From: Anaerovibrio sp. JC8
GTDB lineage: Bacteria; Bacillota; Negativicutes; Selenomonadales; Selenomonadaceae
Length of the DNA stretch: 64,000 nucleotides
Reading direction: 5' to 3'
Assembly: GCF_002100115.1 (NCBI RefSeq)
Contig: NZ_ANBM01000002.1
Location: forward strand, 186,001 to 250,000
Below, piece by piece: positions 1-64,000 of the stretch. Position 1 is the stretch's first letter. Each line of letters starts with the position of its first letter. The translations under genes were made by a program, and so were the position numbers. The notes beneath the pieces were generated by a model that was given only the letters and a program-made list of their open reading frames with translations, had not been told where the DNA came from and made no database searches.

Positions 1-89
1 GCCGTATTGTACGCCGTCCACCGCAGTTTTGCAATGATTGAACAAAATTAATTTAGGTGAATTTATATATGAAAGGAAAGTGCAAAAAA

Positions 90-374
90 ATGGTAGTAAA
101 TGGAATTGATGTAACCGTAAAGGGACTGAATGATGTCAGCGAGCAGGAAATCATGAGCTACATCGACATGCTGGAGGAGGAAAACGATGAGGATCTCAGC
201 AGCCTCACCATTTCCCCGGCAGAGGATGGCTCCGTGGCCCTGGATTACGTGTTACAGCCAGCCAAGTTCGAGCGTATCCGTCGCATCACTGGTTATCTGG
301 TGGGCACTATTGACCGCTGGAACAACGCCAAGCGTTCCGAGGAGCATGACCGCGTAAAGCATGGCCTTAATTAA
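90..374 (+). CDS. Small NrdD-type C-terminal domain protein (anaerobic ribonucleotide reductase)
   Basis: A 94-residue protein if started at ATG 90, which has a GGAAAG Shine-Dalgarno 9 bases upstream; ATG 69 and GTG 57 are in frame but have no good ribosome site. The last 30 residues (RRITGYL, DRWNNAKR, DRVKH) resemble the tail of class III anaerobic ribonucleoside-triphosphate reductases, while the first 60 residues are acidic and do not look catalytic. No glycyl-radical motif (RVxGY) or zinc cysteines are present, so it cannot be the catalytic subunit. Its 3' end overlaps nrdG by 14 bases, implying translational coupling and a shared role in anaerobic dNTP synthesis. Bases 1-51 may hold the end of another upstream frame but are too short to call. 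Confidence 0.7.
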   Translation: MVVNGIDVTVKGLNDVSEQEIMSYIDMLEEENDEDLSSLTISPAEDGSVALDYVLQPAKFERIRRITGYLVGTIDRWNNAKRSEEHDRVKHGLN

Positions 375-858
375 GCTAGCGGGTACGGTCAATGATTCAG
401 TTGTAGACGGTGAAGGTTACCGTTTTACCATCTTCACCCAGGGTTGCCCCCATAACTGCATTGGCTGCCACAATCCCCAGACCCATGATTTTGACGGAGG
501 TCATGAGGAAGATACTGATGATATACTGGGGACTATTCTGGATAATCCGTTGCTGCAGGGTGTCACCTTCAGTGGTGGCGAGCCCTTCTGCCAGCCGGTG
601 CCATTGACTGATTTGGCACGAAAGATTCATCAGCATGGCCTGGATGTGTGGTGCTATACCGGCTACACCATAGAACAGCTCTTAAGGGGAACCCAACAGC
701 AGGTGGAGCTGCTGAAGGAGCTGGATGTTCTGGTGGACGGCCCCTATCAGGAATGGAAGCGGGATATATCCCTCAGCTTCCGGGGCAGCAGTAATCAGCG
801 GGTTATTGATGTACAGGAAACACTGAAAAGAAACGAAGTCGTTTTATATGAGGTGTAA
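361..858 (+). CDS. nrdG: Anaerobic ribonucleoside-triphosphate reductase activating protein
   Basis: 165 residues, the usual length for NrdG, a radical SAM enzyme that installs the glycyl radical on NrdD using S-adenosylmethionine and a [4Fe-4S] cluster. The cluster motif CPHNCIGC (CX3CX2C) lies near residue 30, and TFSGGEPF near residue 70 is the SAM-binding GGE motif. The start overlaps the preceding NrdD-like gene by 14 bases, so the two are probably translated together. A strong hairpin terminator follows directly. Confidence 0.95.
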   Translation: MALIKLAGTVNDSVVDGEGYRFTIFTQGCPHNCIGCHNPQTHDFDGGHEEDTDDILGTILDNPLLQGVTFSGGEPFCQPVPLTDLARKIHQHGLDVWCYTGYTIEQLLRGTQQQVELLKELDVLVDGPYQEWKRDISLSFRGSSNQRVIDVQETLKRNEVVLYEV

Positions 859-871
859 TGACGTATGTTAC

Positions 872-893
872 GGGGAGATTTTCTCCCCTTTTT
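872..893 (+). terminator. Rho-independent terminator after nrdG
   Basis: Seven-base perfect stem GGGGAGA/TCTCCCC with a TTT loop, followed by TTTTT, 14 bases after the nrdG stop. Confidence 0.85.
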
Positions 894-932
894 CTTTTGC
901 CACTTTTTCTTGGCAACTTTTTGTTTCCTGCG

Positions 933-961
933 TTGACACCCATTTTTTCAAATGTTACACT
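933..961 (+). promoter_or_regulatory. Sigma-A type promoter for ilvA
   Basis: TTGACA at 933-938 and TACACT at 956-961 with an ideal 17-base spacer, 38 bases upstream of the ilvA start codon. Confidence 0.75.
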
Positions 962-998
962 TTTATGTAAATCATTTAATTAGTAAGGAGATAAGTCC

Positions 999-2246
999 AT
1001 GGCAGAAGAAGTTAAAGTAAATACTATAGAGGAAATACTGGAAAACACCACTATTGCCGATGTTTATAAGGCAGCCAAGCAGCTGGACGGAGTGGCCAAG
1101 AAAACCAAGCTCATTGAGAGCCCGTTTTTTTCTGACCTCTGCGGCAACAATGTTTATTTGAAGCCTGAAAACATGCAGAATACCGGCTCCTTTAAGCTGA
1201 GAGGCGCCTACAACAAGATCAGCCAGCTCAGCGATGAGGAAAAGAAAATTGGTGTTATTACTGCTTCTGCCGGTAACCACGCCCAGGGTGTAGCCTTTGC
1301 TGCCCAGCAGCTGGGAGTAAACGCAGTTATCTGTATGCCGGCCACCACCCCACTGTTAAAGGTGGAAGCCACCAGAGCCATGGGGGCCGAGGTAGTGCTT
1401 CACGGTGACAGCTTTGATGACGCTTATGCCAAATCCCTGGAGCTTCAGAAGAAAAAGGGCTATGTATATATTCATCCATTTAATGACAAGCAGGTTCTTC
1501 TGGGTCAGGGTACCACTGCCCTGGAAATCATTGACGAGCTGAAGGATGTGGATGCCATCCTGGTACCAATCGGCGGTGGCGGCTTTGCCAGCGGCGTGGC
1601 CCTGGCTACCAAGGCTGTTAATCCACACGTCAAGGTAATCGGCGTTGAGCCTGAGGGTGCAGCCTGCATGGAAAATTCCTTCGCAAGAGGACAGGTGTCC
1701 AGCCTGACAGCAGTGGATACAGTAGCTGACGGCTGTGCCGTTAAGACCCCTGGCGACCTTACCTATGCCTTCTGCAAAAAGTATCTTGACCAGATTATTA
1801 CCGTTTCCGAAATGGAAATCATGTCCGCTCTCCTTTCCCTTATTGAAAAGCACAAGCTTATCGCCGAGGGTGCAGGAGTACTGAGTCTGGCGGCCCTGAA
1901 CAAGCTGCCATTCAAGGGCAAGAAGGTAGTTGCCATTGTCAGCGGCGGTAATATTGATATCTCCACTATTTCTGCCCTGATCGACAAGGCACTTATTGCC
2001 AGAGGCCGTGTATTCTGCTTCTCCGTTCTCCTTCCTGACAAGCCGGGCCAGCTGGTAAATGTAGCCAAGATACTGGCAGACAACAATGCCAATGTTATCA
2101 AGCTGGACCACAACCAGTCCAAGGTTACTGACAGCTTCAAGAAGGTGGAGCTGCAGATTACTGTGGAAACCAACAATTTCGACCATATCAAGAAGCTGAC
2201 AAAGGCCCTTAACGATGCGGGCTATGCAGTGGAAAAGGTTTTTTAA
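999..2246 (+). CDS. ilvA: Threonine ammonia-lyase with ACT domain
   Basis: PLP-dependent deamination of threonine to 2-oxobutyrate, the entry step to isoleucine, or threonine catabolism. 415 residues: catalytic fold about 20-325 with the PLP lysine in SFKLRG (K66) and the phosphate-binding glycine loop PIGGGGFASG near 190; C-terminal ACT domain about 335-410. This is the short single-ACT form rather than the ~510-residue two-ACT E. coli IlvA, so a catabolic (TdcB-like) role cannot be excluded. ATG 999 has an AGTAAGGAGA ribosome site and its own 17-spacer promoter. Confidence 0.93.
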   Translation: MAEEVKVNTIEEILENTTIADVYKAAKQLDGVAKKTKLIESPFFSDLCGNNVYLKPENMQNTGSFKLRGAYNKISQLSDEEKKIGVITASAGNHAQGVAFAAQQLGVNAVICMPATTPLLKVEATRAMGAEVVLHGDSFDDAYAKSLELQKKKGYVYIHPFNDKQVLLGQGTTALEIIDELKDVDAILVPIGGGGFASGVALATKAVNPHVKVIGVEPEGAACMENSFARGQVSSLTAVDTVADGCAVKTPGDLTYAFCKKYLDQIITVSEMEIMSALLSLIEKHKLIAEGAGVLSLAALNKLPFKGKKVVAIVSGGNIDISTISALIDKALIARGRVFCFSVLLPDKPGQLVNVAKILADNNANVIKLDHNQSKVTDSFKKVELQITVETNNFDHIKKLTKALNDAGYAVEKVF

Positions 2247-2308
2247 AATTTTAATTAAAAATTAATATGGGTGTTCCATAATCAGATTGTCAAGAAAAAA
2301 TCAATAAT

Positions 2309-2388
2309 TTATCCACATTTTTTTCGAAAAGTGGATAACCATGTGGATAACTTGTGGTTTTAGTTGCATAAACTGCGAGTTATCCACA
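2309..2388. promoter_or_regulatory. Cluster of four DnaA boxes
   Basis: TTATCCACA occurs at 2309-2317 (+), 2342-2350 (-) and 2380-2388 (+); a one-mismatch box TTATCCACT is at 2330-2338 (-). Four boxes in 80 bases, with AT-rich tracts between, in the 231-base gap between ilvA and the NlpC/P60 gene. The last box lies 8 bases upstream of the -35 of the next promoter, so DnaA may regulate that gene; an origin-related or DnaA-titration function is also possible. Confidence 0.8.
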
Positions 2389-2396
2389 TTTTTTTG

Positions 2397-2425
2397 TTGT
2401 TAATTATATTTTTTTGTTTTATACT
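2397..2425 (+). promoter_or_regulatory. Promoter of the NlpC/P60 gene
   Basis: TTGTTA at 2397-2402 and TATACT at 2420-2425 with a 17-base spacer, immediately downstream of the fourth DnaA box. Confidence 0.6.
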
Positions 2426-2477
2426 TTAGTTGTGAAATTATGTTCCGAATCTTTGTAAAAAAGGTGGTGATTTCTGC

Positions 2478-3257
2478 ATGAGAAAAAAATTGCTTGTGGC
2501 CCTCTTTGCTGCCCTGACCTTTAGCTGTTCAATGGTTTCCGCCCAGACATTGACCATGAATTCCACTGGTCCCGAGGTGGTAACCGTACAGCAAAAGCTA
2601 AAGGATCTGGGCTATAACATCAAGAAGGTCACGGGAGTCTACGACAACAGTACCAAGCGGGCGGTACTGGCCTTTCAGCGGGACAACAAGATTAAGCTCA
2701 GCGGCGAAGTGGATGATAAAACCATGAAGGTTATCAACACATTAAAGCCGGGGAAGGTAAATACCAACGTAAATCCCCCGACGATAAAGCCATCCACAGG
2801 TTCCAATGACAATGGCAGCTCCGTCCTCCCAAGCAACTCCGTGAAGCCAAAGTACGTGCCTGAAAGCCAGCCTTTCCTGCCGAAAAACAAGGTTAACGGA
2901 ATTATCGCTACAGCCAAGAAGTACATTGGTGTAAAATATGTATCCGGCGGCACCACCCCAAAGGGCTTTGACTGCTCCGGCTACGTCCAGTACGTGTTCA
3001 AACAGAACGGCTTTTCATTACCACGTACTGCGGATATCCAGTACAAGCTGGGAAAATACGCTCCTGTCAGCAAGCTGGAGCCGGGAGATCTGGTATTCTT
3101 CCACACTGATTCCACCGGTGAAATTACTCACTGCGGTATTTATCTGGGCAAGGGACAGTTTATCCACGCTTCCTCCAGCAAGGGTATTCGGATTGATGAG
3201 CTTTCCAACGAATATTGGAAGAAGGCCTTTACAGCAGGCAAGCATATTGTAAAGTAA
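2478..3257 (+). CDS. Secreted NlpC/P60 peptidoglycan endopeptidase with PG-binding domain
   Basis: 259 residues. A signal peptide covers about residues 1-22 (cleavage probably after VSA). A peptidoglycan-binding type 1 domain is at about 28-90, then a Thr/Asn/Pro/Ser linker (95-135), then a C-terminal NlpC/P60 domain (138-259). The catalytic triad is visible as Cys166 in FDCSGY, His218 in THCGIYLG and His230 in FIHASS. The family cleaves gamma-D-glutamyl-diamino acid bonds in stem peptides, in the periplasm or cell wall. It is monocistronic, with its own promoter next to DnaA boxes and a terminator shared with the convergent chemoreceptor gene. The start has an AGGTGGTGA ribosome site. Confidence 0.92.
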   Translation: MRKKLLVALFAALTFSCSMVSAQTLTMNSTGPEVVTVQQKLKDLGYNIKKVTGVYDNSTKRAVLAFQRDNKIKLSGEVDDKTMKVINTLKPGKVNTNVNPPTIKPSTGSNDNGSSVLPSNSVKPKYVPESQPFLPKNKVNGIIATAKKYIGVKYVSGGTTPKGFDCSGYVQYVFKQNGFSLPRTADIQYKLGKYAPVSKLEPGDLVFFHTDSTGEITHCGIYLGKGQFIHASSSKGIRIDELSNEYWKKAFTAGKHIVK

Positions 3258-3301
3258 CCCGGAATTCATTCTTACAGCACTCATATTTTTATACAAACGA
3301 A

Positions 3302-3342
3302 AATCCCCATCAACGGATGCATCAGCACCATTGATGGGGATT
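3302..3342. terminator. Bidirectional hairpin terminator
   Basis: Perfect 12-base inverted repeat (3302-3313 with 3331-3342), 17-base loop, between convergent genes; T/A-rich flanks on both sides. Confidence 0.75.
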
Positions 3343-3358
3343 ATTATTTTATGTAAAT

Positions 3359-4387
3359 TTATCTGGCAGAGCTGTTGTTTGCCAAATCTACCAGCTGGGA
3401 TGCAGTCTCGGAAAGGGAAGTGAGCTCCTGAGCCACATCGGAGATCGCAGCGGACTGCTGACCAACGATATCAGAGGTAGCCTCACCCTTGGCAACAGTT
3501 TCCTGAACAGACTCACCGATACGGTCAGTAAATTCCTGAATCTTATCAACAGTCTCACGGGAGCTGTCAGCCAGCTTACCGATTTCCTCGGATACAACGG
3601 CAAAACCGGCACCGGCAGTACCGGCACGGGCAGCCTCGATGGAGGCGTTAAGACCAAGGAGACGGGTCTGCTTGGCAATATCACGGATAAGGGAGGTGAA
3701 CTCGTTAATCTTGCCGGAAATCTCAGATACATTCTGAATCTCCACGTTCAGGCCCTTCTGGTTATCGTTTACATCGTTGGCAGAAGCAGCCAGCTCCTCC
3801 ATTGCTGCGGAGCAATGAAGAACGGTATCATTAATGGAGCTGGCCAAGGCCTTCAGGCGATACTCCATATAGCCAATGTTGGAAAGGGTAGTAGCCATAA
3901 GGAAAAGGCAATCGGCAGCCTGCTCCAGACGAGCCCTTGGAACAATCTGGATCTTGCGGACAGCCTCAACGTACTTTTCCGGGTCTACATTAATTTCTCT
4001 TGCATAATTACGGAACTTCTCCTCATCTGGTGGAGAGGTCAAAATCTGACCACCGAGAATGGAACCAATCTGCTTGCCGTTAAGCAGAATAGGTGCACCG
4101 AAGTCCATAAGGCCGGCATGGCACTCATATACAGATGGACGACCGGTTCTCGCTGCGGTCTCACCGCCACGCTTGTCGCACTCCTCGCAACGGCGGCAGC
4201 CTTCCTTGGAATCACGGGTATACTTCATGCAAAAATCGGACCAGTCGGTAGGTCTGGTAATCGGCTTACCATCCGCATCAACAGTTACTGCAGTCATACC
4301 TACTGCACGGGCGAATGTATCCTGGAATTTCTGCAGGAAATCCATGTCAAAAATATCCTGCACGCGAATATTCTCTAAATCTGCCAT
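3359..4387 (-). CDS. Soluble chemoreceptor: PocR-type sensory domain plus MCP signalling domain
   Basis: 342 residues with no membrane segment or signal peptide. Residues about 10-175 form a PocR-like ligand-binding domain with a cysteine cluster (C53, C64, C67, C70, C89), seen in regulators that sense small metabolites or metals. Residues about 190-342 are a short methyl-accepting chemotaxis signalling module, including the hairpin region [20 protein letters not shown]. It would act in the cytoplasm with CheA/CheW, which are not in the window. AAGGAGAGGTG precedes ATG 4387. The ligand cannot be told from sequence. Confidence 0.88.
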
Positions 4388-4470
4388 AAATAAACACCTC
4401 TCCTTGTGAAGTTAGTTTCAAACACACGGTCAAAAAAATCTTTCTAAATCGTCAAAAGATGGATAGTAAC

Positions 4471-4499
4471 ATTATACCTTTAATAATTAATTTAAACAA
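4471..4499 (-). promoter_or_regulatory. Promoter of the soluble chemoreceptor gene
   Basis: On the minus strand, TTGTTT (4494-4499), 17-base spacer, TATAAT (4471-4476), 84 bases before the start codon. Confidence 0.55.
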
Positions 4500-4505
4500 C
4501 TAAAA

Positions 4506-5429
4506 TTATGTACGAGAGCCTTCAACTCCTTCACCCGTCCATTTGGGAATATACTCCTCCCGGGCAGCCCCGGGGTCCTGAACAAAGCATCTGGAAAAGC
4601 CCAGCTCCAGTGCATAATCCACCACGGAATCATACTCAAAGGTGGTGAGACGGCGCTTTAGCTTGGGATGAGTAAGGGCCTTGTAGGCTGGGGTATACTG
4701 ATTCATTATGCTCACCATAATGCTGTCCCCAAATTCCTCCCACAGCCATTTCAACAGCTCCATGCTGTCTCTGCGGGCTCCTGGTAAAATCATGTGGCGT
4801 ACCAGCACTCCCCTTTGAAGAATGCCGTCCTTAACCACGGCCTCTCCGGTGAGCTGAACCATTTTTCTGATGGCCTGGGAAGCCACCTGAAAATAATCCG
4901 CCGCCCCGGAATACTCATCTGCCAAATCCGCCGAAAAATACTTTAAGTCCGGCAAAAAAACATCTACATTTTCCCGCAACATTTCCAATGTGGAAATATT
5001 TTCGTATCCACTTGAATTATACACCACGGGTAATGAAAAACCCTTTTTTTTAGCAAAAAATAATCCATTAATTATTTGAGGAACGTAATGGGTAGGCGTA
5101 ACCAAATCCAAAGTAGCCGCTCCCCGCAGCTGCTGCTCATAAAATATTTCCCCCAGACGCTCATCGGAGACCTCTATCCCCTGACGTCCGTGGCTTATTT
5201 CGTGATTCTGGCAGAACATACAGCGAAGGCTGCAGCCGGAAAAGAATACCGTGCCAGCCCCCTTTTCCCCGGCAATAACCGGCTCCTCCCAGGGGTGCAG
5301 GCTCACCAGGGCCACCCTGGCCTCAGTGCCGCCCCCGCAGAACCCCTGGCCTGACAGGCGGTCAGTATGGCACCGCCGTGGACACAGGGTACAGTCGGCC
5401 AATAATTCCTTATTTATCATGGAGCTCAT
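4506..5429 (-). CDS. PflX-like radical SAM protein
   Basis: 307 residues related to pyruvate-formate-lyase activating enzymes (COG1313 type). The radical SAM motif CSLRCMFC (C66, C70, C73; CX3CX2C) is clear. Four more cysteines near the N-terminus (C13, C16, C20, C31) could hold an extra metal or cluster. The substrate is unknown for this family. ATG 5429 overlaps the TGA of the upstream sulfatase gene (ATGA) and has GGAGGAAAAG before it, so it is the last gene of the DeoR-sulfatase-radical SAM operon. Confidence 0.82.
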   Translation of the reverse strand: MSSMINKELLADCTLCPRRCHTDRLSGQGFCGGGTEARVALVSLHPWEEPVIAGEKGAGTVFFSGCSLRCMFCQNHEISHGRQGIEVSDERLGEIFYEQQLRGAATLDLVTPTHYVPQIINGLFFAKKKGFSLPVVYNSSGYENISTLEMLRENVDVFLPDLKYFSADLADEYSGAADYFQVASQAIRKMVQLTGEAVVKDGILQRGVLVRHMILPGARRDSMELLKWLWEEFGDSIMVSIMNQYTPAYKALTHPKLKRRLTTFEYDSVVDYALELGFSRCFVQDPGAAREEYIPKWTGEGVEGSRT

Positions 5430-7469
5430 TTCTTTTCCTCCATAAGGCCTTCATCCAAAATAAAGCCGTATTTTGGCAGCCACCAGGATATGGAGCGGAT
5501 GGTATCGCAATAAATCTGCATTTCCAGAACATCAATAGGCGGCCCCGGATTATTCGGGTCAACAGCTATAGGCTGCAGCGGATAGATATCCGCCTCTCCG
5601 AAATAATCCCTGGTAAACCACACGGCGTAATTTACCCCCATGTTATTTTGACGGGTAAGGCTGGAGCCTATGGATATGTACTGATACCCCTCCGGGGCAA
5701 TCATTTCCAAAAGAGTAGGCCCTATATCGATCTGACTTCCCGCGGCCTTTGGAATCAGCAGATCAGGGGTTACTCCCCTGCCGGTTATAATGAAAGGCAC
5801 CCCATAGCGCTCATAAATGGACGGTGTCTTATCAATGTTGTACCGCTCTGCATGGTCGCCCACAACCAGCACCAGACTGTCAGGATATTTTTCCTTAATG
5901 GTTTTGATAAATTTGGCCATTTCCCTGTCAGCGTACCAGAAGTGCCCCAGCTGGTTTAACAGCTCAGCATCGTCCTTGGCTTCATCAGGAAGGCCGTCAA
6001 TTACCTTCTGGGCCTCAAAGCCCTTGGATTCCAGATCCACATTGAATGGAGAATGGTTGGAAACATTAAGAATAACGTGGAAGCTGTCCTTGTCCGGCTC
6101 TATGCCCTCCAGCACGGCCTGATAAAGATATTCGTCATCCACGCCCCACACACTGCCGGTGGACTCCGATGGCATACTGCCTTTGCCATGGAAATGGTCG
6201 AAGCCCTGGGCCAGCACAAAGGGCTCTATCCGCTCCCAGGTGGCCGGTCCCGCATACCACATGGTGGTATCATATCCCAGCTGCTTCATCTGGGGAGCTA
6301 TGGCCGTAGGATATGGTGCCGCAAAGGATTCCGGCATAGTGGTAAGATACAGGTTGGCATCGGCCAATCCCGTAACAATACCCGTTACTGCTGAAACAGT
6401 GCTGCCCCCATTTGGCAAAAAGGCCGGACAATAGGCCGTATCCTTTTCCCCGATAATTGACCTCATGCCGTCGGCAATATGCAGATTCTTGTATTTATCC
6501 AATAAAGGCCAGTTGGCATAGCTCTCGGAAACAATCAAAAAGACGTGCTTCGGCTTTTCCAGCACCGGACCCTGGGCAGTTCTGGCAAGATAATCCGCCA
6601 GATTATTGCTGTCAGGATTTTTTCCTGTCAGATGGGCCGCCAGCTCCCTTATCTGCTGGGGAGTAAAATCCAGGCCCTCAGAGGACAGCAGACGCCCATT
6701 CATGCGGTAGCCTCGATAAATGGCCTGATAATCATCCAAAATGGCTTCATTCAAAAAGGAGTCCCTGGTAATGCCGGCATTTTCCCAGCTGACGGAATTT
6801 TCCCAGCTGAGGCTGCCCCCGAAAAACACCAGACGGGACACCAGAAACAAAACTGCCAGCACAAGGATTTTCTCGGCCATGGCCCCATATCTGCCGGAGC
6901 TGGCCAGCCTTCCCCTTATGCCCAGCCTCTCTGTAAGCTGAAGCTCCAAAAAATTTATTGAGAAGCCACCAGATAAGAGCCGCCACCAATAGGGCCCCTG
7001 CCAGTCTGAGGTGCAGATTGAACTCCTGCACCAGAGACACAAAGAGGGCATATACATCGTCATTGGCTGTATTAAAGAGAATCTGATGAAATCTTGAATG
7101 GAACTGGTGATAATATGGAATGCTGGCAAAAAACAGAATGGCTGTCACTGCCGAAGCCAGGGCATTCATCACCTTGAATACCACACGAGCTGCCCTGGTG
7201 CTGATAATTCCCACCAAGACCGCCGGCAGGCCCACCACCAGGGTAATGATTCCCGCCGTCTGGATACTGAGGCGGGTACCCCCGAATACGGCCAACCATA
7301 TATCCGGAGAGCCAACACCGGGAGCCATATAGTCATGGAGCATTCCAATAAATATCACACGGCAAACAGAAAGGACTGAGAGATAAAAAAGAAATACCTT
7401 CAGCCCCTTGATTATAAGATTATAATAATTGTTCCAGTCCTTAAACCGGTTTGTACTGCTACTTGTCAT
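5426..7469 (-). pseudogene. LtaS/MdoB-family membrane sulfatase, split by a one-base frameshift
   Basis: Two overlapping reading frames make one protein. Frame 1 (from ATG 7469) encodes about 172 residues with several transmembrane segments. The sulfatase-fold domain lies in another frame, from about 6950 to the stop at 5426. The frames join at a run of six T on the coding strand (6948-6953): removing one T gives a continuous ~680-residue protein typical of lipoteichoic-acid synthase-like phosphoglycerol or phosphoethanolamine transferases. The putative nucleophile region GGSTVSAVTG and the metal-binding VVGDHAERY are intact, so the break is recent, a sequencing error, or phase-variable. A diderm would use it on periplasmic glycans or lipids rather than classical LTA. 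Confidence 0.8.
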
Positions 7470-7489
7470 ATTACTTCCTTATGAAAATA

Positions 7490-8257
7490 CTATGGCACAA
7501 TAATTTCTACGCCGTAATCAGCCGCTGCCTTGCGTATCTTCTCCTCCGGCAGGGCATCCGTAATGAGACCGGACAGGGTGTCCAGAGTGGCATAGTTGTA
7601 GTTGCCATCAGTGCTGAGCTTTTTGGCCTCAGCCACCACATAGGCCCGCTTGCTAACCCGGATAATCCGGGCCTTGTTGATGCCATCCTCAATGTCATAG
7701 GTGGACACGCTGTTTTCCATAACATCAACACCCACTGCCCCCACAAAGGCAATATCCGGCTTGAGGCGGGAAATGAAATCCATGGTCATGCCACCCCAAA
7801 AGCCATCACGGCTCTTGTTAATCTTGCCACCGGCGAAAATAACCCGTATTCTTGGATGACGGGCCAAAATAATCAGAATATCTATCATGTTGGTGACAAT
7901 GGTCAGCTCCCGCTGGTCCTTTATGAGCAGCTCGGCAATGGCCAGATTGCTGGTGGAAATATCCAAAAATACCATATCGTGCTCATGAATAAGCTTCACA
8001 GCAGCCTGGGCAATGCGGCGCTTGGCATCCACATCGGAGCCCTTGTGCTTGCTGACCTCAATGGCGTGAATATTCTCCCGGATAACCACGGCACCGCCAT
8101 AGGTTCTCTTTAGGCGGCCCTGCTTCTCCAGGGATCCCAGATCCTTGCGGATACAGTCATCGGTTACATTAAACTTGGCACTAAGCTCCTTAACCCGAAC
8201 CTTGCCCTCGGCGTTAAGCATGTTCATAATGCTTTCCTGGCGCTCTTCTAAAAACAT
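7490..8257 (-). CDS. DeoR/GlpR-family transcriptional regulator
   Basis: 255 residues. The N-terminal winged helix-turn-helix (about 1-57: RQESIMNML, VRVKELSAKFNVTDDCIRKDL) is followed by the DeoR sugar-phosphate sensor domain (about 75-235) with the usual GG and D/S-rich loops. Such regulators normally repress sugar or nucleoside catabolism genes and are released by a phosphorylated intermediate. It lies 20 bases upstream of the sulfatase gene on the same strand and probably leads that operon. AAGGA precedes ATG 8257. Confidence 0.9.
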   Translation of the reverse strand: MFLEERQESIMNMLNAEGKVRVKELSAKFNVTDDCIRKDLGSLEKQGRLKRTYGGAVVIRENIHAIEVSKHKGSDVDAKRRIAQAAVKLIHEHDMVFLDISTSNLAIAELLIKDQRELTIVTNMIDILIILARHPRIRVIFAGGKINKSRDGFWGGMTMDFISRLKPDIAFVGAVGVDVMENSVSTYDIEDGINKARIIRVSKRAYVVAEAKKLSTDGNYNYATLDTLSGLITDALPEEKIRKAAADYGVEIIVP

Positions 8258-8375
8258 CTATCCCACGTCCTTACAAACATTTTAATACTAAGAATTTTCC
8301 CGTTATTACTTTATCATATTTCATATTCTTTTGCACGCAATTCAAAAAAAATGTACAAAAGGAAAAATTCAGAGC

Positions 8376-9956
8376 TTAGCGTCTGGGGGTGGATTCCTTC
8401 TCCAGCATATCCTTTAATCTGGAAATATCTGTATCATTGGTCAATACGTAGACAAAATCCCCTGCGTAAAGCCGGGCATCCTCCATGGGATTTATGCGCT
8501 GAAGTCCTCTTTTGATATCCACCACCACGGTCTGTTCCGGCCACTTTATTTCTTTAATAAGGGCCTTGTCCGCCACACTGCCGGAGCTTACCACCAGCTC
8601 CAATGATACACGGCGGCCAGAGGCAATGGCTGCCCGCTGGTCCTTTACGCTGAGTGCCCGGCTAAGCAGCTCCTCATAAACTGGTTTGCCCCCTGTAAGA
8701 TCTGCTACCAGATAGGCAGTCATGGACACGCAAATAAGGGCCAGTAAATGGTTGAAGGAGCCTGTCATCTCCATAATCAGCACGCTTCCTGTGATAGGGG
8801 CTTTAACCACCGCGGCAAAATAGGCCGCCATACCAAAAACAATAAGGTCTCCTGCGTATTTGTATGGCAATAAATCACAGCTTACCAGCACCGAGCTGAA
8901 CACGGCACCGCCGGCAGCCCCCAGCACCAGCATTGGCAAAAAGATACCTCCCGGCACCCCGGAACCAAAGCAAAGCATGGTAAAAATGAACTTACCCACA
9001 AACAACAGAATGATGAAATACAGGGGATAATAGTTGGTGGACAGGGCATCCACCAGCAGGTTACCTCCGCCTAAAATCTCCGGCAAAACAAAGCCAAGGC
9101 CTGCCGCCAGCAAAAGGGGCAGCAGTGGACGTTTAATGCCGGAAAGTCCCAAACGGTCATAGGCATTCATGGAAAACAGCAGTGAGGGATTAAAAATCCG
9201 CCCCAAAAGACCAATATAAATACCTAATACTATTAAAATGCCAAACATATTAAGAGGGAATATTTCCAAATCCCCAATATGAAATACAGGGCCGGCCCCA
9301 AAAATAACCTGGCTGACAGTGGTGGCAGTAACTGCTGCCGTAACTGAAGCCATGAGCACCACGGGAGAAAAGCTCTTACTCATCTCCTCAAAGCCAAAGA
9401 TAACTCCCGCCAAAGGTGCATTGAAGGCCGCCGCCAGTCCTGCACCTGAGCCGGCAGTCATAAGAATGCGTTCTTCATAGCGGGTTCTTATGACACTGCG
9501 GCTTACCCCCTGGCCCACACAGGCTCCCAGCTGCACACTGGGGCCCTCACGACCAAGGGACATGCCAGAACCTATGGCCAGTACACCACCTATGAGCTTT
9601 GACACCAAAACGGACAGCCAGCGCATGTTCATTCGCCCCATAAGTATTCCCTTGATTTGCGGAATACCGCTGCCAGTACACATGGGCTCATTGTGGACTA
9701 TCTTCATAAGAAGCCAGGCAATAATAAGAAAAACTGCCAGATAAAGGACAGGAATACCGTAGTCCCCCTGCCGGAAGCTGTCTGCCACCATTTTGTAAAC
9801 ATCAGGCCGCCACTTATCCGACAACCCCAACAGATATCTGAACAGCGCAATAACACCGCCGGCGCCCACGCCCACGACGATTCCTTCTATAAATAAACGG
9901 AAATGAAAGCGACGTTCCCGTGTTATGTCCTTAACTAATCTTTCTGTGTTTGACAT
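8376..9956 (-). CDS. ClC-family chloride/proton antiporter with TrkA-C domain
   Basis: 526 residues from ATG 9956, chosen because AGAGGTAACT precedes it and the longer frame would run through the terminator of the preceding operon. The ClC signature loops are present: GSGIPQ, GREGPSVQ (gating glutamate) and GSGVPGGIFLP. The paired glutamates in FGFEEMSKSF match the proton glutamate region of exchangers, so it is more likely an antiporter than a channel. Residues about 440-520 form a cytoplasmic TrkA-C (RCK_C) domain that may bind a nucleotide or other ligand. Confidence 0.9.
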   Translation of the reverse strand: MSNTERLVKDITRERRFHFRLFIEGIVVGVGAGGVIALFRYLLGLSDKWRPDVYKMVADSFRQGDYGIPVLYLAVFLIIAWLLMKIVHNEPMCTGSGIPQIKGILMGRMNMRWLSVLVSKLIGGVLAIGSGMSLGREGPSVQLGACVGQGVSRSVIRTRYEERILMTAGSGAGLAAAFNAPLAGVIFGFEEMSKSFSPVVLMASVTAAVTATTVSQVIFGAGPVFHIGDLEIFPLNMFGILIVLGIYIGLLGRIFNPSLLFSMNAYDRLGLSGIKRPLLPLLLAAGLGFVLPEILGGGNLLVDALSTNYYPLYFIILLFVGKFIFTMLCFGSGVPGGIFLPMLVLGAAGGAVFSSVLVSCDLLPYKYAGDLIVFGMAAYFAAVVKAPITGSVLIMEMTGSFNHLLALICVSMTAYLVADLTGGKPVYEELLSRALSVKDQRAAIASGRRVSLELVVSSGSVADKALIKEIKWPEQTVVVDIKRGLQRINPMEDARLYAGDFVYVLTNDTDISRLKDMLEKESTPRR

Positions 9957-9972
9957 AGTTACCTCTAATAAA

Positions 9973-10011
9973 AAAGGATGTGAAAATGATTGCTCATTTT
10001 TCACATCCTTT
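9973..10011 (-). terminator. Terminator of the rpsF-ssb-rpsR operon
   Basis: Long stem (about 17 base pairs, one mismatch) with a TTGC-type loop followed on the minus strand by a T run, 12 bases after the rpsR stop. Confidence 0.85.
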
Positions 10012-10022
10012 AAATCATTGTA

Positions 10023-10256
10023 TTACTCAGCAGTAAATGGCAACAAAGCGATGTTACGTGCGCGCTTAATAGCTACGGTAACCTGACGCTGATGCTTTGC
10101 GCAGTTGCCAGAAATACGGCGAGGCAGAATCTTGCCACGCTCGGTGATATAACGACGGAGCTTAGCAACGTCCTTATAGTCGATTACTTCTACTTTATCT
10201 ACGCAGAAACTGCAAACCTTCTTACGAGGTCTTCTGCTTCTATCACGCTTAATCAA
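10023..10256 (-). CDS. rpsR: 30S ribosomal protein S18
   Basis: 77 residues, full S18 length, very basic; the core matches S18 ([40 protein letters not shown]). It binds S6 and 16S rRNA in the platform of the small subunit. Third gene of the conserved rpsF-ssb-rpsR operon, 15 bases after ssb, followed by a strong terminator. Confidence 0.98.
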
Positions 10257-10271
10257 GTATATTCCCTCCTA

Positions 10272-10709
10272 TCAAAATGGAATATCGTCATCTGATACCG
10301 GGCTGCCGCCAAAACCGCCCATAGGGGCTGCCTCAGCCGGAGCTGCCGGAGATGGGGCAAAGCCACCACCGTTAGGGTCACGCTGCTGCTTTGAGCCCAT
10401 AAACTCAATCTCGTTGGCCACGACCTCAGTAACATATCTCTTGCTACCGTCCTGACCATCGTAGCTGCGGACCTGCATACGGCCTTCTACCAGTACCTGA
10501 CTTCCTTTTATGAGGTTATTACCACAAATTTCAGCTAATTTTTCCCAGGCAATAATCGGAATAAAATCTGCAGTCTGCTGCTGATCGCCGGCATTACGTC
10601 CAAAGCGACGGTTAACAGCCAAAGTAAATGATGCAACTGCCTTGCCGGAAGTGGTATAACGCATCTCCGGATCACGGGCCAATCTGCCTGCCAGTATAAC
10701 CTTGTTCAT
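10272..10709 (-). CDS. ssb: Single-stranded DNA-binding protein
   Basis: 145 residues. The OB fold covers about 1-105 (MNKVILAGRLARDPEMRYT); a Gly/Ala/Pro-rich tail leads to the acidic tip DDDIPF, which recruits replication and repair proteins. It coats single-stranded DNA as a tetramer. It sits in the usual place between rpsF and rpsR. Confidence 0.98.
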   Translation of the reverse strand: MNKVILAGRLARDPEMRYTTSGKAVASFTLAVNRRFGRNAGDQQQTADFIPIIAWEKLAEICGNNLIKGSQVLVEGRMQVRSYDGQDGSKRYVTEVVANEIEFMGSKQQRDPNGGGFAPSPAAPAEAAPMGGFGGSPVSDDDIPF

Positions 10710-10728
10710 GGTTTACCTCCCGAAACTA

Positions 10729-11013
10729 TTACTCTTCTACACGTACAACCATGTGCTTGAGAAGATCATCAGTAATCTTCATAACACGGTCAACCTCAGC
10801 TACGCAAGCAGGCTCTGCAGTTACATTCAGCAGAACATAGTAGCCCTCGGTACAATCCTTGATCTCATAAGCAAGACGCTTCTTGCCCCAACGATCCTCG
10901 GAATCAACAGTACCGCCATTAGCAGCAAACAGCTTAGTGAACTTCTCAACTACAGCGTTAGTTGCCTCTTCTTCCATTGGTTTAACAATGAATATGACTT
11001 CGTACTTTCTCAC
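10729..11013 (-). CDS. rpsF: 30S ribosomal protein S6
   Basis: 94 residues beginning MRKYEVIFIVKP and containing the central S6 motif GKKRLAYEIKD. Binds S18 in the 30S platform. First gene of the operon, with GAGGGAGGTGA before the ATG, a leader hairpin and a strong promoter, so translation and transcription control probably act in the roughly 95-base leader. Confidence 0.98.
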   Translation of the reverse strand: MRKYEVIFIVKPMEEEATNAVVEKFTKLFAANGGTVDSEDRWGKKRLAYEIKDCTEGYYVLLNVTAEPACVAEVDRVMKITDDLLKHMVVRVEE

Positions 11014-11039
11014 GAAATCACCTCCCTCTTTGGTCTTTG

Positions 11040-11060
11040 GCTCCTTATTACATAAGGAGC
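11040..11060 (-). promoter_or_regulatory. Hairpin in the rpsF leader
   Basis: Perfect 9-base stem GCTCCTTAT/ATAAGGAGC with a 3-base loop, within the transcript leader 27 bases before the rpsF start. The second arm contains an AAGGAG sequence, so it could act in autoregulation by S6 or S6:S18. It is not followed by a T run, so it is not a simple terminator. Confidence 0.6.
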
Positions 11061-11114
11061 AGAGAAAGTTATCAAACGAAAATTTGAAACTATCTTTGTC
11101 CTTGTGACTTGAAA

Positions 11115-11143
11115 ATTATACCATCATGAAGGACTCTATGCAA
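11115..11143 (-). promoter_or_regulatory. Promoter of rpsF-ssb-rpsR
   Basis: Minus strand TTGCAT (11138-11143), 17-base spacer, TATAAT (11115-11120). Confidence 0.8.
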
Positions 11144-11180
11144 GAAATATTTTTCCTTTTTATAACTTTCCTTTTCGCAA

Positions 11181-11207
11181 CAAAAAAGCACCGCCTCAGC
11201 GGTGCTT
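11181..11207 (-). terminator. Terminator of tRNA-Gln
   Basis: Nine-base stem AAGCACCGC/GCGGTGCTT with a four-base loop, then TTTTTTG on the minus strand, ten bases after the tRNA 3' end. Confidence 0.85.
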
Positions 11208-11216
11208 AATTCTCAG

Positions 11217-11292
11217 TGGCAGGGGTAGCAGGACTCGAACCTACGAATGCTGGATTCAGAATCCAGTGCCTTACCAACTTGGCGATACCCCT
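11217..11292 (-). tRNA. tRNA-Gln (anticodon CTG)
   Basis: 73 bases plus an encoded CCA. Acceptor stem AGGGGTA/TACCCCT, anticodon stem CTGGA/TCCAG with loop TTCTGAA giving anticodon CTG (reads CAG), and T-arm GTTCGAGTC. It has its own consensus promoter and terminator, so it is a single-gene unit. Confidence 0.95.
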
Positions 11293-11314
11293 ATTGGTCT
11301 TTCAGACAAAGAAG

Positions 11315-11343
11315 ATTATATCCGAGATATGTCTCCTTGTCAA
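11315..11343 (-). promoter_or_regulatory. Promoter of tRNA-Gln
   Basis: Perfect consensus on the minus strand: TTGACA (11338-11343), 17 bases, TATAAT (11315-11320). Confidence 0.9.
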
Positions 11344-11365
11344 CAAATATTTTTAAAATAATATA

Positions 11366-11549
11366 GGGCAGATGACTGGTGGCTTGAACATTTAGTCACT
11401 GGGCGTTAGGAAACTTTTTGTTGCTATACCTTGATTATAGTGGTGAAAATCATTTGTTTGAGCGAAGCGAGTTATGATTTTTGCCGCTATATAAAAGCAA
11501 GAAAAAGTTTTAGCACAGGGACGGCGTGAAAGCCACCAGTCATCTGCCC
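11366..11549. repeat. Long-hairpin repeat, family 2, copy 1
   Basis: 184 bases that fold end to end: a perfect 20-base terminal inverted repeat (11366-11385 with 11530-11549), then nested complementary arms (AAACTTTTT / AAAAAGTTT; GAAAATCAT / ATGATTTTT) and an apical TTTGAGCGAAGCGAGTT. The same nested arms and apical motif recur at 23030-23208. It fills the gap between the ung stop and the tRNA-Gln promoter and contains no plausible gene. Confidence 0.85.
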
Positions 11550-11555
11550 AACAAC

Positions 11556-12233
11556 TTATTTGATATTTGGAAGCTGCCAGTTTATTGGCTCCTGGCCAGT
11601 GATCTTCAAAAATTCATTGGCCCGTGAAAATGGCCGGCTGCCAAAGAAGCCCCGATAGGCTGACAATGGGCTTGGATGGGGCGACTCAATGATGAGATGG
11701 GCCTCATTGGTAATCATGGCCTTCTTGCGGCGGGCCGGTGCCCCCCACAAAATAAACACCATGGGCTTTTCCCGCTCATTGAGAATGGAAATAATCCTGT
11801 CCGTAAAGGTCTCCCAGCCCTTCCCCTGATGGGAATTGGCATTGTGGGCCTGAACCGTCAGAACCGTGTTCAGCAGGAGCACCCCCTGGCGGGCCCAAGG
11901 CTCCAGACAGCCATTGTCCGGAACGGTGCAGCCCAAATCCGTCTCCAGCTCCTTGAAAATATTTTGCAGGGAAGGTGGCGGCGGCACATTGGGCAATACG
12001 GAAAAGCTCAGCCCGTGGGCCTGTCCCGGCTCATGATAAGGGTCCTGCCCGAAAATTACCACCTTGGTATCTGCCAGGCTGGTATAGTGCAGGGCATTAA
12101 ATATGGAATACATATCCGGAAAAATCTGCCGCGTTTTGTATTCATTTATTAAAAACTTGCGCAGCTCCTTGTAATAGGGCTTTTCCATTTCCGGCAGCAG
12201 ATACTGCTCCCAGTCATTAGTAAAAATTCTCAT
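11556..12233 (-). CDS. ung: Uracil-DNA glycosylase
   Basis: 225 residues, usual Ung length. The catalytic water-activating motif GQDPYH (Asp64) and the C-terminal [11 protein letters not shown] loop are intact. Removes uracil from DNA for base-excision repair. It starts 3 bases after the ptsI stop, so it is the distal gene of ptsH-ptsI-ung, an unusual partnership that probably only reflects operon position. Confidence 0.97.
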
Positions 12234-12236
12234 AGC

Positions 12237-13946
12237 TTAAATATTATTATGTAGATAATCGCGGATTTCCTCACCGGTTTCCATGGTCATTACCTTCTCC
12301 AGATGGGCCTTGGCCTCCTCCATGGATACAGAGCGGATCTTTTCCTTCACCTTTGGAATGGACGGTGCACTCATGCTGAGCTCCGTAATCCCCATGGCCA
12401 TGAGAATCACTGCTGCATAAGGGTCGCTGGCCATTTCGCCGCACATGCCAACCCATTTGCCATTGTCCACGCCCGCCTTTATGGTGCGGTAAATCAGCTG
12501 CAGCACAGCCGGATTAAAATGGTCATAGAGTTTGCTGATCTGCGGATTTACCCGGTCCACCGCCAAGGTGTACTGCACCAGATCATTGGTGCCGATGCTG
12601 AAGAAATCCACATACTTGGCCAGCACCGGAGTCATTACTGCCGCTGCCGGGGTTTCCACCATGATGCCCACCTGAACATCCTTGGAGTACTCCTTGCCTT
12701 CAGCCTCCAGCTCAGACATGGCCTTGTTCACGGCCTCACGGACAGCCTTTATCTCGTCCACATTAATAACCATCGGACACATAATGGCAGCCTTGCCGTG
12801 TACGCCGGCCCGGAGAATGCCCTTCAGCTGCGGCATAAACAAATCAGGACGCTCCAGACTTATGCGGATGGCGCGATAGCCCAGGAACGGATTATCCTCA
12901 TGAGGAATATTCAGATAAGCCAGCGGCTTGTCACCGCCGATATCCATGGTACGGATAACACAGGTCTCCCCCTGACAGGCCACAATAGCCCGCTTGTAGG
13001 ATTCAAACTGCAGCTCCTCGTCAGGAATGTTCTCCCGGCCCATGAACAAAAATTCACTTCTAAAGAGCCCCACACCCTGATTACCGTATTTGGCTGCGGC
13101 CTCCGCATCCTCCGGCAGACCGATGTTGGCTGCCAGCTGCACCTTTACGCCGTCAGTGGTTTCTGCCGGCAGATCCTTCAGTGCCTCCAGACGCTTCTGC
13201 TCCTCCTGCTGGGCCTTAATCCTGGCCTCATAGGAAGCCAGCTCCTCAGCAGACGGGTCCACCAGCACCAGGCCCTCGTTGCCATCCAGCAGCACCTTGG
13301 CCCCCTCTGGAATATCCTCAACCCTATTTTCCAGGCCCACCACTGTGGTAATGGCCCGGGACTTGGCAATAATTACGGCATGACAGGTGGTACTGCCCTG
13401 GCCCATAATAACGCCGGCAATCTTTTCATCTGGAATATTGGCAATGGCAGACGGTTCCACCTCAAAGCCGCAGAGAACCACCGGCTCCTCACCGATTTCC
13501 GGCTCCTTGACTCCCAAAAGATAACGGGCAATACGGCGGCCAATGTCCTTTACGTCTGCAGAACGCTCCCGCATATACTCATCATCCATGCCCGCCAGCA
13601 TCTCAGCGCATTCCTCTGCCGCCTCCAGAACTGCCTTTGGAGCATGGGCCATTTCACGGGTTTTATCATTCATGCCGTCTGTCAGCATTGGGTCCATCAA
13701 TAAAAAGGAATGAGCCTCCATGATTTCAGCCTGCTCATCCTGTCCCGCAGCCCGCATGGCCTCCACGCTTTCATCAATGGCCGCAGATATGGTATCAATG
13801 GCCTCCTCCAGCTTGGAGAGCTCCTCCTCTGCACTTCCCGGAGTATAGGCTGCCATGTACCCGTCAAGGGACTGGCCCACCTTCATAATCTTTCCGATAG
13901 CAATGCCAGGGATGGCAACATTACCCTGGATTTTCTCTGACATCAT
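12237..13946 (-). CDS. ptsI: Phosphoenolpyruvate-protein phosphotransferase (PTS enzyme I)
   Basis: 569 residues. Domains: N-terminal HPr-binding helical region (about 5-125), phosphohistidine domain with His189 in GSTTCHAVIIAKS, and a PEP-binding TIM barrel (about 255-545) with LFRSEFLF, GTNDLVQYTLAVDR and CGEMASDP. Transfers phosphate from PEP to HPr. The phosphohistidine motif deviates from the usual GGxTSH: Gly four before the His is Ser, and the residue before the His is Cys. It follows ptsH by 28 bases. ATG 13943 is an alternative start one codon later. Confidence 0.97.
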   Translation of the reverse strand: MMSEKIQGNVAIPGIAIGKIMKVGQSLDGYMAAYTPGSAEEELSKLEEAIDTISAAIDESVEAMRAAGQDEQAEIMEAHSFLLMDPMLTDGMNDKTREMAHAPKAVLEAAEECAEMLAGMDDEYMRERSADVKDIGRRIARYLLGVKEPEIGEEPVVLCGFEVEPSAIANIPDEKIAGVIMGQGSTTCHAVIIAKSRAITTVVGLENRVEDIPEGAKVLLDGNEGLVLVDPSAEELASYEARIKAQQEEQKRLEALKDLPAETTDGVKVQLAANIGLPEDAEAAAKYGNQGVGLFRSEFLFMGRENIPDEELQFESYKRAIVACQGETCVIRTMDIGGDKPLAYLNIPHEDNPFLGYRAIRISLERPDLFMPQLKGILRAGVHGKAAIMCPMVINVDEIKAVREAVNKAMSELEAEGKEYSKDVQVGIMVETPAAAVMTPVLAKYVDFFSIGTNDLVQYTLAVDRVNPQISKLYDHFNPAVLQLIYRTIKAGVDNGKWVGMCGEMASDPYAAVILMAMGITELSMSAPSIPKVKEKIRSVSMEEAKAHLEKVMTMETGEEIRDYLHNNI

Positions 13947-13974
13947 AACCCCTCCCCAGATAAAAAGTCAGATA

Positions 13975-14250
13975 TTAAAGCTCCTCAGGGAAGCCAAAGC
14001 CGTTGGCAAACATTTCGGTAACTGCCTTGGCTACATCAGCCTCATCAGGACCCTCAATGGTAACAGTAACCTCAGCATCCTGCTTTGCACCCAGGGCCAT
14101 AACGGCCATCATGCTCTTGATGTTGGCACTCTTGCCGTTGAATTTAATTACAACCTCAGACTCAACGCCCTTGTTGAACTTTACCAGCTCCTTGGCTGGG
14201 CGTGCGTGCAATCCTGGCTTGTTTAATACCTTCAAATTCAATTCCTGCAT
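13975..14250 (-). CDS. ptsH: Phosphocarrier protein HPr
   Basis: 91 residues with the phosphorylation site GLHARPA (His15) and the regulatory serine in NIKSMM (Ser46), the site used by HPr kinase in Firmicutes. Accepts phosphate from enzyme I and passes it to sugar-specific EIIA proteins; Ser46 suggests carbon catabolite control. First gene of ptsH-ptsI-ung. A minus-strand TATAAT at 14297-14302 is the likely -10; the -35 region overlaps an inverted repeat. Confidence 0.97.
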   Translation of the reverse strand: MQELNLKVLNKPGLHARPAKELVKFNKGVESEVVIKFNGKSANIKSMMAVMALGAKQDAEVTVTIEGPDEADVAKAVTEMFANGFGFPEEL

Positions 14251-14318
14251 AAAAATACCTCTTTCCTACTATTAAAATTTAGTTTGTTATGATAGAATTA
14301 TACATGTAATAAAACTTG

Positions 14319-14417
14319 TATATTCGACACGATTAGAAAATCCCCTGTTGAGGTGCAGCAATCTTTTGTTGCTTCTCTGCTTATTTTAAAGGATTTTCCA
14401 GTGATTTGTCGAATATA
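14319..14417. repeat. Long inverted repeat upstream of ptsH
   Basis: Terminal arms TATATTCGACA (14319-14329) and TGTCGAATATA (14407-14417) are perfectly complementary; inside are AGAAAATCC/GGATTTTCC and a GCAGCAA/TTGTTGC pair. It lies between divergent ptsH and the membrane-TPR gene and its left arm covers the -35 region of the ptsH promoter. It may be a mobile-type palindrome or a regulatory structure; only one copy is in the window. Confidence 0.6.
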
Positions 14418-14463
14418 TTTTTATTGTGGGAAATAAAAAAAGCGAAATTGCATTTGATCCCAC

Positions 14464-14490
14464 GCTTATGGGAGCTAAGCACCCATAAGC
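14464..14490. repeat. Hairpin in the leader of the membrane-TPR gene
   Basis: Nine-base perfect stem GCTTATGGG/CCCATAAGC, nine-base loop, flanked by a weaker outer pair (CGAAATT near 14453 with AATTTCG near 14508). No T run follows, so it is unlikely to be a terminator. Confidence 0.5.
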
Positions 14491-14576
14491 TCTGGATTAA
14501 TTCGACTAAATTTCGTGGTAGTATAACTCTCCCATGAAATAAGTCTCATTTAACAACTTTATAGTGGTGATATTAT

Positions 14577-16028
14577 TTGATATTTTTTATTGTTACGGCT
14601 ATCGTCATGACTGTGGCAATATTGGTAGTCTATAAGATAGCCCGCAAGCTGGAATTGGCCCTAAGTCTTCCAGCCCTGGTGTGTTGCGGTATATGCGCAC
14701 TGCTGATTAATTTCCTGTCCATTCCCATGACACCGTTTCTCACGGAGCATCGCTTTGTGGTGCTGGGGGCAATGGTTATTGGTGCGGCTGTGGTTATTAC
14801 CAGCGTAAACTATTTGCTTATCCGCAAGCGGCTGAAAAAAGCAGCACCGCCTCAGAAGGAGGACATCCAGCCTGAGCTGGTTGCTGTTGAGGATGAGCTG
14901 GTGCCAGTGGTAAATGCGGCCATTCTTTCCGACGAGCAGGTTACGGCCATGCTTTCTGAGGAACCGGAGCCAGCAGTTGAGGCTGAACCTCCTGCTGAGA
15001 CCGAGATTCCTGTTGAAGCTGAGCCAGTGGCTGCGCCAGCTGTTCCGGAACCAAAACCGGAGCCGGAGCCTGTTATGGAAGCTGAAATGACAGCAGAGCC
15101 TGAGCCGGCGGCTGAAATCGGGGCTGAGGAACCAGAAGCTGAGCATGAACCAGAGCCAGTAATCGAGGCTGAGATTCCAGAGGAAGCTCCTGAGGAAGAA
15201 ATTCCGGAGGAAGCTGAAATCGAGGCTGAGCCTGAAATTGAGGCTGAAGCAGAAGCTGAGCCAGAGATTGAGGAAGAGGCTCCTGAGGAACCAGAGGCCG
15301 AAGTTGAGCCTGCAATCGAGGCTGAAGCAGAAGCTGAGCCAGAGGTTGAGGAAGAGGCTCCTGAGGAACCAGAATCCGAAGTTGAGCCTGAAATTGAGGC
15401 TGAAGCAGAAGCTGAGCCAGAGATTGAGGAAGAGGCTCCTGAGGAACCAGAGGCCGAAGCTGAGCCTGAAATCGAGGTAGAAGCAGAAGCTGAGCCAGAG
15501 ATTGAGGAAGAGGCTCCTGAAGAACCAGAAGCCGAGACTGAAACAGAGCCGGAGGTTGAGGAAGAAGCTCCTGAAGAGCCAGAAGCTGAACCAGAAATTG
15601 CCCCTGAGCCTACTGTGGAGGAGAAGCTGGAACAGTCCAAGAATCTCGACGATGTTCTGGATTATGCCTTCGAGCTGAAGGGCAGCTCCAACTGGGACGG
15701 TGCGCTTAAGGCATACACCTATGCCCTGGAGCAGTACCGCAACGATTCCTACTCACCATTCCTTGTATTGGAGATTGTGAACATCCACAAGGATCATGGT
15801 CATTATGATGATGCTATCCAGTGCTTCTATGAAGCATTAGATATACCAGCTGTGGCTGACAGCCCGGATATGCTGGCCGAATTTGAGGACAGTATGATTT
15901 ATCTGGAGGCCACCAAGGAAGTATTGAAGGATGAAAACCATCCGGATATGCCTTTCTTCGATATTCCGCAGGAATACATGTCAAAAATCGAGTCTATCTT
16001 CAATGAAAGAAAGGCTCGCTCAATTTGA
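14577..16028 (+). CDS. Membrane-anchored protein with long Glu/Pro/Ala linker and C-terminal TPR-like domain
   Basis: 483 residues from TTG 14577, which has GGTGAT six bases upstream; a start at ATG 14607 would lose part of the first membrane helix. Three hydrophobic segments (about 1-17, 27-50, 61-80) anchor it. Residues about 120-350 are almost wholly Glu, Pro, Ala, with four 26-residue tandem repeats. Residues 355-483 look like helical TPR-type repeats (WDGALKAYTYALEQY, YDDAIQCFYEAL). I recognise no named family. The layout (membrane anchor, extended acidic arm, protein-interaction domain) suggests a scaffold. The next gene encodes a protein with a similar linker, 23 bases downstream. Confidence 0.8.
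   Translation: MIFFIVTAIVMTVAILVVYKIARKLELALSLPALVCCGICALLINFLSIPMTPFLTEHRFVVLGAMVIGAAVVITSVNYLLIRKRLKKAAPPQKEDIQPELVAVEDELVPVVNAAILSDEQVTAMLSEEPEPAVEAEPPAETEIPVEAEPVAAPAVPEPKPEPEPVMEAEMTAEPEPAAEIGAEEPEAEHEPEPVIEAEIPEEAPEEEIPEEAEIEAEPEIEAEAEAEPEIEEEAPEEPEAEVEPAIEAEAEAEPEVEEEAPEEPESEVEPEIEAEAEAEPEIEEEAPEEPEAEAEPEIEVEAEAEPEIEEEAPEEPEAETETEPEVEEEAPEEPEAEPEIAPEPTVEEKLEQSKNLDDVLDYAFELKGSSNWDGALKAYTYALEQYRNDSYSPFLVLEIVNIHKDHGHYDDAIQCFYEALDIPAVADSPDMLAEFEDSMIYLEATKEVLKDENHPDMPFFDIPQEYMSKIESIFNERKARSI
15240..15551 (+). repeat. 78-bp in-frame tandem repeat, four copies
   Basis: Repeat starts at 15240, 15318, 15396 and 15474, each 78 bases (26 residues: EAEAEAEPEIEEEAPEEPEA plus six). Copies are nearly identical at DNA level, and degenerate copies flank both sides. 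Copy number changes would keep the frame. Confidence 0.9.
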
Positions 16029-16051
16029 TAAATTTTAGGGAGGATTTTTCC

Positions 16052-17002
16052 ATGAAAAAGAGTGTTGAAATTATCGGTTTACCAGTCATCAGTATTACTG
16101 AGGGCCGTGAACTGGGCATGAGCAAGGGCCTGCTGGTTGATGCCAAGAATGGCGCCATTGCAGCCATTATCATCGAGGACGAAGATTGGTACAGAGGCGT
16201 AAAGCTCCTGCCATATTCCTCTGTTGTAGCTATCGGTGAGGATGCCGTTACTGTTATTAACAGCGAGACCATTCTTACCCTTGAAAACGCCGGCGACTAT
16301 GAGACCATGATGGACGAAAACGTAAAGGTTATCGGCACCAAGGCCATCACCAAGTCCGGTACCATTCAGGGTAATGTAGTTGAAATCTATGTTGGTGAAG
16401 GCGGCAAGATCGAGAAGTGCGAAATCGAAGCAGCTGACGGCAGCCTGTCTGAGATCTTCTCTGACCAGATCTCCATCTTTGGTAAGCAGGTAACCATCAT
16501 CGATTCCGACGCGGAAAAAAAAACTGATGAATTAAGTGCTGCTCCAGTTGAAGCTGCACCAGAAGCTCCTGCAGAGGCTGAGCCGGTTGCAGAGGAGCCT
16601 GTTGCTGAGCCAGAGGCTGAAGCCGTAGAGGAAACTGCTGAGGAGCCAGCTCCAGAGCCAGAGGCTGTTGAGGAAGCTGTTGAAGAACCAGCTCCAGAGC
16701 CAGAGGTTGAGGAACCAGCTGAGGAGCCAACTCCTGAGCCAGAGCCTGAAGTAGAGGAACCAGTTGAGGAGCCAGCCCCAGAACCAGAGGCTGCACCAGC
16801 TCCGGACCCTGTTCATCAGGCTGCGAACAATACTACTATCGACAGACAGCGCAAGTTTATCCTTGGCAAGACTGCACGTCGTACCCTGACCTCCCCAACC
16901 GGTGTCGTTATCGTAAACGAGGGCGACCCTATTACTGAGGAGGTTATCCAGAGAGCTCAGCTCTCCAATATGTTCGTTCCTCTTACACTGAACGTTCAGT
17001 AA
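16052..17002 (+). CDS. PRC-barrel domain protein with Glu/Pro-rich linker
   Basis: 316 residues from ATG 16052 (TAGGGAGGA upstream). Residues about 1-80 and 85-155 look like two PRC-barrel modules (VIGLPVISITEGRELG-like start; KVIGTKAITKSGTIQG). A Pro/Glu/Ala linker covers about 165-258, and a conserved-looking C-terminal segment (about 265-316: KFILGKTARRTLTSPTG, EGDPITEEVIQRA) follows. There is no signal peptide, so it is cytoplasmic unless tethered. PRC barrels occur in RNA-processing and envelope-associated proteins. Co-transcription with the membrane-TPR protein suggests they bind each other or the same partner. A terminator follows. Confidence 0.8.
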   Translation: MKKSVEIIGLPVISITEGRELGMSKGLLVDAKNGAIAAIIIEDEDWYRGVKLLPYSSVVAIGEDAVTVINSETILTLENAGDYETMMDENVKVIGTKAITKSGTIQGNVVEIYVGEGGKIEKCEIEAADGSLSEIFSDQISIFGKQVTIIDSDAEKKTDELSAAPVEAAPEAPAEAEPVAEEPVAEPEAEAVEETAEEPAPEPEAVEEAVEEPAPEPEVEEPAEEPTPEPEPEVEEPVEEPAPEPEAAPAPDPVHQAANNTTIDRQRKFILGKTARRTLTSPTGVVIVNEGDPITEEVIQRAQLSNMFVPLTLNVQ

Positions 17003-17020
17003 TATTTATCCAGTAAGTTC

Positions 17021-17055
17021 AATGAGCATTGACCTGTGTCAATGCTCATTTTTTT
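17021..17055 (+). terminator. Terminator between the PRC-barrel gene and metY
   Basis: Perfect 12-base stem (17021-17032 with 17039-17050), six-base loop, then a T run. It ends 16 bases before the metY start codon, leaving no room for a separate promoter. Confidence 0.88.
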
Positions 17056-17070
17056 GAAAGGGGTTTATAA

Positions 17071-18357
17071 ATGAATCAGGATTATTCCATCAACACCAGA
17101 TGCGTGCAGGCCGGCTATACTCCGGGGAACGGCGAGCCACGCCAGATACCGATAATTCAGTCCACTACCTTTAAATATGATACCAGTGAGGATATGGGCA
17201 AGCTCTTTGATCTGGAGGCCACAGGCTACTTCTACTCCCGCCTGCAAAATCCTACCTGCGACACGGTGGCAGCCAAAATCTGCAATTTAGAGGGTGGCAG
17301 CGCTGCCATGCTTACCTCCTCCGGCCAGGCGGCCAACTTCTTCGCCATCTTTAATATCTGCGAAGCCGGAAGTCACATTGTGGCATCTTCCTCCATTTAC
17401 GGCGGCACCTTCAACCTCATTGCAGTTACCTTAGCCAAGATGGGCATCGAATCCACCTTTGTTTCTCCGGATGCCAGTGAGGAAGAGCTGTCCGCAGCCT
17501 TCAAGGAAAATACTAGGGCCATGTTTGGCGAAACCATTGCCAACCCTGCTCTCACAGTTCTGGACATTGAGAAATTTGCCAAGGTGGCCCATGCCCACGG
17601 CGTACCACTTATTGTGGACAATACCTTCCCTACCCCTGTAAATTGCCGTCCAATCGAATGGGGTGCTGATATTGTAACCCATTCCACCACCAAATACATG
17701 GATGGTCACGGGGCAGCTGTAGGCGGTGCCATTATTGACTCCGGAAAGTTTGACTGGATGGCCCACAAGGATAAGTTCCCGGGCCTCACCGCTCCTGACG
17801 AATCCTATCACGGACTGGTTTATGCAGAAAAGTTTGGCCAGGAGGGTGCCTTTATCACCAAGGCCACCGTTCAGCTCATGCGTGATTTGGGCTGCGTTCA
17901 GTCCCCTCAGAGTGCCTTTATGCTGAATCTCGGTCTGGAATCCCTCCATGTACGCATGGCCCGTCACGTGGAAAACGGCCAGGCAGTGGCTGAATTTCTG
18001 GAAAGCCAGCCACAGGTGGTTTCCGTAAACTATCCGGGGCTTAAATCCAACAAATACAACGGCCTTGCCCAGAAATATCTGCCACAGGGTGGCTGCGGTG
18101 TTGTATCCTTTGAATTGAAGGGTGGCCGCAAAGCCGCAGAGGCCTTCATGAAGAATCTGAAGCTGGCTGCCATTGAAACCCATGTGGCTGATGCCCGCAC
18201 CTGCTGTCTGAACCCTGCCACCTCCACCCATCGTCAGCTTACAGAGGAGCAGCTCATTGAAGCCGGTATCCCTGCCGGTCTGGTGCGCATGTCCTGCGGC
18301 CTGGAAGATAAGAAGGACCTTATTGCCGACCTGAAACAGGCTTTGGCCGCCATCTAA
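17071..18357 (+). CDS. metY: O-acetylhomoserine sulfhydrylase
   Basis: 428 residues, the length of MetY/O-acetylhomoserine aminocarboxypropyltransferase rather than the ~380 of MetB/MetC. PLP enzyme making homocysteine from O-acetylhomoserine and sulfide. The PLP lysine is in HSTTKYMDGHG; SSIYGGT and YSRLQNPT are Cys/Met-metabolism family motifs. The ribosome site GAAAGGGG precedes ATG 17071. A strong terminator ends 16 bases upstream, so expression may depend on read-through or regulated attenuation; no S-box or T-box is seen. Confidence 0.93.
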   Translation: MNQDYSINTRCVQAGYTPGNGEPRQIPIIQSTTFKYDTSEDMGKLFDLEATGYFYSRLQNPTCDTVAAKICNLEGGSAAMLTSSGQAANFFAIFNICEAGSHIVASSSIYGGTFNLIAVTLAKMGIESTFVSPDASEEELSAAFKENTRAMFGETIANPALTVLDIEKFAKVAHAHGVPLIVDNTFPTPVNCRPIEWGADIVTHSTTKYMDGHGAAVGGAIIDSGKFDWMAHKDKFPGLTAPDESYHGLVYAEKFGQEGAFITKATVQLMRDLGCVQSPQSAFMLNLGLESLHVRMARHVENGQAVAEFLESQPQVVSVNYPGLKSNKYNGLAQKYLPQGGCGVVSFELKGGRKAAEAFMKNLKLAAIETHVADARTCCLNPATSTHRQLTEEQLIEAGIPAGLVRMSCGLEDKKDLIADLKQALAAI

Positions 18358-18374
18358 ATTATTTTAAACAAATT

Positions 18375-18417
18375 AAAAAGCTAAGGTATGTAATTAATAC
18401 ATTACCTTAGCTTTTTT
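18375..18417. terminator. Bidirectional terminator after metY
   Basis: Stem AAAAAGCTAAGGTA (18375-18388) with TACCTTAGCTTTTT (18403-18416), T runs on both strands, between convergent metY and the symporter gene. Confidence 0.88.
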
Positions 18418-18438
18418 GTTGCATCATCTAATATGTAA

Positions 18439-19881
18439 TTAAATCAGGCGCTTGTGGGCATAGTCGGTGGATTCAAGGTTCAAATCTACCTTTTCGCCCT
18501 TTCTTTCCCTTACAACTACCCTATCTTCGTAATCAAAGCACTCCCGGGCCACATCCTTGCTGAGCCATAACAGGCAGATCAGATTCGGAATGGCCATGAG
18601 GCCGTTGGCAGTATCGGAGAAATCCCATACCATGTCCAGGGCCTGGGTGGCACCGATATAGGTGACAAAAGCATAAATTGTACGGTACATAACGATCAGA
18701 TCGTGGTTGTCCCACAGATATTCCAGTGACTTTTCACCGTAATACTCCCAGCCAAGAATGGTGGAGAAGGCAAAGAGAGCCAAGGAACAGGAAATGATAA
18801 CCCTGGCATGCTCACCAAAGACGGTGGAAAAGGCCAGAATTGTCAGATGGGCACCGGACACAGCCTTGCCGGTTTCAGGATCAATGGTTCCCAGAGCACC
18901 GGATGAGGCAATAACCAGACCGGTCAGTACGCAGATAATCATGGTATCAAAGAAGGTACCAGTCATATTTACATAGCCCTGACGGGATGGGTGGTCAGTT
19001 CTGGCTGCTGCAGCTGCAATAGGAGCAGAACCAAGACCGGCCTCATTGGAGAATACACCACGGGCCACACCCCAGCGAAGGGCTGACATCATGGAAGCCA
19101 CAATGGAACCGCCTACACCACCGGCCATGGCAGATGGTGAAAAGGCCATGGCGAAAATCTCGGAGATGCCGGCCGGAAGGTTGCCTGCATTAACAATAAT
19201 AACCACAAGGGCCACTACCATATAAAAGGCCGCCATAACCGGCACCACAATACTGGATACCACACCGATGGAATGAACACCCTTGGCCAGAACCACAATG
19301 GTCAGTATTACCAATATGGCACCTACAAAGGCCGGCTCCACCCCGAAGCTGGAATTAAAGGCAGCAGCAATGGAGTTGGCCTGGGTCATGTTGCCGATAC
19401 CAAAGGAAGCGCATACTGCAAAAAAGGCAAAGAGGGTTGCCATGGTTTTACCAACGAAGCCGCCAATACCGTTTTTCATGGCATACATAGGGCCACCGGC
19501 CATCTCACCCCGGTTGTTGTTTTCCCGGTATTTTACAGCCAGAACAGATTCGGCATATTTGGTGGAAAGACCAAAGGCGGCGGAAATCCACATCCACACC
19601 AAAGCACCCGGTCCACCCAAAACCATGGCGGTTGCCACACCTACAATGTTACCAGTACCAACTGTAGCCGACAGGGCAATCATCAGTGACTGGAATGGGG
19701 TAACATCACCCTCTGAGGAATCCTTCTTGGCCAAAATCATCTTAATGGCGTAGGGCAGGTTCAGCCACGGCTTAAACTTCAGCCGCACCGTGAGAAAAAC
19801 ACCGGTACCTACCAACAGGGTCAGCATAACCGGACCCCAAACAAAGTCGTTTACCTGCTTTATCATAAGTCCATAATCCAT
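18439..19881 (-). CDS. Sodium:alanine/glycine symporter (AGCS family)
   Basis: 480 residues from ATG 19881 (AAGGAGGAGAAGG upstream); an in-frame upstream extension is not supported. About ten or more hydrophobic segments and AGCS family motifs: TVGTGNIVGVATA, GGPGALVWMWISA, FSNEAGLGSAPIAAAAA. Imports alanine or glycine with Na+ across the inner membrane. Own promoter upstream. Confidence 0.93.
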   Translation of the reverse strand: MDYGLMIKQVNDFVWGPVMLTLLVGTGVFLTVRLKFKPWLNLPYAIKMILAKKDSSEGDVTPFQSLMIALSATVGTGNIVGVATAMVLGGPGALVWMWISAAFGLSTKYAESVLAVKYRENNNRGEMAGGPMYAMKNGIGGFVGKTMATLFAFFAVCASFGIGNMTQANSIAAAFNSSFGVEPAFVGAILVILTIVVLAKGVHSIGVVSSIVVPVMAAFYMVVALVVIIVNAGNLPAGISEIFAMAFSPSAMAGGVGGSIVASMMSALRWGVARGVFSNEAGLGSAPIAAAAARTDHPSRQGYVNMTGTFFDTMIICVLTGLVIASSGALGTIDPETGKAVSGAHLTILAFSTVFGEHARVIISCSLALFAFSTILGWEYYGEKSLEYLWDNHDLIVMYRTIYAFVTYIGATQALDMVWDFSDTANGLMAIPNLICLLWLSKDVARECFDYEDRVVVRERKGEKVDLNLESTDYAHKRLI

Positions 19882-19983
19882 ACCTTCTCCTCCTTGAAAA
19901 AAAGGTGCAAAAAAATACCGCAACCCCGGCACACGCCGGCGTCACGGGCTTCATTGCCCAACATTTATAAATGCTATAGTGAA

Positions 19984-20012
19984 AGTATAGTACGAAACCT
20001 TATTTTTGTAAA
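19984..20012 (-). promoter_or_regulatory. Promoter of the AGCS symporter
   Basis: Minus strand TTTACA (20007-20012), 17 bases, TATACT (19984-19989), about 100 bases before ATG 19881. Confidence 0.65.
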
Positions 20013-20177
20013 GTATGAGTCGAAAAATATTTCAAATTTCGAATTATGTAAAGAAAAATTTAAATTAAACTTTTCATATATTAGGTATGTTTCAGTATGG
20101 CTAAAAAGAATCAGTGGAGAATTGTTTTGTATTAGTCATGATTTTATTGTTTTGAATTGTCTGACATATAATAATAC

Positions 20178-20278
20178 AAAAAGAAAAAGGCGGATTTCTA
20201 ATCCGCCTTTGCTTAGGTCCGTGACGTACGCCGTAATATCTCCACATAAAACGGCGAGGCCACCTCTCCTGACCTTGT
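20178..20278 (-). ncRNA. Candidate small structured RNA, about 100 nt
   Basis: A perfect promoter (TTGACA-17-TATAAT, 20285-20313) is followed within about 70 bases by a strong terminator (11-base stem, 20186-20210, then a T-rich tract on the minus strand), with no credible reading frame between. The transcript can pair AGGTC/GACCT (20271-20275 with 20215-20219) enclosing a CGCCGT/ACGGCG hairpin (20229-20234 with 20251-20256). I cannot match it to SRP RNA, 6S RNA or a known riboswitch. It could be a trans-acting RNA or a leader for the symporter, but the symporter has its own promoter. Bases 20013-20177 show nothing else recognisable. Confidence 0.6.
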
Positions 20279-20284
20279 GTATAC

Positions 20285-20313
20285 ATTATACGGCTCTCAT
20301 ATACCCATGTCAA
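20285..20313 (-). promoter_or_regulatory. Consensus promoter of the small RNA
   Basis: Minus strand TTGACA (20308-20313), 17 bases, TATAAT (20285-20290); no gene start follows within 300 bases. Confidence 0.85.
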
Positions 20314-20376
20314 GTAATAAAAACAAGATTTTTCAAAAATAAATAGGACTTTTTGCTAATGTTTTTTCAGAATTAG

Positions 20377-21639
20377 TTACACTTGTTTACTATTAGTCAA
20401 TACAAAAGAATCCATCACCTGTCCATCGGGGAGATAACATTGTACTATAATGTCCTCACTGGTTGCCCTAATTGTCAGATAATTATCCGTTTCCGGCTGA
20501 GGCAGCATTACCTTGTCAAACCGCTCTGTACGGGGCACCCCATAGCGGCAGTTGCCCGCCACGCCTGTATCTATGTACACCGGGCCGTGATCCGAGGGCT
20601 CAAAGTTGAATATGTGGTTATGGCGTCTGTAGGTGTGCTGATGGGCTGTAAACACCAGATGAATTCCCAGCTCATCGAAGTATGGCATGAAGCGTCTGCC
20701 CACCTCATCTATGTCCGCCAGGGGCTCAGGACTCCCAAGATTATCATAATTAATGACGTCCTTGTGCATGAGCACCACCCGCCACGGCTTCTCGGTGGCC
20801 TCCACATCCTGACGCAGCCACTGCAGCTGCTGCTCCATCATTCCCGGCTTTATTGGGTCCAGCTCCTCAAACTGGGTGTTCAGCACAATAAAATGCACCG
20901 GCCCATAATCGAAGGAATAATAGTAACGCTGGAATCCGTTGCTGTTATTGTCCGGCACCGCAAAGAAATTCAAAAAGGCGTGGGGCACACGGCATTTCCA
21001 GTTAAGGTCGTAGGTTTCGTGATTTCCCATAAGGGGCACAAAAATCCTTGACGGCATATAGGCACCTATGGCATTAAACCACTGGCGCCACTGATAGGCC
21101 GCCTCACCGTTATCCACCAGATCCCCCATATTAATGAAGAGATTAATATTCGGATTGGCATTAAAGGCACCGGAGGCCACCTTTTTCCAGGTTTCGTAGC
21201 CATCAGAGCATTGGGAGTCAGGAAAAATCAGGGCTTCCATGGTATCACTGCCACTGGTGGACAATGGATACCAGGGGGTAGTGGCCCCATCCTGAACTAT
21301 CTGATAGGTATACTGGCTTTGTGGCTTCAGATTATTAACGAGAACCCTGTTGATGTAAAAAGCTTCCCCATCATCCTGAAACAAGCCACCGCTCCCCATG
21401 TAATTTTTTACATTGCCGGCGGCATCCCTTATCTGTACCCTAAGGCTGGCGTGGGGATTACGGGATTGCCACATTATGGTGCGGGAACTGCTGCTGTCCT
21501 TTGTTATGAGCTGCCGTGGCATATAAATGTCGCTGCCGGCGGCTGCCGCCTGACTTTTGGTGAATTTCCCCATAATGGCAGAAAAGATTCCCGCCAGAGA
21601 AAACTTTAAAAATGAACGTCGGTTAATTTTTGAAGGCAT
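20377..21639 (-). CDS. Tat-exported purple-acid-phosphatase-like metallophosphoesterase
   Basis: 420 residues. The Tat signal NRRSFLKFSLAG lies at residues 5-17. A fibronectin-like purple acid phosphatase N-terminal domain (about 40-130) is followed by a calcineurin-like metallophosphoesterase domain (about 130-400) with GDLVDNG, GNHETYD, LMHKD and TAHQHTYRR metal ligands. Acts outside the inner membrane on phosphate esters; substrate unknown. Monocistronic, with CAGGAGG before the ATG. Confidence 0.9.
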   Translation of the reverse strand: MPSKINRRSFLKFSLAGIFSAIMGKFTKSQAAAAGSDIYMPRQLITKDSSSSRTIMWQSRNPHASLRVQIRDAAGNVKNYMGSGGLFQDDGEAFYINRVLVNNLKPQSQYTYQIVQDGATTPWYPLSTSGSDTMEALIFPDSQCSDGYETWKKVASGAFNANPNINLFINMGDLVDNGEAAYQWRQWFNAIGAYMPSRIFVPLMGNHETYDLNWKCRVPHAFLNFFAVPDNNSNGFQRYYYSFDYGPVHFIVLNTQFEELDPIKPGMMEQQLQWLRQDVEATEKPWRVVLMHKDVINYDNLGSPEPLADIDEVGRRFMPYFDELGIHLVFTAHQHTYRRHNHIFNFEPSDHGPVYIDTGVAGNCRYGVPRTERFDKVMLPQPETDNYLTIRATSEDIIVQCYLPDGQVMDSFVLTNSKQV

Positions 21640-21674
21640 AGGGTAACCTCCTGTAGTTGGTCATGATTCAAGAA

Positions 21675-22310
21675 TTATTCCAGCTCACTTAAATGATTAA
21701 CTATCTGAACTGACGGGTAAGGGGCAAATGCCTCTTTTACAGTATTTCCCGTAAGGACGGCAGCAAAATCCACCCCGGCATTTTGGGCCGCCCCGGCATC
21801 GTAGAGACTATCTCCCACGTAGATTATGTCCTCCAGTGCCGCCCCGGTGCGCTGAATGGCCATGTTTATGCCCTGAGGGTCCGGCTTGCTGGCGGTGGTA
21901 TCCTCACTGCCGATAATAAAATCTATAAGGTGCTCATAGCCGTCCTGCTGGAATTTTTCCTCGATCCGATGGCGGGTCTTGGTGGAGATAATTCCCACGG
22001 TACAGCCCGCTGCTTTCAGCTTCTCCAGAGTGGCAATGGTATCCGGAAAAAACTCCGTATTGGGGGTCATTAATTCCGCCGCATACTTCTTGTAAATGGT
22101 AAGAAAGCGGCGCTTTTCCCCTAAATCGGTAATACCGCTGACCCGGGTAATGGCGTCCAGCATTGGCATGCCAATGGTGAGCTTCATTTCGTCCCAGGGC
22201 TTTTGGGGCAGGTTCAGCTCCTCCAAAGTCTTTATGAAGCAGCCCACAATGCCCTTTTCGGAGTTTACCAGAGTGTAGTCAAAATCAAAAAAATAATACT
22301 TATATTTCAT
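21675..22310 (-). CDS. HAD-superfamily phosphatase, phosphoglycolate phosphatase-like
   Basis: 211 residues starting at ATG 22310 (GGAAAAAG upstream; the longer frame begins with TTG and lacks a site). HAD motifs: I, FFDFDYTLV; II, IISTK; III, lysine in SKPDPQG; IV, IYVGDSLYD. An alpha-helical cap lies between motifs I and II as in Gph/PpaX. Probably a small-metabolite phosphatase. Confidence 0.88.
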   Translation of the reverse strand: MKYKYYFFDFDYTLVNSEKGIVGCFIKTLEELNLPQKPWDEMKLTIGMPMLDAITRVSGITDLGEKRRFLTIYKKYAAELMTPNTEFFPDTIATLEKLKAAGCTVGIISTKTRHRIEEKFQQDGYEHLIDFIIGSEDTTASKPDPQGINMAIQRTGAALEDIIYVGDSLYDAGAAQNAGVDFAAVLTGNTVKEAFAPYPSVQIVNHLSELE

Positions 22311-22364
22311 GCAGCTTTTTCCTTTTCCAGCCAATTGGCGTATAATCTATATCATAGTGTATAT

Positions 22365-22508
22365 TATAACGCCATTGTTCAAATTTTTCTTCTTTCAGAA
22401 GAAAAATCTTCCAATTAGCGTTTCAACGAGCTGGGAGATATGCTCGCCAGCTGTTGCAGTTTGTTTTCCCCACCTAAAGAGGTGGGGGACATCTTAAAGC
22501 TCGTTATA
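22365..22508 (+). repeat. TATAACG-ended palindromic element, family 1, copy A
   Basis: 144 bases bounded by TATAACG and CGTTATA. Left half: hairpin ATTTTTCTTC/GAAGAAAAAT enclosed by AACGC and AGCGTT. Right half: outer AACGAGCT/AGCTCGTT enclosing CCCCACCT/AGGTGGGG. No reading frame. Lies between the divergent HAD and thioesterase genes. Confidence 0.9.
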
Positions 22509-22546
22509 TCACAGGTAACAAAAAGAAAATCAGCGAGGTATTACAA

Positions 22547-22981
22547 ATGACAGACAGTATCGTAAACAGACTTACCAAGCATCTGCGGCTTTTTTACAAG
22601 GATAATCCTTATGTGGAACTTTTAAACATTTGGGTGGACAATGTGGAGGAGGGTGAGGTCACCCTGGAAATGAAAATCGACCGGAAGCACACCAATTTCT
22701 ACGAAATGTCCCACGGTGGGGCCCTGATGAGCCTGGCAGATACTGCCATGGGTGCCGCCTGCCTTTCCCACAACAAAAAGGTGGTTACCCTGTCCTTCAA
22801 TATGAACTTTATCAAGGGAGTGCCTCTGGGGGAAAAGCTCATTGCAGTGGGCAAGGTGGTGCATAACGGCTCCCGCACCATGATGTGCGAAACAGAACTG
22901 AAAAATGAGGATGGGAAGCTCTTCTGCAAGGCCAGCGGCAGCTTTTTCGTCATCGGCAAATTGCTGGCAGAAAGCAACTAA
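22547..22981 (+). CDS. PaaI-family hotdog thioesterase
   Basis: 144 residues, single hotdog domain with the PaaI/YdiI motif HGGALMSLADTAMG (about 61-74). Hydrolyses acyl- or aryl-CoA thioesters; the physiological substrate cannot be told. The ribosome site GCGAGG lies 9 bases before ATG 22547. A family 1 repeat lies 38 bases upstream of the gene, and a family 2 long-hairpin repeat follows it. Confidence 0.88.
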   Translation: MTDSIVNRLTKHLRLFYKDNPYVELLNIWVDNVEEGEVTLEMKIDRKHTNFYEMSHGGALMSLADTAMGAACLSHNKKVVTLSFNMNFIKGVPLGEKLIAVGKVVHNGSRTMMCETELKNEDGKLFCKASGSFFVIGKLLAESN

Positions 22982-23029
22982 GGGCAACGCAAGACTAAAA
23001 TCAAGAACAGTACCAAATATAGTAAAAAT

Positions 23030-23208
23030 AAAGCTGGGGCGTGACTAGAGCAATAGAAACCGGAGCGTAAGAAACTTTTTCTTGTATTACCTATATATTA
23101 GTGAGGAAAATTACTTGTTTGAGCGAAGCGAGTTGTAATTTTACTCACTATATAAGTACAAGAAAAAGTTTTAGTGACGGGTTCGTGCTATAGGCACACC
23201 TCAGCTTT
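23030..23208. repeat. Long-hairpin repeat, family 2, copy 2
   Basis: About 179 bases folding as one hairpin: outer arms AAAGCTG/CAGCTTT, then GAAACTTTTTCTTG / CAAGAAAAAGTTTT, then GTGAGGAAAATTA / TAATTTTACTCAC, apical TTTGAGCGAAGCGAGTT. Same inner arms and apex as the copy at 11366-11549, but different outer arms. Lies between convergent genes. Confidence 0.85.
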
Positions 23209-23250
23209 TATTTACTGTCTTTTATTCAGTTTTATGACTTTGGCAATATA

Positions 23251-23700
23251 TTAACCGATTTTATGGCTTTCCTCTGCTTCCTTAAAGGCCTCCTCCAGTG
23301 TATGCCAGGAAAGCACCGCACACTTCACCCGTGCCGGCATATTGGAGATATTTTTCAGGGCGAAGGCCTCGTCCAGCTCCTCCTCTTCCTCCTCCGACAG
23401 GGTCTCCCGCTTAATCATGCGGAGAAACAGATTGGCCAGATGCCTAGCCTGTTCCACGGACTCACCCTTTATAAGGTCAATCATGATGGAAGTGGAGGCC
23501 TGGGAAATGGCACAGCCAATGCCCACAAAGGACGCATCCTTAATATAGCCATCCTCCACCTTGAGCTCCAGGGTAATTTCATCCCCGCAGCTGGGATTCC
23601 TGCCCTTAAGGCACATATTTGGACAGTCCAAATGATGCTTATGCTCCGTAGAGCGGCTATGCTCTGAAATCAGTTCTGTATAAATGCTATCAAGCTCCAA
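23251..23700 (-). CDS. sufU: SUF system zinc-dependent sulfurtransferase / scaffold SufU
   Basis: 149 residues with the IscU-like cysteines of SufU: NPSCGDE, GIGCAIS and RVKCAVLSW. In Firmicutes SufU takes persulfide sulfur from SufS. Starts at TTG 23700 inside the end of sufS (11-base overlap), the only in-frame start that keeps the N-terminus. Last gene of sufC-B-D-S-U. Confidence 0.93.
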   Translation of the reverse strand: MELDSIYTELISEHSRSTEHKHHLDCPNMCLKGRNPSCGDEITLELKVEDGYIKDASFVGIGCAISQASTSIMIDLIKGESVEQARHLANLFLRMIKRETLSEEEEEELDEAFALKNISNMPARVKCAVLSWHTLEEAFKEAEESHKIG

Positions 23701-24925
23701 GGCCCAGCACTCCTCTCACCTTTGATAATGCGTCAATAAATTTATCCACGTCTTCCCTGCTGTTGTAGAAATAGAAGCTGGCCCGGCAGGTGGCATTCTG
23801 CTTCAAGTAAATCATCAGTGGCTGGGCACAGTGGTGTCCTGCCCTTATAGCCACACCGTGGGCATCCATAATAGTGGACACATCATGGGGATGTACCTCC
23901 TTCACATTGAAGGTAACTATTCCCGTCTTGTTGTCCCGGGTACTGTCACAGCCATAAAGCTCGATGTAATCCATTTCCTTCATGCGGCCAATGGCGTACT
24001 CCGTCAGCTCCCTTTCCTTCTGTTCAATGTAGTCAAAGCCTACCTTATTAAGGTAATCAATGGCTGCCGAAAGTCCTGCCGCCCCGCCCACATTTTGGGT
24101 GCCTGCCTCAAATTTTGCAGGCAGGGGAGCATAATCAGTGTGCTGCTCCTCCACGTAATCTATCATGTCACCACCCATAAGAAATGGCGGCATATCATTC
24201 AGAAGGTTTTCCTTGCCGTAGAGAACACCGATACCCATAGGGGCCAGCATTTTATGGCCGGAAAAGACGAAGAAATCTGCGTCCATATCCTGTACATCCA
24301 CAGCCATGTGGGGCACGCTCTGGGAGCCGTCCACCACAACTACTGCTCCCACGGCATGGGCCTTGGCAATAATCTCCTTAACAGGATTTACCAGCCCCAG
24401 CACGTTGGAAACCTGGGCCACGGCCACCACCTTGGTTTTACTGGTTATTTTTTCCTCAATATCCTTACGGGAAAGATTGTGGTCAGCCTCCAGATAAATG
24501 TACTTCAGGGTAGCCCCCTTCATCTGGCACACGTACTGCCAGGGCACCAAATTGCTGTGGTGCTCCGAAATGGCAATGAGGACCTCGTCCCCGGTCTGAA
24601 TATGGGAAAGGCCATAGCTGTAGGCCACCAGATTCAGGGATTCCGTGGCATTCTTTGTAAAAATAATCTCATGGGAATATTTGGCATTAATGAATTTCTG
24701 GGTCTTGCTACGGGCATTTTCATAGATGTCCGTAGCCTTAATGCTGAGATCATAGGCCCCGCGGTGGGGATTGGCATTGAAGCTGTCATAATATTCCTCA
24801 ATGGCCTTAATCACCTCCAGAGGCTTCTGGGTGGTGGCCCCATTATCCAGATATACCAAAGGGCTATTCCCCATTGGCTTTCCCAATAAAGGAAAGTCTT
24901 TTTTATATTTCACGTTTTCACTCAT
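23690..24925 (-). CDS. sufS: SUF cysteine desulfurase
   Basis: 411 residues from ATG 24925, which overlaps the sufD stop (ATGAGTGA). Class V aminotransferase fold; PLP lysine in FVFSGHKMLAPMGIG; catalytic cysteine in the RAGHHCAQPLM loop typical of group II SufS. Takes sulfur from cysteine and hands it to SufU. Confidence 0.97.
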   Translation of the reverse strand: MSENVKYKKDFPLLGKPMGNSPLVYLDNGATTQKPLEVIKAIEEYYDSFNANPHRGAYDLSIKATDIYENARSKTQKFINAKYSHEIIFTKNATESLNLVAYSYGLSHIQTGDEVLIAISEHHSNLVPWQYVCQMKGATLKYIYLEADHNLSRKDIEEKITSKTKVVAVAQVSNVLGLVNPVKEIIAKAHAVGAVVVVDGSQSVPHMAVDVQDMDADFFVFSGHKMLAPMGIGVLYGKENLLNDMPPFLMGGDMIDYVEEQHTDYAPLPAKFEAGTQNVGGAAGLSAAIDYLNKVGFDYIEQKERELTEYAIGRMKEMDYIELYGCDSTRDNKTGIVTFNVKEVHPHDVSTIMDAHGVAIRAGHHCAQPLMIYLKQNATCRASFYFYNSREDVDKFIDALSKVRGVLGLGA

Positions 24926-25751
24926 TTTCAAGACGCTCCTTTATATAAGAATCAATCTCCTGCCGCAGCTTTTCGTCATCAATAAGCTCCAGCACAGGAT
25001 TAAAGGCCGCCTCCAGCACCAGCTTCCGGGCCTCCACAGGATTCAGTCCACGGCTCATAAGATAATGTAGCTTGTCCTCGCTGATTTTGCCGGAGCTGAC
25101 AGCGTGGTTGCCCACCACATCGTCCTCACCGGAAAGCATAATCGGCACGGAGCGGTTCCGCACTCCCTTGGACAGCACCACCACATTTTCCTTTTCGTAG
25201 CCCTTGGCCTGCTTGACACCCTGCTTAAAATCCAGGGTTCCCCGGAAAATCTTCTGGCTCTGGCCCATAAGGCCCCCGTAAACCTCCAGATTCCCTACGG
25301 TCTTTCTCCCCTGAAAATCCAGCACATAGTTCATATCAAGGCTGCGGTCCCCGTCACCGAAGTACAGCACGGAAACATCAGCCCGGGATTTATTCCCCTT
25401 CAAAACTATATTTACCTTGGAGGCAAATGCCCTGGACCCGGTTTCCACAGCCACCAGCTGAATTCTGGCATTTTTCTCCAAAACAATATTTATTTCATTG
25501 GCATGCTCCCTGTCCTCGGGCAGAAGCTGCAGCTGTGTCAGCTTCAGGCTGGCATTTTCACCAACATTTATATTTACGGCCCCATAGGATTCCTGGCGAT
25601 ACTCCACCACCATATTCTCCTGATGGTCAGGCTCAATATTTACATCCAGCTTCCGGGCTTCCGCCAAAAGCTCACTGTCCACTGCAGCCTCGTTAACACC
25701 CAGCCAGTTCCAGGTCCGCATAGGAATCTCACTAAATTGTACCTTACTCAT
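24918..25751 (-). CDS. sufD: Fe-S cluster assembly protein SufD (short form)
   Basis: 277 residues, well short of the ~420 of E. coli SufD, lacking most of the N-terminal region but keeping the beta-helix core and C-terminal helices (GEDDVVGNHAVSSGKISEDKLHYLMSRGL, split over 20 residues here only in description). The C-terminal histidine of GNHA corresponds to the SufD metal-site region. Forms the SufBCD complex. Spaced 14 bases after sufB. Confidence 0.92.
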   Translation of the reverse strand: MSKVQFSEIPMRTWNWLGVNEAAVDSELLAEARKLDVNIEPDHQENMVVEYRQESYGAVNINVGENASLKLTQLQLLPEDREHANEINIVLEKNARIQLVAVETGSRAFASKVNIVLKGNKSRADVSVLYFGDGDRSLDMNYVLDFQGRKTVGNLEVYGGLMGQSQKIFRGTLDFKQGVKQAKGYEKENVVVLSKGVRNRSVPIMLSGEDDVVGNHAVSSGKISEDKLHYLMSRGLNPVEARKLVLEAAFNPVLELIDDEKLRQEIDSYIKERLENE

Positions 25752-25765
25752 TCCAAACGCCTCCC

Positions 25766-27172
25766 TTAACCCATGGTGCCTTCAAGCTCAATATTTACCA
25801 GATTGTTCATTTCCACGGCATATTCCAGCGGAAGCTCCTTGGCAATAGGCTCCACAAAGCCCCTTACGATCATGGAACGGGCCTCCTCCTCGCTGATACC
25901 ACGGCTCATGAGATAGAAAATAGCCTCATCACTGATACGGCCAATGGTTGCCTCATGGCCAATATCCGCCTCATCCCCCTCAATGTCCATGGTTGGCAGG
26001 GTATCGGAGCGGGAAATATCATCCAGCATCAACGACTCACAGTTTACGGAGCACTTGGCGTAAGGAGCATTTTTAGTCACCTTGACCGCGCTTCTGTAGG
26101 TTGCCTTGCCCCCGGCCTTGGAAATGGTACGGGTGCTGATATTGGCAGAGGTATGAGGGGCACAGTGGATTACACTGGCTCCCGTGTCCAGATTCTGCCC
26201 CTTGGAGGCGAAGGTAACGCCGGTAAACTCACACTTGGCATTTTCACCCTTCAATACGCTGCATGGGTACAGCATGGAAACATGGGAACCGAAGGAGCCG
26301 GAAACCCATTCAATAATGCCGTCCTTGCCAACTACCGCCCGCTTGGTATTAAGGTTCATCATATTTCTGGACCAGTTCTCAATGGTGGAATACCGCAGCC
26401 GGGCCCCGTCATTGACGAAAAGCTCCACACAGCCTGCGTGCAGGTTGGTTACATTGTATTTAGGAGCACTGCAGCCCTCGATGAAGTGAAGGCTGGCATT
26501 CTTTTCCACAATAATAAGGGTATGCTCAAACTGGCCGGCACCGGCGGCATTCAAGCGGAAATATGACTGGAGGGGAATCTCCACATGAACCCCTTCAGGC
26601 ACATACACAAAGGAGCCACCGGACCATACGGCACCGTGAAGGGCCGCAAATTTGTGGTCCTTTGGCGGTACCAGCTTCATAAAATGGTCCCTTACAATTT
26701 CCTCATGCTCATGAAGGGCCGTTTCCATATCGGTGTAGATAACACCCTGCTTTACCAGATCCTCCTGAATGCTGTGGTATACCACCTCGGAATCATACTG
26801 GGCCCCCACACCTGCCAGGGAGGTCTGCTCTGCCTCCGGAATCCCCAGGCGGTCAAAGGTTTCCTTAATATCATCCGGAACCTCGTCCCAGCTGCCGGTC
26901 ATTTTGGCATCGGGCTGTACATAGGTTACAATTTCATCCATGTTAAGCTCGGAAAGGTCCGGCCCCCAGTTTGGAAGGGACAGCTGATTGTACACCTCCA
27001 AAGACTTCAGGCGAAACTCCAGCATCCACTCCGGATCATTCTTTCTGGCGGATATATCCCGGATAATGTCCTCCGTCAGCCCGGACTGGGATTTGTATTT
27101 AGATTTATCAACATTTTTTATGTCATAGAGGGTACGCTCAATATCCTCTATATAAGTCTTTTCCTGTGCCAT
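25766..27172 (-). CDS. sufB: Fe-S cluster assembly scaffold SufB
   Basis: 468 residues, full length. Contains the SufB core with CSVNCESLMLDD, the segment holding the conserved cluster/persulfide cysteine, and the C-terminal GHEATIGRISDEAIFYLMSR motif. Assembles nascent [4Fe-4S] clusters with SufC and SufD. It starts 3 bases after the sufC stop. Confidence 0.97.
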   Translation of the reverse strand: MAQEKTYIEDIERTLYDIKNVDKSKYKSQSGLTEDIIRDISARKNDPEWMLEFRLKSLEVYNQLSLPNWGPDLSELNMDEIVTYVQPDAKMTGSWDEVPDDIKETFDRLGIPEAEQTSLAGVGAQYDSEVVYHSIQEDLVKQGVIYTDMETALHEHEEIVRDHFMKLVPPKDHKFAALHGAVWSGGSFVYVPEGVHVEIPLQSYFRLNAAGAGQFEHTLIIVEKNASLHFIEGCSAPKYNVTNLHAGCVELFVNDGARLRYSTIENWSRNMMNLNTKRAVVGKDGIIEWVSGSFGSHVSMLYPCSVLKGENAKCEFTGVTFASKGQNLDTGASVIHCAPHTSANISTRTISKAGGKATYRSAVKVTKNAPYAKCSVNCESLMLDDISRSDTLPTMDIEGDEADIGHEATIGRISDEAIFYLMSRGISEEEARSMIVRGFVEPIAKELPLEYAVEMNNLVNIELEGTMG

Positions 27173-27175
27173 ATA

Positions 27176-27940
27176 TTACTCAGCTCCCTGCAAAAAACCG
27201 AATCCGTCTTTATCAATCTTGTCAATAAGCTCAGGGCCGCCCTCAGCCACCAGCTTGCCCTGCATGAGCACGTGAACCCTGTCCACCTTGAGCTGCTTCA
27301 GAATGCGGGTGTTATGGGTAATAATCAGGCAGGCATTGTCCTCATTGTGAAATCTCTTGACCCCATTGGAAACAATCTGTATGGCATCCACATCAAGGCC
27401 GGAATCAGTTTCATCCAGAAGGGCCAGCTTTGGCTGCAGCATGAGCATCTGCAAAATCTCATTCCGCTTCTTCTCGCCCCCGGAAAAGCCCACATTCATA
27501 TAGCGCTGGGCATAGGATTCATCCATCTGCAGCTCCTTCATGGCTGCCTTCAATTCCTTGCGGAACTTCAAAATCTTTATATTTTCCCCGGTTATGGACT
27601 GCTTGGCAGTACGAATCATATTTTCCACGGTGATGCCGGGAATTTCCTCCGGAGTCTGGAAGGACAGGAAAATACCACGGCGGGCTCTCTCAAAGGTCTT
27701 AAGCTCCAGTAAATCCTCACCCTCAAAGTCCATGGTGCCGTCAGTAATCTGATACTTTGGATGCCCCATAATGGCATTCATGAGGGTTGACTTACCGGAG
27801 CCGTTTGGCCCCAGTACCACATGAATTTCTCCCTTGTTAACCTCCAGATTGATGCCCTTCAGAATTTCCTTCAGGGCCCCGTCGGCTTCACCGTCAGCCA
27901 CGCTGACCTGCAAATTTTTGATATTCAGTAATTTTTCCAT
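27176..27940 (-). CDS. sufC: Fe-S cluster assembly ATPase SufC
   Basis: 254 residues from ATG 27940 (GGGAGAG upstream). ABC-type ATPase: Walker A GPNGSGKST, signature VGFSGGEKKRNE, Walker B LALLDETDSGLD, H-loop ITHNTRIL. Powers SufBD rearrangement in the cytosol. First gene of the SUF operon, with a consensus promoter about 90 bases upstream. Confidence 0.97.
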   Translation of the reverse strand: MEKLLNIKNLQVSVADGEADGALKEILKGINLEVNKGEIHVVLGPNGSGKSTLMNAIMGHPKYQITDGTMDFEGEDLLELKTFERARRGIFLSFQTPEEIPGITVENMIRTAKQSITGENIKILKFRKELKAAMKELQMDESYAQRYMNVGFSGGEKKRNEILQMLMLQPKLALLDETDSGLDVDAIQIVSNGVKRFHNEDNACLIITHNTRILKQLKVDRVHVLMQGKLVAEGGPELIDKIDKDGFGFLQGAE

Positions 27941-28027
27941 AATGTATCTCTCCCATACCATGCAGAATAAGCAGCCACACTATCTGTATTTATTCTGACC
28001 AATTTACTAAGTTTTCGTTACGCTCTT

Positions 28028-28056
28028 ATAATAGGGTGTTTTTTCCTCCCTGTCAA
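28028..28056 (-). promoter_or_regulatory. Promoter of the SUF operon
   Basis: Minus strand TTGACA (28051-28056), 17 bases, TATTAT (28028-28033). The roughly 80-base leader has no recognisable IscR-type site. Confidence 0.75.
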
Positions 28057-28087
28057 TAATTCCTACTAAATTCATAGGAAATAAAAG

Positions 28088-28116
28088 AATCCCGCCTTCA
28101 AAAGGAAAGCGGGATT
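28088..28116 (-). terminator. Terminator of the glucosaminidase-TPR gene
   Basis: AATCCCGC/GCGGGATT stem (28088-28095, 28109-28116), then a T-rich tract on the minus strand, 17 bases after the stop codon. Confidence 0.78.
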
Positions 28117-28132
28117 AATCTTTTAAAGTTAT

Positions 28133-29335
28133 TTACTTGTTTTTAACACAAATCATTAAATCCTCATAGGCCTGTTTGCCAATGTCATTGTCCGGCTCCA
28201 GGGTGAGGAGCATCTCCAAATCATCCATGGCCTCACGGTACTTTTCCTTGTCTGCCAGGAGACAGCCGTGGTTATACAGAGCCACCGTATCAGTTGGGTT
28301 CAGAATCAGCAGCAGATTATAATCCGCCAGGGCCTGATCCGTGTACTGGTTGCTGGCATAGAGGTAAGCCCGTCCAGACAGGGCAGCGTAATTGTTTTCA
28401 TCCATCCCCAGAGCGGTATTGTAGTCCTTCAGGGCTTTTTCATTGTAGCCCCATTCCCGATAAATATCCGCCCGCTTTACATGGGCAGCAATATTTTTCT
28501 TGTCCAGCTTCAGTATGCGGTCTGTGCTAAGGATGGCCATCTCATAGTTGCCGTCAGCATGGGCCAGATCATAAACCCGTTCCCATACCTCCACCTTGTC
28601 CGGCTGGCGGCGGGCTGCCTCCAGGGCCTTATTCAAGTCCTTTTCTTCCCCCTGAAACTGCCCGGCCTCCCGCCACAGTCTCAATATATCCTGACCGTAG
28701 GTGGTGCCCGGCACTGCCCAGCGGCCGTTTAAATCAGGCCAGTATTTTGCGGCTCCCCGATAATGCGGATATTTCTCCACCAAAACCATGAACCGGGGGT
28801 CTACCAGCTGTTTCTTTGGCATGCGGGTGGTGGCATAGGCCAGCAGATGCTGGATATGGGCCCGAACTCCCCGCTGGGGTGTATAGAAGGTATAGCCGGG
28901 AACATCGTTGCCCAGGGCTCCCAGACCACAATAGTTATTCTGCATGGCCTTTACATCGTTGCCATATTTAAAGAAGCCGGTTTCCTTCAGGGCCTGGCAC
29001 AGGGCTATATCGGGACGGACTCCTTCATCGCCGGCCTCCTCATAGTAATAGGCCACCAGCTCCTCCAGCGTGCAGTTAATCTTCGGGTTTTGGTTGCGGG
29101 AGAGGATGTACTGTACCATCTGCTTCTGAGATAGAGTAGCCGGTCCCATGATGGTAACCTTGTCCTTGTCCGCCACCTTGTTCCAGCTGTTTACGGGCTT
29201 GTAGTGGGTGAGGCGGTGATGGATTTCCTGCCCCTCCTCGGCTTCCCCAATGCTCATAAGGCCGGCCAGCCCAACAATAAATGCTGCACACAATATAAGC
29301 CTGCCCAGATACTGCACATACTTCAGATTTTTCAT
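28133..29335 (-). CDS. Exported glucosaminidase-domain protein with TPR repeats
   Basis: 400 residues. A signal peptide or N-terminal anchor covers about 8-32. A mannosyl-glycoprotein endo-beta-N-acetylglucosaminidase (PF01832-type) domain spans about 75-215 (QALKETGFFKYG with the likely catalytic Glu; NNYCGLGALG; HIQHLLAYA). TPR repeats fill about 225-395 (NYEMAILSTDRIL, YNEKALKDYNTALGM, YTDQALADYNLLL). Probably hydrolyses peptidoglycan in the periplasm, with the TPR part binding partners. Good GGAGG before ATG 29335. Confidence 0.87.
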   Translation of the reverse strand: MKNLKYVQYLGRLILCAAFIVGLAGLMSIGEAEEGQEIHHRLTHYKPVNSWNKVADKDKVTIMGPATLSQKQMVQYILSRNQNPKINCTLEELVAYYYEEAGDEGVRPDIALCQALKETGFFKYGNDVKAMQNNYCGLGALGNDVPGYTFYTPQRGVRAHIQHLLAYATTRMPKKQLVDPRFMVLVEKYPHYRGAAKYWPDLNGRWAVPGTTYGQDILRLWREAGQFQGEEKDLNKALEAARRQPDKVEVWERVYDLAHADGNYEMAILSTDRILKLDKKNIAAHVKRADIYREWGYNEKALKDYNTALGMDENNYAALSGRAYLYASNQYTDQALADYNLLLILNPTDTVALYNHGCLLADKEKYREAMDDLEMLLTLEPDNDIGKQAYEDLMICVKNK

Positions 29336-29399
29336 ACCCCAGCCTCCATTTCTTCCTTTTATTTACGAAAAAGGGACCGCTGTTGCAGTCCCTTGTCTT

Positions 29400-29543
29400 T
29401 ATAACGCCAGTGTTCAAATTTTTCTTCTTTAGAAGAAAAATCTTCCAATTAGCGTTTCAACGAGCTGGGAGATATGCTCGCCAGCTGTTGTAGTTTGTTT
29501 TCCCCCCACCTAAAAAGGTGGGGACATCTTAAAGCTCGTTATA
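29400..29543 (+). repeat. TATAACG-ended palindromic element, family 1, copy B
   Basis: 144 bases, the same ends and hairpins as copy A with few substitutions; the CCCCCCACCT arm is one base longer. Ends 3 bases before the stop of the downstream SufB-like gene, so it may serve as its terminator. Confidence 0.9.
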
Positions 29544-29546
29544 TTT

Positions 29547-30467
29547 TTATCTTAAGAAGCCGCCAATAATCTGCTCCTCTGCCTCGGCCTCGGTAAGACC
29601 AAGGGACATGAGCTTAATGAGCTGATCACCGGCGATTTTGCCGATGGCTGCCTCATGAATAAGGGCAGCATCCACGTTTTTGGCATCCAGCTTCGGTACA
29701 GCCACCACATGGGCATTGTCCATAATAATGGCATCACACTCCGCATGGCCATTGCAGACGGTATTGCCGATAATGGCCGCCTCAAAAATCTGCTCGGAGC
29801 TGTCCTTGGCTACGGAACGGGAAATAACATCAGTGCTGGAGCCTTCCCCGTTGAGCTCCACCTCGTACACGCTGGTGGCCTTCTGATCCCCATGGGTCAT
29901 AAGGCGCTCATGAACAATCATGGTGGCACCGGCATCCAGCTCCGCCTTGGTAATGCGGTGGGTGCTGTCCACGCCCTTTATCTGCACCATTTCCATGTCC
30001 ACATAGCTGTTTTCCTTCTGGTAAACCTCGGTAACAGGGTTCAGAATACGCTTGGCACGGCCGTCACCCTCGCCGTAATGCTTTTCCACATAACGGATTT
30101 TGGAATTTTTCCCCACAAAGAAGCGGTGAATACCGTCATGCTGGGAATCCTGGGTACCGCAGTTATGAATACCGCAGCCGGCCACAATAACCACGTCGCA
30201 GTCCTCACCAATATAGAAATCATTGTAAACAGTTTCCTTGATGCCGCTTTCGCTGAGCACCACCGGAATGTGAACGCTCTCATTTTTGGTGCCGTCCTTG
30301 ATAATAATATCGATGCCCGGCTTGTCGGTCTTGGTTACGATATCAATGTTCTCAGTGGTATTGCGGGCCGCCTTTTCGCCGTTGGCCCGGATATTATAAG
30401 CCCCCTTGGGCATCTTATAAAGGTCAGCTACCTCTGTCAGCAGCTGCTTCTGAATATTATCTAACAT
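29547..30467 (-). CDS. SufB/SufD-like protein of a minimal SufCB-type system
   Basis: 306 residues from ATG 30467 (AGGAGG upstream). The SufB/D beta-helix family core is clear (HERLMTHGDQKATSVYEVEL, GHAECDAIIMDN, EAAIGKIAGDQLIKLMSLGL), but it is far shorter than SufB and only distantly like the sufB and sufD genes nearby. Cysteines in AGCGIHNCG and NGHAEC could bind a cluster or iron. Paired with its own SufC-type ATPase 12 bases upstream, it matches the two-gene SUF-like minimal system (SmsCB) of anaerobes. Biogenesis or storage role unproven. Confidence 0.85.
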   Translation of the reverse strand: MLDNIQKQLLTEVADLYKMPKGAYNIRANGEKAARNTTENIDIVTKTDKPGIDIIIKDGTKNESVHIPVVLSESGIKETVYNDFYIGEDCDVVIVAGCGIHNCGTQDSQHDGIHRFFVGKNSKIRYVEKHYGEGDGRAKRILNPVTEVYQKENSYVDMEMVQIKGVDSTHRITKAELDAGATMIVHERLMTHGDQKATSVYEVELNGEGSSTDVISRSVAKDSSEQIFEAAIIGNTVCNGHAECDAIIMDNAHVVAVPKLDAKNVDAALIHEAAIGKIAGDQLIKLMSLGLTEAEAEEQIIGGFLR

Positions 30468-30479
30468 CAAACTGCCTCC

Positions 30480-31208
30480 TTAACTCATCTTGCTGCAAGC
30501 TCTGTTTACTGCGTCGGCAGTCCCCAACAGCTCAGGCAGTATCTCATCCTTAGGGCCCTGCGTCTTCACCTTGCCGTCCTCAATGACAATAATTTCATCG
30601 GCAATGTTAAGAATCCGCTCCTGATGAGAAATAATCAGCACGGTACCCTGGACGGTCTTGCGAATATTTTCAAAGACCTGAATAAGGTTCTGGAAGCTCC
30701 AGATATCAATGCCCGCCTCCGGCTCGTCAAAAATGGAGAACTTGGTGCCTCTGGCCAGCACGGTGGCGATTTCAATACGCTTCAGCTCACCGCCGGACAA
30801 GGAGGAATTTACCTCACGGTCAATGTATTCCTTGGCACAGAGCCCCACCTTGGAGAGGTACTCGCAGGCAGTATTGACGGAAATTTTCTTGCCGGTGGCC
30901 AGCCGCAGCAAATCCAGCACCTTGATGCCCTTAAAATGCACCGGCTGCTGGAAGGCAAAGCTGATACCCTTTCTGGCACGGTCAGTAATGGAGCAATCCG
31001 TAATATCCTCCCCGTCAAAAATCATCTGGCCGGAGGTAAGCTCCTTAACCCCCATAATCAGCTTGGCAAGGGTAGACTTGCCACCGCCGTTAGGGCCGGT
31101 AATAACTACAAACTTTCCATCATCTATGGTGAGATCGAGATGATCAATAATAGTTAAAGTCTCATTATTTTCTTCAACCTGATAGGTCAAATCCTTTAAT
31201 TCAAGCAT
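30480..31208 (-). CDS. SufC-like ATPase of a minimal SufCB-type system
   Basis: 242 residues. ABC ATPase with Walker A GPNGGGKST, signature SSLSGGELKRIE, Walker B FSIFDEPEAGID and H-loop ISHQERIL. More similar in layout to SufC than to transporter ATPases, and no permease is nearby. Forms an operon with the SufB/D-like gene; promoter TTGCGT-18-TATAAT at 31264-31293. Confidence 0.88.
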   Translation of the reverse strand: MLELKDLTYQVEENNETLTIIDHLDLTIDDGKFVVITGPNGGGKSTLAKLIMGVKELTSGQMIFDGEDITDCSITDRARKGISFAFQQPVHFKGIKVLDLLRLATGKKISVNTACEYLSKVGLCAKEYIDREVNSSLSGGELKRIEIATVLARGTKFSIFDEPEAGIDIWSFQNLIQVFENIRKTVQGTVLIISHQERILNIADEIIVIEDGKVKTQGPKDEILPELLGTADAVNRACSKMS

Positions 31209-31263
31209 AATTTTCTCCTACTAAGCATAAACACACATCTTATCAACACAAATACTACCTCGT

Positions 31264-31293
31264 ATTATACCCTTTTTACAAGTATGTACGCAA
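31264..31293 (-). promoter_or_regulatory. Promoter of the minimal SufCB-type pair
   Basis: Minus strand TTGCGT (31288-31293), 18 bases, TATAAT (31264-31269). Confidence 0.6.
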
Positions 31294-31320
31294 ATAATGA
31301 CATTTTCCATATATCAATAC

Positions 31321-32667
31321 TTATTTTTTCACTTTCCAAATAGTATTTTGTTTTGCTCCTTCTCGTTCAATATATCCCTTATCTCGTAAAGAATTCAAAG
31401 TTCGTTGAATAGTTCGAATCGTCTTATATGTTTTTGTTGCCAATTCCTCTCTTGATAAATCTGGCTTTAGCTTTAAAAGTGCTAATATGGTATTTTCTGT
31501 ACTATTCAATTTTTCAACAGAAGTGACATTAGAAGTGACATTTTCAATGTCACTTCTAAGCGAATTCCTTTTTAGCATAAATTTAAACCCATTCTCGCCA
31601 TTGACGTATGAGTATTCTACACCAGCATCCTTGCACAAACTATTAATTCTTTTGAAGCCGCTCCCAAATTTTTCAATGGATTTATTCAAGAACAAAATTT
31701 TCGTTATTATTGGATTCCGTATCTCTGACTCAATATTACCTTTAATATAATCTTCTGGCTTATATTTACTTGCATATTCACCTGGACTATAAATAGTAAT
31801 CATACTTGGATGGATACATATCTCATGAGTAGTTCTTCCGCCATATATGGCATGAGCAAAACTATTTGCCAAAACTTCTCTGATGACAGTCACTGGCACT
31901 TCAGGAATTTCATTCCTTTCCAAACCAATTATTTCACTGCGCCATCTTATATTCTTAAGAATATATTCCTCTGCATACTTTAAAAGATTAAATATATTGT
32001 CCTCATAAAGTTTCATATCCAAAATAGTTAACTTCTCATCTGTAGCAAATATCCCAACTTTCAATGACACTGGATGATTATTACCGAAAAGAACTTCACC
32101 TGCATTGGTTAAAAAACCATCTCTTACAAGACCAAATCTTTTCAAAATAATCGGACAAGTATATCTCCCTTGAGGTAATCTTCCCGCTTCTATTGCATTC
32201 TGCCAAAACATCTTAATAATGCGCCTATCTATCTGCTTCTCTGTTATATCAGAAAGTGTTTTTTCCCACTTTTCACGGTATTTATTAGTACCAAAAAAAA
32301 CTCTCAGTTCTTCTGGCGTTACTTCACGATCTTCATCAGCTGTCCTTAAATAGTATCGGCCAGCAGCGGAATATGGTACGTTTTCACCGCTGAACTCCAC
32401 CTTAATTGTACTATGTCCTTCAAAAATTACTTCTTGAATTGCTGGATAAATTTGTGGTTTTATTGATTCATAAATATTCCTAGATACATCTCTTAATGAT
32501 GATTCAGACACAACCTGTCCAAAGACATATCCGTTAGGCTTTACGCCAAAGTATAATGTGCCTACACCATGCTTATTTAAAATTGATGCTATGGAAATCA
32601 TTGCTTCTTTCATTTCACCAGTGGTTTTCTTAAATTCAAGTGTTTCTGTTTCTTTTCCTAAATTCAC
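31321..32667 (-). CDS. AlbA_2 / HATPase_c_4 / HTH regulator-like ATP-binding protein
   Basis: 448 residues from GTG 32667 (GAGGGGGAA upstream). Domains: Schlafen-type AlbA_2 (about 5-115: ETLEFKKTTGEMKEAM, GVGTLYFGVKPNG), a GHKL-type ATPase C-terminal helper domain (about 195-370: VIREVLANSFAHAIYGG, EKFGSGFKRI), a short Asn/Thr/Ser linker (NVTSNVTSV), and a C-terminal winged HTH (about 390-440: STENTILALLKLKPDLSREEL is split here as LALLKLKPDLSREELA). Codon use is AT-rich compared with both neighbours, suggesting transfer. Six copies of GTCACTTCT/AGAAGTGAC lie over its promoter and in its linker, implying autoregulation. Confidence 0.85.
   Translation of the reverse strand: MNLGKETETLEFKKTTGEMKEAMISIASILNKHGVGTLYFGVKPNGYVFGQVVSESSLRDVSRNIYESIKPQIYPAIQEVIFEGHSTIKVEFSGENVPYSAAGRYYLRTADEDREVTPEELRVFFGTNKYREKWEKTLSDITEKQIDRRIIKMFWQNAIEAGRLPQGRYTCPIILKRFGLVRDGFLTNAGEVLFGNNHPVSLKVGIFATDEKLTILDMKLYEDNIFNLLKYAEEYILKNIRWRSEIIGLERNEIPEVPVTVIREVLANSFAHAIYGGRTTHEICIHPSMITIYSPGEYASKYKPEDYIKGNIESEIRNPIITKILFLNKSIEKFGSGFKRINSLCKDAGVEYSYVNGENGFKFMLKRNSLRSDIENVTSNVTSVEKLNSTENTILALLKLKPDLSREELATKTYKTIRTIQRTLNSLRDKGYIEREGAKQNTIWKVKK
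31519..31557. promoter_or_regulatory. Three operator-like 9-mers inside the regulator coding sequence
   Basis: AGAAGTGAC at 31519-31527 and 31531-31539, GTCACTTCT at 31549-31557. They encode the NVTSNVTS linker. The same 9-mer occurs three times over the gene's promoter, with the same 12-base direct spacing. Confidence 0.65.
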
Positions 32668-32693
32668 TGAAATTCCCCCTCGTAAGCTACAAT

Positions 32694-32738
32694 ATTATAC
32701 ATTAGAAGTGACATTTTGTCACTTCTAATGTCACTTCT
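32694..32738 (-). promoter_or_regulatory. Promoter and overlapping operator of the AlbA_2 regulator
   Basis: Minus strand -10 TATAAT (32694-32699), 17-base spacer, -35 GTGACA (32717-32722). The -35 lies within the 9-mer GTCACTTCT at 32718-32726; further copies are AGAAGTGAC 32704-32712 (in the spacer) and GTCACTTCT 32730-32738. The first two form an inverted repeat with a 5-base gap. Occupancy would block RNA polymerase. Confidence 0.7.
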
Positions 32739-32904
32739 ATTTATTTCATAACGTAACTATACATGACAAGTAGTGCAATACAAGATAAACGTACTATTTT
32801 CATCAAAGGAGGATTTTTTATTATTATAGAGAATAATTTATTAAGCATAGGAAGTACGTTTAATGAATAAGTATTATATTAAACTTTGAGAAGGAATAAA
32901 TAAT

Positions 32905-33894
32905 ATGAAAAAAATATTTGCTATTGTGTTTAGTATTTTTGTTTTACACAATCCAGTATTCGCATTTACTCCTCCATCAAATTGGATTTGTGTAAGTTTT
33001 GATGAAAATTATCCTGTTTCAATTTATATCAACCCTTCAATACAAGATAATGATGCTATAACTTTTTCTTTGGGTGACACAGAAATTACAGGAATTGAAT
33101 ATATTGTTTTTAATACACCCGAAGGTCGACGAGATTTTTTAAGTAAAATTCCAGGTGTAGGCAATATACTTGCAACCGATGACAACTGTGCATTGATAAG
33201 AGCCTGGGTTGACTATGTATATGATCCAACTGAAGGCAAATTGTATAAAAAATATAATTCCATGAATTTTTTTGATTATAACAATTCATGGACCAGTGAT
33301 TTATATTTACGCGACCTTGGTTTGGACCAATGGGGAGGAGTTATAGAAGGTTTAGCATCTTGGAAGGCTTTCTTTGGAGAAAGAGATTTTTTAATATCGC
33401 GCCGTACCAGGGAAGCCGAAATACATGAAATAAAAAAAGACCCTAGCCGTTGGGGGGAATTATATGGTGAATACAAAGATGAAATGATCAAAAAATGTGA
33501 GATGTCGTGGAGTGGCCGAAAAGATTTTATGATGAAGCTAGACACATACAATGAAAACGACATATCTAAAACAATATACTTAGATGTAAGTTCTATAAAT
33601 CCGACGTTCACAGATTCTAAATGGTATAAATGTTGGATAATGGTTGATTTCTCCCCACCTATGAAAATTACCGATGAACTTTATGCTAAAGACATGCGTT
33701 TTTATACTATTGTGGACTATAGTGATAACACAATATCGACTTGCTTGATAGAAATTAATCCGAGTAAGGGCAAGTGGCAAAAAGAATTTCTGTATCAACA
33801 AAAGAAATTAGGAGAATCTAAAGTTTTAGATTGCATTTACCATAATCTAAAAAAAGGATTCGACAATCAATTTCCAGGAATAACACGCAAATAA
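32905..33894 (+). CDS. Secreted protein of unknown function
   Basis: 329 residues. A signal peptide covers about 1-20 (MKKIFAIVFSIFVLHNPVFA). The N-terminal half is unrecognised. The C-terminal half (about 210-325: IYLDVSSINPTFTDSKWYKCWIMVDFS in outline) resembles surface-adhesin-E-like small beta domains, which share the YIDxSSI and W-K-V-x-Y pattern; this is only a guess. Few cysteines, no catalytic motif seen. AT-rich like its neighbours. GAGAAGGA precedes ATG 32905. Confidence 0.7.
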   Translation: MKKIFAIVFSIFVLHNPVFAFTPPSNWICVSFDENYPVSIYINPSIQDNDAITFSLGDTEITGIEYIVFNTPEGRRDFLSKIPGVGNILATDDNCALIRAWVDYVYDPTEGKLYKKYNSMNFFDYNNSWTSDLYLRDLGLDQWGGVIEGLASWKAFFGERDFLISRRTREAEIHEIKKDPSRWGELYGEYKDEMIKKCEMSWSGRKDFMMKLDTYNENDISKTIYLDVSSINPTFTDSKWYKCWIMVDFSPPMKITDELYAKDMRFYTIVDYSDNTISTCLIEINPSKGKWQKEFLYQQKKLGESKVLDCIYHNLKKGFDNQFPGITRK

Positions 33895-34098
33895 AAGCGG
33901 CATAACCTCAGGTTGACTATAGCCTGTAGTGGTATATATGATTTTTAATCACTAACTCAGATATATGTTTTGCTAGAACTCTATTTTAAATTAGCAAAGT
34001 ATTTTTTGTACAAATATATGTTATCACAACATTAGTGCATATTAAATGTAACATTAAATTCTTACAAAATTGTATATTTACTAAGGAGGCGTTTTTCC

Positions 34099-34350
34099 AT
34101 GAAATATTGTCCATATTGCCAACGTATGGTTAATCCTCGGTATCATACAAACTGGTTCCTTCAAATAATTTTAACACTTTTCACGGGTGGTTTTTGGCTC
34201 CTTATATATATCTTTTATTATATATTCTTCAAACAACCCTGCTGCCCAATATGCGGTAGTAATGATTTAAAAAGCAAAATGCCATCTCCGCCTCCACCAA
34301 TGCAATATCCGCAATATCCACAACAATTTCCTCCACAGCGTAGAATGTAG
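34099..34350 (+). CDS. Small membrane protein with split zinc ribbon
   Basis: 83 residues: CPYC at the N-terminus, one or two hydrophobic segments (about 18-45), CPICG at about 49-53, then a Pro/Gln/Tyr tail. The two CXXC pairs could join into one zinc ribbon across a membrane hairpin. Unknown function. Strong ribosome site AAGGAGGCG before ATG 34099. The region 33895-34098 before it is AT-rich, with no other feature seen. Confidence 0.7.
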   Translation: MKYCPYCQRMVNPRYHTNWFLQIILTLFTGGFWLLIYIFYYIFFKQPCCPICGSNDLKSKMPSPPPPMQYPQYPQQFPPQRRM

Positions 34351-34480
34351 ATTTGCATATACATTACATAATACATATAATGGCAGCTATTAATGGAGCA
34401 TTTTCAAAATCTTTTATCCTATTGTTTTCATTTGAATCAGTCATTACCAATGCCAATTTAAACATAATCTTTTAATAACA

Positions 34481-34521
34481 AAGCCCCAGTTTCTAGTTTA
34501 TTGAACCTGAAACTGAGGCTT
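34481..34521. terminator. Terminator between the small membrane protein gene and purA
   Basis: 13-base stem AAGCCCCAGTTTC (34481-34493) with GAAACTGAGGCTT (34509-34521), one mismatch; convergent genes on both sides. Confidence 0.8.
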
Positions 34522-34538
34522 ATGTTATTCTATCCTAA

Positions 34539-35828
34539 TTATTTAAATAAGTCATCAGCGATGATGATGGTCTGATCACGGTTAGGACCAACGGATACGA
34601 TGCCCAGCTTAATACCAGTAACCTCAGCCATGCGCTCCAGATAAATACGGGCCTTTTCTGGAAGATCCTCATACTTTCTGATGCCGCTGATATCAGTCTG
34701 CCAGCCCTCGAAGGTCTCGTAAACAGGCTCTACCTCAGCCAGCACCTTAAGGGATGCAGGAATCTCGTTAAGCATCTCGCCCTTGTACTTGTAGCCTACG
34801 CACATCTTGATTTCTGGCATAATGTCCAGAATATCCAGACGGGTAATGGCCATGTAATCAATTCCGGAAAGCATACCAGCATAGCGTACTACGCAAGCAT
34901 CCAACCAGCCTGTACGACGTGGACGGCCGGTAACTGTGCCATACTCATGACCAGCATCGCGGATCTTGTCGCCGATTTCGTTAAGCTGCTCAGTTGGGAA
35001 TGGGCCCTCACCAACGCGGGTGCAATATGCCTTAACAACACCCACAACCTTGCCAATATCACGAGGAGCCACACCGGCACCAACGCAAACACCGCCAGAA
35101 ACAGGATGGGAAGAAGTTACATAAGGGTAGGTACCATAATCAATATCCAGCATAGTGGCCTGGGCACCCTCGAAGAGAATCTTCTTGCCAGCCTTGATTT
35201 CATCGTGGAGAAGAGCAATAGTATCACATACATAAGGACGGAGGCGATCAGCATAGCCATTGTATTCCTCTAAGATAGCCTCATAATCAAATGGCTCCTT
35301 GCCAAAAACGCCCGCCATCAGCTTATTCTTAATGGCCAGATTTTCCTTTAAGCGCTTGGCAAATTCTTCCTTGTCGATGAAGTCACAAACACGGATACCA
35401 ATACGGTTATCACGATCCACATAGCATGGGCCGATACCATTCTTGGTGGTACCAACCTTGTTGGCCCCCTTCATTTCCTCAAGGCAGACATCCATTTCAC
35501 AATGGTATGGCATTACCACATGGGCACGGTTGCTGATACGGATACCGCTTACATCAATACCCTTTTCAATCATGCCATCCATTTCCTGAAGCATAACCTT
35601 TGGGTTAAAGGCAACGCCGTTACCCACCACATTTAAGGTACCCTTGAACAGAATACCGGATGGCATAAGACGCAATTTATATTCAACACCATCAACGGCC
35701 ACGGTATGGCCTGCATTGCTGCCGCCCTGAGAACGGACAACAACCTCTGCCTGCTGTGCCAAATAATCAACAATCTTTCCCTTGCCTTCGTCACCCCACT
35801 GGGTTCCCAGGATTACTACTGAAGCCAT
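34539..35828 (-). CDS. purA: Adenylosuccinate synthetase
   Basis: 429 residues from ATG 35828 (GAGGGGAGAG upstream). Motifs: QWGDEGKGKIVD (P-loop and catalytic Asp), GSNAGHT (catalytic His), TKNGIGPCYVDR, and GRPRRTGW. Joins IMP and aspartate using GTP, the first step from IMP to AMP. Just downstream of purB on the same strand, separated by a hairpin. Confidence 0.98.
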   Translation of the reverse strand: MASVVILGTQWGDEGKGKIVDYLAQQAEVVVRSQGGSNAGHTVAVDGVEYKLRLMPSGILFKGTLNVVGNGVAFNPKVMLQEMDGMIEKGIDVSGIRISNRAHVVMPYHCEMDVCLEEMKGANKVGTTKNGIGPCYVDRDNRIGIRVCDFIDKEEFAKRLKENLAIKNKLMAGVFGKEPFDYEAILEEYNGYADRLRPYVCDTIALLHDEIKAGKKILFEGAQATMLDIDYGTYPYVTSSHPVSGGVCVGAGVAPRDIGKVVGVVKAYCTRVGEGPFPTEQLNEIGDKIRDAGHEYGTVTGRPRRTGWLDACVVRYAGMLSGIDYMAITRLDILDIMPEIKMCVGYKYKGEMLNEIPASLKVLAEVEPVYETFEGWQTDISGIRKYEDLPEKARIYLERMAEVTGIKLGIVSVGPNRDQTIIIADDLFK

Positions 35829-35890
35829 AAAGGTCTCTCCCCTCAAAATGGTATCTGGGAAATATCCCGATACACTTATAAAAAATTATA

Positions 35891-35910
35891 GGGACCGCTT
35901 AGGCGGCCCC
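35891..35910 (-). terminator. Hairpin between purB and purA
   Basis: GGGACCGC/GCGGCCCC stem with a TTAG loop; on the minus strand it is followed by an A/T-rich run. May be a partial terminator within purB-purA. Confidence 0.6.
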
Positions 35911-35937
35911 TTATTTTAACAAATCAAAATCAATTTA

Positions 35938-37230
35938 TTACAGTCCGAAGCGAGCCATAATCATGTCTACGTGACGGAGGAAGTAATCTACCTTGAAGCA
36001 CTCATCAATCTCTTCCTGAGACAGATACTTAACTACATCCTCGTCCTTGCTGATATTGGTCTTAAAGTCTTCCTTCTCAAGCCATCTCTTCATGGCATTG
36101 CGCTGTACCCACTTGTAGGCGTCCTCACGGAGCACACCCTTGGATACCAGGGCAATGAGAATACGCTGGCTAAAAATCAGACCGCCGGTCTTATTCAAGT
36201 TCTCCATCATGGCGTCCGGATATACCAGCAGCTTGTCAATGATGTTGGTGAACTTCTTGATGCAGTAATCTACATTAATGGTAGAATCTGGCAGGATAAC
36301 ACGTTCTACGGAGGAGTGGGAAATATCTCTCTCATGCCAGAGAGCAATATTTTCCATGGATGCCAAAGCATTACCACGAACCAGACGGGCCATGCCGGCA
36401 ATACGCTCACAAGTGATAGGGTTACGCTTATGAGGCATAGCAGAAGAACCCTTCTGGCCTGGGCTGAAGTATTCCTCAGCCTCGCGGATATCGGTGCGCT
36501 GGAGGTTACGGATCTCGGTAGCGAACTTCTCGAAGGAGCTTGCTACGATAGCCAGGGTGGTCATGTACTCGGCATGACGGTCACGCTGGATAACCTGGGT
36601 AGCCAATGGAGCAGGGGTAATGCCCAGCTTCTGGCAAACCAGCTCTTCAATCTTAGGATTAATGTTGGAATAGGTACCAACAGCACCGGAGAGCTTACCA
36701 ACGGATACAACCTTCTTGGCATGCTCCACACGCTCAATGTCACGGTCTATTTCGTTCATCCAGAGAGCCAGCTTCAGACCAAAGGTCATAGGCTCTGCAT
36801 GGATGCCGTGGGTACGGCCGATGCAGACAGTGTGCTTGAACTCAGCAGCACGGCGCTTCAGCACCTCACGGAATTTCTTCAGATCATCAATAATCAGCTC
36901 AGCAGACTTCTTCATCATGATGCCAAGTGCAGTATCCTTAACATCACTGGAAGTCAACCCCTTGTGAATATACTTGGAATCGTCGCCTACATACTCAGCC
37001 ACATTGGTCAGGAAAGCAATAATATCATGGTTGGTTTCCTTCTCAATTTCCTTTACACGGTCCAGCTCGAAATGTGCTTTTTCGCGAATGTTGACAGCAG
37101 CCTCTTTTGGAATCTCTCCCAGCTCTGCCATGGCTTCACAAGCAGCGATTTCTACATCCAGCATAACCTCAAACTCATGCTGTAATGTCCAGATATTACC
37201 CATCTCAGGGTTGGTATACCGTTCGATCAT
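35938..37230 (-). CDS. purB: Adenylosuccinate lyase
   Basis: 430 residues, fumarase/aspartase superfamily. Signature GSSAMPHKRNP and catalytic region GRTHGIHAEPMTFG present. Cleaves SAICAR and adenylosuccinate to release fumarate in purine synthesis. AAGGAGGAA before ATG 37230. Makes a purine pair with purA. Confidence 0.98.
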   Translation of the reverse strand: MIERYTNPEMGNIWTLQHEFEVMLDVEIAACEAMAELGEIPKEAAVNIREKAHFELDRVKEIEKETNHDIIAFLTNVAEYVGDDSKYIHKGLTSSDVKDTALGIMMKKSAELIIDDLKKFREVLKRRAAEFKHTVCIGRTHGIHAEPMTFGLKLALWMNEIDRDIERVEHAKKVVSVGKLSGAVGTYSNINPKIEELVCQKLGITPAPLATQVIQRDRHAEYMTTLAIVASSFEKFATEIRNLQRTDIREAEEYFSPGQKGSSAMPHKRNPITCERIAGMARLVRGNALASMENIALWHERDISHSSVERVILPDSTINVDYCIKKFTNIIDKLLVYPDAMMENLNKTGGLIFSQRILIALVSKGVLREDAYKWVQRNAMKRWLEKEDFKTNISKDEDVVKYLSQEEIDECFKVDYFLRHVDMIMARFGL

Positions 37231-37267
37231 TGATGCAATTCCTCCTTAAAAAAGAAAACAGCTTATT

Positions 37268-37285
37268 GCCCGTGTTTCAACGGGC
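37268..37285 (-). terminator. Hairpin between the phosphohexomutase gene and purB
   Basis: GCCCGT/ACGGGC stem, six-base loop, in the purB leader; T-rich tract some bases downstream on the minus strand. Confidence 0.45.
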
Positions 37286-37378
37286 GGGGTAATAATTATT
37301 CACCCCATTGTTATCCGCATATATCATAGCATTAGCCTTTAGACACTGTCAACCGCTTGGACTATGTATACACAGGCC

Positions 37379-38893
37379 TCAGTACATTACGCTGTCATCA
37401 AGATTAACAAATCCGGATACCAGTTCCCGGGCAATATTGGTGAGCTTTTCGCAGTCCCCGGCATGCTTGCCCTCAATGTTCATTGGCATATTTGGATCAT
37501 GGAGGGACAGACGGAGAAGAATCCAGCCCTCATCCGAGAATACCAGACGGACACCCTCATAGGATGGGGAAGCCACCTGAATACCACGGGCCTCGGCCAG
37601 CTCCTTAAATTCCTCCAATACGCCGCGTCCATAGGTCTTGTAATCCTCCAGACCACGGATGTACAGACGGTACTCCCGGGCCTCAGCCGGATAACCCAGC
37701 TCCTCAATAAGGCTGGCCAGTGATTTATCCTCTCTCTTGGCCTTGGCGGCAGCAATAATCAGCTTTACAGCCAAATATGCACCATCATCCAGATAGTAGT
37801 TTTCCTGCAGGGCACCATGGCCAGAGGTTTCAATGGCCAATGGAGACGCAGTGCCGCTTTCATTGAGACGGATACACTCATTGATAACATTCTTGTAGCC
37901 TCTCTTGAAGCGGTGATGCTTCAGATGGAGCTTGCCCTCCAAAAATTCAGTGAGCTCATCGGAGGTTACGGAGTCAGTAACAATGGTGCTGCCCGGATAG
38001 TCAGGAGCCAGAATGGCGGCTATCATGGCAATAAGGGCATTGCGGCTTAAGGTCTTGCCGTCAGGCAGTACTGCGCCCATGCGGTCCACGTCTGTATCAA
38101 AAATCAGTCCCAGATCAGCATTGGAATCGTTGACGATTTTTTTAATTGAAGCCATGGCTTCCTTGTTCTCAGGATTTGGCACATGGTTCGGGAACCGCCC
38201 ATCCGGGTCCAGATACTTGCTGCCGGTGGTGTCAGCCCCCAACGGCTTTAACACCCTGTCAGCAAAGAAGCCCCCTGCACCATTGCCGGCGTCCACCACG
38301 ATTTTCATGCCGGAAAGAGGCTGCATGTAATTCTCTTCCAGATTGGCACCAACCCGGATCTTCTCGCAGAGATATTCGGAATAGAGCTCAATAAGCTCCA
38401 AAGTTTCCACGTCGCTGATATCATACTCTGCCGGCTCCAGCTTGGCTGCTGCCTTAAGAATAGCCTTGATATCGGCCTTTTCCAGACCGCCCTCGGCGGT
38501 GAAGAACTTCAGGCCATTGCGGTTATATGGCAGATGGCTGGCAGTAATCATAATGGCACCATCCATCTGGGTATCCTCGAAAACAATGGACATATACATG
38601 GCAGGAGTGGAAGCCATACCGCAGTCAAAGACTCTTGCCCCCAGATTCATGGCGCCTTCAATGGCCGCTTCCTTCAAGGATACGGCACTGAGACGGGAAT
38701 CATGACCCACGGCAATCTTCAGCTTATTGGCCGGCTTGCCAGTTTTTTCCGCCAAAAAATTAACGAAAGCTGCACCAATGACATTGGCCACGTCATGGGT
38801 AAGGGTGACATCCTCGCCTTCAACCCCTTCCATGGCTACGCCACGTATGTCGCTGCCATTCTGCAGCTTCAGCATTTTCTTTTCATCCATCAT
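37379..38893 (-). CDS. Phosphomannomutase/phosphoglucomutase
   Basis: 504 residues from ATG 38893 (GGAGGT upstream; GTG 38902 is less likely). Alpha-D-phosphohexomutase with the active serine loop TASHLPYNRNG (instead of the commoner TASHNP), metal loop DTDVDRMG, sugar-binding ETSGHGA (E-x-SGH) and a C-terminal phosphate-binding domain. Interconverts hexose 1- and 6-phosphates for cell-envelope sugars. Confidence 0.9.
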   Translation of the reverse strand: MMDEKKMLKLQNGSDIRGVAMEGVEGEDVTLTHDVANVIGAAFVNFLAEKTGKPANKLKIAVGHDSRLSAVSLKEAAIEGAMNLGARVFDCGMASTPAMYMSIVFEDTQMDGAIMITASHLPYNRNGLKFFTAEGGLEKADIKAILKAAAKLEPAEYDISDVETLELIELYSEYLCEKIRVGANLEENYMQPLSGMKIVVDAGNGAGGFFADRVLKPLGADTTGSKYLDPDGRFPNHVPNPENKEAMASIKKIVNDSNADLGLIFDTDVDRMGAVLPDGKTLSRNALIAMIAAILAPDYPGSTIVTDSVTSDELTEFLEGKLHLKHHRFKRGYKNVINECIRLNESGTASPLAIETSGHGALQENYYLDDGAYLAVKLIIAAAKAKREDKSLASLIEELGYPAEAREYRLYIRGLEDYKTYGRGVLEEFKELAEARGIQVASPSYEGVRLVFSDEGWILLRLSLHDPNMPMNIEGKHAGDCEKLTNIARELVSGFVNLDDSVMY

Positions 38894-38995
38894 ATTGAGC
38901 ACCTCCGGATATATATAAATTTTATGTTTATTGCTACCTTACATTATAATATTAGTACCGTAAAGATGCCATAGGTAGCATGTTTTTTCATAAGA

Positions 38996-39004
38996 TGATA
39001 TAAT
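38996..39004 (+). promoter_or_regulatory. Extended -10 promoter for the yybS-gdpP-rplI-lonC-dnaB operon
   Basis: TGATATAAT: TATAAT at 38999-39004 with the TGn extension; the -35 region is weak. 56 bases before ATG 39060. Confidence 0.55.
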
Positions 39005-39059
39005 ACTGAATTAATGTGGGGCAGTGCCCTATGTTATTTAGTAAGGAGAATTTAACAAC

Positions 39060-40016
39060 ATGGCAGATGTAAAAATAAAATCTATGACAGAATCCGGCCT
39101 TTTGGCTGCCATCACTGTCATAGTTGCATTGGCGGGAGTCTATATCCCCCTGTTGGGTGAAGTGGCCATTCTGGTTTGGCCCCTGCCCATACTGATATTG
39201 GAGGTACGGCATGGCCTGAAATGGGCTTTGCTGAGCGTATTGGCCGCCGGCATTATTATGGCCATACTTATTGAGCCCATGTCGGCACTAAGGCTGGTAA
39301 TCGGCTTTGCGCCACCGGCCATTGCCCTGGGCTACGGCTTCAGAAAGGGCCTGCCTGCAGGACAGACCCTGCTCATGTCCCTGTTAACAGCTGTAATTGC
39401 CATGCTGCTGGCATTGGGGCTGTTCCTGGCCGTGACTGGCATTAATCCATTCACCATGGAGCTGGAGGTAATGGAGGATTCCTTCAACACCTCAATATCC
39501 GCCTACGAAACCATGGGAGTACCGCCTGAGAAGGTGGCCGAGATGAAGGAAAACTTCGGTCAGGCCTTTAAAATGGTGGGGATGCTCATGCCGCTTATCG
39601 TGATCTGCTCCGGCCTGATTACCACCCTCATTAATTTTGTGGTGGGCCGCAGGGTGCTGAAGCGTCTGGGCTATAATCTTCCGGGGCTGCCAACCCTTGA
39701 CCAGTGGCGTCTGCCAGTGGCCCTGTTTTATTTGTTTGGCTTTTCACTGGTGGGAATTTACTGGGGTGAATCCCGCAGCATTGAGCTGCTGAAGCAGATT
39801 TCCTACAACGTATTTTTCCTGACTACCCTGGCCGGCTTTGTCCAGGGGGTGGCCATACTGAGCAATGTTCTGAGAGGCAAGATTTCCCGATGGATGTTCT
39901 GGATTATCATTGCCTTTATATTCATCAACGGATTGTTGGCCCAGCTGTTGGCCTTTGTGGGCCTCTTTGATATGATTTTTGATTATCGCAGGCGATTTTC
40001 AAAAAATCGCAATTAA
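39060..40016 (+). CDS. YybS-like DUF2232 integral membrane protein
   Basis: 318 residues, about eight hydrophobic segments, fitting DUF2232 proteins that sit next to gdpP and rplI in Firmicutes (yybS). The family resembles ECF-type S components and is of unknown function. AAGGAGAA precedes ATG 39060. First gene of a five-gene operon; gdpP starts 21 bases after the stop. Confidence 0.85.
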   Translation: MADVKIKSMTESGLLAAITVIVALAGVYIPLLGEVAILVWPLPILILEVRHGLKWALLSVLAAGIIMAILIEPMSALRLVIGFAPPAIALGYGFRKGLPAGQTLLMSLLTAVIAMLLALGLFLAVTGINPFTMELEVMEDSFNTSISAYETMGVPPEKVAEMKENFGQAFKMVGMLMPLIVICSGLITTLINFVVGRRVLKRLGYNLPGLPTLDQWRLPVALFYLFGFSLVGIYWGESRSIELLKQISYNVFFLTTLAGFVQGVAILSNVLRGKISRWMFWIIIAFIFINGLLAQLLAFVGLFDMIFDYRRRFSKNRN

Positions 40017-40037
40017 GTGAGAATCGAGGTTTGTAAC

Positions 40038-42059
40038 ATGCCTAGAAATCTAAATGCCTGGATTGATATAGCCATCATCCATCTGGCGGCCCTGCTGCTG
40101 GTGGTGGTGCTGTTTCTATACAACTGGTATATCGGTGCGGCGGCCCTGATGGTCTGGTGCGCCACCCTGTTTTTCGGATACGAGCGCTGCCGGTACCGCA
40201 GTGAGGAATTTGCCCATTACTGTCATACGGTTATCAGCAATGTAAATGATGCGTCCAATTTTGCATTGGACAATCTGCCGCAGATGATCGTGCTGACAGA
40301 CAAGAACGGACGGCTCCAGTGGTTCAACAAGGAGCTGGAAAAGCATATCCGGGTTATTCCCGAATACGGAATGGCCATTACAAAGGGTGAGGATGCCTTT
40401 TGGCCGGAGCTGGACCTTAATTCCATCTGGGGCAAGAATGGAGAAACCGTATTTATCCATGAGAATGTCCATTACAAGGTAAAGCATGTGCCTATCGCCA
40501 CCAAGGAGGATTCCTGTGGTCTCATGGCCCTTTACGTAATTGACGATACCCCGCTGCAGCTGTTGAAGCGGATTCACGCTGACAGCCGCTCCGTTCTCAT
40601 GTATATTCAGATTGATAACTACAATGACGTTTTGAAGGGCCTCAACGATGCTGAGAAAAACAGCCTGACCTTCGAGGCCAACAAGATGATTGACGAATGG
40701 ATAACCCATCTGGAGGGCTATTCCCGTCACATCAGCCGGGATATGTACATTGCCTTCATCGAGCGCCGCAATCTTGATATGGCCATCGGTGAAAAGCTCT
40801 ACATTCTGGACAAGATTCATAATCTGTTCAATACCACCAGCAAGCTGCCAATTACCCTGAGTATGGGTATTGCCGTGGCTGACCGCCAGACCTACATTGA
40901 AATGGGCCAGCAGGCACAGGCCATGCTGGATTTGGCCCTGAGCCGCGGCGGTGACCAGGCGGCCATTCTCATGAACGGCCAGACCAGCTTCTTTGGTGGC
41001 AAGACCAAGGCACTGGAGAAGCAGAACCGGGTTAAGGCCCGCGTTATGGCCTCCAATATCAAGGCTCTCATGCAGACTGCCGATGAGATTTTCATCATGG
41101 GCCATCACAACGAGGATTTTGATGCCCTGGGTGCTGCCATGGGTGTGGCCCGCATGGCCAAGACCCTGGAAAAGCCGGTGCATATTATTCTCAGTGACAT
41201 GAACGAGGGCATTGACAAGATTATTGAAATGCTCGCCAGCCGTGAGGAGTACGCCGGAATCTTCATTCCAAATGACAAGGTGGTAAACATCACCGCCAAA
41301 AATCCGGTGCTCTTTGTGGTGGATACCTTTATTCCGCATCTCACTGCCGCTCCGGAAATGCTGGAGCGCATTGACCAGATAGTGGTCATCGACCACCACC
41401 GCCGCAGTGAAAACTGCATCAAGGATACCAAGATAGCCTACACGGAAACCGCCACCAGCTCCACCAGTGAGCTGGTAACAGAGCTGCTGATGTACTTCGG
41501 TGATGAGCTGAAGATCAGCCGCATTGAGGCCATTGCCCTTTACTGCGGTATTCTGGTGGATACCAAGAACTTTGCCGTACAGGTGGGTGTCCGCACCTTC
41601 GAGGCTGCGGCATATCTGAGACGTTGGGGAGCAGATCTGGTGGCTGTGCGCCAGCTCTTCAGAACTGACTTTGCAACGGAAGTGGCAGAGGCTCAGGCCA
41701 AGGCGGCCGCCAATATGCTGCCAAATGGCCTTATTATTACCAAGTGCCCTGATGCCGCCAACATTCAGGTGGTGGCAGCCCAGGTGGCTGATTCCATGCT
41801 GCGCATTGAAGGGGTACGGGTCAGCATTGTTATATTCCAGCTGACGCCAAACACCGTGGGGGTAAGTGCCCGTTCCAGCGGTGAAATCAACGTCCAGCTC
41901 ATTATGGAGAACTTCGGCGGCGGCGGTCATCAGAATGTGGCCGGTACCCAGCTGAAGGATGGAACAGTGGACGATGTTTATAACCAGGTGTTGGAATACA
42001 CAAATACGTTTATAGAGGAGTACGATAAGAATGAAAGTAATTCTGCAGAAGGACGTTAA
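40038..42059 (+). CDS. gdpP: Cyclic-di-AMP phosphodiesterase GdpP (DHH family)
   Basis: 673 residues from ATG 40038 (CGAGGT upstream). Two N-terminal membrane helices (about 10-55), a PAS-like domain (about 70-160), a degenerate GGDEF (about 165-310), then a DHH phosphodiesterase ([23 protein letters not shown]) and DHHA1 ([11 protein letters not shown]). Degrades c-di-AMP, the Firmicute messenger controlling K+ transport and osmotic balance. Its end overlaps rplI by 29 bases. Confidence 0.95.
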
Positions 42060-42477
42060 GAACGTCGGCAAAAAAGGTGAAATTGTAGAGGTTTCCGACG
42101 GCTACGGCCGCAATTTCCTGCTGCCAAAGAAGGTGGCCGTGGAGGCAACCTCCAATAATATAAATGTGGCCAAGGCCCAGGCCGGCTCCGCTGCCCGCAA
42201 GAAGGCACAGGACACTGACGAGGCCAAGCTCATGGCAGCCCAGCTGTCCCAGGTCAGCGTAACCATTCCTGTTAAAATCGGTGAAAACGGCCGTCTTTTC
42301 GGCTCCGTTGGCGGCAAGGATGTGGCTGACGTATTGAAGAAGAAGCACAACATTGACATTGACAAGCGTAAAATTTCCCTTAAGACTGAAATTTCCGGTG
42401 TTGGCACCTACGAGGCAGTCATCAAGGTTCACCCTGAAATCACTTCCACCATTAAAGTAGAAGTGGTACAGGGCTAA
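42031..42477 (+). CDS. rplI: 50S ribosomal protein L9
   Basis: 148 residues with the N-terminal L9 signature ([21 protein letters not shown]) in outline, the N-terminal domain, a long linker helix and a C-terminal domain with [12 protein letters not shown]. Binds 23S rRNA. Starts within the last 29 bases of gdpP. Confidence 0.98.
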
Positions 42478-42490
42478 CAGGTTTTTATCC

Positions 42491-44482
42491 ATGAAAAATT
42501 TCTTTTCCAAATTATTAAATCTTAAAACCCAGGACCGGGAAGCCAATCTGGAGTCTGCCAAGGCCGCTCTGGAGGCTGAAATGGGTCCACGGGATGAAAT
42601 CGACAGAAAAATTGACGCCCTGTTTAATCTGCTGGTGGACTACTACGGTTCCGACAAGCTGGTTATCAAGGCCGGAAAAATGGATGCTTTACAGTATGTG
42701 CGCTCACCTAAAAGAGGTGAGCGTGTACTTGCTTTACAGAGAATTATTAACGACAATCCCACCATCAAGGAAGTACCAAAGGATGGTGAGCTGTTGGCCA
42801 TTCTGGAGCAGCTGACGGAGCAGTTTTCCGATATTCTGGCCCGCCGTTCCGTGGAGGACGACCTTGAGAAAAAGGTGGCGGAGCGCCTGGAGGAAAACCA
42901 TCAGGATTACGTTAAGGACATCAAGATGCAGATTCTCAAGGAGGAGAAAAAGAATGCCGAATCTCCTCTGGAGCAGAAAAAGCGGGAGCATCTTGAGGAA
43001 CTGGAGAAGGTCAGCCTGACCCAGTCCGTCATGGAGCTGCTGCGGCCTTCCTCCACCGAGGAAATAGTGGGCCAAAAACGGGCCGTGGATTCCCTGCTGG
43101 CAAAGCTCAGCTCCCCGTATCCACAGCATCTGATTCTCTACGGACCTCCGGGAGTGGGCAAAACCACTGCCGCCCGTCTGGTGCTGGAGGAGGCCAAAAA
43201 GCGGAAGCTGTCTCCTTTCGGTGACGAAGCACCCTTTGTGGAAACCGATGGTACCACCCTACGCTGGGACCCACGGGATATGACCAACCCATTATTGGGC
43301 TCCGTTCATGACCCGATTTATCAGGGGGCCCGCCGCGATCTGGCAGACACCGGCATTCCGGAGCCAAAGCCTGGCCTGGTTACCGACGCCCATGGTGGTA
43401 TTCTCTTTATTGATGAAATCGGCGAAATGGACGTTATGCTGCAAAACAAGCTGCTGAAGGTTTTGGAGGATAAGCGTGCCTACTTTGAGTCCGCCTATTA
43501 TGACCCGGCTGACGAGAAGATTCCGCCATATATAAAGAAGCTCTTTGAGGAGGGTGCACCGGCTGATTTCGTGCTGATTGGTGCCACCACCCGGGAGGCC
43601 TCCCACATAAATCCGGCCCTCCGTTCCCGCTGTGCCGAGATTTATTTTGAGCCTCTGACTCCTGCCAACATTCAGGAAATTGTGAGAAATGCCGCCAAAA
43701 AGCTCTCCGCCGACTTAGGAGAGGGCGTGGCAGAGCTCATCAGTGAATATACCATTGAGGGCCGCAAGGCCATTAATATTCTGGCAGATGCCTACAGCCT
43801 TGCCCTGGAGCGCAACGCCCAGCAGGAATGGGATCAGGCTGCCGATAATCCTGTGGCCATTGAAAAGGCTGATATTTACAGGGTTGCCCAGGTGAGCCGT
43901 CTGAGTCCTTACGTTACCAAGAAGGCCTCCGACCGTCTGGAGGTAGGCCATATCTTCGGTCTGGGTGTGGCAGGCTTCTTGGGCTCCGTCATTGAAATTG
44001 AGGCCATTGCCTTTGAGGCCCATGAAAAGGGCAAGGGCACCGTGCGTTTTAACGAAACTGCCGGCAGCATGGCCAAGGATTCCGTATTCAATGCGGCCTC
44101 TGTGGTACGCATGCTAACGGGCAAGGATATCCACGACTACGATATTCATATCAATGTTATCGGCGGCGGCAATATTGACGGGCCAAGTGCGGGCACCGCC
44201 ATTCTCACGGCCATTTTATCCGCCATTACCAAGCGGCCTATCCGTCAGGATGTGGCGGTAACGGGAGAAATTTCCCTTCAGGGCCGGGTGCGTCCCGTGG
44301 GAGGTGTCTTTGAAAAGGCCTATGGTGCCAAACAGGCCGGCATAAAGACCCTTATTATCCCTAAGGAAAACAGCAAGGATATACCAAAGAATCATCTGGG
44401 GCTGGACATTCATCCGGTCACCACTGCCAAGGAAGCCTTTGACTTACTGCTGGGGCCGGAGCCTCAGACCCGGGAGGATTAA
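42491..44482 (+). CDS. lonC: Lon-family ATP-dependent protease (LonC type)
   Basis: 663 residues. The N-terminal region (about 1-170) is coiled-coil-like; the AAA+ domain (about 180-440) has Walker A YGPPGVGKTTAA, Walker B ILFIDEIGEM and an R-finger region NPALRSRCAEI. The C-terminal Lon protease domain (about 470-655) has the Ser-Lys dyad in GPSAGTAIL and FEKAYGAKQAGI. It differs from LonA in lacking the LAN domain and from LonB in lacking a membrane anchor. Thirteen bases after rplI and 3 before dnaB, so co-expressed with replication and ribosome genes. Confidence 0.9.
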   Translation: MKNFFSKLLNLKTQDREANLESAKAALEAEMGPRDEIDRKIDALFNLLVDYYGSDKLVIKAGKMDALQYVRSPKRGERVLALQRIINDNPTIKEVPKDGELLAILEQLTEQFSDILARRSVEDDLEKKVAERLEENHQDYVKDIKMQILKEEKKNAESPLEQKKREHLEELEKVSLTQSVMELLRPSSTEEIVGQKRAVDSLLAKLSSPYPQHLILYGPPGVGKTTAARLVLEEAKKRKLSPFGDEAPFVETDGTTLRWDPRDMTNPLLGSVHDPIYQGARRDLADTGIPEPKPGLVTDAHGGILFIDEIGEMDVMLQNKLLKVLEDKRAYFESAYYDPADEKIPPYIKKLFEEGAPADFVLIGATTREASHINPALRSRCAEIYFEPLTPANIQEIVRNAAKKLSADLGEGVAELISEYTIEGRKAINILADAYSLALERNAQQEWDQAADNPVAIEKADIYRVAQVSRLSPYVTKKASDRLEVGHIFGLGVAGFLGSVIEIEAIAFEAHEKGKGTVRFNETAGSMAKDSVFNAASVVRMLTGKDIHDYDIHINVIGGGNIDGPSAGTAILTAILSAITKRPIRQDVAVTGEISLQGRVRPVGGVFEKAYGAKQAGIKTLIIPKENSKDIPKNHLGLDIHPVTTAKEAFDLLLGPEPQTRED

Positions 44483-44485
44483 CAA

Positions 44486-45823
44486 ATGCCAATGATTGAT
44501 AGAGTTCCCCCACAAAATATAGATGCAGAGCAGGCTGTATTGGGGGCCATGCTCATAAAAAAAGAGGCCATCGCCGAGGTATCCCAGATTCTGAAGCCTG
44601 AGGATTTCTATCGTGATGCCCACAAAATTGTATATGAAGCCATGCTGAGCCTCTTCAATAAAAATGAGCCGGCGGACATTGTCACCGTTTCCGAGTATCT
44701 CAACAGCGAGAACCTCATGGAAAAGGCAGGCGGCGTAACCTTTATTACGGCCCTGGCCAATACGGTGCCAACGGCGGCCAACGTCACCTACCATGCCAAG
44801 ATTGTCCGGGAGAAGTCTGACCTCAGACACCTTATCAACACAGCCACGGACATTGCCGGCATGGCCTACGAGTCCTCCGAGGATGTGGCCGATGTCATCG
44901 ACAAGTCGGAAAAGATGATTATGGAGGTGGCCAACCGCCAGAATGTGAGTGCCTTTACCCCAATGCGGGACATTGTTATGGAGACCTTTGACAAAATCAA
45001 TGTGCTCTACGAGAACAAGGGTGGCCTCACGGGTATTCCCTGCGGCTTTACGGATTTGGACAAGCTCACCTCCGGTCTCCAGGCCTCTGACCTTATTCTG
45101 GTGGCGGCCCGCCCGTCCATGGGTAAGACTGCCTTTACATTGAATATTGGTGCCCACGTGGCCCTGAAGGAGCACAAAACCGTGGCCTTCTTCTCACTGG
45201 AAATGTCCAAGCAGCAGCTGGTTCAGCGTATGCTGTGCTCCGAGGGCGGTATCGATTCCCAGAAGCTCCGCAAGGGCGAGCTGGACAAGACCGACTGGAG
45301 CAAGCTGGTAAACGTGGCCAACAAGGTGGCCGAAGCGCCCCTTTATATTGATGATACAGCCGGCATTACCGTTATGGAGCTGCGCTCCAAGGCCCGCCGT
45401 CTCAAAGCGGAAAAGGGGCTGGATTTGATTATCATCGACTATCTGCAGCTGATGCAGGGCCGCAGCAGCAAGGGCTCCTCTGATAACCGTCAGCAGGAAA
45501 TTTCCGAGATTTCCCGCTCCCTCAAGGCAGTGGCCCGTGAGCTGAATGTTCCGGTTATTGCCCTTTCCCAGCTGTCCCGTAGCGTGGAAAGCCGCCAGAT
45601 CAAGCGACCGATGCTAAGTGATTTGCGTGAATCCGGTTCCCTGGAGCAGGATGCAGACATAGTAATGTTCCTCTACCGCGAGGATTACTATGACCCGGAA
45701 ACCGCCAACAAAAACATAACCGAGGTTATTGTGGCCAAGCATCGTAACGGCCCGGTGGATACAGTGAAGATGTTCTTCAAGAAGGAATTCACCCGGTTCA
45801 ACGATTTGTCCAAAATGCAGTAA
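44486..45823 (+). CDS. dnaB: Replicative DNA helicase
   Basis: 445 residues. N-terminal DnaG-interacting domain (about 1-105: PPQNIDAEQAVLGAML) and C-terminal RecA-like domain with Walker A ARPSMGKTAF, Walker B LIIIDYLQLM and the arginine-finger region. Hexameric helicase at the fork. Last gene of the operon, closed by a strong terminator. Confidence 0.98.
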   Translation: MPMIDRVPPQNIDAEQAVLGAMLIKKEAIAEVSQILKPEDFYRDAHKIVYEAMLSLFNKNEPADIVTVSEYLNSENLMEKAGGVTFITALANTVPTAANVTYHAKIVREKSDLRHLINTATDIAGMAYESSEDVADVIDKSEKMIMEVANRQNVSAFTPMRDIVMETFDKINVLYENKGGLTGIPCGFTDLDKLTSGLQASDLILVAARPSMGKTAFTLNIGAHVALKEHKTVAFFSLEMSKQQLVQRMLCSEGGIDSQKLRKGELDKTDWSKLVNVANKVAEAPLYIDDTAGITVMELRSKARRLKAEKGLDLIIIDYLQLMQGRSSKGSSDNRQQEISEISRSLKAVARELNVPVIALSQLSRSVESRQIKRPMLSDLRESGSLEQDADIVMFLYREDYYDPETANKNITEVIVAKHRNGPVDTVKMFFKKEFTRFNDLSKMQ

Positions 45824-45833
45824 TATCAGCAAC

Positions 45834-45869
45834 AAGCCTGATTTCTCCATGAGAAGTCGGGCTTTTTTT
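45834..45869 (+). terminator. Terminator after dnaB
   Basis: 14-base imperfect stem (45834-45847 with 45851-45864), three-base loop, then T7. Confidence 0.9.
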
Positions 45870-45909
45870 ATGTCCCAAAATAAAAACTGAAAAATTTTCT
45901 ATTTTTCTA

Positions 45910-45938
45910 TTGACAACCAAAATGGTAGGTATTACAAT
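45910..45938 (+). promoter_or_regulatory. Promoter of cysK with palindrome in the spacer
   Basis: TTGACA (45910-45915), 17 bases, TACAAT (45933-45938). The spacer contains ACCAAAATGGT (45916-45926), a perfect palindrome with a 3-base centre, a possible repressor site. Confidence 0.75.
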
Positions 45939-46005
45939 ACAAACATACTAAACATATATGTTTTCACCACGCAATTATAATTTTACTATCCAGGAGGCGT
46001 TTATT

Positions 46006-46935
46006 ATGGCTAGAATTTTCAACAGTGTTACAGAACTTATTGGCGGTACCCCACTTTTAAAGGCTAATAACTTTGCCCGTGCAAATGACCTTCAGGCAAA
46101 TATTTTGGTTAAGCTGGAGTACTTCAACCCAGCCGGCAGTGTTAAGGACAGAATTGCCAAGGCCATGATTGAAAAGGCTGAGGCCGAGGGCAAGCTGACT
46201 GCTGATTCCGTTATTATTGAGCCTACCAGTGGCAACACCGGCATCGGACTTGCCAGCTTCGCCGCAGCCCGTGGCTACAAGGCTATTCTCACCATGCCGG
46301 AGACCATGAGCGTTGAGCGCCGCAACCTTCTGAAGGCCTATGGCGCAGAGATTGTCCTCACCGATGGTGCCAAGGGCATGAAGGGTGCCATTGAAAAGGC
46401 CGAGGAGCTGGCCAAGAACACCCCACATTCCTTTATCCCATCCCAGTTCACCAACAGTGCCAACCCAGAAGCCCACAAAAAAACCACCGGCCCAGAAATC
46501 TGGAATGATACCGATGGTAATGTAGATATATTTATTGCCGGTGTCGGTACAGGCGGTACCCTGACCGGTGTAGGCGAATATCTCAAGTCCCAGAAGAAGG
46601 ACGTAAAGGTAGTAGCCGTGGAGCCTGCCACCTCTCCTGTACTCAGCAAGGGAACTGCCGGTCCTCACAAGATTCAGGGCATTGGTGCCGGCTTTGTTCC
46701 GGATACCCTGAACACCAAGATTTACGACGAAATTGCTCCTATTGAGAACGATGATGCCTTCAAGTATGGCCGTCAGTTCTCCCAGAGCGAGGGCATTCTC
46801 ATCGGCATCTCTTCCGGTGCAGCCCTGGCCGCAGCAGTACAGCAGGCCAAGAAGCCGGAGAACAAGGGCAAGAACATTGTAGTTCTGCTTCCGGATACCG
46901 GCGACCGTTATCTCTCCACACCACTTTTCTCCTAA
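46006..46935 (+). CDS. cysK: Cysteine synthase A
   Basis: 309 residues from ATG 46006 (CAGGAGGCG upstream); the longer frame starts within the leader. PLP-dependent O-acetylserine sulfhydrylase: PLP lysine in AGSVKDRIA, substrate loop [11 protein letters not shown] and phosphate loop GTGGTLTG. Makes cysteine from O-acetylserine and sulfide. Own promoter. Confidence 0.97.
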
Positions 46936-46953
46936 AAGATTAAGGTATAAGCG

Positions 46954-46987
46954 GGTTCCATTCGCCCATGAACAGGTTCCATTCGCC
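46954..46987 (+). repeat. Direct repeat, two copies of a 13-mer
   Basis: GGTTCCATTCGCC at 46954-46966 and 46975-46987 (21-base period) in the 69-base gap between cysK and the prepilin peptidase gene. Function unknown. Confidence 0.6.
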
Positions 46988-47004
46988 TATAGATAAGCCT
47001 CATT

Positions 47005-47679
47005 TCACTGAACACAAAGTAAAAACAGGACCATGCCAGTAATGGCGAAATAGGGGCCGTAAGGAAAATAATCCTTGCGGCTTCTTTTTTTTGTAATTAA
47101 CAGAAGCAGGGCCATTATGCCCCCCATGATTATCCCCATAATCACCGTGACCAGAAGCAGGTCCGAGCCCAGCCACAGCCCCATGGCTCCCACCAGCTTC
47201 ACATCACCGCCCCCAAAGCCGCCACGGGTAATGACGGCCAGCAGGAGAAAAACTGCAAAGCCCACGGCAGCGGCCACAAGACCGTCCATAAGCCCCTGCC
47301 CGCTCAGCAAAAGCCTGGTTAAGCCCAAAAGGGCAAACAGGGCCAGCTGCTTGTCAAAAATAACCTGCCACAGAAAATCAGTTAAAGAAAATTGTATCAA
47401 AAAAAGGGAAACAATGAAAACATATAGAATATTAGGGTACTGGAGGCCGTGAAAAATATAAGCTGCAACGGCACACAGCAGGGGAAGGGCCCCGGAGATA
47501 GCCAGCAGCCATCTGCTTTCGGCCACAGTCCCCCTTATGGGAATAAAAGTGTCCAGTTCACTCTCATATTCCCTGCTGAGGGCACCGGACCAGGACAACA
47601 GCCCCCGGCCCAGGAGGCAGCCCAGTATAATAAACACCCCAAGGGGCATAATATTATTTAAAAAAATGTGCCACAACAC
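47005..47679 (-). CDS. Type IV prepilin (leader) peptidase, A24 family
   Basis: 224 residues, six or so hydrophobic segments. The two catalytic aspartates of A24 peptidases are visible in SLTDFLWQVI and in GFGGGDVKLVGA (GxGD). The cysteine methylase domain of PilD is missing, as in TadV/CpaA. Cleaves and readies the Flp pilin and TadE-type pseudopilins encoded from 53303. Start uncertain: GTG 47679 has a GTGGGTGAT site, while ATG 47649 would shorten the first helix. Divergent from the Tad operon. Confidence 0.87.
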   Translation of the reverse strand: MLWHIFLNNIMPLGVFIILGCLLGRGLLSWSGALSREYESELDTFIPIRGTVAESRWLLAISGALPLLCAVAAYIFHGLQYPNILYVFIVSLFLIQFSLTDFLWQVIFDKQLALFALLGLTRLLLSGQGLMDGLVAAAVGFAVFLLLAVITRGGFGGGDVKLVGAMGLWLGSDLLLVTVIMGIIMGGIMALLLLITKKRSRKDYFPYGPYFAITGMVLFLLCVQ

Positions 47680-47722
47680 CTAATCACCCACTTAAATAGT
47701 TTTTTTACAAATCAATTAATGT

Positions 47723-47815
47723 TATAACGAAGATTACCTTTTTAATCCTCGTTGAAACGCTAATCAGAAGATTTTTCTTCTTTTTAGGAAGAAAATTTTG
47801 AACAATTGCGTTATA
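47723..47815 (-). repeat. TATAACG-ended palindromic element, family 1, copy D (short, inverted)
   Basis: 93 bases, minus-strand orientation. The left hairpin half is kept (ATTTTTCTTC-type arm), but the right half is replaced by a short AACGAGGATT/AATCTTCGTT hairpin. Ends TATAACG/CGTTATA intact. Lies between the divergent prepilin peptidase and Tad genes. Confidence 0.85.
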
Positions 47816-47884
47816 ATTATTTCAAAGCTTATTTTAGAATATTACGAAGAATAACTCAATTTTTAAATAAGGACAGGCAAAAAA

Positions 47885-48868
47885 ATGAAACCAGAATTTA
47901 AAAAACAATTTTCTGAAATGGCTGAAAAGATCAGCTACAAGTATTGGATAGTTTTCGCCGCCATTGCCAGCCTTCTGTTTGGTATCCTGCTGTTCATTTA
48001 TCTGGAGCAGGAACCGGAAAAGCCGGCACCGGCCTACAGCGGTGAAAAGACCACTATCATAGTGGCGGCCACCGACATCGCGCCCCGGACACTGATTCAG
48101 TCAAATATGCTGACCACCCGGGAAATACCGGTGGAGCTGGCTCCTGAGGATGCCATTACGGATGTAAAGGACATCGTGGGCAAGCCTGCAAGAATCCAGA
48201 TTCTTCGGGACGATTTCATCACGGACCGAAAGGTATTGATGGATATAAAAATGGCGGGCTTCACGGGACTTATTCCTCCTGATTGCCGGGCCATATCCGT
48301 GGGAATCAATGATGTTACGGGCATTTCCGGCTTTGCCAAGCCAGGTGATTACGTGGATGTAATGGTGGTATCCGGCTCCGGCAACGATGCCCGCATCACC
48401 TCCAACATTATTTTGCAGAATATCCTGCTGCTGGCCATCAACAGAACTCCGATGAACAGCCAGCGCAATGTGGTTACCCCACCTGCCAATAATGAGGGTA
48501 ACAGCGGCAGCAACAATAATAACAGCAGCAACAGTGTTCTGCCTTCACAGACCACCCAGCCTGCTTCCTCCGCCATGGCCACTGCCACCCTGGCAGTATC
48601 CCCAAGGGATGCCATGGAGCTTATAGCCGCGGCCCAGTCCGGAACAATTTATCTTGTGCTGAGACCTTATAAGCCAAGAGATACCTTTACTACCACTACG
48701 GAATACACCAAGGTAACCAACAAGGCCACCACGCCGCAGAACGGCAAGCAGCCGGCTCCGGCAGCAGGCGGCAGTGCACCACCGGCCCAGGCAGCTCCTG
48801 CCCCGGCCCAGTCCTATGGCAGTGTTGAAGTTATTCGAGGTACCACCGTTACCAGAGAAGGAGCCTAA
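47885..48868 (+). CDS. cpaB: Flp pilus assembly protein CpaB/RcpC
   Basis: 327 residues. One N-terminal membrane helix (about 19-38), a SAF domain (about 52-120: TTIIVAATDIAPRTLIQSNMLTTREIP-like), the RcpC/CpaB domain (about 125-265), and a low-complexity Asn/Ser and Pro/Ala tail. Periplasmic partner of the secretin. First gene of the Tad operon, AAGGACAGG before ATG 47885, two bases before cpaC. Confidence 0.92.
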   Translation: MKPEFKKQFSEMAEKISYKYWIVFAAIASLLFGILLFIYLEQEPEKPAPAYSGEKTTIIVAATDIAPRTLIQSNMLTTREIPVELAPEDAITDVKDIVGKPARIQILRDDFITDRKVLMDIKMAGFTGLIPPDCRAISVGINDVTGISGFAKPGDYVDVMVVSGSGNDARITSNIILQNILLLAINRTPMNSQRNVVTPPANNEGNSGSNNNNSSNSVLPSQTTQPASSAMATATLAVSPRDAMELIAAAQSGTIYLVLRPYKPRDTFTTTTEYTKVTNKATTPQNGKQPAPAAGGSAPPAQAAPAPAQSYGSVEVIRGTTVTREGA

Positions 48869-48870
48869 AA

Positions 48871-50223
48871 ATGGAAAAAATAATACACAAATGGCAACTT
48901 CATATATCCATGGTGCTGACGGCATTTATGCTGTTTCTGTCCACCTCCGTGGCAGCAGCCTACGTTCAGCCTCTCTATCTGGAAATAAACCAGTCAACCC
49001 TTTTTAACGCTTCCAGCTACGCTGACATCATCAGGGTAGCCATAGCCAATCCCGCCATTGCGGATGTAAATGTCATCAATAACAGAACCTTGAATATTAT
49101 CGGTGTATCCCCCGGCTCCACCAGCCTTACGGTGTGGACCGACGATGGAATGCAGCAGGATTTCGTGGTAAATGTTTCCAACAAGGATTCCACCACTGCC
49201 AATGCCATCAGACAGGCCATGAACATTCCGGGGGTTCATGTGGAAAAGGTGGGAGACAGGATTCTCCTGAAGGGCAAGGTTAAAAATCAGTATGAAAAAC
49301 AGCAGGCCTATGCCATGGCCGTTATGTTTGTAAGCAATCCGGAAAATGTCATCAATATGCTGGAAATGGAAAATCCCAGCCAGATTAATCTGGCAGCCAT
49401 GGTAATTGATATTTCCAATGCTGATGCCCAGGAGCTGGGCATTATGACAGGCTCCAGCGGTACTGTAAGGACAGAGGCCGGCGATTTCAGCGGCATATCC
49501 TTCGGCACCTTCTACGGAGGTCAGGATTTCAAGCAGTTCGGACCTCATGTTTACAACAATATCAATTTCAAGCTCAATATGCTGATCAAGCAAGGAAAGG
49601 CCCGGATTCTGTCCAGACCTAACGTGACCACCATGAGCGGTGAGGAAGCTGAAATTCTCATTGGTGGCGAGATTCCACTGCCTACAGCCAACAAAAACGG
49701 TGATATTTCCATCACCTGGCGTGAATACGGTATCAAGCTCCATATCAAGCCAACTGCCACCCCTGACAACAACATTACCGCCGGGGTAAATGCAGAGATC
49801 AGCAACCTTGATTACAGCAATGCCGTAACCACCAGTGCCGGCACCATTCCGGCCCTGCTTTCCCGCAAGGCCTCCACCATGATTACCATTCCTGATGGTG
49901 AGACCATGTCCATTGGCGGTCTTATGAACAACAGTGAAAGCAAGAACGTAAGCAAGATTCCACTTCTCAGCTCCATTCCAATTATCGGGGAATTCTTCAA
50001 GTACACCAGCACCTCCAAGGACCGTCATGAGCTGGTAATCCTCATTACCCCTACCATTGTGAACAGTGATGAGCCTGTAAAGGTGTCCGATCCCCTGAAG
50101 AATGCAGTGGAACAGGCCCAGCAGGAATATTCCAATATGAAGGATGTAAGCCCAAATGATTTGGACATTACCAAAAATCCAAATCGGGATATGGACGAGA
50201 ACATAAATAAAGCAAGCAAGTAA
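48871..50223 (+). CDS. cpaC: Tad secretin CpaC/RcpA
   Basis: 450 residues. Signal peptide about 1-30, pilus-formation N-terminal domain (about 35-110: IIRVAIANPAIADVNVINNRTLNI in outline), BON-like segment, then the type II/III secretin channel domain (about 210-415: LSRPNVTTMSGEEAEILIGGEIPLP; GETMSIGGLM). Forms the outer-membrane pore for the Flp pilus, direct evidence of a two-membrane envelope. Confidence 0.95.
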   Translation: MEKIIHKWQLHISMVLTAFMLFLSTSVAAAYVQPLYLEINQSTLFNASSYADIIRVAIANPAIADVNVINNRTLNIIGVSPGSTSLTVWTDDGMQQDFVVNVSNKDSTTANAIRQAMNIPGVHVEKVGDRILLKGKVKNQYEKQQAYAMAVMFVSNPENVINMLEMENPSQINLAAMVIDISNADAQELGIMTGSSGTVRTEAGDFSGISFGTFYGGQDFKQFGPHVYNNINFKLNMLIKQGKARILSRPNVTTMSGEEAEILIGGEIPLPTANKNGDISITWREYGIKLHIKPTATPDNNITAGVNAEISNLDYSNAVTTSAGTIPALLSRKASTMITIPDGETMSIGGLMNNSESKNVSKIPLLSSIPIIGEFFKYTSTSKDRHELVILITPTIVNSDEPVKVSDPLKNAVEQAQQEYSNMKDVSPNDLDITKNPNRDMDENINKASK

Positions 50224-50251
50224 TACGGATGTATTTTTCGGAGATGAGCGT

Positions 50252-51064
50252 ATGTCTGACGAACAGATCAATGGTGTCATTATAACCTTTTTCAGCACGG
50301 CGTCCGCCGTGGGCAAAACCCTTATAAGCATTAATATGGCCTCAGAGCTGGCCAGGGAGGGCTATAGTGTGTGCCTGGCTGATTTTGACCTGCAGTTTGG
50401 GGACATCAGGAATTATCTGCGCCTTAACCCCGAATACACCATTACGGACCTTTGTGACAGCATAAAGTCAGATTCGGGCACCTCACTGATGCCGATGCTG
50501 ACCACCTATGCCTACGAGGGTGTGGCCTTCCAGGTGATTCCCAATCCTACCAAGCTGGAGGACGCCTACAACCTCAGTCCGGAAACCATTATTGACGTGC
50601 TGAAAAATCTGCGTATGCAGTATGACTACATCATTGTGGATACCACCTCCATGTTCAGCGTACTGAATCTGGCCCTTTTGGATATCAGCACCATCGTTAC
50701 CTTTTTGGGTATTGTGGATTTTATTCCTACCATCAAAAATATGAAGATAGGCAATGAAACCCTCCGTACCCTGAACTACGATTCCAACAAGATACGTCTG
50801 GTGCTAAACCGCAGTGATTCCAAGACCCACATTCAGCTGAAGGACGTGGTAAGCATTTTGGGCGAGGATTTCTACCACATTCTCCACAATGATTTTATTT
50901 CTGCCAGAGAGTCCATTGCCACGGGAATACCCCTGGTACTAAACGGACAGGAAAGCGAGCTTACCCAGGAGCTCCGGGCCCTGGTGGCCAGATATACCAA
51001 CAAGGGCTATCAGACCGAGGAAACCCAGAAGCGAAATTCCTGGCTGTCCAAGATATTTAGTTAG
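50252..51064 (+). CDS. TadZ/CpaE-like MinD-family ATPase with altered P-loop
   Basis: 270 residues with the MinD/ParA fold: FSTASAVGKTLISINMA stands where the deviant Walker A KGGxGKT normally sits (the first lysine is missing), and LADFDLQFGDIRNYL matches the switch region. No receiver domain. TadZ proteins place the pilus machine at the pole. Next to a second, fuller TadZ, so the two may pair. GGAGATGAG precedes ATG 50252. Confidence 0.85.
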   Translation: MSDEQINGVIITFFSTASAVGKTLISINMASELAREGYSVCLADFDLQFGDIRNYLRLNPEYTITDLCDSIKSDSGTSLMPMLTTYAYEGVAFQVIPNPTKLEDAYNLSPETIIDVLKNLRMQYDYIIVDTTSMFSVLNLALLDISTIVTFLGIVDFIPTIKNMKIGNETLRTLNYDSNKIRLVLNRSDSKTHIQLKDVVSILGEDFYHILHNDFISARESIATGIPLVLNGQESELTQELRALVARYTNKGYQTEETQKRNSWLSKIFS

Positions 51065-51078
51065 GAGGTGCCTTCTCA

Positions 51079-52212
51079 ATGATAAATAACAACATCATGC
51101 TGGTGGAGGGCAACCGCCTTTATCTGGAGCAGCTTTCCAACATAATAAGGGCAACGGAAACCGTCACTCTGGTGGCCCGCTTCCGGGATGCCAAGGATGC
51201 CCTGGGACAGGGCATGGTATTTACCCCGAATATTATTCTGCTGGATGCAGATAATCCCAATATTATGAATCTGCTGGAGGAATTCCATCGGGTTTATCCC
51301 AATGCGGATATTATATGCACCGGTGAAAAATGGTCTGCCGAAAGCTCCAGCCTCTACGTCAATGCAGGGGCCAAGTGCTTTCTGGTAAAGCCATTTTCCA
51401 GCGAGGAGCTGCTGGATGCCATTTTTGCCTTCAGCAAGCCGGCATCAGGGGGTAAGAAAGCCAAGGTTATGACCTTCTTCAGCCCCAAAGGGAAAAGCGG
51501 CAAGACCACCCTTATAGCCAATCTGGCCATGGCCATTTCCCGAAAGACCAATGCCAGCGTGGGCATTATTGACGCGGATCTGCAGTTTGGTGACATGGCC
51601 TTTTTCTTCAATCTGAAGCCCCAGAGTACCATTGTGGAGGCCGCCAGAGATACAGATTTTCTTTCTCCTGTGTCATTGAATTCCTACTTTGTGCCGGTGG
51701 CCAAAAATGTATCTATCCTCTGTGGTACCAAGGAACCAAGCCTTATTGACAAGGTGAGCATTTCCGCCTTTGAGGCCATCGTAAACATGGCCAAGACCAT
51801 GTTCCAGTACGTGCTTATCGATGTGCCGGCGGGCTTTAACCCCACCTCCATTGCAGCGGCGGAAATGGCTGATACCACCTACGTTGTAGCCATGCTGAAC
51901 GGTGGCTACGAGGTACAGCACATTCAACGGTCCCTTGATGTTTTCACCACCTGGCCGGACTACAAGGAAAGGGTGAAGATTATCCTTACCCGTGTGGAGC
52001 CTTGTACCATCACTGCCAAGCAGGAAATGGAGGAAATTATCGGTTATCCTGTGGTGGGCATCATTCCAAATGCCTATCTGGATGTGGCAACTGCCGCCGA
52101 TGACGGCCGCATGGCCCTGGATTTGAAGCCGAACAGCCCTCTCAGCCAGCGGATCAACTATCTGGCCGGGCGGATAACCAAGGAAAAGCAGGACGATAAC
52201 GATGATTTTTAA
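51079..52212 (+). CDS. TadZ/CpaE with receiver-like domain and ParA-like ATPase
   Basis: 377 residues. Residues about 1-120 are receiver-like (LVEGNRLYLEQLSNIIRATE; IILLDADNPN; K in FLVKPF), then the ATPase with deviant Walker A FSPKGKSGKTTLIANLA (about 132-148) and IIDADLQFGDMA. The aspartate of LLDADNP may be a phospho-acceptor. Locates Tad complexes. Overlaps tadB by 11 bases. Confidence 0.9.
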   Translation: MINNNIMLVEGNRLYLEQLSNIIRATETVTLVARFRDAKDALGQGMVFTPNIILLDADNPNIMNLLEEFHRVYPNADIICTGEKWSAESSSLYVNAGAKCFLVKPFSSEELLDAIFAFSKPASGGKKAKVMTFFSPKGKSGKTTLIANLAMAISRKTNASVGIIDADLQFGDMAFFFNLKPQSTIVEAARDTDFLSPVSLNSYFVPVAKNVSILCGTKEPSLIDKVSISAFEAIVNMAKTMFQYVLIDVPAGFNPTSIAAAEMADTTYVVAMLNGGYEVQHIQRSLDVFTTWPDYKERVKIILTRVEPCTITAKQEMEEIIGYPVVGIIPNAYLDVATAADDGRMALDLKPNSPLSQRINYLAGRITKEKQDDNDDF

Positions 52213-53170
52213 GCTAATGATTGCACTTCTTGCTGCCCTTATAGTTTTCAGCATATTTATGTTTTTTCTGGGCCGCAGGAACAGTGAAAAACAGAATATC
52301 AAGGAGCGCATAGCTTATTTTGCCGACTACCGTACTGACAATACTGCCTCTGCTCAAAAGAAAGGTCTGGGGGATTTTATAAGAGGCCTGTTTCACCGGG
52401 GCGGTGAAATGCTGGAGCCCTTTAAGAAAAGCAATTCCTTTGACGTGAAAATGCAGCAGGCGGACTGGCCCCTTACGGGAACGGAATTCCAGCTTATTTT
52501 GACGGGTCTGGGGATTATTGGTGCCTTGGTTTTCTTTGCCTATACCCTTCAGTTTGTGGGCATGATTTTAGGCTTTATCTTCGGAGCCCTGCTGGGATGG
52601 ACGGTGCTGCTTTTCCATATTCAAAGGCGTCAGGCCGCCTTCACCAACCAGCTCAGCGATATGCTGAAAATGATTGCTGATGCCATGCGCGCAGGCTTCA
52701 GCTTTATGCAGGCCATGGAGCATGTGGCCAGGGAAATGGATGCCCCCGCCAGCCGGGAGGTACAGAAGCTCATGCGTGAAACCAACCTCCGCATTCCTCT
52801 GGAAACAGCCCTGGAAAATATGAGCCAGCGGGTCCAGAGCAAGGACTTTGACCTTGTTGTTACGGCAGTGCTGATTCAGCGCCAAGTGGGTGGCAATCTG
52901 TCCCAGGTGCTGGACAATATCAGCGATACCATCAACGCCCGTCTGAAAATGCGACAGGAAGTAAAAACCCTTACCTCCCAGGGGCGGTTATCCGGGATTA
53001 TCCTGGCCCTGCTGCCAGTTGCCCTGGCAGTGTTTATAAATTCCGTTAATCCCGGCTATTTAAAGCCTTTATTTGAGGAAGAAATCGGCCATATTGCCAT
53101 AGGAATAGCTATTTTTTTGGAAATTATTGGCTTTATAGTTATTAAAAGGATTGTAAATATCGATACATAG
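52202..53170 (+). CDS. tadB: Tad inner-membrane protein TadB
   Basis: 322 residues: N-terminal helix, two central helices (about 95-140), GspF/T2SSF domain (about 160-290: ADAMRAGFSFMQAMEHVAREM; QVGGNLSQVLDNIS) and two C-terminal helices. Platform protein with TadC. Confidence 0.93.
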   Translation: MIFKLMIALLAALIVFSIFMFFLGRRNSEKQNIKERIAYFADYRTDNTASAQKKGLGDFIRGLFHRGGEMLEPFKKSNSFDVKMQQADWPLTGTEFQLILTGLGIIGALVFFAYTLQFVGMILGFIFGALLGWTVLLFHIQRRQAAFTNQLSDMLKMIADAMRAGFSFMQAMEHVAREMDAPASREVQKLMRETNLRIPLETALENMSQRVQSKDFDLVVTAVLIQRQVGGNLSQVLDNISDTINARLKMRQEVKTLTSQGRLSGIILALLPVALAVFINSVNPGYLKPLFEEEIGHIAIGIAIFLEIIGFIVIKRIVNIDT

Positions 53171-53225
53171 GTAAATAATAATTCTTTTAACTAGTGACAT
53201 TTCACCTGGAAAATTGTATTATTAT

Positions 53226-53254
53226 TTTACAGCTATCATTTTATAATTTATATT
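53226..53254 (+). promoter_or_regulatory. Candidate internal promoter for flp
   Basis: TTTACA (53226-53231), 17 bases, TATATT (53249-53254) in the 132-base gap between tadB and flp; pilin genes are often transcribed more strongly than the machine. Confidence 0.45.
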
Positions 53255-53302
53255 TTTAAGTGATGTAGCTATAGTTATTTATTTTGAAGGGAGGATCTTA
53301 TA

Positions 53303-53521
53303 ATGAAGGTTATGCGTTTTTTGGAGCAGAAGGCTCAGGGTATGGTGGAGTACGCTCTTATTCTTGCATTTGTAGTTGGTATTGCAGCTGTTGCACTTCA
53401 GAGTGATAACGGTTTGGGACAGGCAATCAAAAGTACTTTTTCATCCGTTACAGAGCAGCTTAACACTACAAAAAATCAGAAGCCAGCAGCTGGTGGCGGT
53501 GAAACAGCCCCTGCTAATTAA
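53303..53521 (+). CDS. flp: Flp/Fap-type major pilin
   Basis: 72 residues. Prepilin site KAQG|MVEYALILAFVV (G before the cut, Glu at +3 and Tyr at +4: the Flp motif), one hydrophobic helix, and a short hydrophilic tail. Processed by the prepilin peptidase at 47005. GGGAGG before ATG 53303. Confidence 0.95.
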   Translation: MKVMRFLEQKAQGMVEYALILAFVVGIAAVALQSDNGLGQAIKSTFSSVTEQLNTTKNQKPAAGGGETAPAN

Positions 53522-53625
53522 TTCCTCTGGATGTGTTTAGAAACTACATCAGCGGAGGATCGCTAGTTGAAGTGACTGCATTCGGAAATCTTTAAATGAA
53601 AAATTAAAACTGAGGAGGCAGAAGT

Positions 53626-54066
53626 ATGAAATTCCAAAAAGCACAAGCCATTGTGGAATTTGCATTCGTTCTGCCTCTTTTTCTTTTGTTTATGGTGGGC
53701 ATCATCTACTTTGGCTTTGCCTTTGCCGACTATCTGATGCTGAACAATACTGCCAGAAGTATTGCTCATGAGGCCTCTATGACCAAGGATGCTGCCACCC
53801 GCCAGATAATTGTAAAAAACAACATCAAAAATGTATATCTCACCAGTGATATCTTTAAATGGGAACCGAACAGGGAATCCGGCATCAACAATGCTTATCT
53901 GGAAGTCAAGAATGAAAATAACGATGTGGTGGTTACAGCCAACGCACCTTACAATACCAATTCCTATTTTGGAAGACTTATGAGAAACTTTGGCTCGAAA
54001 AGTGCCCTTAAGGGGATTAATATAAAATACACCATGTACTGTCCTAATTCCGGCGGAGGCAATTAG
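53626..54066 (+). CDS. tadE: TadE-like pseudopilin
   Basis: 146 residues with FQKAQAIVEFAFVLPLFLLFMVG (N-terminal TadE motif: Glu then Phe after an Ala cleavage site, then a helix) in outline and a globular remainder. Minor pilin or pilus-associated protein. GAGGAGGC before ATG 53626. Confidence 0.85.
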   Translation: MKFQKAQAIVEFAFVLPLFLLFMVGIIYFGFAFADYLMLNNTARSIAHEASMTKDAATRQIIVKNNIKNVYLTSDIFKWEPNRESGINNAYLEVKNENNDVVVTANAPYNTNSYFGRLMRNFGSKSALKGINIKYTMYCPNSGGGN

Positions 54067-54103
54067 GCAGCCTTTTGGTGCTTTGAATTGGAGTGAGGGT
54101 ATT

Positions 54104-55486
54104 TTGTCACTTTTGGAAAGATTAGGCCGTCCCAACCAGCGGAATATACAGGTGAGAATCTTTGCCTCCCTGTCCGTTGACCAGGTGGACAATTCCTTTC
54201 AGGAAATCAAATTAAAAATACATCATCGCATTGTGGAGGAAATGACTCCTGAGGAGCAGCGCATTTTATCCACCAAGAATCAGGACGTGCTGGAAATTGA
54301 GCACGTCATAGATTCCTATGTCCAAAAGGTGCTGGATGAGAATCCCTTTGCCATTCCAAGAGGAGAACGGGGCAGGGTTATCAGCGACCTGCGGGATGAA
54401 ATGCTGGGGCTGGGGCCTATTGAGGGTCTCCTGAAGGATGATTCCATTACAGAGGTAATGGTAAACGGTCCCCGGAAGATATTTGTGGAGCGCATGGGCA
54501 AGCTGCTGCTGACAGATATTACCTTCCATGATGATGAGCATCTGATGAATATAATTGAACGGATTATTTCCCCTCTGGGACGCCGCATTGATGAGGCCTC
54601 CCCATTGGTGGATGCCCGCCTGAACGACGGCTCCCGTGTAAATATTATTATTCCGCCCCTGTCACTGGTGGGGCCGGTGCTTACTATCCGTAAATTCTCC
54701 AAGAAGCCTCTGACCTTTGATAATCTGATTAATTTTGGTACCCTGGACCGCAGAATGGCCAAATTCCTGCAGGCCTGTGTGGCCGCCAAAATCAATATAC
54801 TGGTAACAGGTGGTACCGGCTCCGGTAAAACCACCACCCTTAATGCCTTATCTTCCTTTATACCAAGCACCGAGCGTATTGTAACCATTGAGGATGCGGC
54901 AGAATTAAGGCTGCAGCAGCCCCATGTGGTAACATTGGAATCCCGCCCGGCCAACATTGAGGGCAAGGGGCAGATTACTATCCGTGATCTGGTGCGGAAC
55001 GCCCTGCGTATGCGTCCAGACCGTATTGTGGTAGGAGAGGTCCGTTCCGGCGAGGCCCTGGATATGCTTCAGGCCATGAACACCGGCCATGACGGCTCAC
55101 TGACCACAGCCCATGCCAACAGCCCAAGGGATGCCCTCAGCCGTCTTGAGACCATGGTGCTCATGTCCGGCTTTGAGCTGCCTGTAAAGGCCATAAGGGA
55201 GCAGATTTCCTCTGCCATTGACCTTATACTCCATCAGTCCCGTATCAAGGATGGCAGCCGCAAGATTACACATATTACCGAGGTTCAGCATCTGGAGGGG
55301 GATACCATCACCACCCAGGACCTTTTCTATTACCAGATGACAGGCATGGACGAAACCGGCAAGGCCGTGGGACGCTTTGTTTCCACAGGACTGCTGCCAA
55401 GCTTTTTGGACAAGTTCCAGGTTAACGGCGTTGAAATGCCTGATGAAATGTTCCAGAATATGGGAGATGAAGGAGGAATGTATTGA
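54104..55486 (+). CDS. tadA: Tad ATPase TadA/CpaF
   Basis: 460 residues from TTG 54104, chosen because GGAGTGAGGG lies just upstream; TTG 54083 is an alternative. VirB11-type secretion ATPase: Walker A VTGGTGSGKTTTLN, Asp box IVTIEDAAEL, Walker B region PDRIVVGEVRSGEA, His box TGHDGSLTTAHANSP. Powers both extension and retraction in Tad systems. The stop overlaps the tadC start (TGATG). Confidence 0.95.
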   Translation: MSLLERLGRPNQRNIQVRIFASLSVDQVDNSFQEIKLKIHHRIVEEMTPEEQRILSTKNQDVLEIEHVIDSYVQKVLDENPFAIPRGERGRVISDLRDEMLGLGPIEGLLKDDSITEVMVNGPRKIFVERMGKLLLTDITFHDDEHLMNIIERIISPLGRRIDEASPLVDARLNDGSRVNIIIPPLSLVGPVLTIRKFSKKPLTFDNLINFGTLDRRMAKFLQACVAAKINILVTGGTGSGKTTTLNALSSFIPSTERIVTIEDAAELRLQQPHVVTLESRPANIEGKGQITIRDLVRNALRMRPDRIVVGEVRSGEALDMLQAMNTGHDGSLTTAHANSPRDALSRLETMVLMSGFELPVKAIREQISSAIDLILHQSRIKDGSRKITHITEVQHLEGDTITTQDLFYYQMTGMDETGKAVGRFVSTGLLPSFLDKFQVNGVEMPDEMFQNMGDEGGMY

Positions 55487-56439
55487 TGATTCTGGCCCTT
55501 CTTTTTTCCATGTCCGTGGCATTGCTGATATTTCTGCTTTGCTTTGGCTTCATCAAAAACTATGTGGAGCCCCAGACCACCTATCAAAAGCGTCTTAACT
55601 CCATTACTGACATGAACACTGTGGATGCCAGCCGCATGATGAGCAATATGGCACTGAACAGGGAGCGGGAAAAGGATGATATGTCCTTTTACAGCCGTGT
55701 CGTCAAGCCACTGGTGAATAAGCTGGAAAAGAACTTTTTTGAGCTGACCCCATCCACCCTTACCGGCAGCATCCAGCAAAAGCTGACGGTGGCCGGCCTT
55801 AAGAACAGGCTGTCCGTAGGCGGCTTTTCCATTATCTGGGCTATCTTTGTGTGCTTTACCACCTACTTTGCCTACAGATACGCCACATTTCACAGTATGC
55901 CACCAATACAGATTATTTTGTGGCTGGTGCTGGGCTTTATTATTGGCGGCACCCTGCCAATAATTATACTTAATACCCTTATTGCCAAGCGTCAGGAAAA
56001 AATATTGAAGCAGCTGCCGGAGATTCTGGATCTGATGTGTGTCAGCGTTCAGGCCGGCCTCACCTTCGATGCTGCCCTGAAAAAAATAATCCAGCGTACC
56101 CATGGACCCCTTATAGACGAGTTGCGGGATGCCCTGGATGACATGAGCATGGGTGTGACCCGGCGTCAGGCCCTAAAGGCCATGTCCAACCGCTGTGAGG
56201 TGCCGGAGCTGTCCCTCTTTGTATCCTCCATAATTCAGGCGGAGCGTCTGGGTACCAGTATCAGCAACACCCTCACCATTCAGGCCAGCAACATGAGGGA
56301 GCGGCGCCGTCAGTCCATCAAGGAACAGGCACTGAAGGCTCCCGTGAAGATACTCTTTCCTTTGGTAATATTTATATTTCCGGCCCTTTTCGTAGTAATA
56401 TTGGTGCCGGTGCTGCTGAACATGATTAAGCATTTTTGA
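55486..56439 (+). CDS. tadC: Tad inner-membrane protein TadC
   Basis: 317 residues from ATG 55486, which overlaps the tadA stop. Same T2SSF layout as TadB, with helices at about 1-22, 120-140, 150-170 and near the C-terminus, and the core LPEILDLMCVSVQAGLTFDAAL in outline. Partner of TadB. Confidence 0.93.
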   Translation: MILALLFSMSVALLIFLLCFGFIKNYVEPQTTYQKRLNSITDMNTVDASRMMSNMALNREREKDDMSFYSRVVKPLVNKLEKNFFELTPSTLTGSIQQKLTVAGLKNRLSVGGFSIIWAIFVCFTTYFAYRYATFHSMPPIQIILWLVLGFIIGGTLPIIILNTLIAKRQEKILKQLPEILDLMCVSVQAGLTFDAALKKIIQRTHGPLIDELRDALDDMSMGVTRRQALKAMSNRCEVPELSLFVSSIIQAERLGTSISNTLTIQASNMRERRRQSIKEQALKAPVKILFPLVIFIFPALFVVILVPVLLNMIKHF

Positions 56440-56457
56440 TTTGAGGATGATGGGAAA

Positions 56458-56814
56458 ATGGTGATTTTGACATTAAACTGTGCTCCCAAGGAAATAAAAT
56501 TCAGGCTTATGGTGGCGGATAATTTTCTAAAGAGATTTCTGGGCCTCATGGGCCGCTTCAGGCTGGAGCCCAACACGGGGCTGCTGCTGACCCCCTGCAA
56601 CAGCATTCACATGATGTTTATGCGGTTTCCCATTGATGTAATCTTTTACGACAAGAATTACAAGGTGGTGAAGGTGGCCACAGAGCTAAAGCCCTGGACA
56701 GGAATATGCATTGCCCCCGGGGCCAGCGGAGCCATAGAGCTGCCTGCGGGAACCCTGAGCCAGCTTCCCCTTGAGAGCCTTACTTCCATAAAAATAGAAC
56801 CGGAGCCTTGCTGA
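56458..56814 (+). CDS. DUF192 family protein
   Basis: 118 residues, DUF192 beta-barrel fold with RFLGLMGR, TGLLLTPCNSIHMMFMRFPID in outline and APGASGAIELPAGT. These proteins are usually periplasmic or surface-linked and often sit beside Tad genes; here it is the last gene of the operon. No clear signal peptide. Function unknown. Its stop lies within the terminator stem. Confidence 0.85.
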   Translation: MVILTLNCAPKEIKFRLMVADNFLKRFLGLMGRFRLEPNTGLLLTPCNSIHMMFMRFPIDVIFYDKNYKVVKVATELKPWTGICIAPGASGAIELPAGTLSQLPLESLTSIKIEPEPC

Positions 56815-56850
56815 TACATACAGTATTGGCAAGAAGCCGGTTCTTTTTTA
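56797..56850 (+). terminator. Terminator of the Tad operon
   Basis: GAACCGG/CCGGTTC stem with a further CTTGC/GCAAG inner pair, then TTTTTT; overlaps the DUF192 stop. Confidence 0.85.
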
Positions 56851-56872
56851 TTGGTATGATGTTGGCATGAAA

Positions 56873-58117
56873 TCACAGTATATCCGTGGCACTGACCAGG
56901 GAAACTACATAACCCACTGATGGCCCTGATGCTCTGCCCGTGTAATTCTTTTGGAAATAATAGCCCTGGCTCTGGAGCTGGATTCTGTTGCCGGCCACAA
57001 TACTGCCATAAAAGTTGGTATGGTTGTCATTGACATAAACAGAACCAAAAGGGGCATAAATATCTCCGGTAAATGTGCCCCCCTGACAATTCATCCAAAA
57101 TTCTCTGTTACCATTATTGATAAGCACTATAGGCCTGCCAGAGGTCATATCACCGGAGAAACTAAAGTTATTTATATTGTCACAGATAACATAAAGGGGC
57201 TTATTGGTATCCCCGCTTATGGCCTGGGAAATATTAAGATTGAGGTTGGGAATATTAAAATATATTACATCCACATTTCTTTGTTCAGTGCGTACTATGT
57301 CGTCATAAAATTTACTGAGTTCTGCATTCTGCTGATTCTGGTCCGTAACCCTGTAGGTGGAGGAATCATTCATCATGCTCTGTACCGTGTCCCGATAATA
57401 GTCCGTCACATCCAGGGTACCATTGTATTCGGGATAATTCACCTGCCCCTGGGCTATGGCCTCGTTCACCGTAGGTCTGTCAGTGCCATTTGGACCAAAG
57501 GCCGATGGGTCCAGAAAGATCTTGCCCGCAGCATTGTCATATTCATTTCTGTCCCCCACAACAATGGGACCATCAAAGGTTGAGACATTGTTTTTGTCCT
57601 GTTGAATATTATAATTGTCCGGATTTTGAATATTATTTACGGAATTAAAGGCTATGGCCGTAAAGAGATTATCAAAGAGGGCGTAGCCGCCACCACCGCT
57701 GCTTCCCGAAGCCGTCCGCCTTAAGGAAATCTGGGCAACACCGGCAGCACTGATTTCCGTATCATCCCCAATTTGCGGGAAATACCGCAGAAAATACAGG
57801 GGAACCCTTTCCTTGAGAACAACCACATAATAGAAATTCCCGTTCTTCTCCTGCACCTTGGGCGGTGTTTTAAATGAGGCCTTGTTATCATTTACGGTCA
57901 CATATTTCTGGGCAAATTCATTTGCCTTCTCCAGCTCGCCGCCACTTTCCGCAAAGGCACTGCCTCCCGCCAGGGCTGCGGCATCGGCAGTATTCTGGAG
58001 CCTGGAGTAATGTATATATAAATTTCCCAAATCTATTACCAATCCGGCAAAGCACATAAGAAACGGTATCAGCACTGCAAATAAAATCATGACAGCGCCC
58101 CGCTGTTCCTTCATCAT
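56873..58117 (-). CDS. TadG-like protein with extracellular beta-rich domain
   Basis: 414 residues from ATG 58117 (AGGGAGGGC upstream); the long upstream frame is not supported. N-terminal Tad/TadG region: RGAVMILFAVLIPFLMCFAGLVIDLGN helix in outline and NTADAAALAGG. The C-terminal part (about 170-400) is Asn/Gly-rich with repeated short strands (GDIYAPFGSVYV, FYGSIVAGNRI) as in beta-helix domains on pilus-tip or PilX-like proteins. Encoded opposite to the Tad operon just past its terminator. Confidence 0.82.
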   Translation of the reverse strand: MMKEQRGAVMILFAVLIPFLMCFAGLVIDLGNLYIHYSRLQNTADAAALAGGSAFAESGGELEKANEFAQKYVTVNDNKASFKTPPKVQEKNGNFYYVVVLKERVPLYFLRYFPQIGDDTEISAAGVAQISLRRTASGSSGGGGYALFDNLFTAIAFNSVNNIQNPDNYNIQQDKNNVSTFDGPIVVGDRNEYDNAAGKIFLDPSAFGPNGTDRPTVNEAIAQGQVNYPEYNGTLDVTDYYRDTVQSMMNDSSTYRVTDQNQQNAELSKFYDDIVRTEQRNVDVIYFNIPNLNLNISQAISGDTNKPLYVICDNINNFSFSGDMTSGRPIVLINNGNREFWMNCQGGTFTGDIYAPFGSVYVNDNHTNFYGSIVAGNRIQLQSQGYYFQKNYTGRASGPSVGYVVSLVSATDIL

Positions 58118-58229
58118 ATATGCCCTCCCTTCACTGCTGTAATAATTTATTTTATGCCTACAGTATATTATACCGCAGTTATTCATATAATAGCTAACAA
58201 ATATTTTCATATTTTATAACATTGTCCAT

Positions 58230-58406
58230 TATAACGCCATTGTTCAAATTTTTCTTCTTTCAGAAGAAAAATCTTCCAATTAGCGTTTCCCTAAAGGACT
58301 AACTCACTTCGTTCGTGTCGCAACGAGCTGGGAGATATGCTCGCCAGCTGTTGCAGTTTGTTTTCCCCCACCTAAAGAGGTGGGAGACATCTTAAAGCTC
58401 GTTATA
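58230..58406 (+). repeat. TATAACG-ended palindromic element, family 1, copy C (with insertion)
   Basis: 177 bases; same as copies A and B but with about 33 extra bases between the two hairpin halves (about 58289-58321), including CACTTCGTTCGTG. Ends intact. Lies between divergent tadG-like and trkA. Confidence 0.9.
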
Positions 58407-58491
58407 ACACAAGCCATAATTATGGTTTTTTTTATCAAAATAGAGTATGATATAGCTTGAAATATTGTTAGATTTTTTAGGAGGTTCCATC

Positions 58492-59829
58492 GTGCGTATC
58501 GTTGTAGTTGGCGCGGGAAAGCTGGGCTACTCCATAGCCGAACGCCTTTCCCAGGAAGAATATGACGTTATTGTTGTGGACAACAATGCATCCCGCCTGC
58601 AGAATGTACAGGCCAGCCTGGATGTTCTGGCCATCGAGGCCAACGGCTCCAGCCCTATTACCATGAATAATGATGATATCCGTGGCGCCGACGTGCTCAT
58701 AGCAGTTACCGCCACCGATGAAGTAAACATGGTATCCTGTATTTTGGCCAAAAAGCACGGCATAAAGCGGACCATTGCCCGCATAAGGGATATGCAGTTC
58801 ATTTCCGAGGCCAAGGAATATCTGAAATCCAACTTTGATATAGACCTGATGCTGAATCCTGAGCTGATTATGGCCATGGAGATAAATCGTATTCTCATGG
58901 TGCCGGCAGCCCTTAATATTGAGGATTTTGCCGACGGACAGGTGCGTCTTTTCGAGACCAAGGTAAAGAAAAAATCTCCTCTGACAAATATACAATTGAA
59001 GGATTTGGAAATGCCAAAGACCATTATGGCGGCCATGATTTTCCGGGGGCAACGCATGATCCTGCCTCATGGTGATGATTCCTTCCAGGCCGGGGACAAC
59101 GCCTATTTCATAGGCCTGACCCAGGATATAGATGATTTCTCCAAGAATCTGGTGGAGCGCAATGCCTCCAAGCTGGAAAAGGTTACCATCATAGGTGCCG
59201 GCCGCATGGGACGCTTTGTGGCCACCATGCTGGACAAGCAGCACGTAAAGGTGAAGATTTTCGACACCAACAAGGAACGCTGCCGTCTGGTGGCCTCCAT
59301 GTTCAAAAATCACGGCAAGGCCATATGGGCCGACGGTGCCGACATCAACAAGCTGCTGGAGGAAGGCATCAACGAGGCTGATGCCCTTATCTGCCTTACT
59401 GATGATGACAAGCTGAACTTCCTGCTGGCCCTATTGGGAAAGCATCACGGCGTAAAAAAGACCATTATCCGCCAGGCCAAGACCGACTACAAATCCATTT
59501 TGGCCGAATTGGGCGTGGATATTTCCCTGTCCTCCAGACTGCTGGCCACCAATGAGGTTCTGGCCTTTGTCCGGGGCAATTCCGCAGTATCACTCCTGCA
59601 GGACGCAAGAGCCGAGGTTACTGAGGTCACCATTGAAGATGGCTGCCCTGTCTGCAACAAGCGGCTCATGGATGCCAAGCTGCCAAAATCCTGTCTGGTG
59701 TGCGCCTTCGTAAAGGACGATGTGGTGGAGATTCCTAATGGTAATACGGTGCTGGCTGCCGGCGGCAGGGCCATCATAATCACGGAAAAGCAGGCCACCA
59801 CCAAGGTTTTAAAATATTTCTACAGCTAA
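58492..59829 (+). CDS. trkA: Trk potassium uptake regulator TrkA
   Basis: 445 residues from GTG 58492 (TAGGAGG upstream). Two RCK_N NAD-binding domains (GAGKLGYS near 10, IGAGRMGR near 240), each with an RCK_C domain. The second RCK_C has two CXXC pairs (CPVC and CLVC) where homologues usually have none, a possible metal or redox site. Gates TrkH in response to nucleotides. First gene of trkA-trkH-trkH. Confidence 0.94.
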   Translation: MRIVVVGAGKLGYSIAERLSQEEYDVIVVDNNASRLQNVQASLDVLAIEANGSSPITMNNDDIRGADVLIAVTATDEVNMVSCILAKKHGIKRTIARIRDMQFISEAKEYLKSNFDIDLMLNPELIMAMEINRILMVPAALNIEDFADGQVRLFETKVKKKSPLTNIQLKDLEMPKTIMAAMIFRGQRMILPHGDDSFQAGDNAYFIGLTQDIDDFSKNLVERNASKLEKVTIIGAGRMGRFVATMLDKQHVKVKIFDTNKERCRLVASMFKNHGKAIWADGADINKLLEEGINEADALICLTDDDKLNFLLALLGKHHGVKKTIIRQAKTDYKSILAELGVDISLSSRLLATNEVLAFVRGNSAVSLLQDARAEVTEVTIEDGCPVCNKRLMDAKLPKSCLVCAFVKDDVVEIPNGNTVLAAGGRAIIITEKQATTKVLKYFYS

Positions 59830-59854
59830 GGCTGGGAAGAAAATAGGAAGAAAA

Positions 59855-61312
59855 ATGGATAAACTGATCCTGTTTCTGCTGGGCAGGGCATTGCTGCTGT
59901 GCTCAGGCTGTATGGCGGTTCCCTTTGCCTACAGCATTTACCTCCATCATAATTTCATGACGGGGGTTTTCGGACAATCGATATTTGTTACACTGCTGCT
60001 GGCAGTATTTCTCATAAAAAAATCAACCAATCCACCGGAATCCTTGTCAGTTTACGGTGGAACTATCTTTTTGTGCGCAATTTGGGTGGCGGTGGCCCTG
60101 TGTGGCGGTCTGCCCTACTATCTCAGCAACAGCCTGGGGGCTGTGGATTCCTTCGTGGAAAGCATGTCGGGCTTCACCACCACAGGCTATACCAATATCC
60201 TGTATCTCAAGGACCCTGCCCTTATTCTGTGGCGCAGCATGACCCAGTGGATTGGCGGTGGCATGATTCTCATGTTTATTGCCACTGTGTTGCCGGCCAT
60301 TACGGGGATGTTCGGCACCAGCTTTGCCATGCCCGTGGCCCTGAAAACCGGTATCGTCACCATAAACCGTCTCAAAAAGAATACCCGCCGCCTGTTTGTT
60401 TTGTACGGCATACTGTCCCTTATCGGCGTGTTCTTTTTCAGCATTGCGGGGCTGGGCACCTACGATGCCATCAACTTCGCCATGGTGACCATTTCCACAG
60501 GAGGCTGTTATTTTTCCGATGCCTATCTGTACAATAACATCTGGTTTGCCTCAGCCGCCATTGTGGGCCTGATCGCCGCCGGAGGCAATGTAATTATCTA
60601 TTGGCAGGCCATTAAGCGGCGTCAGTATTCCATGCTGAAAAAGACCATCCACAATTCGGAGTTTCATATCTTTTTGCTGATTATTCTGGTCATCGGCCTG
60701 ATTTGCGGCCTTCACCTTTATCACAACAATTATTACAGCCTGTCTGACAGCCTGCTGTACGGCTTTTTCTCCGTGGCCCTCTATGCGGGGACCACAGGAG
60801 CACCACCATCAGAGGTGCTGACCTGGACCGACTTTGACAAAATGCTGCTCATCGTAGTGGCTTCCATCGGCGGCTGTATCGGCTCCCTGGCCGGGGGCTT
60901 CAAGATTCTCCGCCTTATGATTCTCTTTAAGTCCTGTGCCAACGAAATGACCCGCACCATTCATCCTGATATTATCATGACCATGAAAATAGACGGTGAC
61001 GTGGTGCCATCCAAGGTAATCAACAGAATTCTGGGCTTCTTCTTTATGGTCATTGTGACCATTGCCTTTTCCATTCTGGTGATTTCCGCAGCGGGGCTGG
61101 ATATGCAGCAGTCCATGGACATCGTGCTGGCCTGCATTACCAGTACAGGACCCATTATGCTGTTTCATACCAGCCACAGTGAGCTTCTGGCACTGCCGGT
61201 GATAGTGAAGCTCTTCTGCTGTTTTCTGATGGTTTTGGGCAAGCTGGACATTTTTGCCTTTTTGATTCTCATATTCGGCAGCCGCCAGCAGCTGCTGCAT
61301 AAACACTGGTAA
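59855..61312 (+). CDS. trkH: Trk potassium transporter TrkH, copy 1
   Basis: 485 residues, about ten or more membrane helices in the SKT (2TM-P x4) pattern. Selectivity-filter-like loops: SMSGFTTTGYTN, MVTISTGGCYF, YAGTTGAPPS and ITSTGPIML. Forms the K+ channel gated by TrkA. Starts 25 bases after trkA. Confidence 0.92.
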   Translation: MDKLILFLLGRALLLCSGCMAVPFAYSIYLHHNFMTGVFGQSIFVTLLLAVFLIKKSTNPPESLSVYGGTIFLCAIWVAVALCGGLPYYLSNSLGAVDSFVESMSGFTTTGYTNILYLKDPALILWRSMTQWIGGGMILMFIATVLPAITGMFGTSFAMPVALKTGIVTINRLKKNTRRLFVLYGILSLIGVFFFSIAGLGTYDAINFAMVTISTGGCYFSDAYLYNNIWFASAAIVGLIAAGGNVIIYWQAIKRRQYSMLKKTIHNSEFHIFLLIILVIGLICGLHLYHNNYYSLSDSLLYGFFSVALYAGTTGAPPSEVLTWTDFDKMLLIVVASIGGCIGSLAGGFKILRLMILFKSCANEMTRTIHPDIIMTMKIDGDVVPSKVINRILGFFFMVIVTIAFSILVISAAGLDMQQSMDIVLACITSTGPIMLFHTSHSELLALPVIVKLFCCFLMVLGKLDIFAFLILIFGSRQQLLHKHW

Positions 61313-61324
61313 GGGGGGTGCATC

Positions 61325-62770
61325 ATGAGTTATCCGGTCATATACTATATGCTGAGCCGCCTTATGTTTGCCATGTCCCTTACGCTGCTGATACCCTTTT
61401 TTACGGCCATACAGCTCCACGAAAACAACGAGCTGGATTTTCTGGCTGCCATAATTTGCAGCCTTTCCCTTTCGGTATTCTTCAGCAACCGGGGAAAAAT
61501 CACCACCAAGGACATAAGCATCCGTGAGGGTATCGCCATCACGGGCCTCAGCTGGCTCTTTGCCTCCATAATCGCCTCACTGCCATTTCTGACAGGCCAT
61601 TATATGCCGGCGGTGGACTGCCTCTTTGAAGGAGTTTCCGGCATTACGGGCAGCGGTGCCTCCGTGGTCAAGGACATTCCGGGGCTTCCCACCAGCATCA
61701 TGCTGTGGCGCAGCCTTACCCACTGGCTGGGTGGCTTGGGCATCATCGTTATCTTTATAGCCATTGTGCCCCAGACCGGTACCAAGAGCCTGAAAATGTT
61801 TGAGGTGGAAACCACGGGCCCAACTGAAACAAGGCCGCTCCCGAGATTTCGGGATACGGCCCATGCTCTGCTGATCGTATATATTTTACTTACCTTTATT
61901 CTCACGGGAATGCTGCTGCTGTGCGGCTTCAGCTTTTCCGATGCGGTGAACAATGCCATGTCGGCCATTGCCACCGGTGGCTTCTCCACCCAAAATGAAA
62001 GCATTGGCTACTTTGACAATCTGGCCGCCGAGATAGTGCTGACCATTGCCATGCTGGTGGGAGGCGGTAACTTCTCCCTGTACCTCATAGCCTGGAAGCA
62101 GGGCTACCGCAAGATTATAAAGGACGGGGAATTTATTGCCTACATGGTGCTCTTTGGCACCATATCACTGGCCATAACCGTCAACCTCTTTGCAGCCATG
62201 GATATGAATCTCTTTGAGGCCTTCCGCTATGCCACCTTCCAGACGGCAGCCACCATCAGCACCACAGGCTTTTCCAACAGTGATTTTGATGCCTGGCCGG
62301 CCTTTTCCAAATACGCCCTGCTGATAGTCATGATAACCGGCGGCTGTGCCGGCTCCACCTCAGGAGGCATGAAAATAGCCAGATTTTTGCTGCTCTTCAA
62401 GATGCTGCACATCATTATTCAGGAGAAGCTGCACCCCAACCAGATTATCCACATGAGTTACGATACGGTGGAACGGCTGGACATTGTGGTAAACAGAGTG
62501 GGACGCTTCTTCTTTCTGTACGTGTTCCTGGCCCTTATGGGTGCCCTGGTATTTACTATTGAGGGACTGCCTATAATGGATGCCATTGTGCTGGGCTTTT
62601 CCGCCATCGGCAATGCAGGCGTGGCCTTTGGTGCCGCCAATGATTTCAGCAGCCTTAACGATCTGACCAAATGCATCTGCTGCGGTCTTATGGTAATTGG
62701 ACGTCTGGAAATATTCCTGTTTCTGGTAATGCTGAAGCCATCCTTCTGGCAAAAGGGCGCCAGCTGGTAA
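61325..62770 (+). CDS. trkH: Trk potassium transporter TrkH, copy 2
   Basis: 481 residues. Filter loops GVSGITGSGASV, MSAIATGGFSTQ, AATISTTGFSNSD and FSAIGNAGVAFG are closer to classical TrkH/TrkG than copy 1. Twelve bases after copy 1, so co-translated; the two could form a heterodimer or be used at different K+ ranges. Confidence 0.93.
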   Translation: MSYPVIYYMLSRLMFAMSLTLLIPFFTAIQLHENNELDFLAAIICSLSLSVFFSNRGKITTKDISIREGIAITGLSWLFASIIASLPFLTGHYMPAVDCLFEGVSGITGSGASVVKDIPGLPTSIMLWRSLTHWLGGLGIIVIFIAIVPQTGTKSLKMFEVETTGPTETRPLPRFRDTAHALLIVYILLTFILTGMLLLCGFSFSDAVNNAMSAIATGGFSTQNESIGYFDNLAAEIVLTIAMLVGGGNFSLYLIAWKQGYRKIIKDGEFIAYMVLFGTISLAITVNLFAAMDMNLFEAFRYATFQTAATISTTGFSNSDFDAWPAFSKYALLIVMITGGCAGSTSGGMKIARFLLLFKMLHIIIQEKLHPNQIIHMSYDTVERLDIVVNRVGRFFFLYVFLALMGALVFTIEGLPIMDAIVLGFSAIGNAGVAFGAANDFSSLNDLTKCICCGLMVIGRLEIFLFLVMLKPSFWQKGASW

Positions 62771-62912
62771 CTAAATAAAAAACAATGCCATCAATCCAAA
62801 TATTAATACCATTGTCTTCAAGGTACTTGGCTAATGTATGTATTTGCCATTTTAGCTGTTTCAATGGATTTCCCATAGATGAAGTATAAGTACCAGCAAT
62901 ATCCTCGATATT
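62771..62912 (-). pseudogene. Remnant of a NERD (nuclease-related) domain gene
   Basis: A minus-strand open stretch from about 62912 encodes GTYTSSMGNPLKQLKWQIHT followed by LAKYLEDNGINIWIDGIVFYL. This fits the NERD-domain segment (NP-x2-Q, then L-x3-L and a hydrophobic VVF strand). A stop lies just upstream (62913-62915), and the frame runs into the antisense of trkH. Fewer than 50 residues of the domain remain. Confidence 0.45.
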
Positions 62913-62952
62913 TCAGATTGTTGACTTTTATGCTGTAGATTAATTTAAAAAG

Positions 62953-63014
62953 AAGCCGTTCATTGATATCTGACCTGTCCATCTGGCAGGTAGCATACCA
63001 TAAACGGCTTTTTT
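62953..63014 (+). terminator. Terminator or structured RNA after trkH
   Basis: Outer stem AAGCCGTT (62953-62960) with AACGGCTT (63003-63010), then TTTT; an inner ACCTG/CAGGT hairpin. It lies 182 bases past trkH, so it might end a small RNA instead. The remaining bases 63015-63272 show nothing else. Confidence 0.6.
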
Positions 63015-63272
63015 CATGGGCAAAAATACCCTGGGGGTAAAAGGATCACAAAGATAATATCTAATTAAACTAATTCGCTGTAAAATATAAGAAAATTTGA
63101 TACAGTTTCATAAAAATATTAACATTAAAATTGACTTTACAATAATAAAACAATATACTGAACTTGTAGATCTACAGATGATGTAGTATCAGGTATCCAT
63201 GGCAGCTTGATACATATAGTATGGGTATGGCACATGCAAAATTTGTGTGCTAGAATACAAGGAGAAGGTATT

Positions 63273-64000
63273 ATGTCGGATGAAGAAATATTGTCGACTC
63301 AATTTGAACCATGGGAACAAGCCACCATTACTAACGCTGTAATGTTTAGGTTAGTTATGGAAAAGCCAGGCTTGTGCAAGAAATTATTAGAGAGACTGCT
63401 TAATATAACCATATCAAAGATGGAGATTCCTGAATTTGAAAAAGATTTCAGAGAAGGTATGGTTAGCAGAGGTATTAGGCTGGATATCTATATTGAGGAT
63501 GCTGATGGAACGGCCATTGACATTGAAATGCAGGCGGTTACCAAATCAAAAGAGGAACTTGGGAAGCGGGCAAGATATTATCAGTCTATAATGGACCATA
63601 ATCTGCTGGCTAAAGGCCAGCATTATACGAAATTACGGAAGTCTTACATTATCTTTATTTGTACCTTTGATCCCTATGGTACTGGATTACCTCGTTATTT
63701 CTTTTCAAATATATGTGTTGCCGATAATAGTCTGGAGCTTTGTGATGAGGCATATAAGATTTTCTTTAATGCTTCTGCGGTAAATATGGATAATATCACA
63801 AAAGACCAGAGGGCATTTTTAAAGTATGTAAACGGCGGTTTGGCCGAGGATGATTTCACACGGGAGCTGGATAGCACAGTAAAGGAGTATAGGGAAGATA
63901 AAAGAAAGAAGGCGACATATATGACTTTTCAGCAGGATATAATGGAAATAGAAGCTCGTGGTGAAATGCGAGGGGAGCTGAAAATGGCTGTTCAGACAGT
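63273..64000 (+). CDS. Rpn-family PD-(D/E)XK nuclease / putative transposase (runs off the end)
   Basis: At least 242 residues, open at the window end. AAGGAGAAGG precedes ATG 63273. The core has the PD-(D/E)XK pattern: D in RLDIYIED, then DIEMQ (ExQ) and ARYYQSIMD, as in Rpn recombination-promoting nucleases and related families (DUF4351/PD-(D/E)XK transposase-like). The 3' part is helical (EDKRKKATYMTF). Such genes are multicopy and mobile in Negativicutes. Confidence 0.85.
   Translation, partial: MSDEEILSTQFEPWEQATITNAVMFRLVMEKPGLCKKLLERLLNITISKMEIPEFEKDFREGMVSRGIRLDIYIEDADGTAIDIEMQAVTKSKEELGKRARYYQSIMDHNLLAKGQHYTKLRKSYIIFICTFDPYGTGLPRYFFSNICVADNSLELCDEAYKIFFNASAVNMDNITKDQRAFLKYVNGGLAEDDFTRELDSTVKEYREDKRKKATYMTFQQDIMEIEARGEMRGELKMAVQT

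Follow-up and report, generated by a model that had tools for sequence, protein, structure and literature searches.

This locus raises the question of why a regulator gene should carry the same short DNA word both over its own promoter and inside its own coding sequence. In the window, by which we mean the whole stretch of 64,000 nucleotides from Anaerovibrio sp. JC8 that was analysed, the 9-mer GTCACTTCT/AGAAGTGAC has six exact matches, and a chance origin was rejected since dinucleotide shuffles gave a mean of 0.30 and a maximum of 2. Three copies of GTCACTTCT form an array over the −35 element and spacer of the promoter (32704..32738, minus strand; single sites at 32704-32712(-), 32718-32726(+) and 32730-32738(+)), and three more lie within the gene (31519..31557, minus strand; sites at 31519-31527(-), 31531-31539(-) and 31549-31557(+)), where they encode residues 371-383. 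The distance between the promoter array and the in-gene array is 1.17 kb. The promoter itself (32694..32722, minus strand) has a −35 GTGACA, a 17-bp spacer and a −10 TATAAT and agrees with the consensus in 11 of 12 positions; promoter-like matches as a class showed no excess in the region (8, against a mean of 8.7 in shuffles). The sequence-only reading had claimed a 9-mer shared by promoter and gene, two direct sites at 12 bp plus one inverted site in each cluster, and an overlap of the promoter cluster with the −35 and spacer; all six copies were found where it had placed them and in that arrangement, with GTGACA-17-TATAAT running from 32722 to 32694 on the minus strand. All five copies of the 12-mer AATGTCACTTCT in the 2.68-Mb genome are at the regulator locus. 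The gap between the inverted AGTGAC and GTCACT cores is 5 bp in the promoter and 9 bp in the gene, a difference that counts against the explanation favoured below. A terminator-like hairpin was scored over the promoter array as well (32699-32731, plus strand; one found against 0.6 expected in shuffles).

The regulator gene (31321..32667, minus strand, GTG start, 448 aa) is an open reading frame with Pfam PF04326, PF13749 and PF13412 over their cut-offs. Its domain order is SLFN_AlbA_2 (residues 6-116, 32320..32652, minus strand, E 7.5e-16), HATPase_c_4 (residues 284-351, 31615..31818, minus strand, E 6.1e-9), linker, and a C-terminal winged helix (residues 388-434, 31366..31506, minus strand, Pfam HTH_24), with bit scores against cut-offs of 59.2/25.3 for PF04326, 36.2/26 for PF13749 and 25.3/21.9 for the winged helix. 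The window protein thus has the domains of the SLFN_AlbA_2/HATPase_c_4 regulators, a group that we take to be COG2865-like. COG2865 is termed RecG-like in the available part of one paper. The winged helix is the proposed reader of the arrays, with KTIRTIQRT as its putative recognition-helix region in the alignment. An AlphaFold2 monomer model built on 58 aligned sequences had a mean pLDDT of 85.3 and a pTM of 0.56, and residues 371-384 were its sole segment with pLDDT below 50, a point in favour of the reading proposed below; the in-gene cluster encodes the NVTSNVTS linker there, as had been claimed. The top Foldseek match among solved structures was PDB 3lmm, DIP2311 of Corynebacterium diphtheriae (E 4.7e-21), which has 16% identity to the window regulator. 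Membership in a known anti-phage system was rejected, as PADLOC defence models matched the regulator only partially (best E 3e-7, positions 408-597 of an 876-position model) and never in full length. A 329-aa ORF at 32905-33894 is divergent from the regulator and by eye has a signal-peptide-like start; the stretch 32739-35111, which holds it, is free of the 9-mer even when one mismatch is allowed. The same genome has at least three further HATPase_c_4 matches, on G000 contigs C4 (L075), C6 (L105) and C5 (L119), where L numbers designate related loci; L075 has another in-gene array (GATGTCGCCCAA) and another recognition helix, VSKKTIER.

One scan of genome contigs gave 65 related loci. The close group comprises 34 genes, the window gene among them. 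Both clusters recur there: 31 of the 34 genes have two or more GTCACT/AGTGAC cores in the linker, 29 have them in the 110 bp upstream, and 27 in both places. The exceptions to cores in both places are L004, L005, L017, L023, L025, L003 and L201. In L201 the core differs, L017 and L025 have in-gene cores without promoter GTCACT, and L003 only seems to lack promoter sites: owing to its broken frame a wrong upstream stretch was counted, and the promoter does have them. L003 itself, with 79% identity, has a frame broken early and arrays retained, being either an assembly error or a pseudogene. The in-gene pattern of close members is xSDIxxVTxDVTx, and its GTC ACT spelling is constant while the adjacent codons drift. 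Linker valines were GTC in 63 of 64 cases against 179 of 851 elsewhere in the same genes, and linker threonines were ACT in 58 of 59 against 188 of 823, counts which are uncorrected for relatedness and include near-duplicates such as L010 and L016 twice. Among 81 fourfold columns, taken at 80% amino-acid conservation or more and with N-containing homologues left out, the four linker V/T columns rank 1-4 (0.84-1.0 against a mean of all of 0.48). On the two sides of the inverted pair, the codons next to the core often mirror each other as reverse complements, as in AGA/TCT (R/S), CAA/TTG (Q/L) and ATA/TAT (I/Y); this pairing fails for AAA with TTA/TTG in L018, L019, L021 and L024, for ACA in L002 and for CAT in L014 and L200. 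The suggestion that the DNA rather than the peptide is conserved is borne out both by these most frozen of fourfold codons and by the shifting together of peptide and operator between clades, and the check proposed with it, whether relatives keep the in-gene sites, came out in its favour. Judged from these alignments, selection on the linker acts at the DNA level.

The wider family was collected by PF13749 and window-protein searches in other groups and comprised at least 206 distinct ORFs after removal of duplicates, its loci being among the matches listed, plus 40 regions; ORFs whose last 150 residues were identical, homologues in which one or the other end was missing, and too-short upstream stretches were left out before counting. 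Among the matches listed, a linker tandem repeat of period 12 occurred in 47 of 143 full-length homologues and in none of 429 control windows from the same genes, and one of period 24 in 33 of the 143 and in 1 of the 429. For these 143 homologues, again among the matches listed, periods 11, 13 and 21 were found in 5, 2 and 2, and periods 6, 9, 15 and 18 in none. Promoter arrays, which are under no codon constraint, have the 12-bp spacing too in the window, L005, L027 and L206, and the commonest same-orientation spacing in the close promoters is 21 bp. One circular DNA word, AAAAGTTCGGTG, is read in two frames, as KSSV in L044 and EKFG in L054, and the frame of the unit differs within single genes of L073, L204 and L205. 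All 11 copies of LGEK, which come from 7 loci, are spelled TTG GGT GAA AAG, and 10 of 12 copies of TTQK are spelled ACT ACC CAG AAA. The LGEK array DNA of L048, a MAG labelled Thermoplasmata archaeon, is identical to that of the bacterial L045, L050 and L173, which is either transfer or a binning error.

These spellings bear on the explanation by peptide-level selection or plain repeat slippage, in which the linker would matter as a tetrapeptide and the agreement in DNA would be a side effect. Twelve base pairs are four codons, the linker sits at the same place in distant homologues, and VGEK (3 of 6 alike) and GVEK units have mixed codons, all of which would fit; the frozen synonymous codons of the V/T, LGEK and most TTQK units, the lack of periods 6, 9, 15 and 18, and the match of the in-gene array to non-coding promoter DNA speak against it, as does L028 (a Treponema MAG), whose inverted array, RSDIRSDIRSDIRSD, runs up to an assembly gap. 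With codons frozen and one DNA word read in two frames, peptide selection was rejected, and we consider it highly improbable.

If the linker is conserved as DNA and read by the gene's own protein, the promoter and in-gene cores should be compared between clades. In several clades they match, with GTCACT, GGCACT, TGTCC and GTCGG as the respective cores. L201 (GGCACT) has TACAGTGCCAT in the promoter and GATGGCACTGTA in the gene, L203 (TGTCC) has ATATGGACATTT and twice AAATGTCCAGATA, and L118 (GTCGG) has TGTCGGTTTGAAT and three times AATGTCGGTTTG; L212 and L218, with 42-43% identity to the window protein, carry near variants of the L203 arrays. By best ungapped match among 142 promoters, the own promoter was unequalled for L203, L027 and L020 and equalled once for L118, and by this simple score 8, 33 and 96 other promoters were equal to or better than the own one for L201, L217 and L218, respectively. 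When eight clade representatives, chosen by eye after the data had been seen, were reassigned, 6 of 40320 reassignments reached the observed promoter/linker match sum, and for the five with different cores only 1 of 120 did, the true one. For homologues with arrays that fall below the close-clade cut (36 genes), the own promoter had a mean rank at the 0.42 percentile (0.5 being chance), with 10 of the 36 under 0.1. Promoter copies of TTQK, LGEK, SSQK, GLVD and other distant array types were sought and mostly absent; these genes may lie in operons, or the copies may have diverged or never existed. In the G092 (L118) family a match was found in 1 of 13 genomes, namely L118. The promoter copies are convincing in some clades only, which also counts against the explanation favoured below. 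The promoter of L207 has TGTCGC/GCGACA sites and its linker array is unrecognisable. L206 has about eight direct 12-bp units of the type TTGATAAATGAC in its promoter, six of them with TTGATAAA, and a partial linker match (CAGATAAATGA), and L124 scored high for promoter/linker similarity without any array, which was taken as chance.

The array also varies together with the winged helix. In the 47 array-bearing genes, with N-containing homologues left out, array similarity rose with winged-helix identity once N-terminal identity was controlled for (partial r 0.62, permutation p 2e-4), whereas no such relation to N-terminal identity was seen with the winged helix controlled for (partial r 0.06, p 0.09); without the close clade (35 genes) the values were 0.52 and 0.04. 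Among eight genes with N-terminal parts 80-92% identical, the winged helices are 38-59% identical where the arrays differ and 78-86% identical in the pairs with one and the same array (L045/L050, L049/L053); in the pair L047/L057 of this group 74% identical winged helices go with arrays two bases apart. Inversely, L173 with L045, L048 and L050, and L186 with L046, have N-terminal parts only 27-30% identical, yet share winged helices of 58-83% identity and the same array. In the alignment, KTVRTVQR/KTIRTIQR goes with TGTCAC, KSLRTIQR with GGCACT, KSEKTVQR with TGTCC and VTKRTIER with TGTCGG. An [RK]T..R recognition helix, a pattern chosen by eye after the data had been seen, occurs in homologues of which 13 of 14 have at least two linker TGTC/GACA words, compared with 24 of 97 lacking the pattern; the homologues compared were those below the close-clade cut, still including L037, L201 and L217 and with N-containing ones left out, and the 4-base core is common by chance, words outside arrays being counted too (L207). 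Since array and winged helix are adjacent, linkage alone could produce their correlation, and the promoter match in some clades is for this reason the independent argument for a binding site.

In L044, L046, L050, L053, L057 and L188 perfect repeats adjoin the winged helix and single or degraded units of another type lie further upstream, as if older modules had been overwritten. From these patterns we read the array plus winged helix as a module that has repeatedly been exchanged between family bodies. The stronger form of this, a portable reader plus address in which an in-frame 12-bp array and its winged helix are swapped as one piece between SLFN_AlbA_2/HATPase_c_4 bodies, with remnants staying behind as a fossil record, stands for us at even odds. 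In type I restriction, the recognition domains of HsdS are swapped as a specificity module on a conserved body; in the regulator family, the DNA site would in addition travel with its reader inside the ORF.

Targets of the regulator were searched in 23 genomes that contain close homologues. In 22 of them the strict palindrome AGTGACA-n(2-12)-TGTCACT is present, at 36 places in all against 6 for the reversed control, and by coordinates 35 of the 36 are at the gene's own locus, the exception being G717:C277. The direct repeat GTCACT-n6-GTCACT occurred at 37 places, of which 26 belong to the own locus; the 11 others are regarded as background because the reversed control pattern gave 22 matches. 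No targets beyond the own gene were thus found above background with the two strict patterns in the 23 genomes. With sites over the −35 and no other such targets, the self-regulation proposed by the sequence-only reading is well supported, and the regulator probably represses its own gene.

Two Succinivibrio species point to how the second array may act. L004 (Succinivibrio faecicola) and L005 (S. dextrinosolvens) are 76% identical to the window protein and have no in-gene core. In L005 four similar modules of about 122 bp, each with an operator array, stand in tandem upstream of the gene (L005:1720-2130), and no arrays were found downstream of it. L004 has two arrays upstream, one of them on another contig that overlaps the start of the gene's contig, and a further array about 25 bp past the stop codon, one base different from its promoter array. 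Because these extra arrays lie outside the ORF, the evidence, which comes from one lineage with two species, speaks for two or more arrays in cis, rather than an intragenic site, as what is maintained. Main and auxiliary operators in cis, as looping repressors need, are present as arrays 1.17 kb apart in the window and in alternative positions in Succinivibrio.

A loop between the two arrays or a block of elongation had been suggested, and both are plausible. In the second case, protein at the in-gene array would stop RNA polymerase before the winged helix and the promoter sites would be a separate brake. In 31 of the 34 close members the array comes shortly before the winged-helix segment, and such roadblocks have precedents, in the available parts of the papers, in C.Kpn2I (PMC6237814) and in LacI at O3 (PMC3711431). 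A further point in favour of a roadblock is that in many homologues with arrays a promoter copy could not be recognised. However, L005 has its four arrays upstream and none found downstream, and a block at the distal array of L004, past the stop codon, would leave the full-length coding sequence. As a complete explanation we hold the roadblock to be rather unlikely. Bridging, which would need an oligomer of the protein, is preferred because of the Succinivibrio arrays and the promoter arrays; as the main role of the in-gene array it has a little better than even odds in our estimate, against a roadblock, which as that role appears doubtful.

Direct-repeat arrays inside the ORF of their reader could instead be iteron-like, serving replication, maintenance or mobility as an origin-like or element-end site for the protein. 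The 12-bp tandem arrays in 47 of 143 linkers would suit this, as would the patchy occurrence of the family, including the 76%-identity homologues in Succinivibrio, and the arrays at both gene ends in L004. Origins inside the initiator's own gene are described, in the parts of these papers that are available, for SPP1 G38P (PMC3485210), RepC of repABC (PMC2783167) and lambda O (PMC6022878). As is proposed for the window regulator, each of these proteins has sites inside its own coding sequence; in contrast to them, the regulator has one array on the −35 and no replication partner was seen, and its match to phage_rep_org_N stayed under the cut-off (15.1 against 49.8 bits). No neighbour family occurs in more than 5 of 53 loci when ORFs overlapping the gene are set aside, by which an operon partner was rejected as well. 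Viral contigs scanned with one query gave no relative, and a phage origin was rejected on this single scan. An iteron-like role is improbable.

The palindrome could also act in RNA, as an mRNA hairpin or as an RNA-binding site of the AlbA_2 domain. Of six in-gene segments folded, those of the window (z −4.1), L006 (−2.8) and L027 (−2.5) beat their shuffles, but direct-repeat arrays fold less unusually (L118 z −0.45, L217 +1.6, L203 −1.8), because of which a hairpin was rejected as the general explanation, and the matching promoter sites lie at or upstream of the −35, beyond the expected transcript. We regard an RNA-level element as very unlikely. Much the same holds for in-gene sites that are inert although bound, which has been put forward for many intragenic sites of PhoB (PMC10294691): the PhoB sites are described as unconserved in the available text, whereas those of the regulator are strongly conserved and covary with the promoter, and there is very little chance that they are inert.

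Sites of a gene's own protein within its ORF are already known from C.Kpn2I, lambda O and RepC, in the portions of those sources that are accessible. For C.Kpn2I, the controller protein of a restriction-modification system, the accessible text of PMC6237814 describes a site in its own ORF at which a roadblock was demonstrated. By that text it is an autoregulator with a site in its own ORF and negative feedback, as is proposed for the window regulator, and it differs in domain make-up and in having no site upstream of the gene's promoters; in the window, the in-ORF site does not replace a promoter site, as a promoter array is present too. LacI has the auxiliary operators O2 and O3, with bridging and with autoregulation at a distal site (PMC3711431). 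As far as that source is available, it shares with the regulator several operators in cis and bridging, again proposed for the latter, but in the regulator the distal array lies in the ORF before the last domain and covaries with the promoter, and the gene itself is the only target found with the strict patterns. No description of in-gene operators in the SLFN_AlbA_2/HATPase_c_4 family and no functional study of the family were found in the open PMC text, which mostly lacks subscription papers; among open PMC papers naming COG2865, PF13749, PF04326 or HATPase_c_4, none was on in-gene operators by its title and the start of its abstract. The co-evolving pair of promoter and in-gene arrays and the apparent reader-plus-site module look new.

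In answer to the opening question we propose that the winged helix of the regulator binds a 12-bp unit that differs between clades (AATGTCACTTCT in the window) and is repeated in arrays. One of these spans the −35 and spacer of the regulator's own promoter, and the second lies 1.17 kb downstream in the ORF's disordered linker, just ahead of the winged-helix segment. Protein on both arrays would repress the gene, the in-gene array serving as an auxiliary operator in cis by bridging or looping or by a higher local concentration, and the linker peptide would be a by-product of the operator DNA. We give this reading as a whole, with joint autorepression from both arrays and a linker peptide set by the operator, a probability of roughly 0.6. 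At the level of sequence it draws on the arrays, the DNA constraint, the covariation of the in-gene array with the promoter in several clades and with the winged helix, and the lack of further strict-pattern targets above background. That the in-gene array is a binding site of the gene's own protein, which we infer from covariation only, is very probable; binding by the winged helix, repression, and cooperation or bridging between the arrays are what these patterns suggest.

Should this hold, a kind of protein linker that tends to be set aside as low complexity would turn out to be regulatory DNA, readable as such throughout a regulator family that is widespread. With a site present in every gene, the sequence of many family members may by itself, without an experiment, tell what DNA their proteins recognise, and the arrays of the family would be a natural set for relating winged-helix residues to operator bases. 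If the module reading is true, a swap would bring both a new specificity and its own in-gene binding site, and DNA-binding specificity would write the amino acids of the linker, in any frame or orientation that keeps the ORF open. The arrays would then offer a test of how a regulator changes specificity yet keeps self-control, with reader and site moving together.
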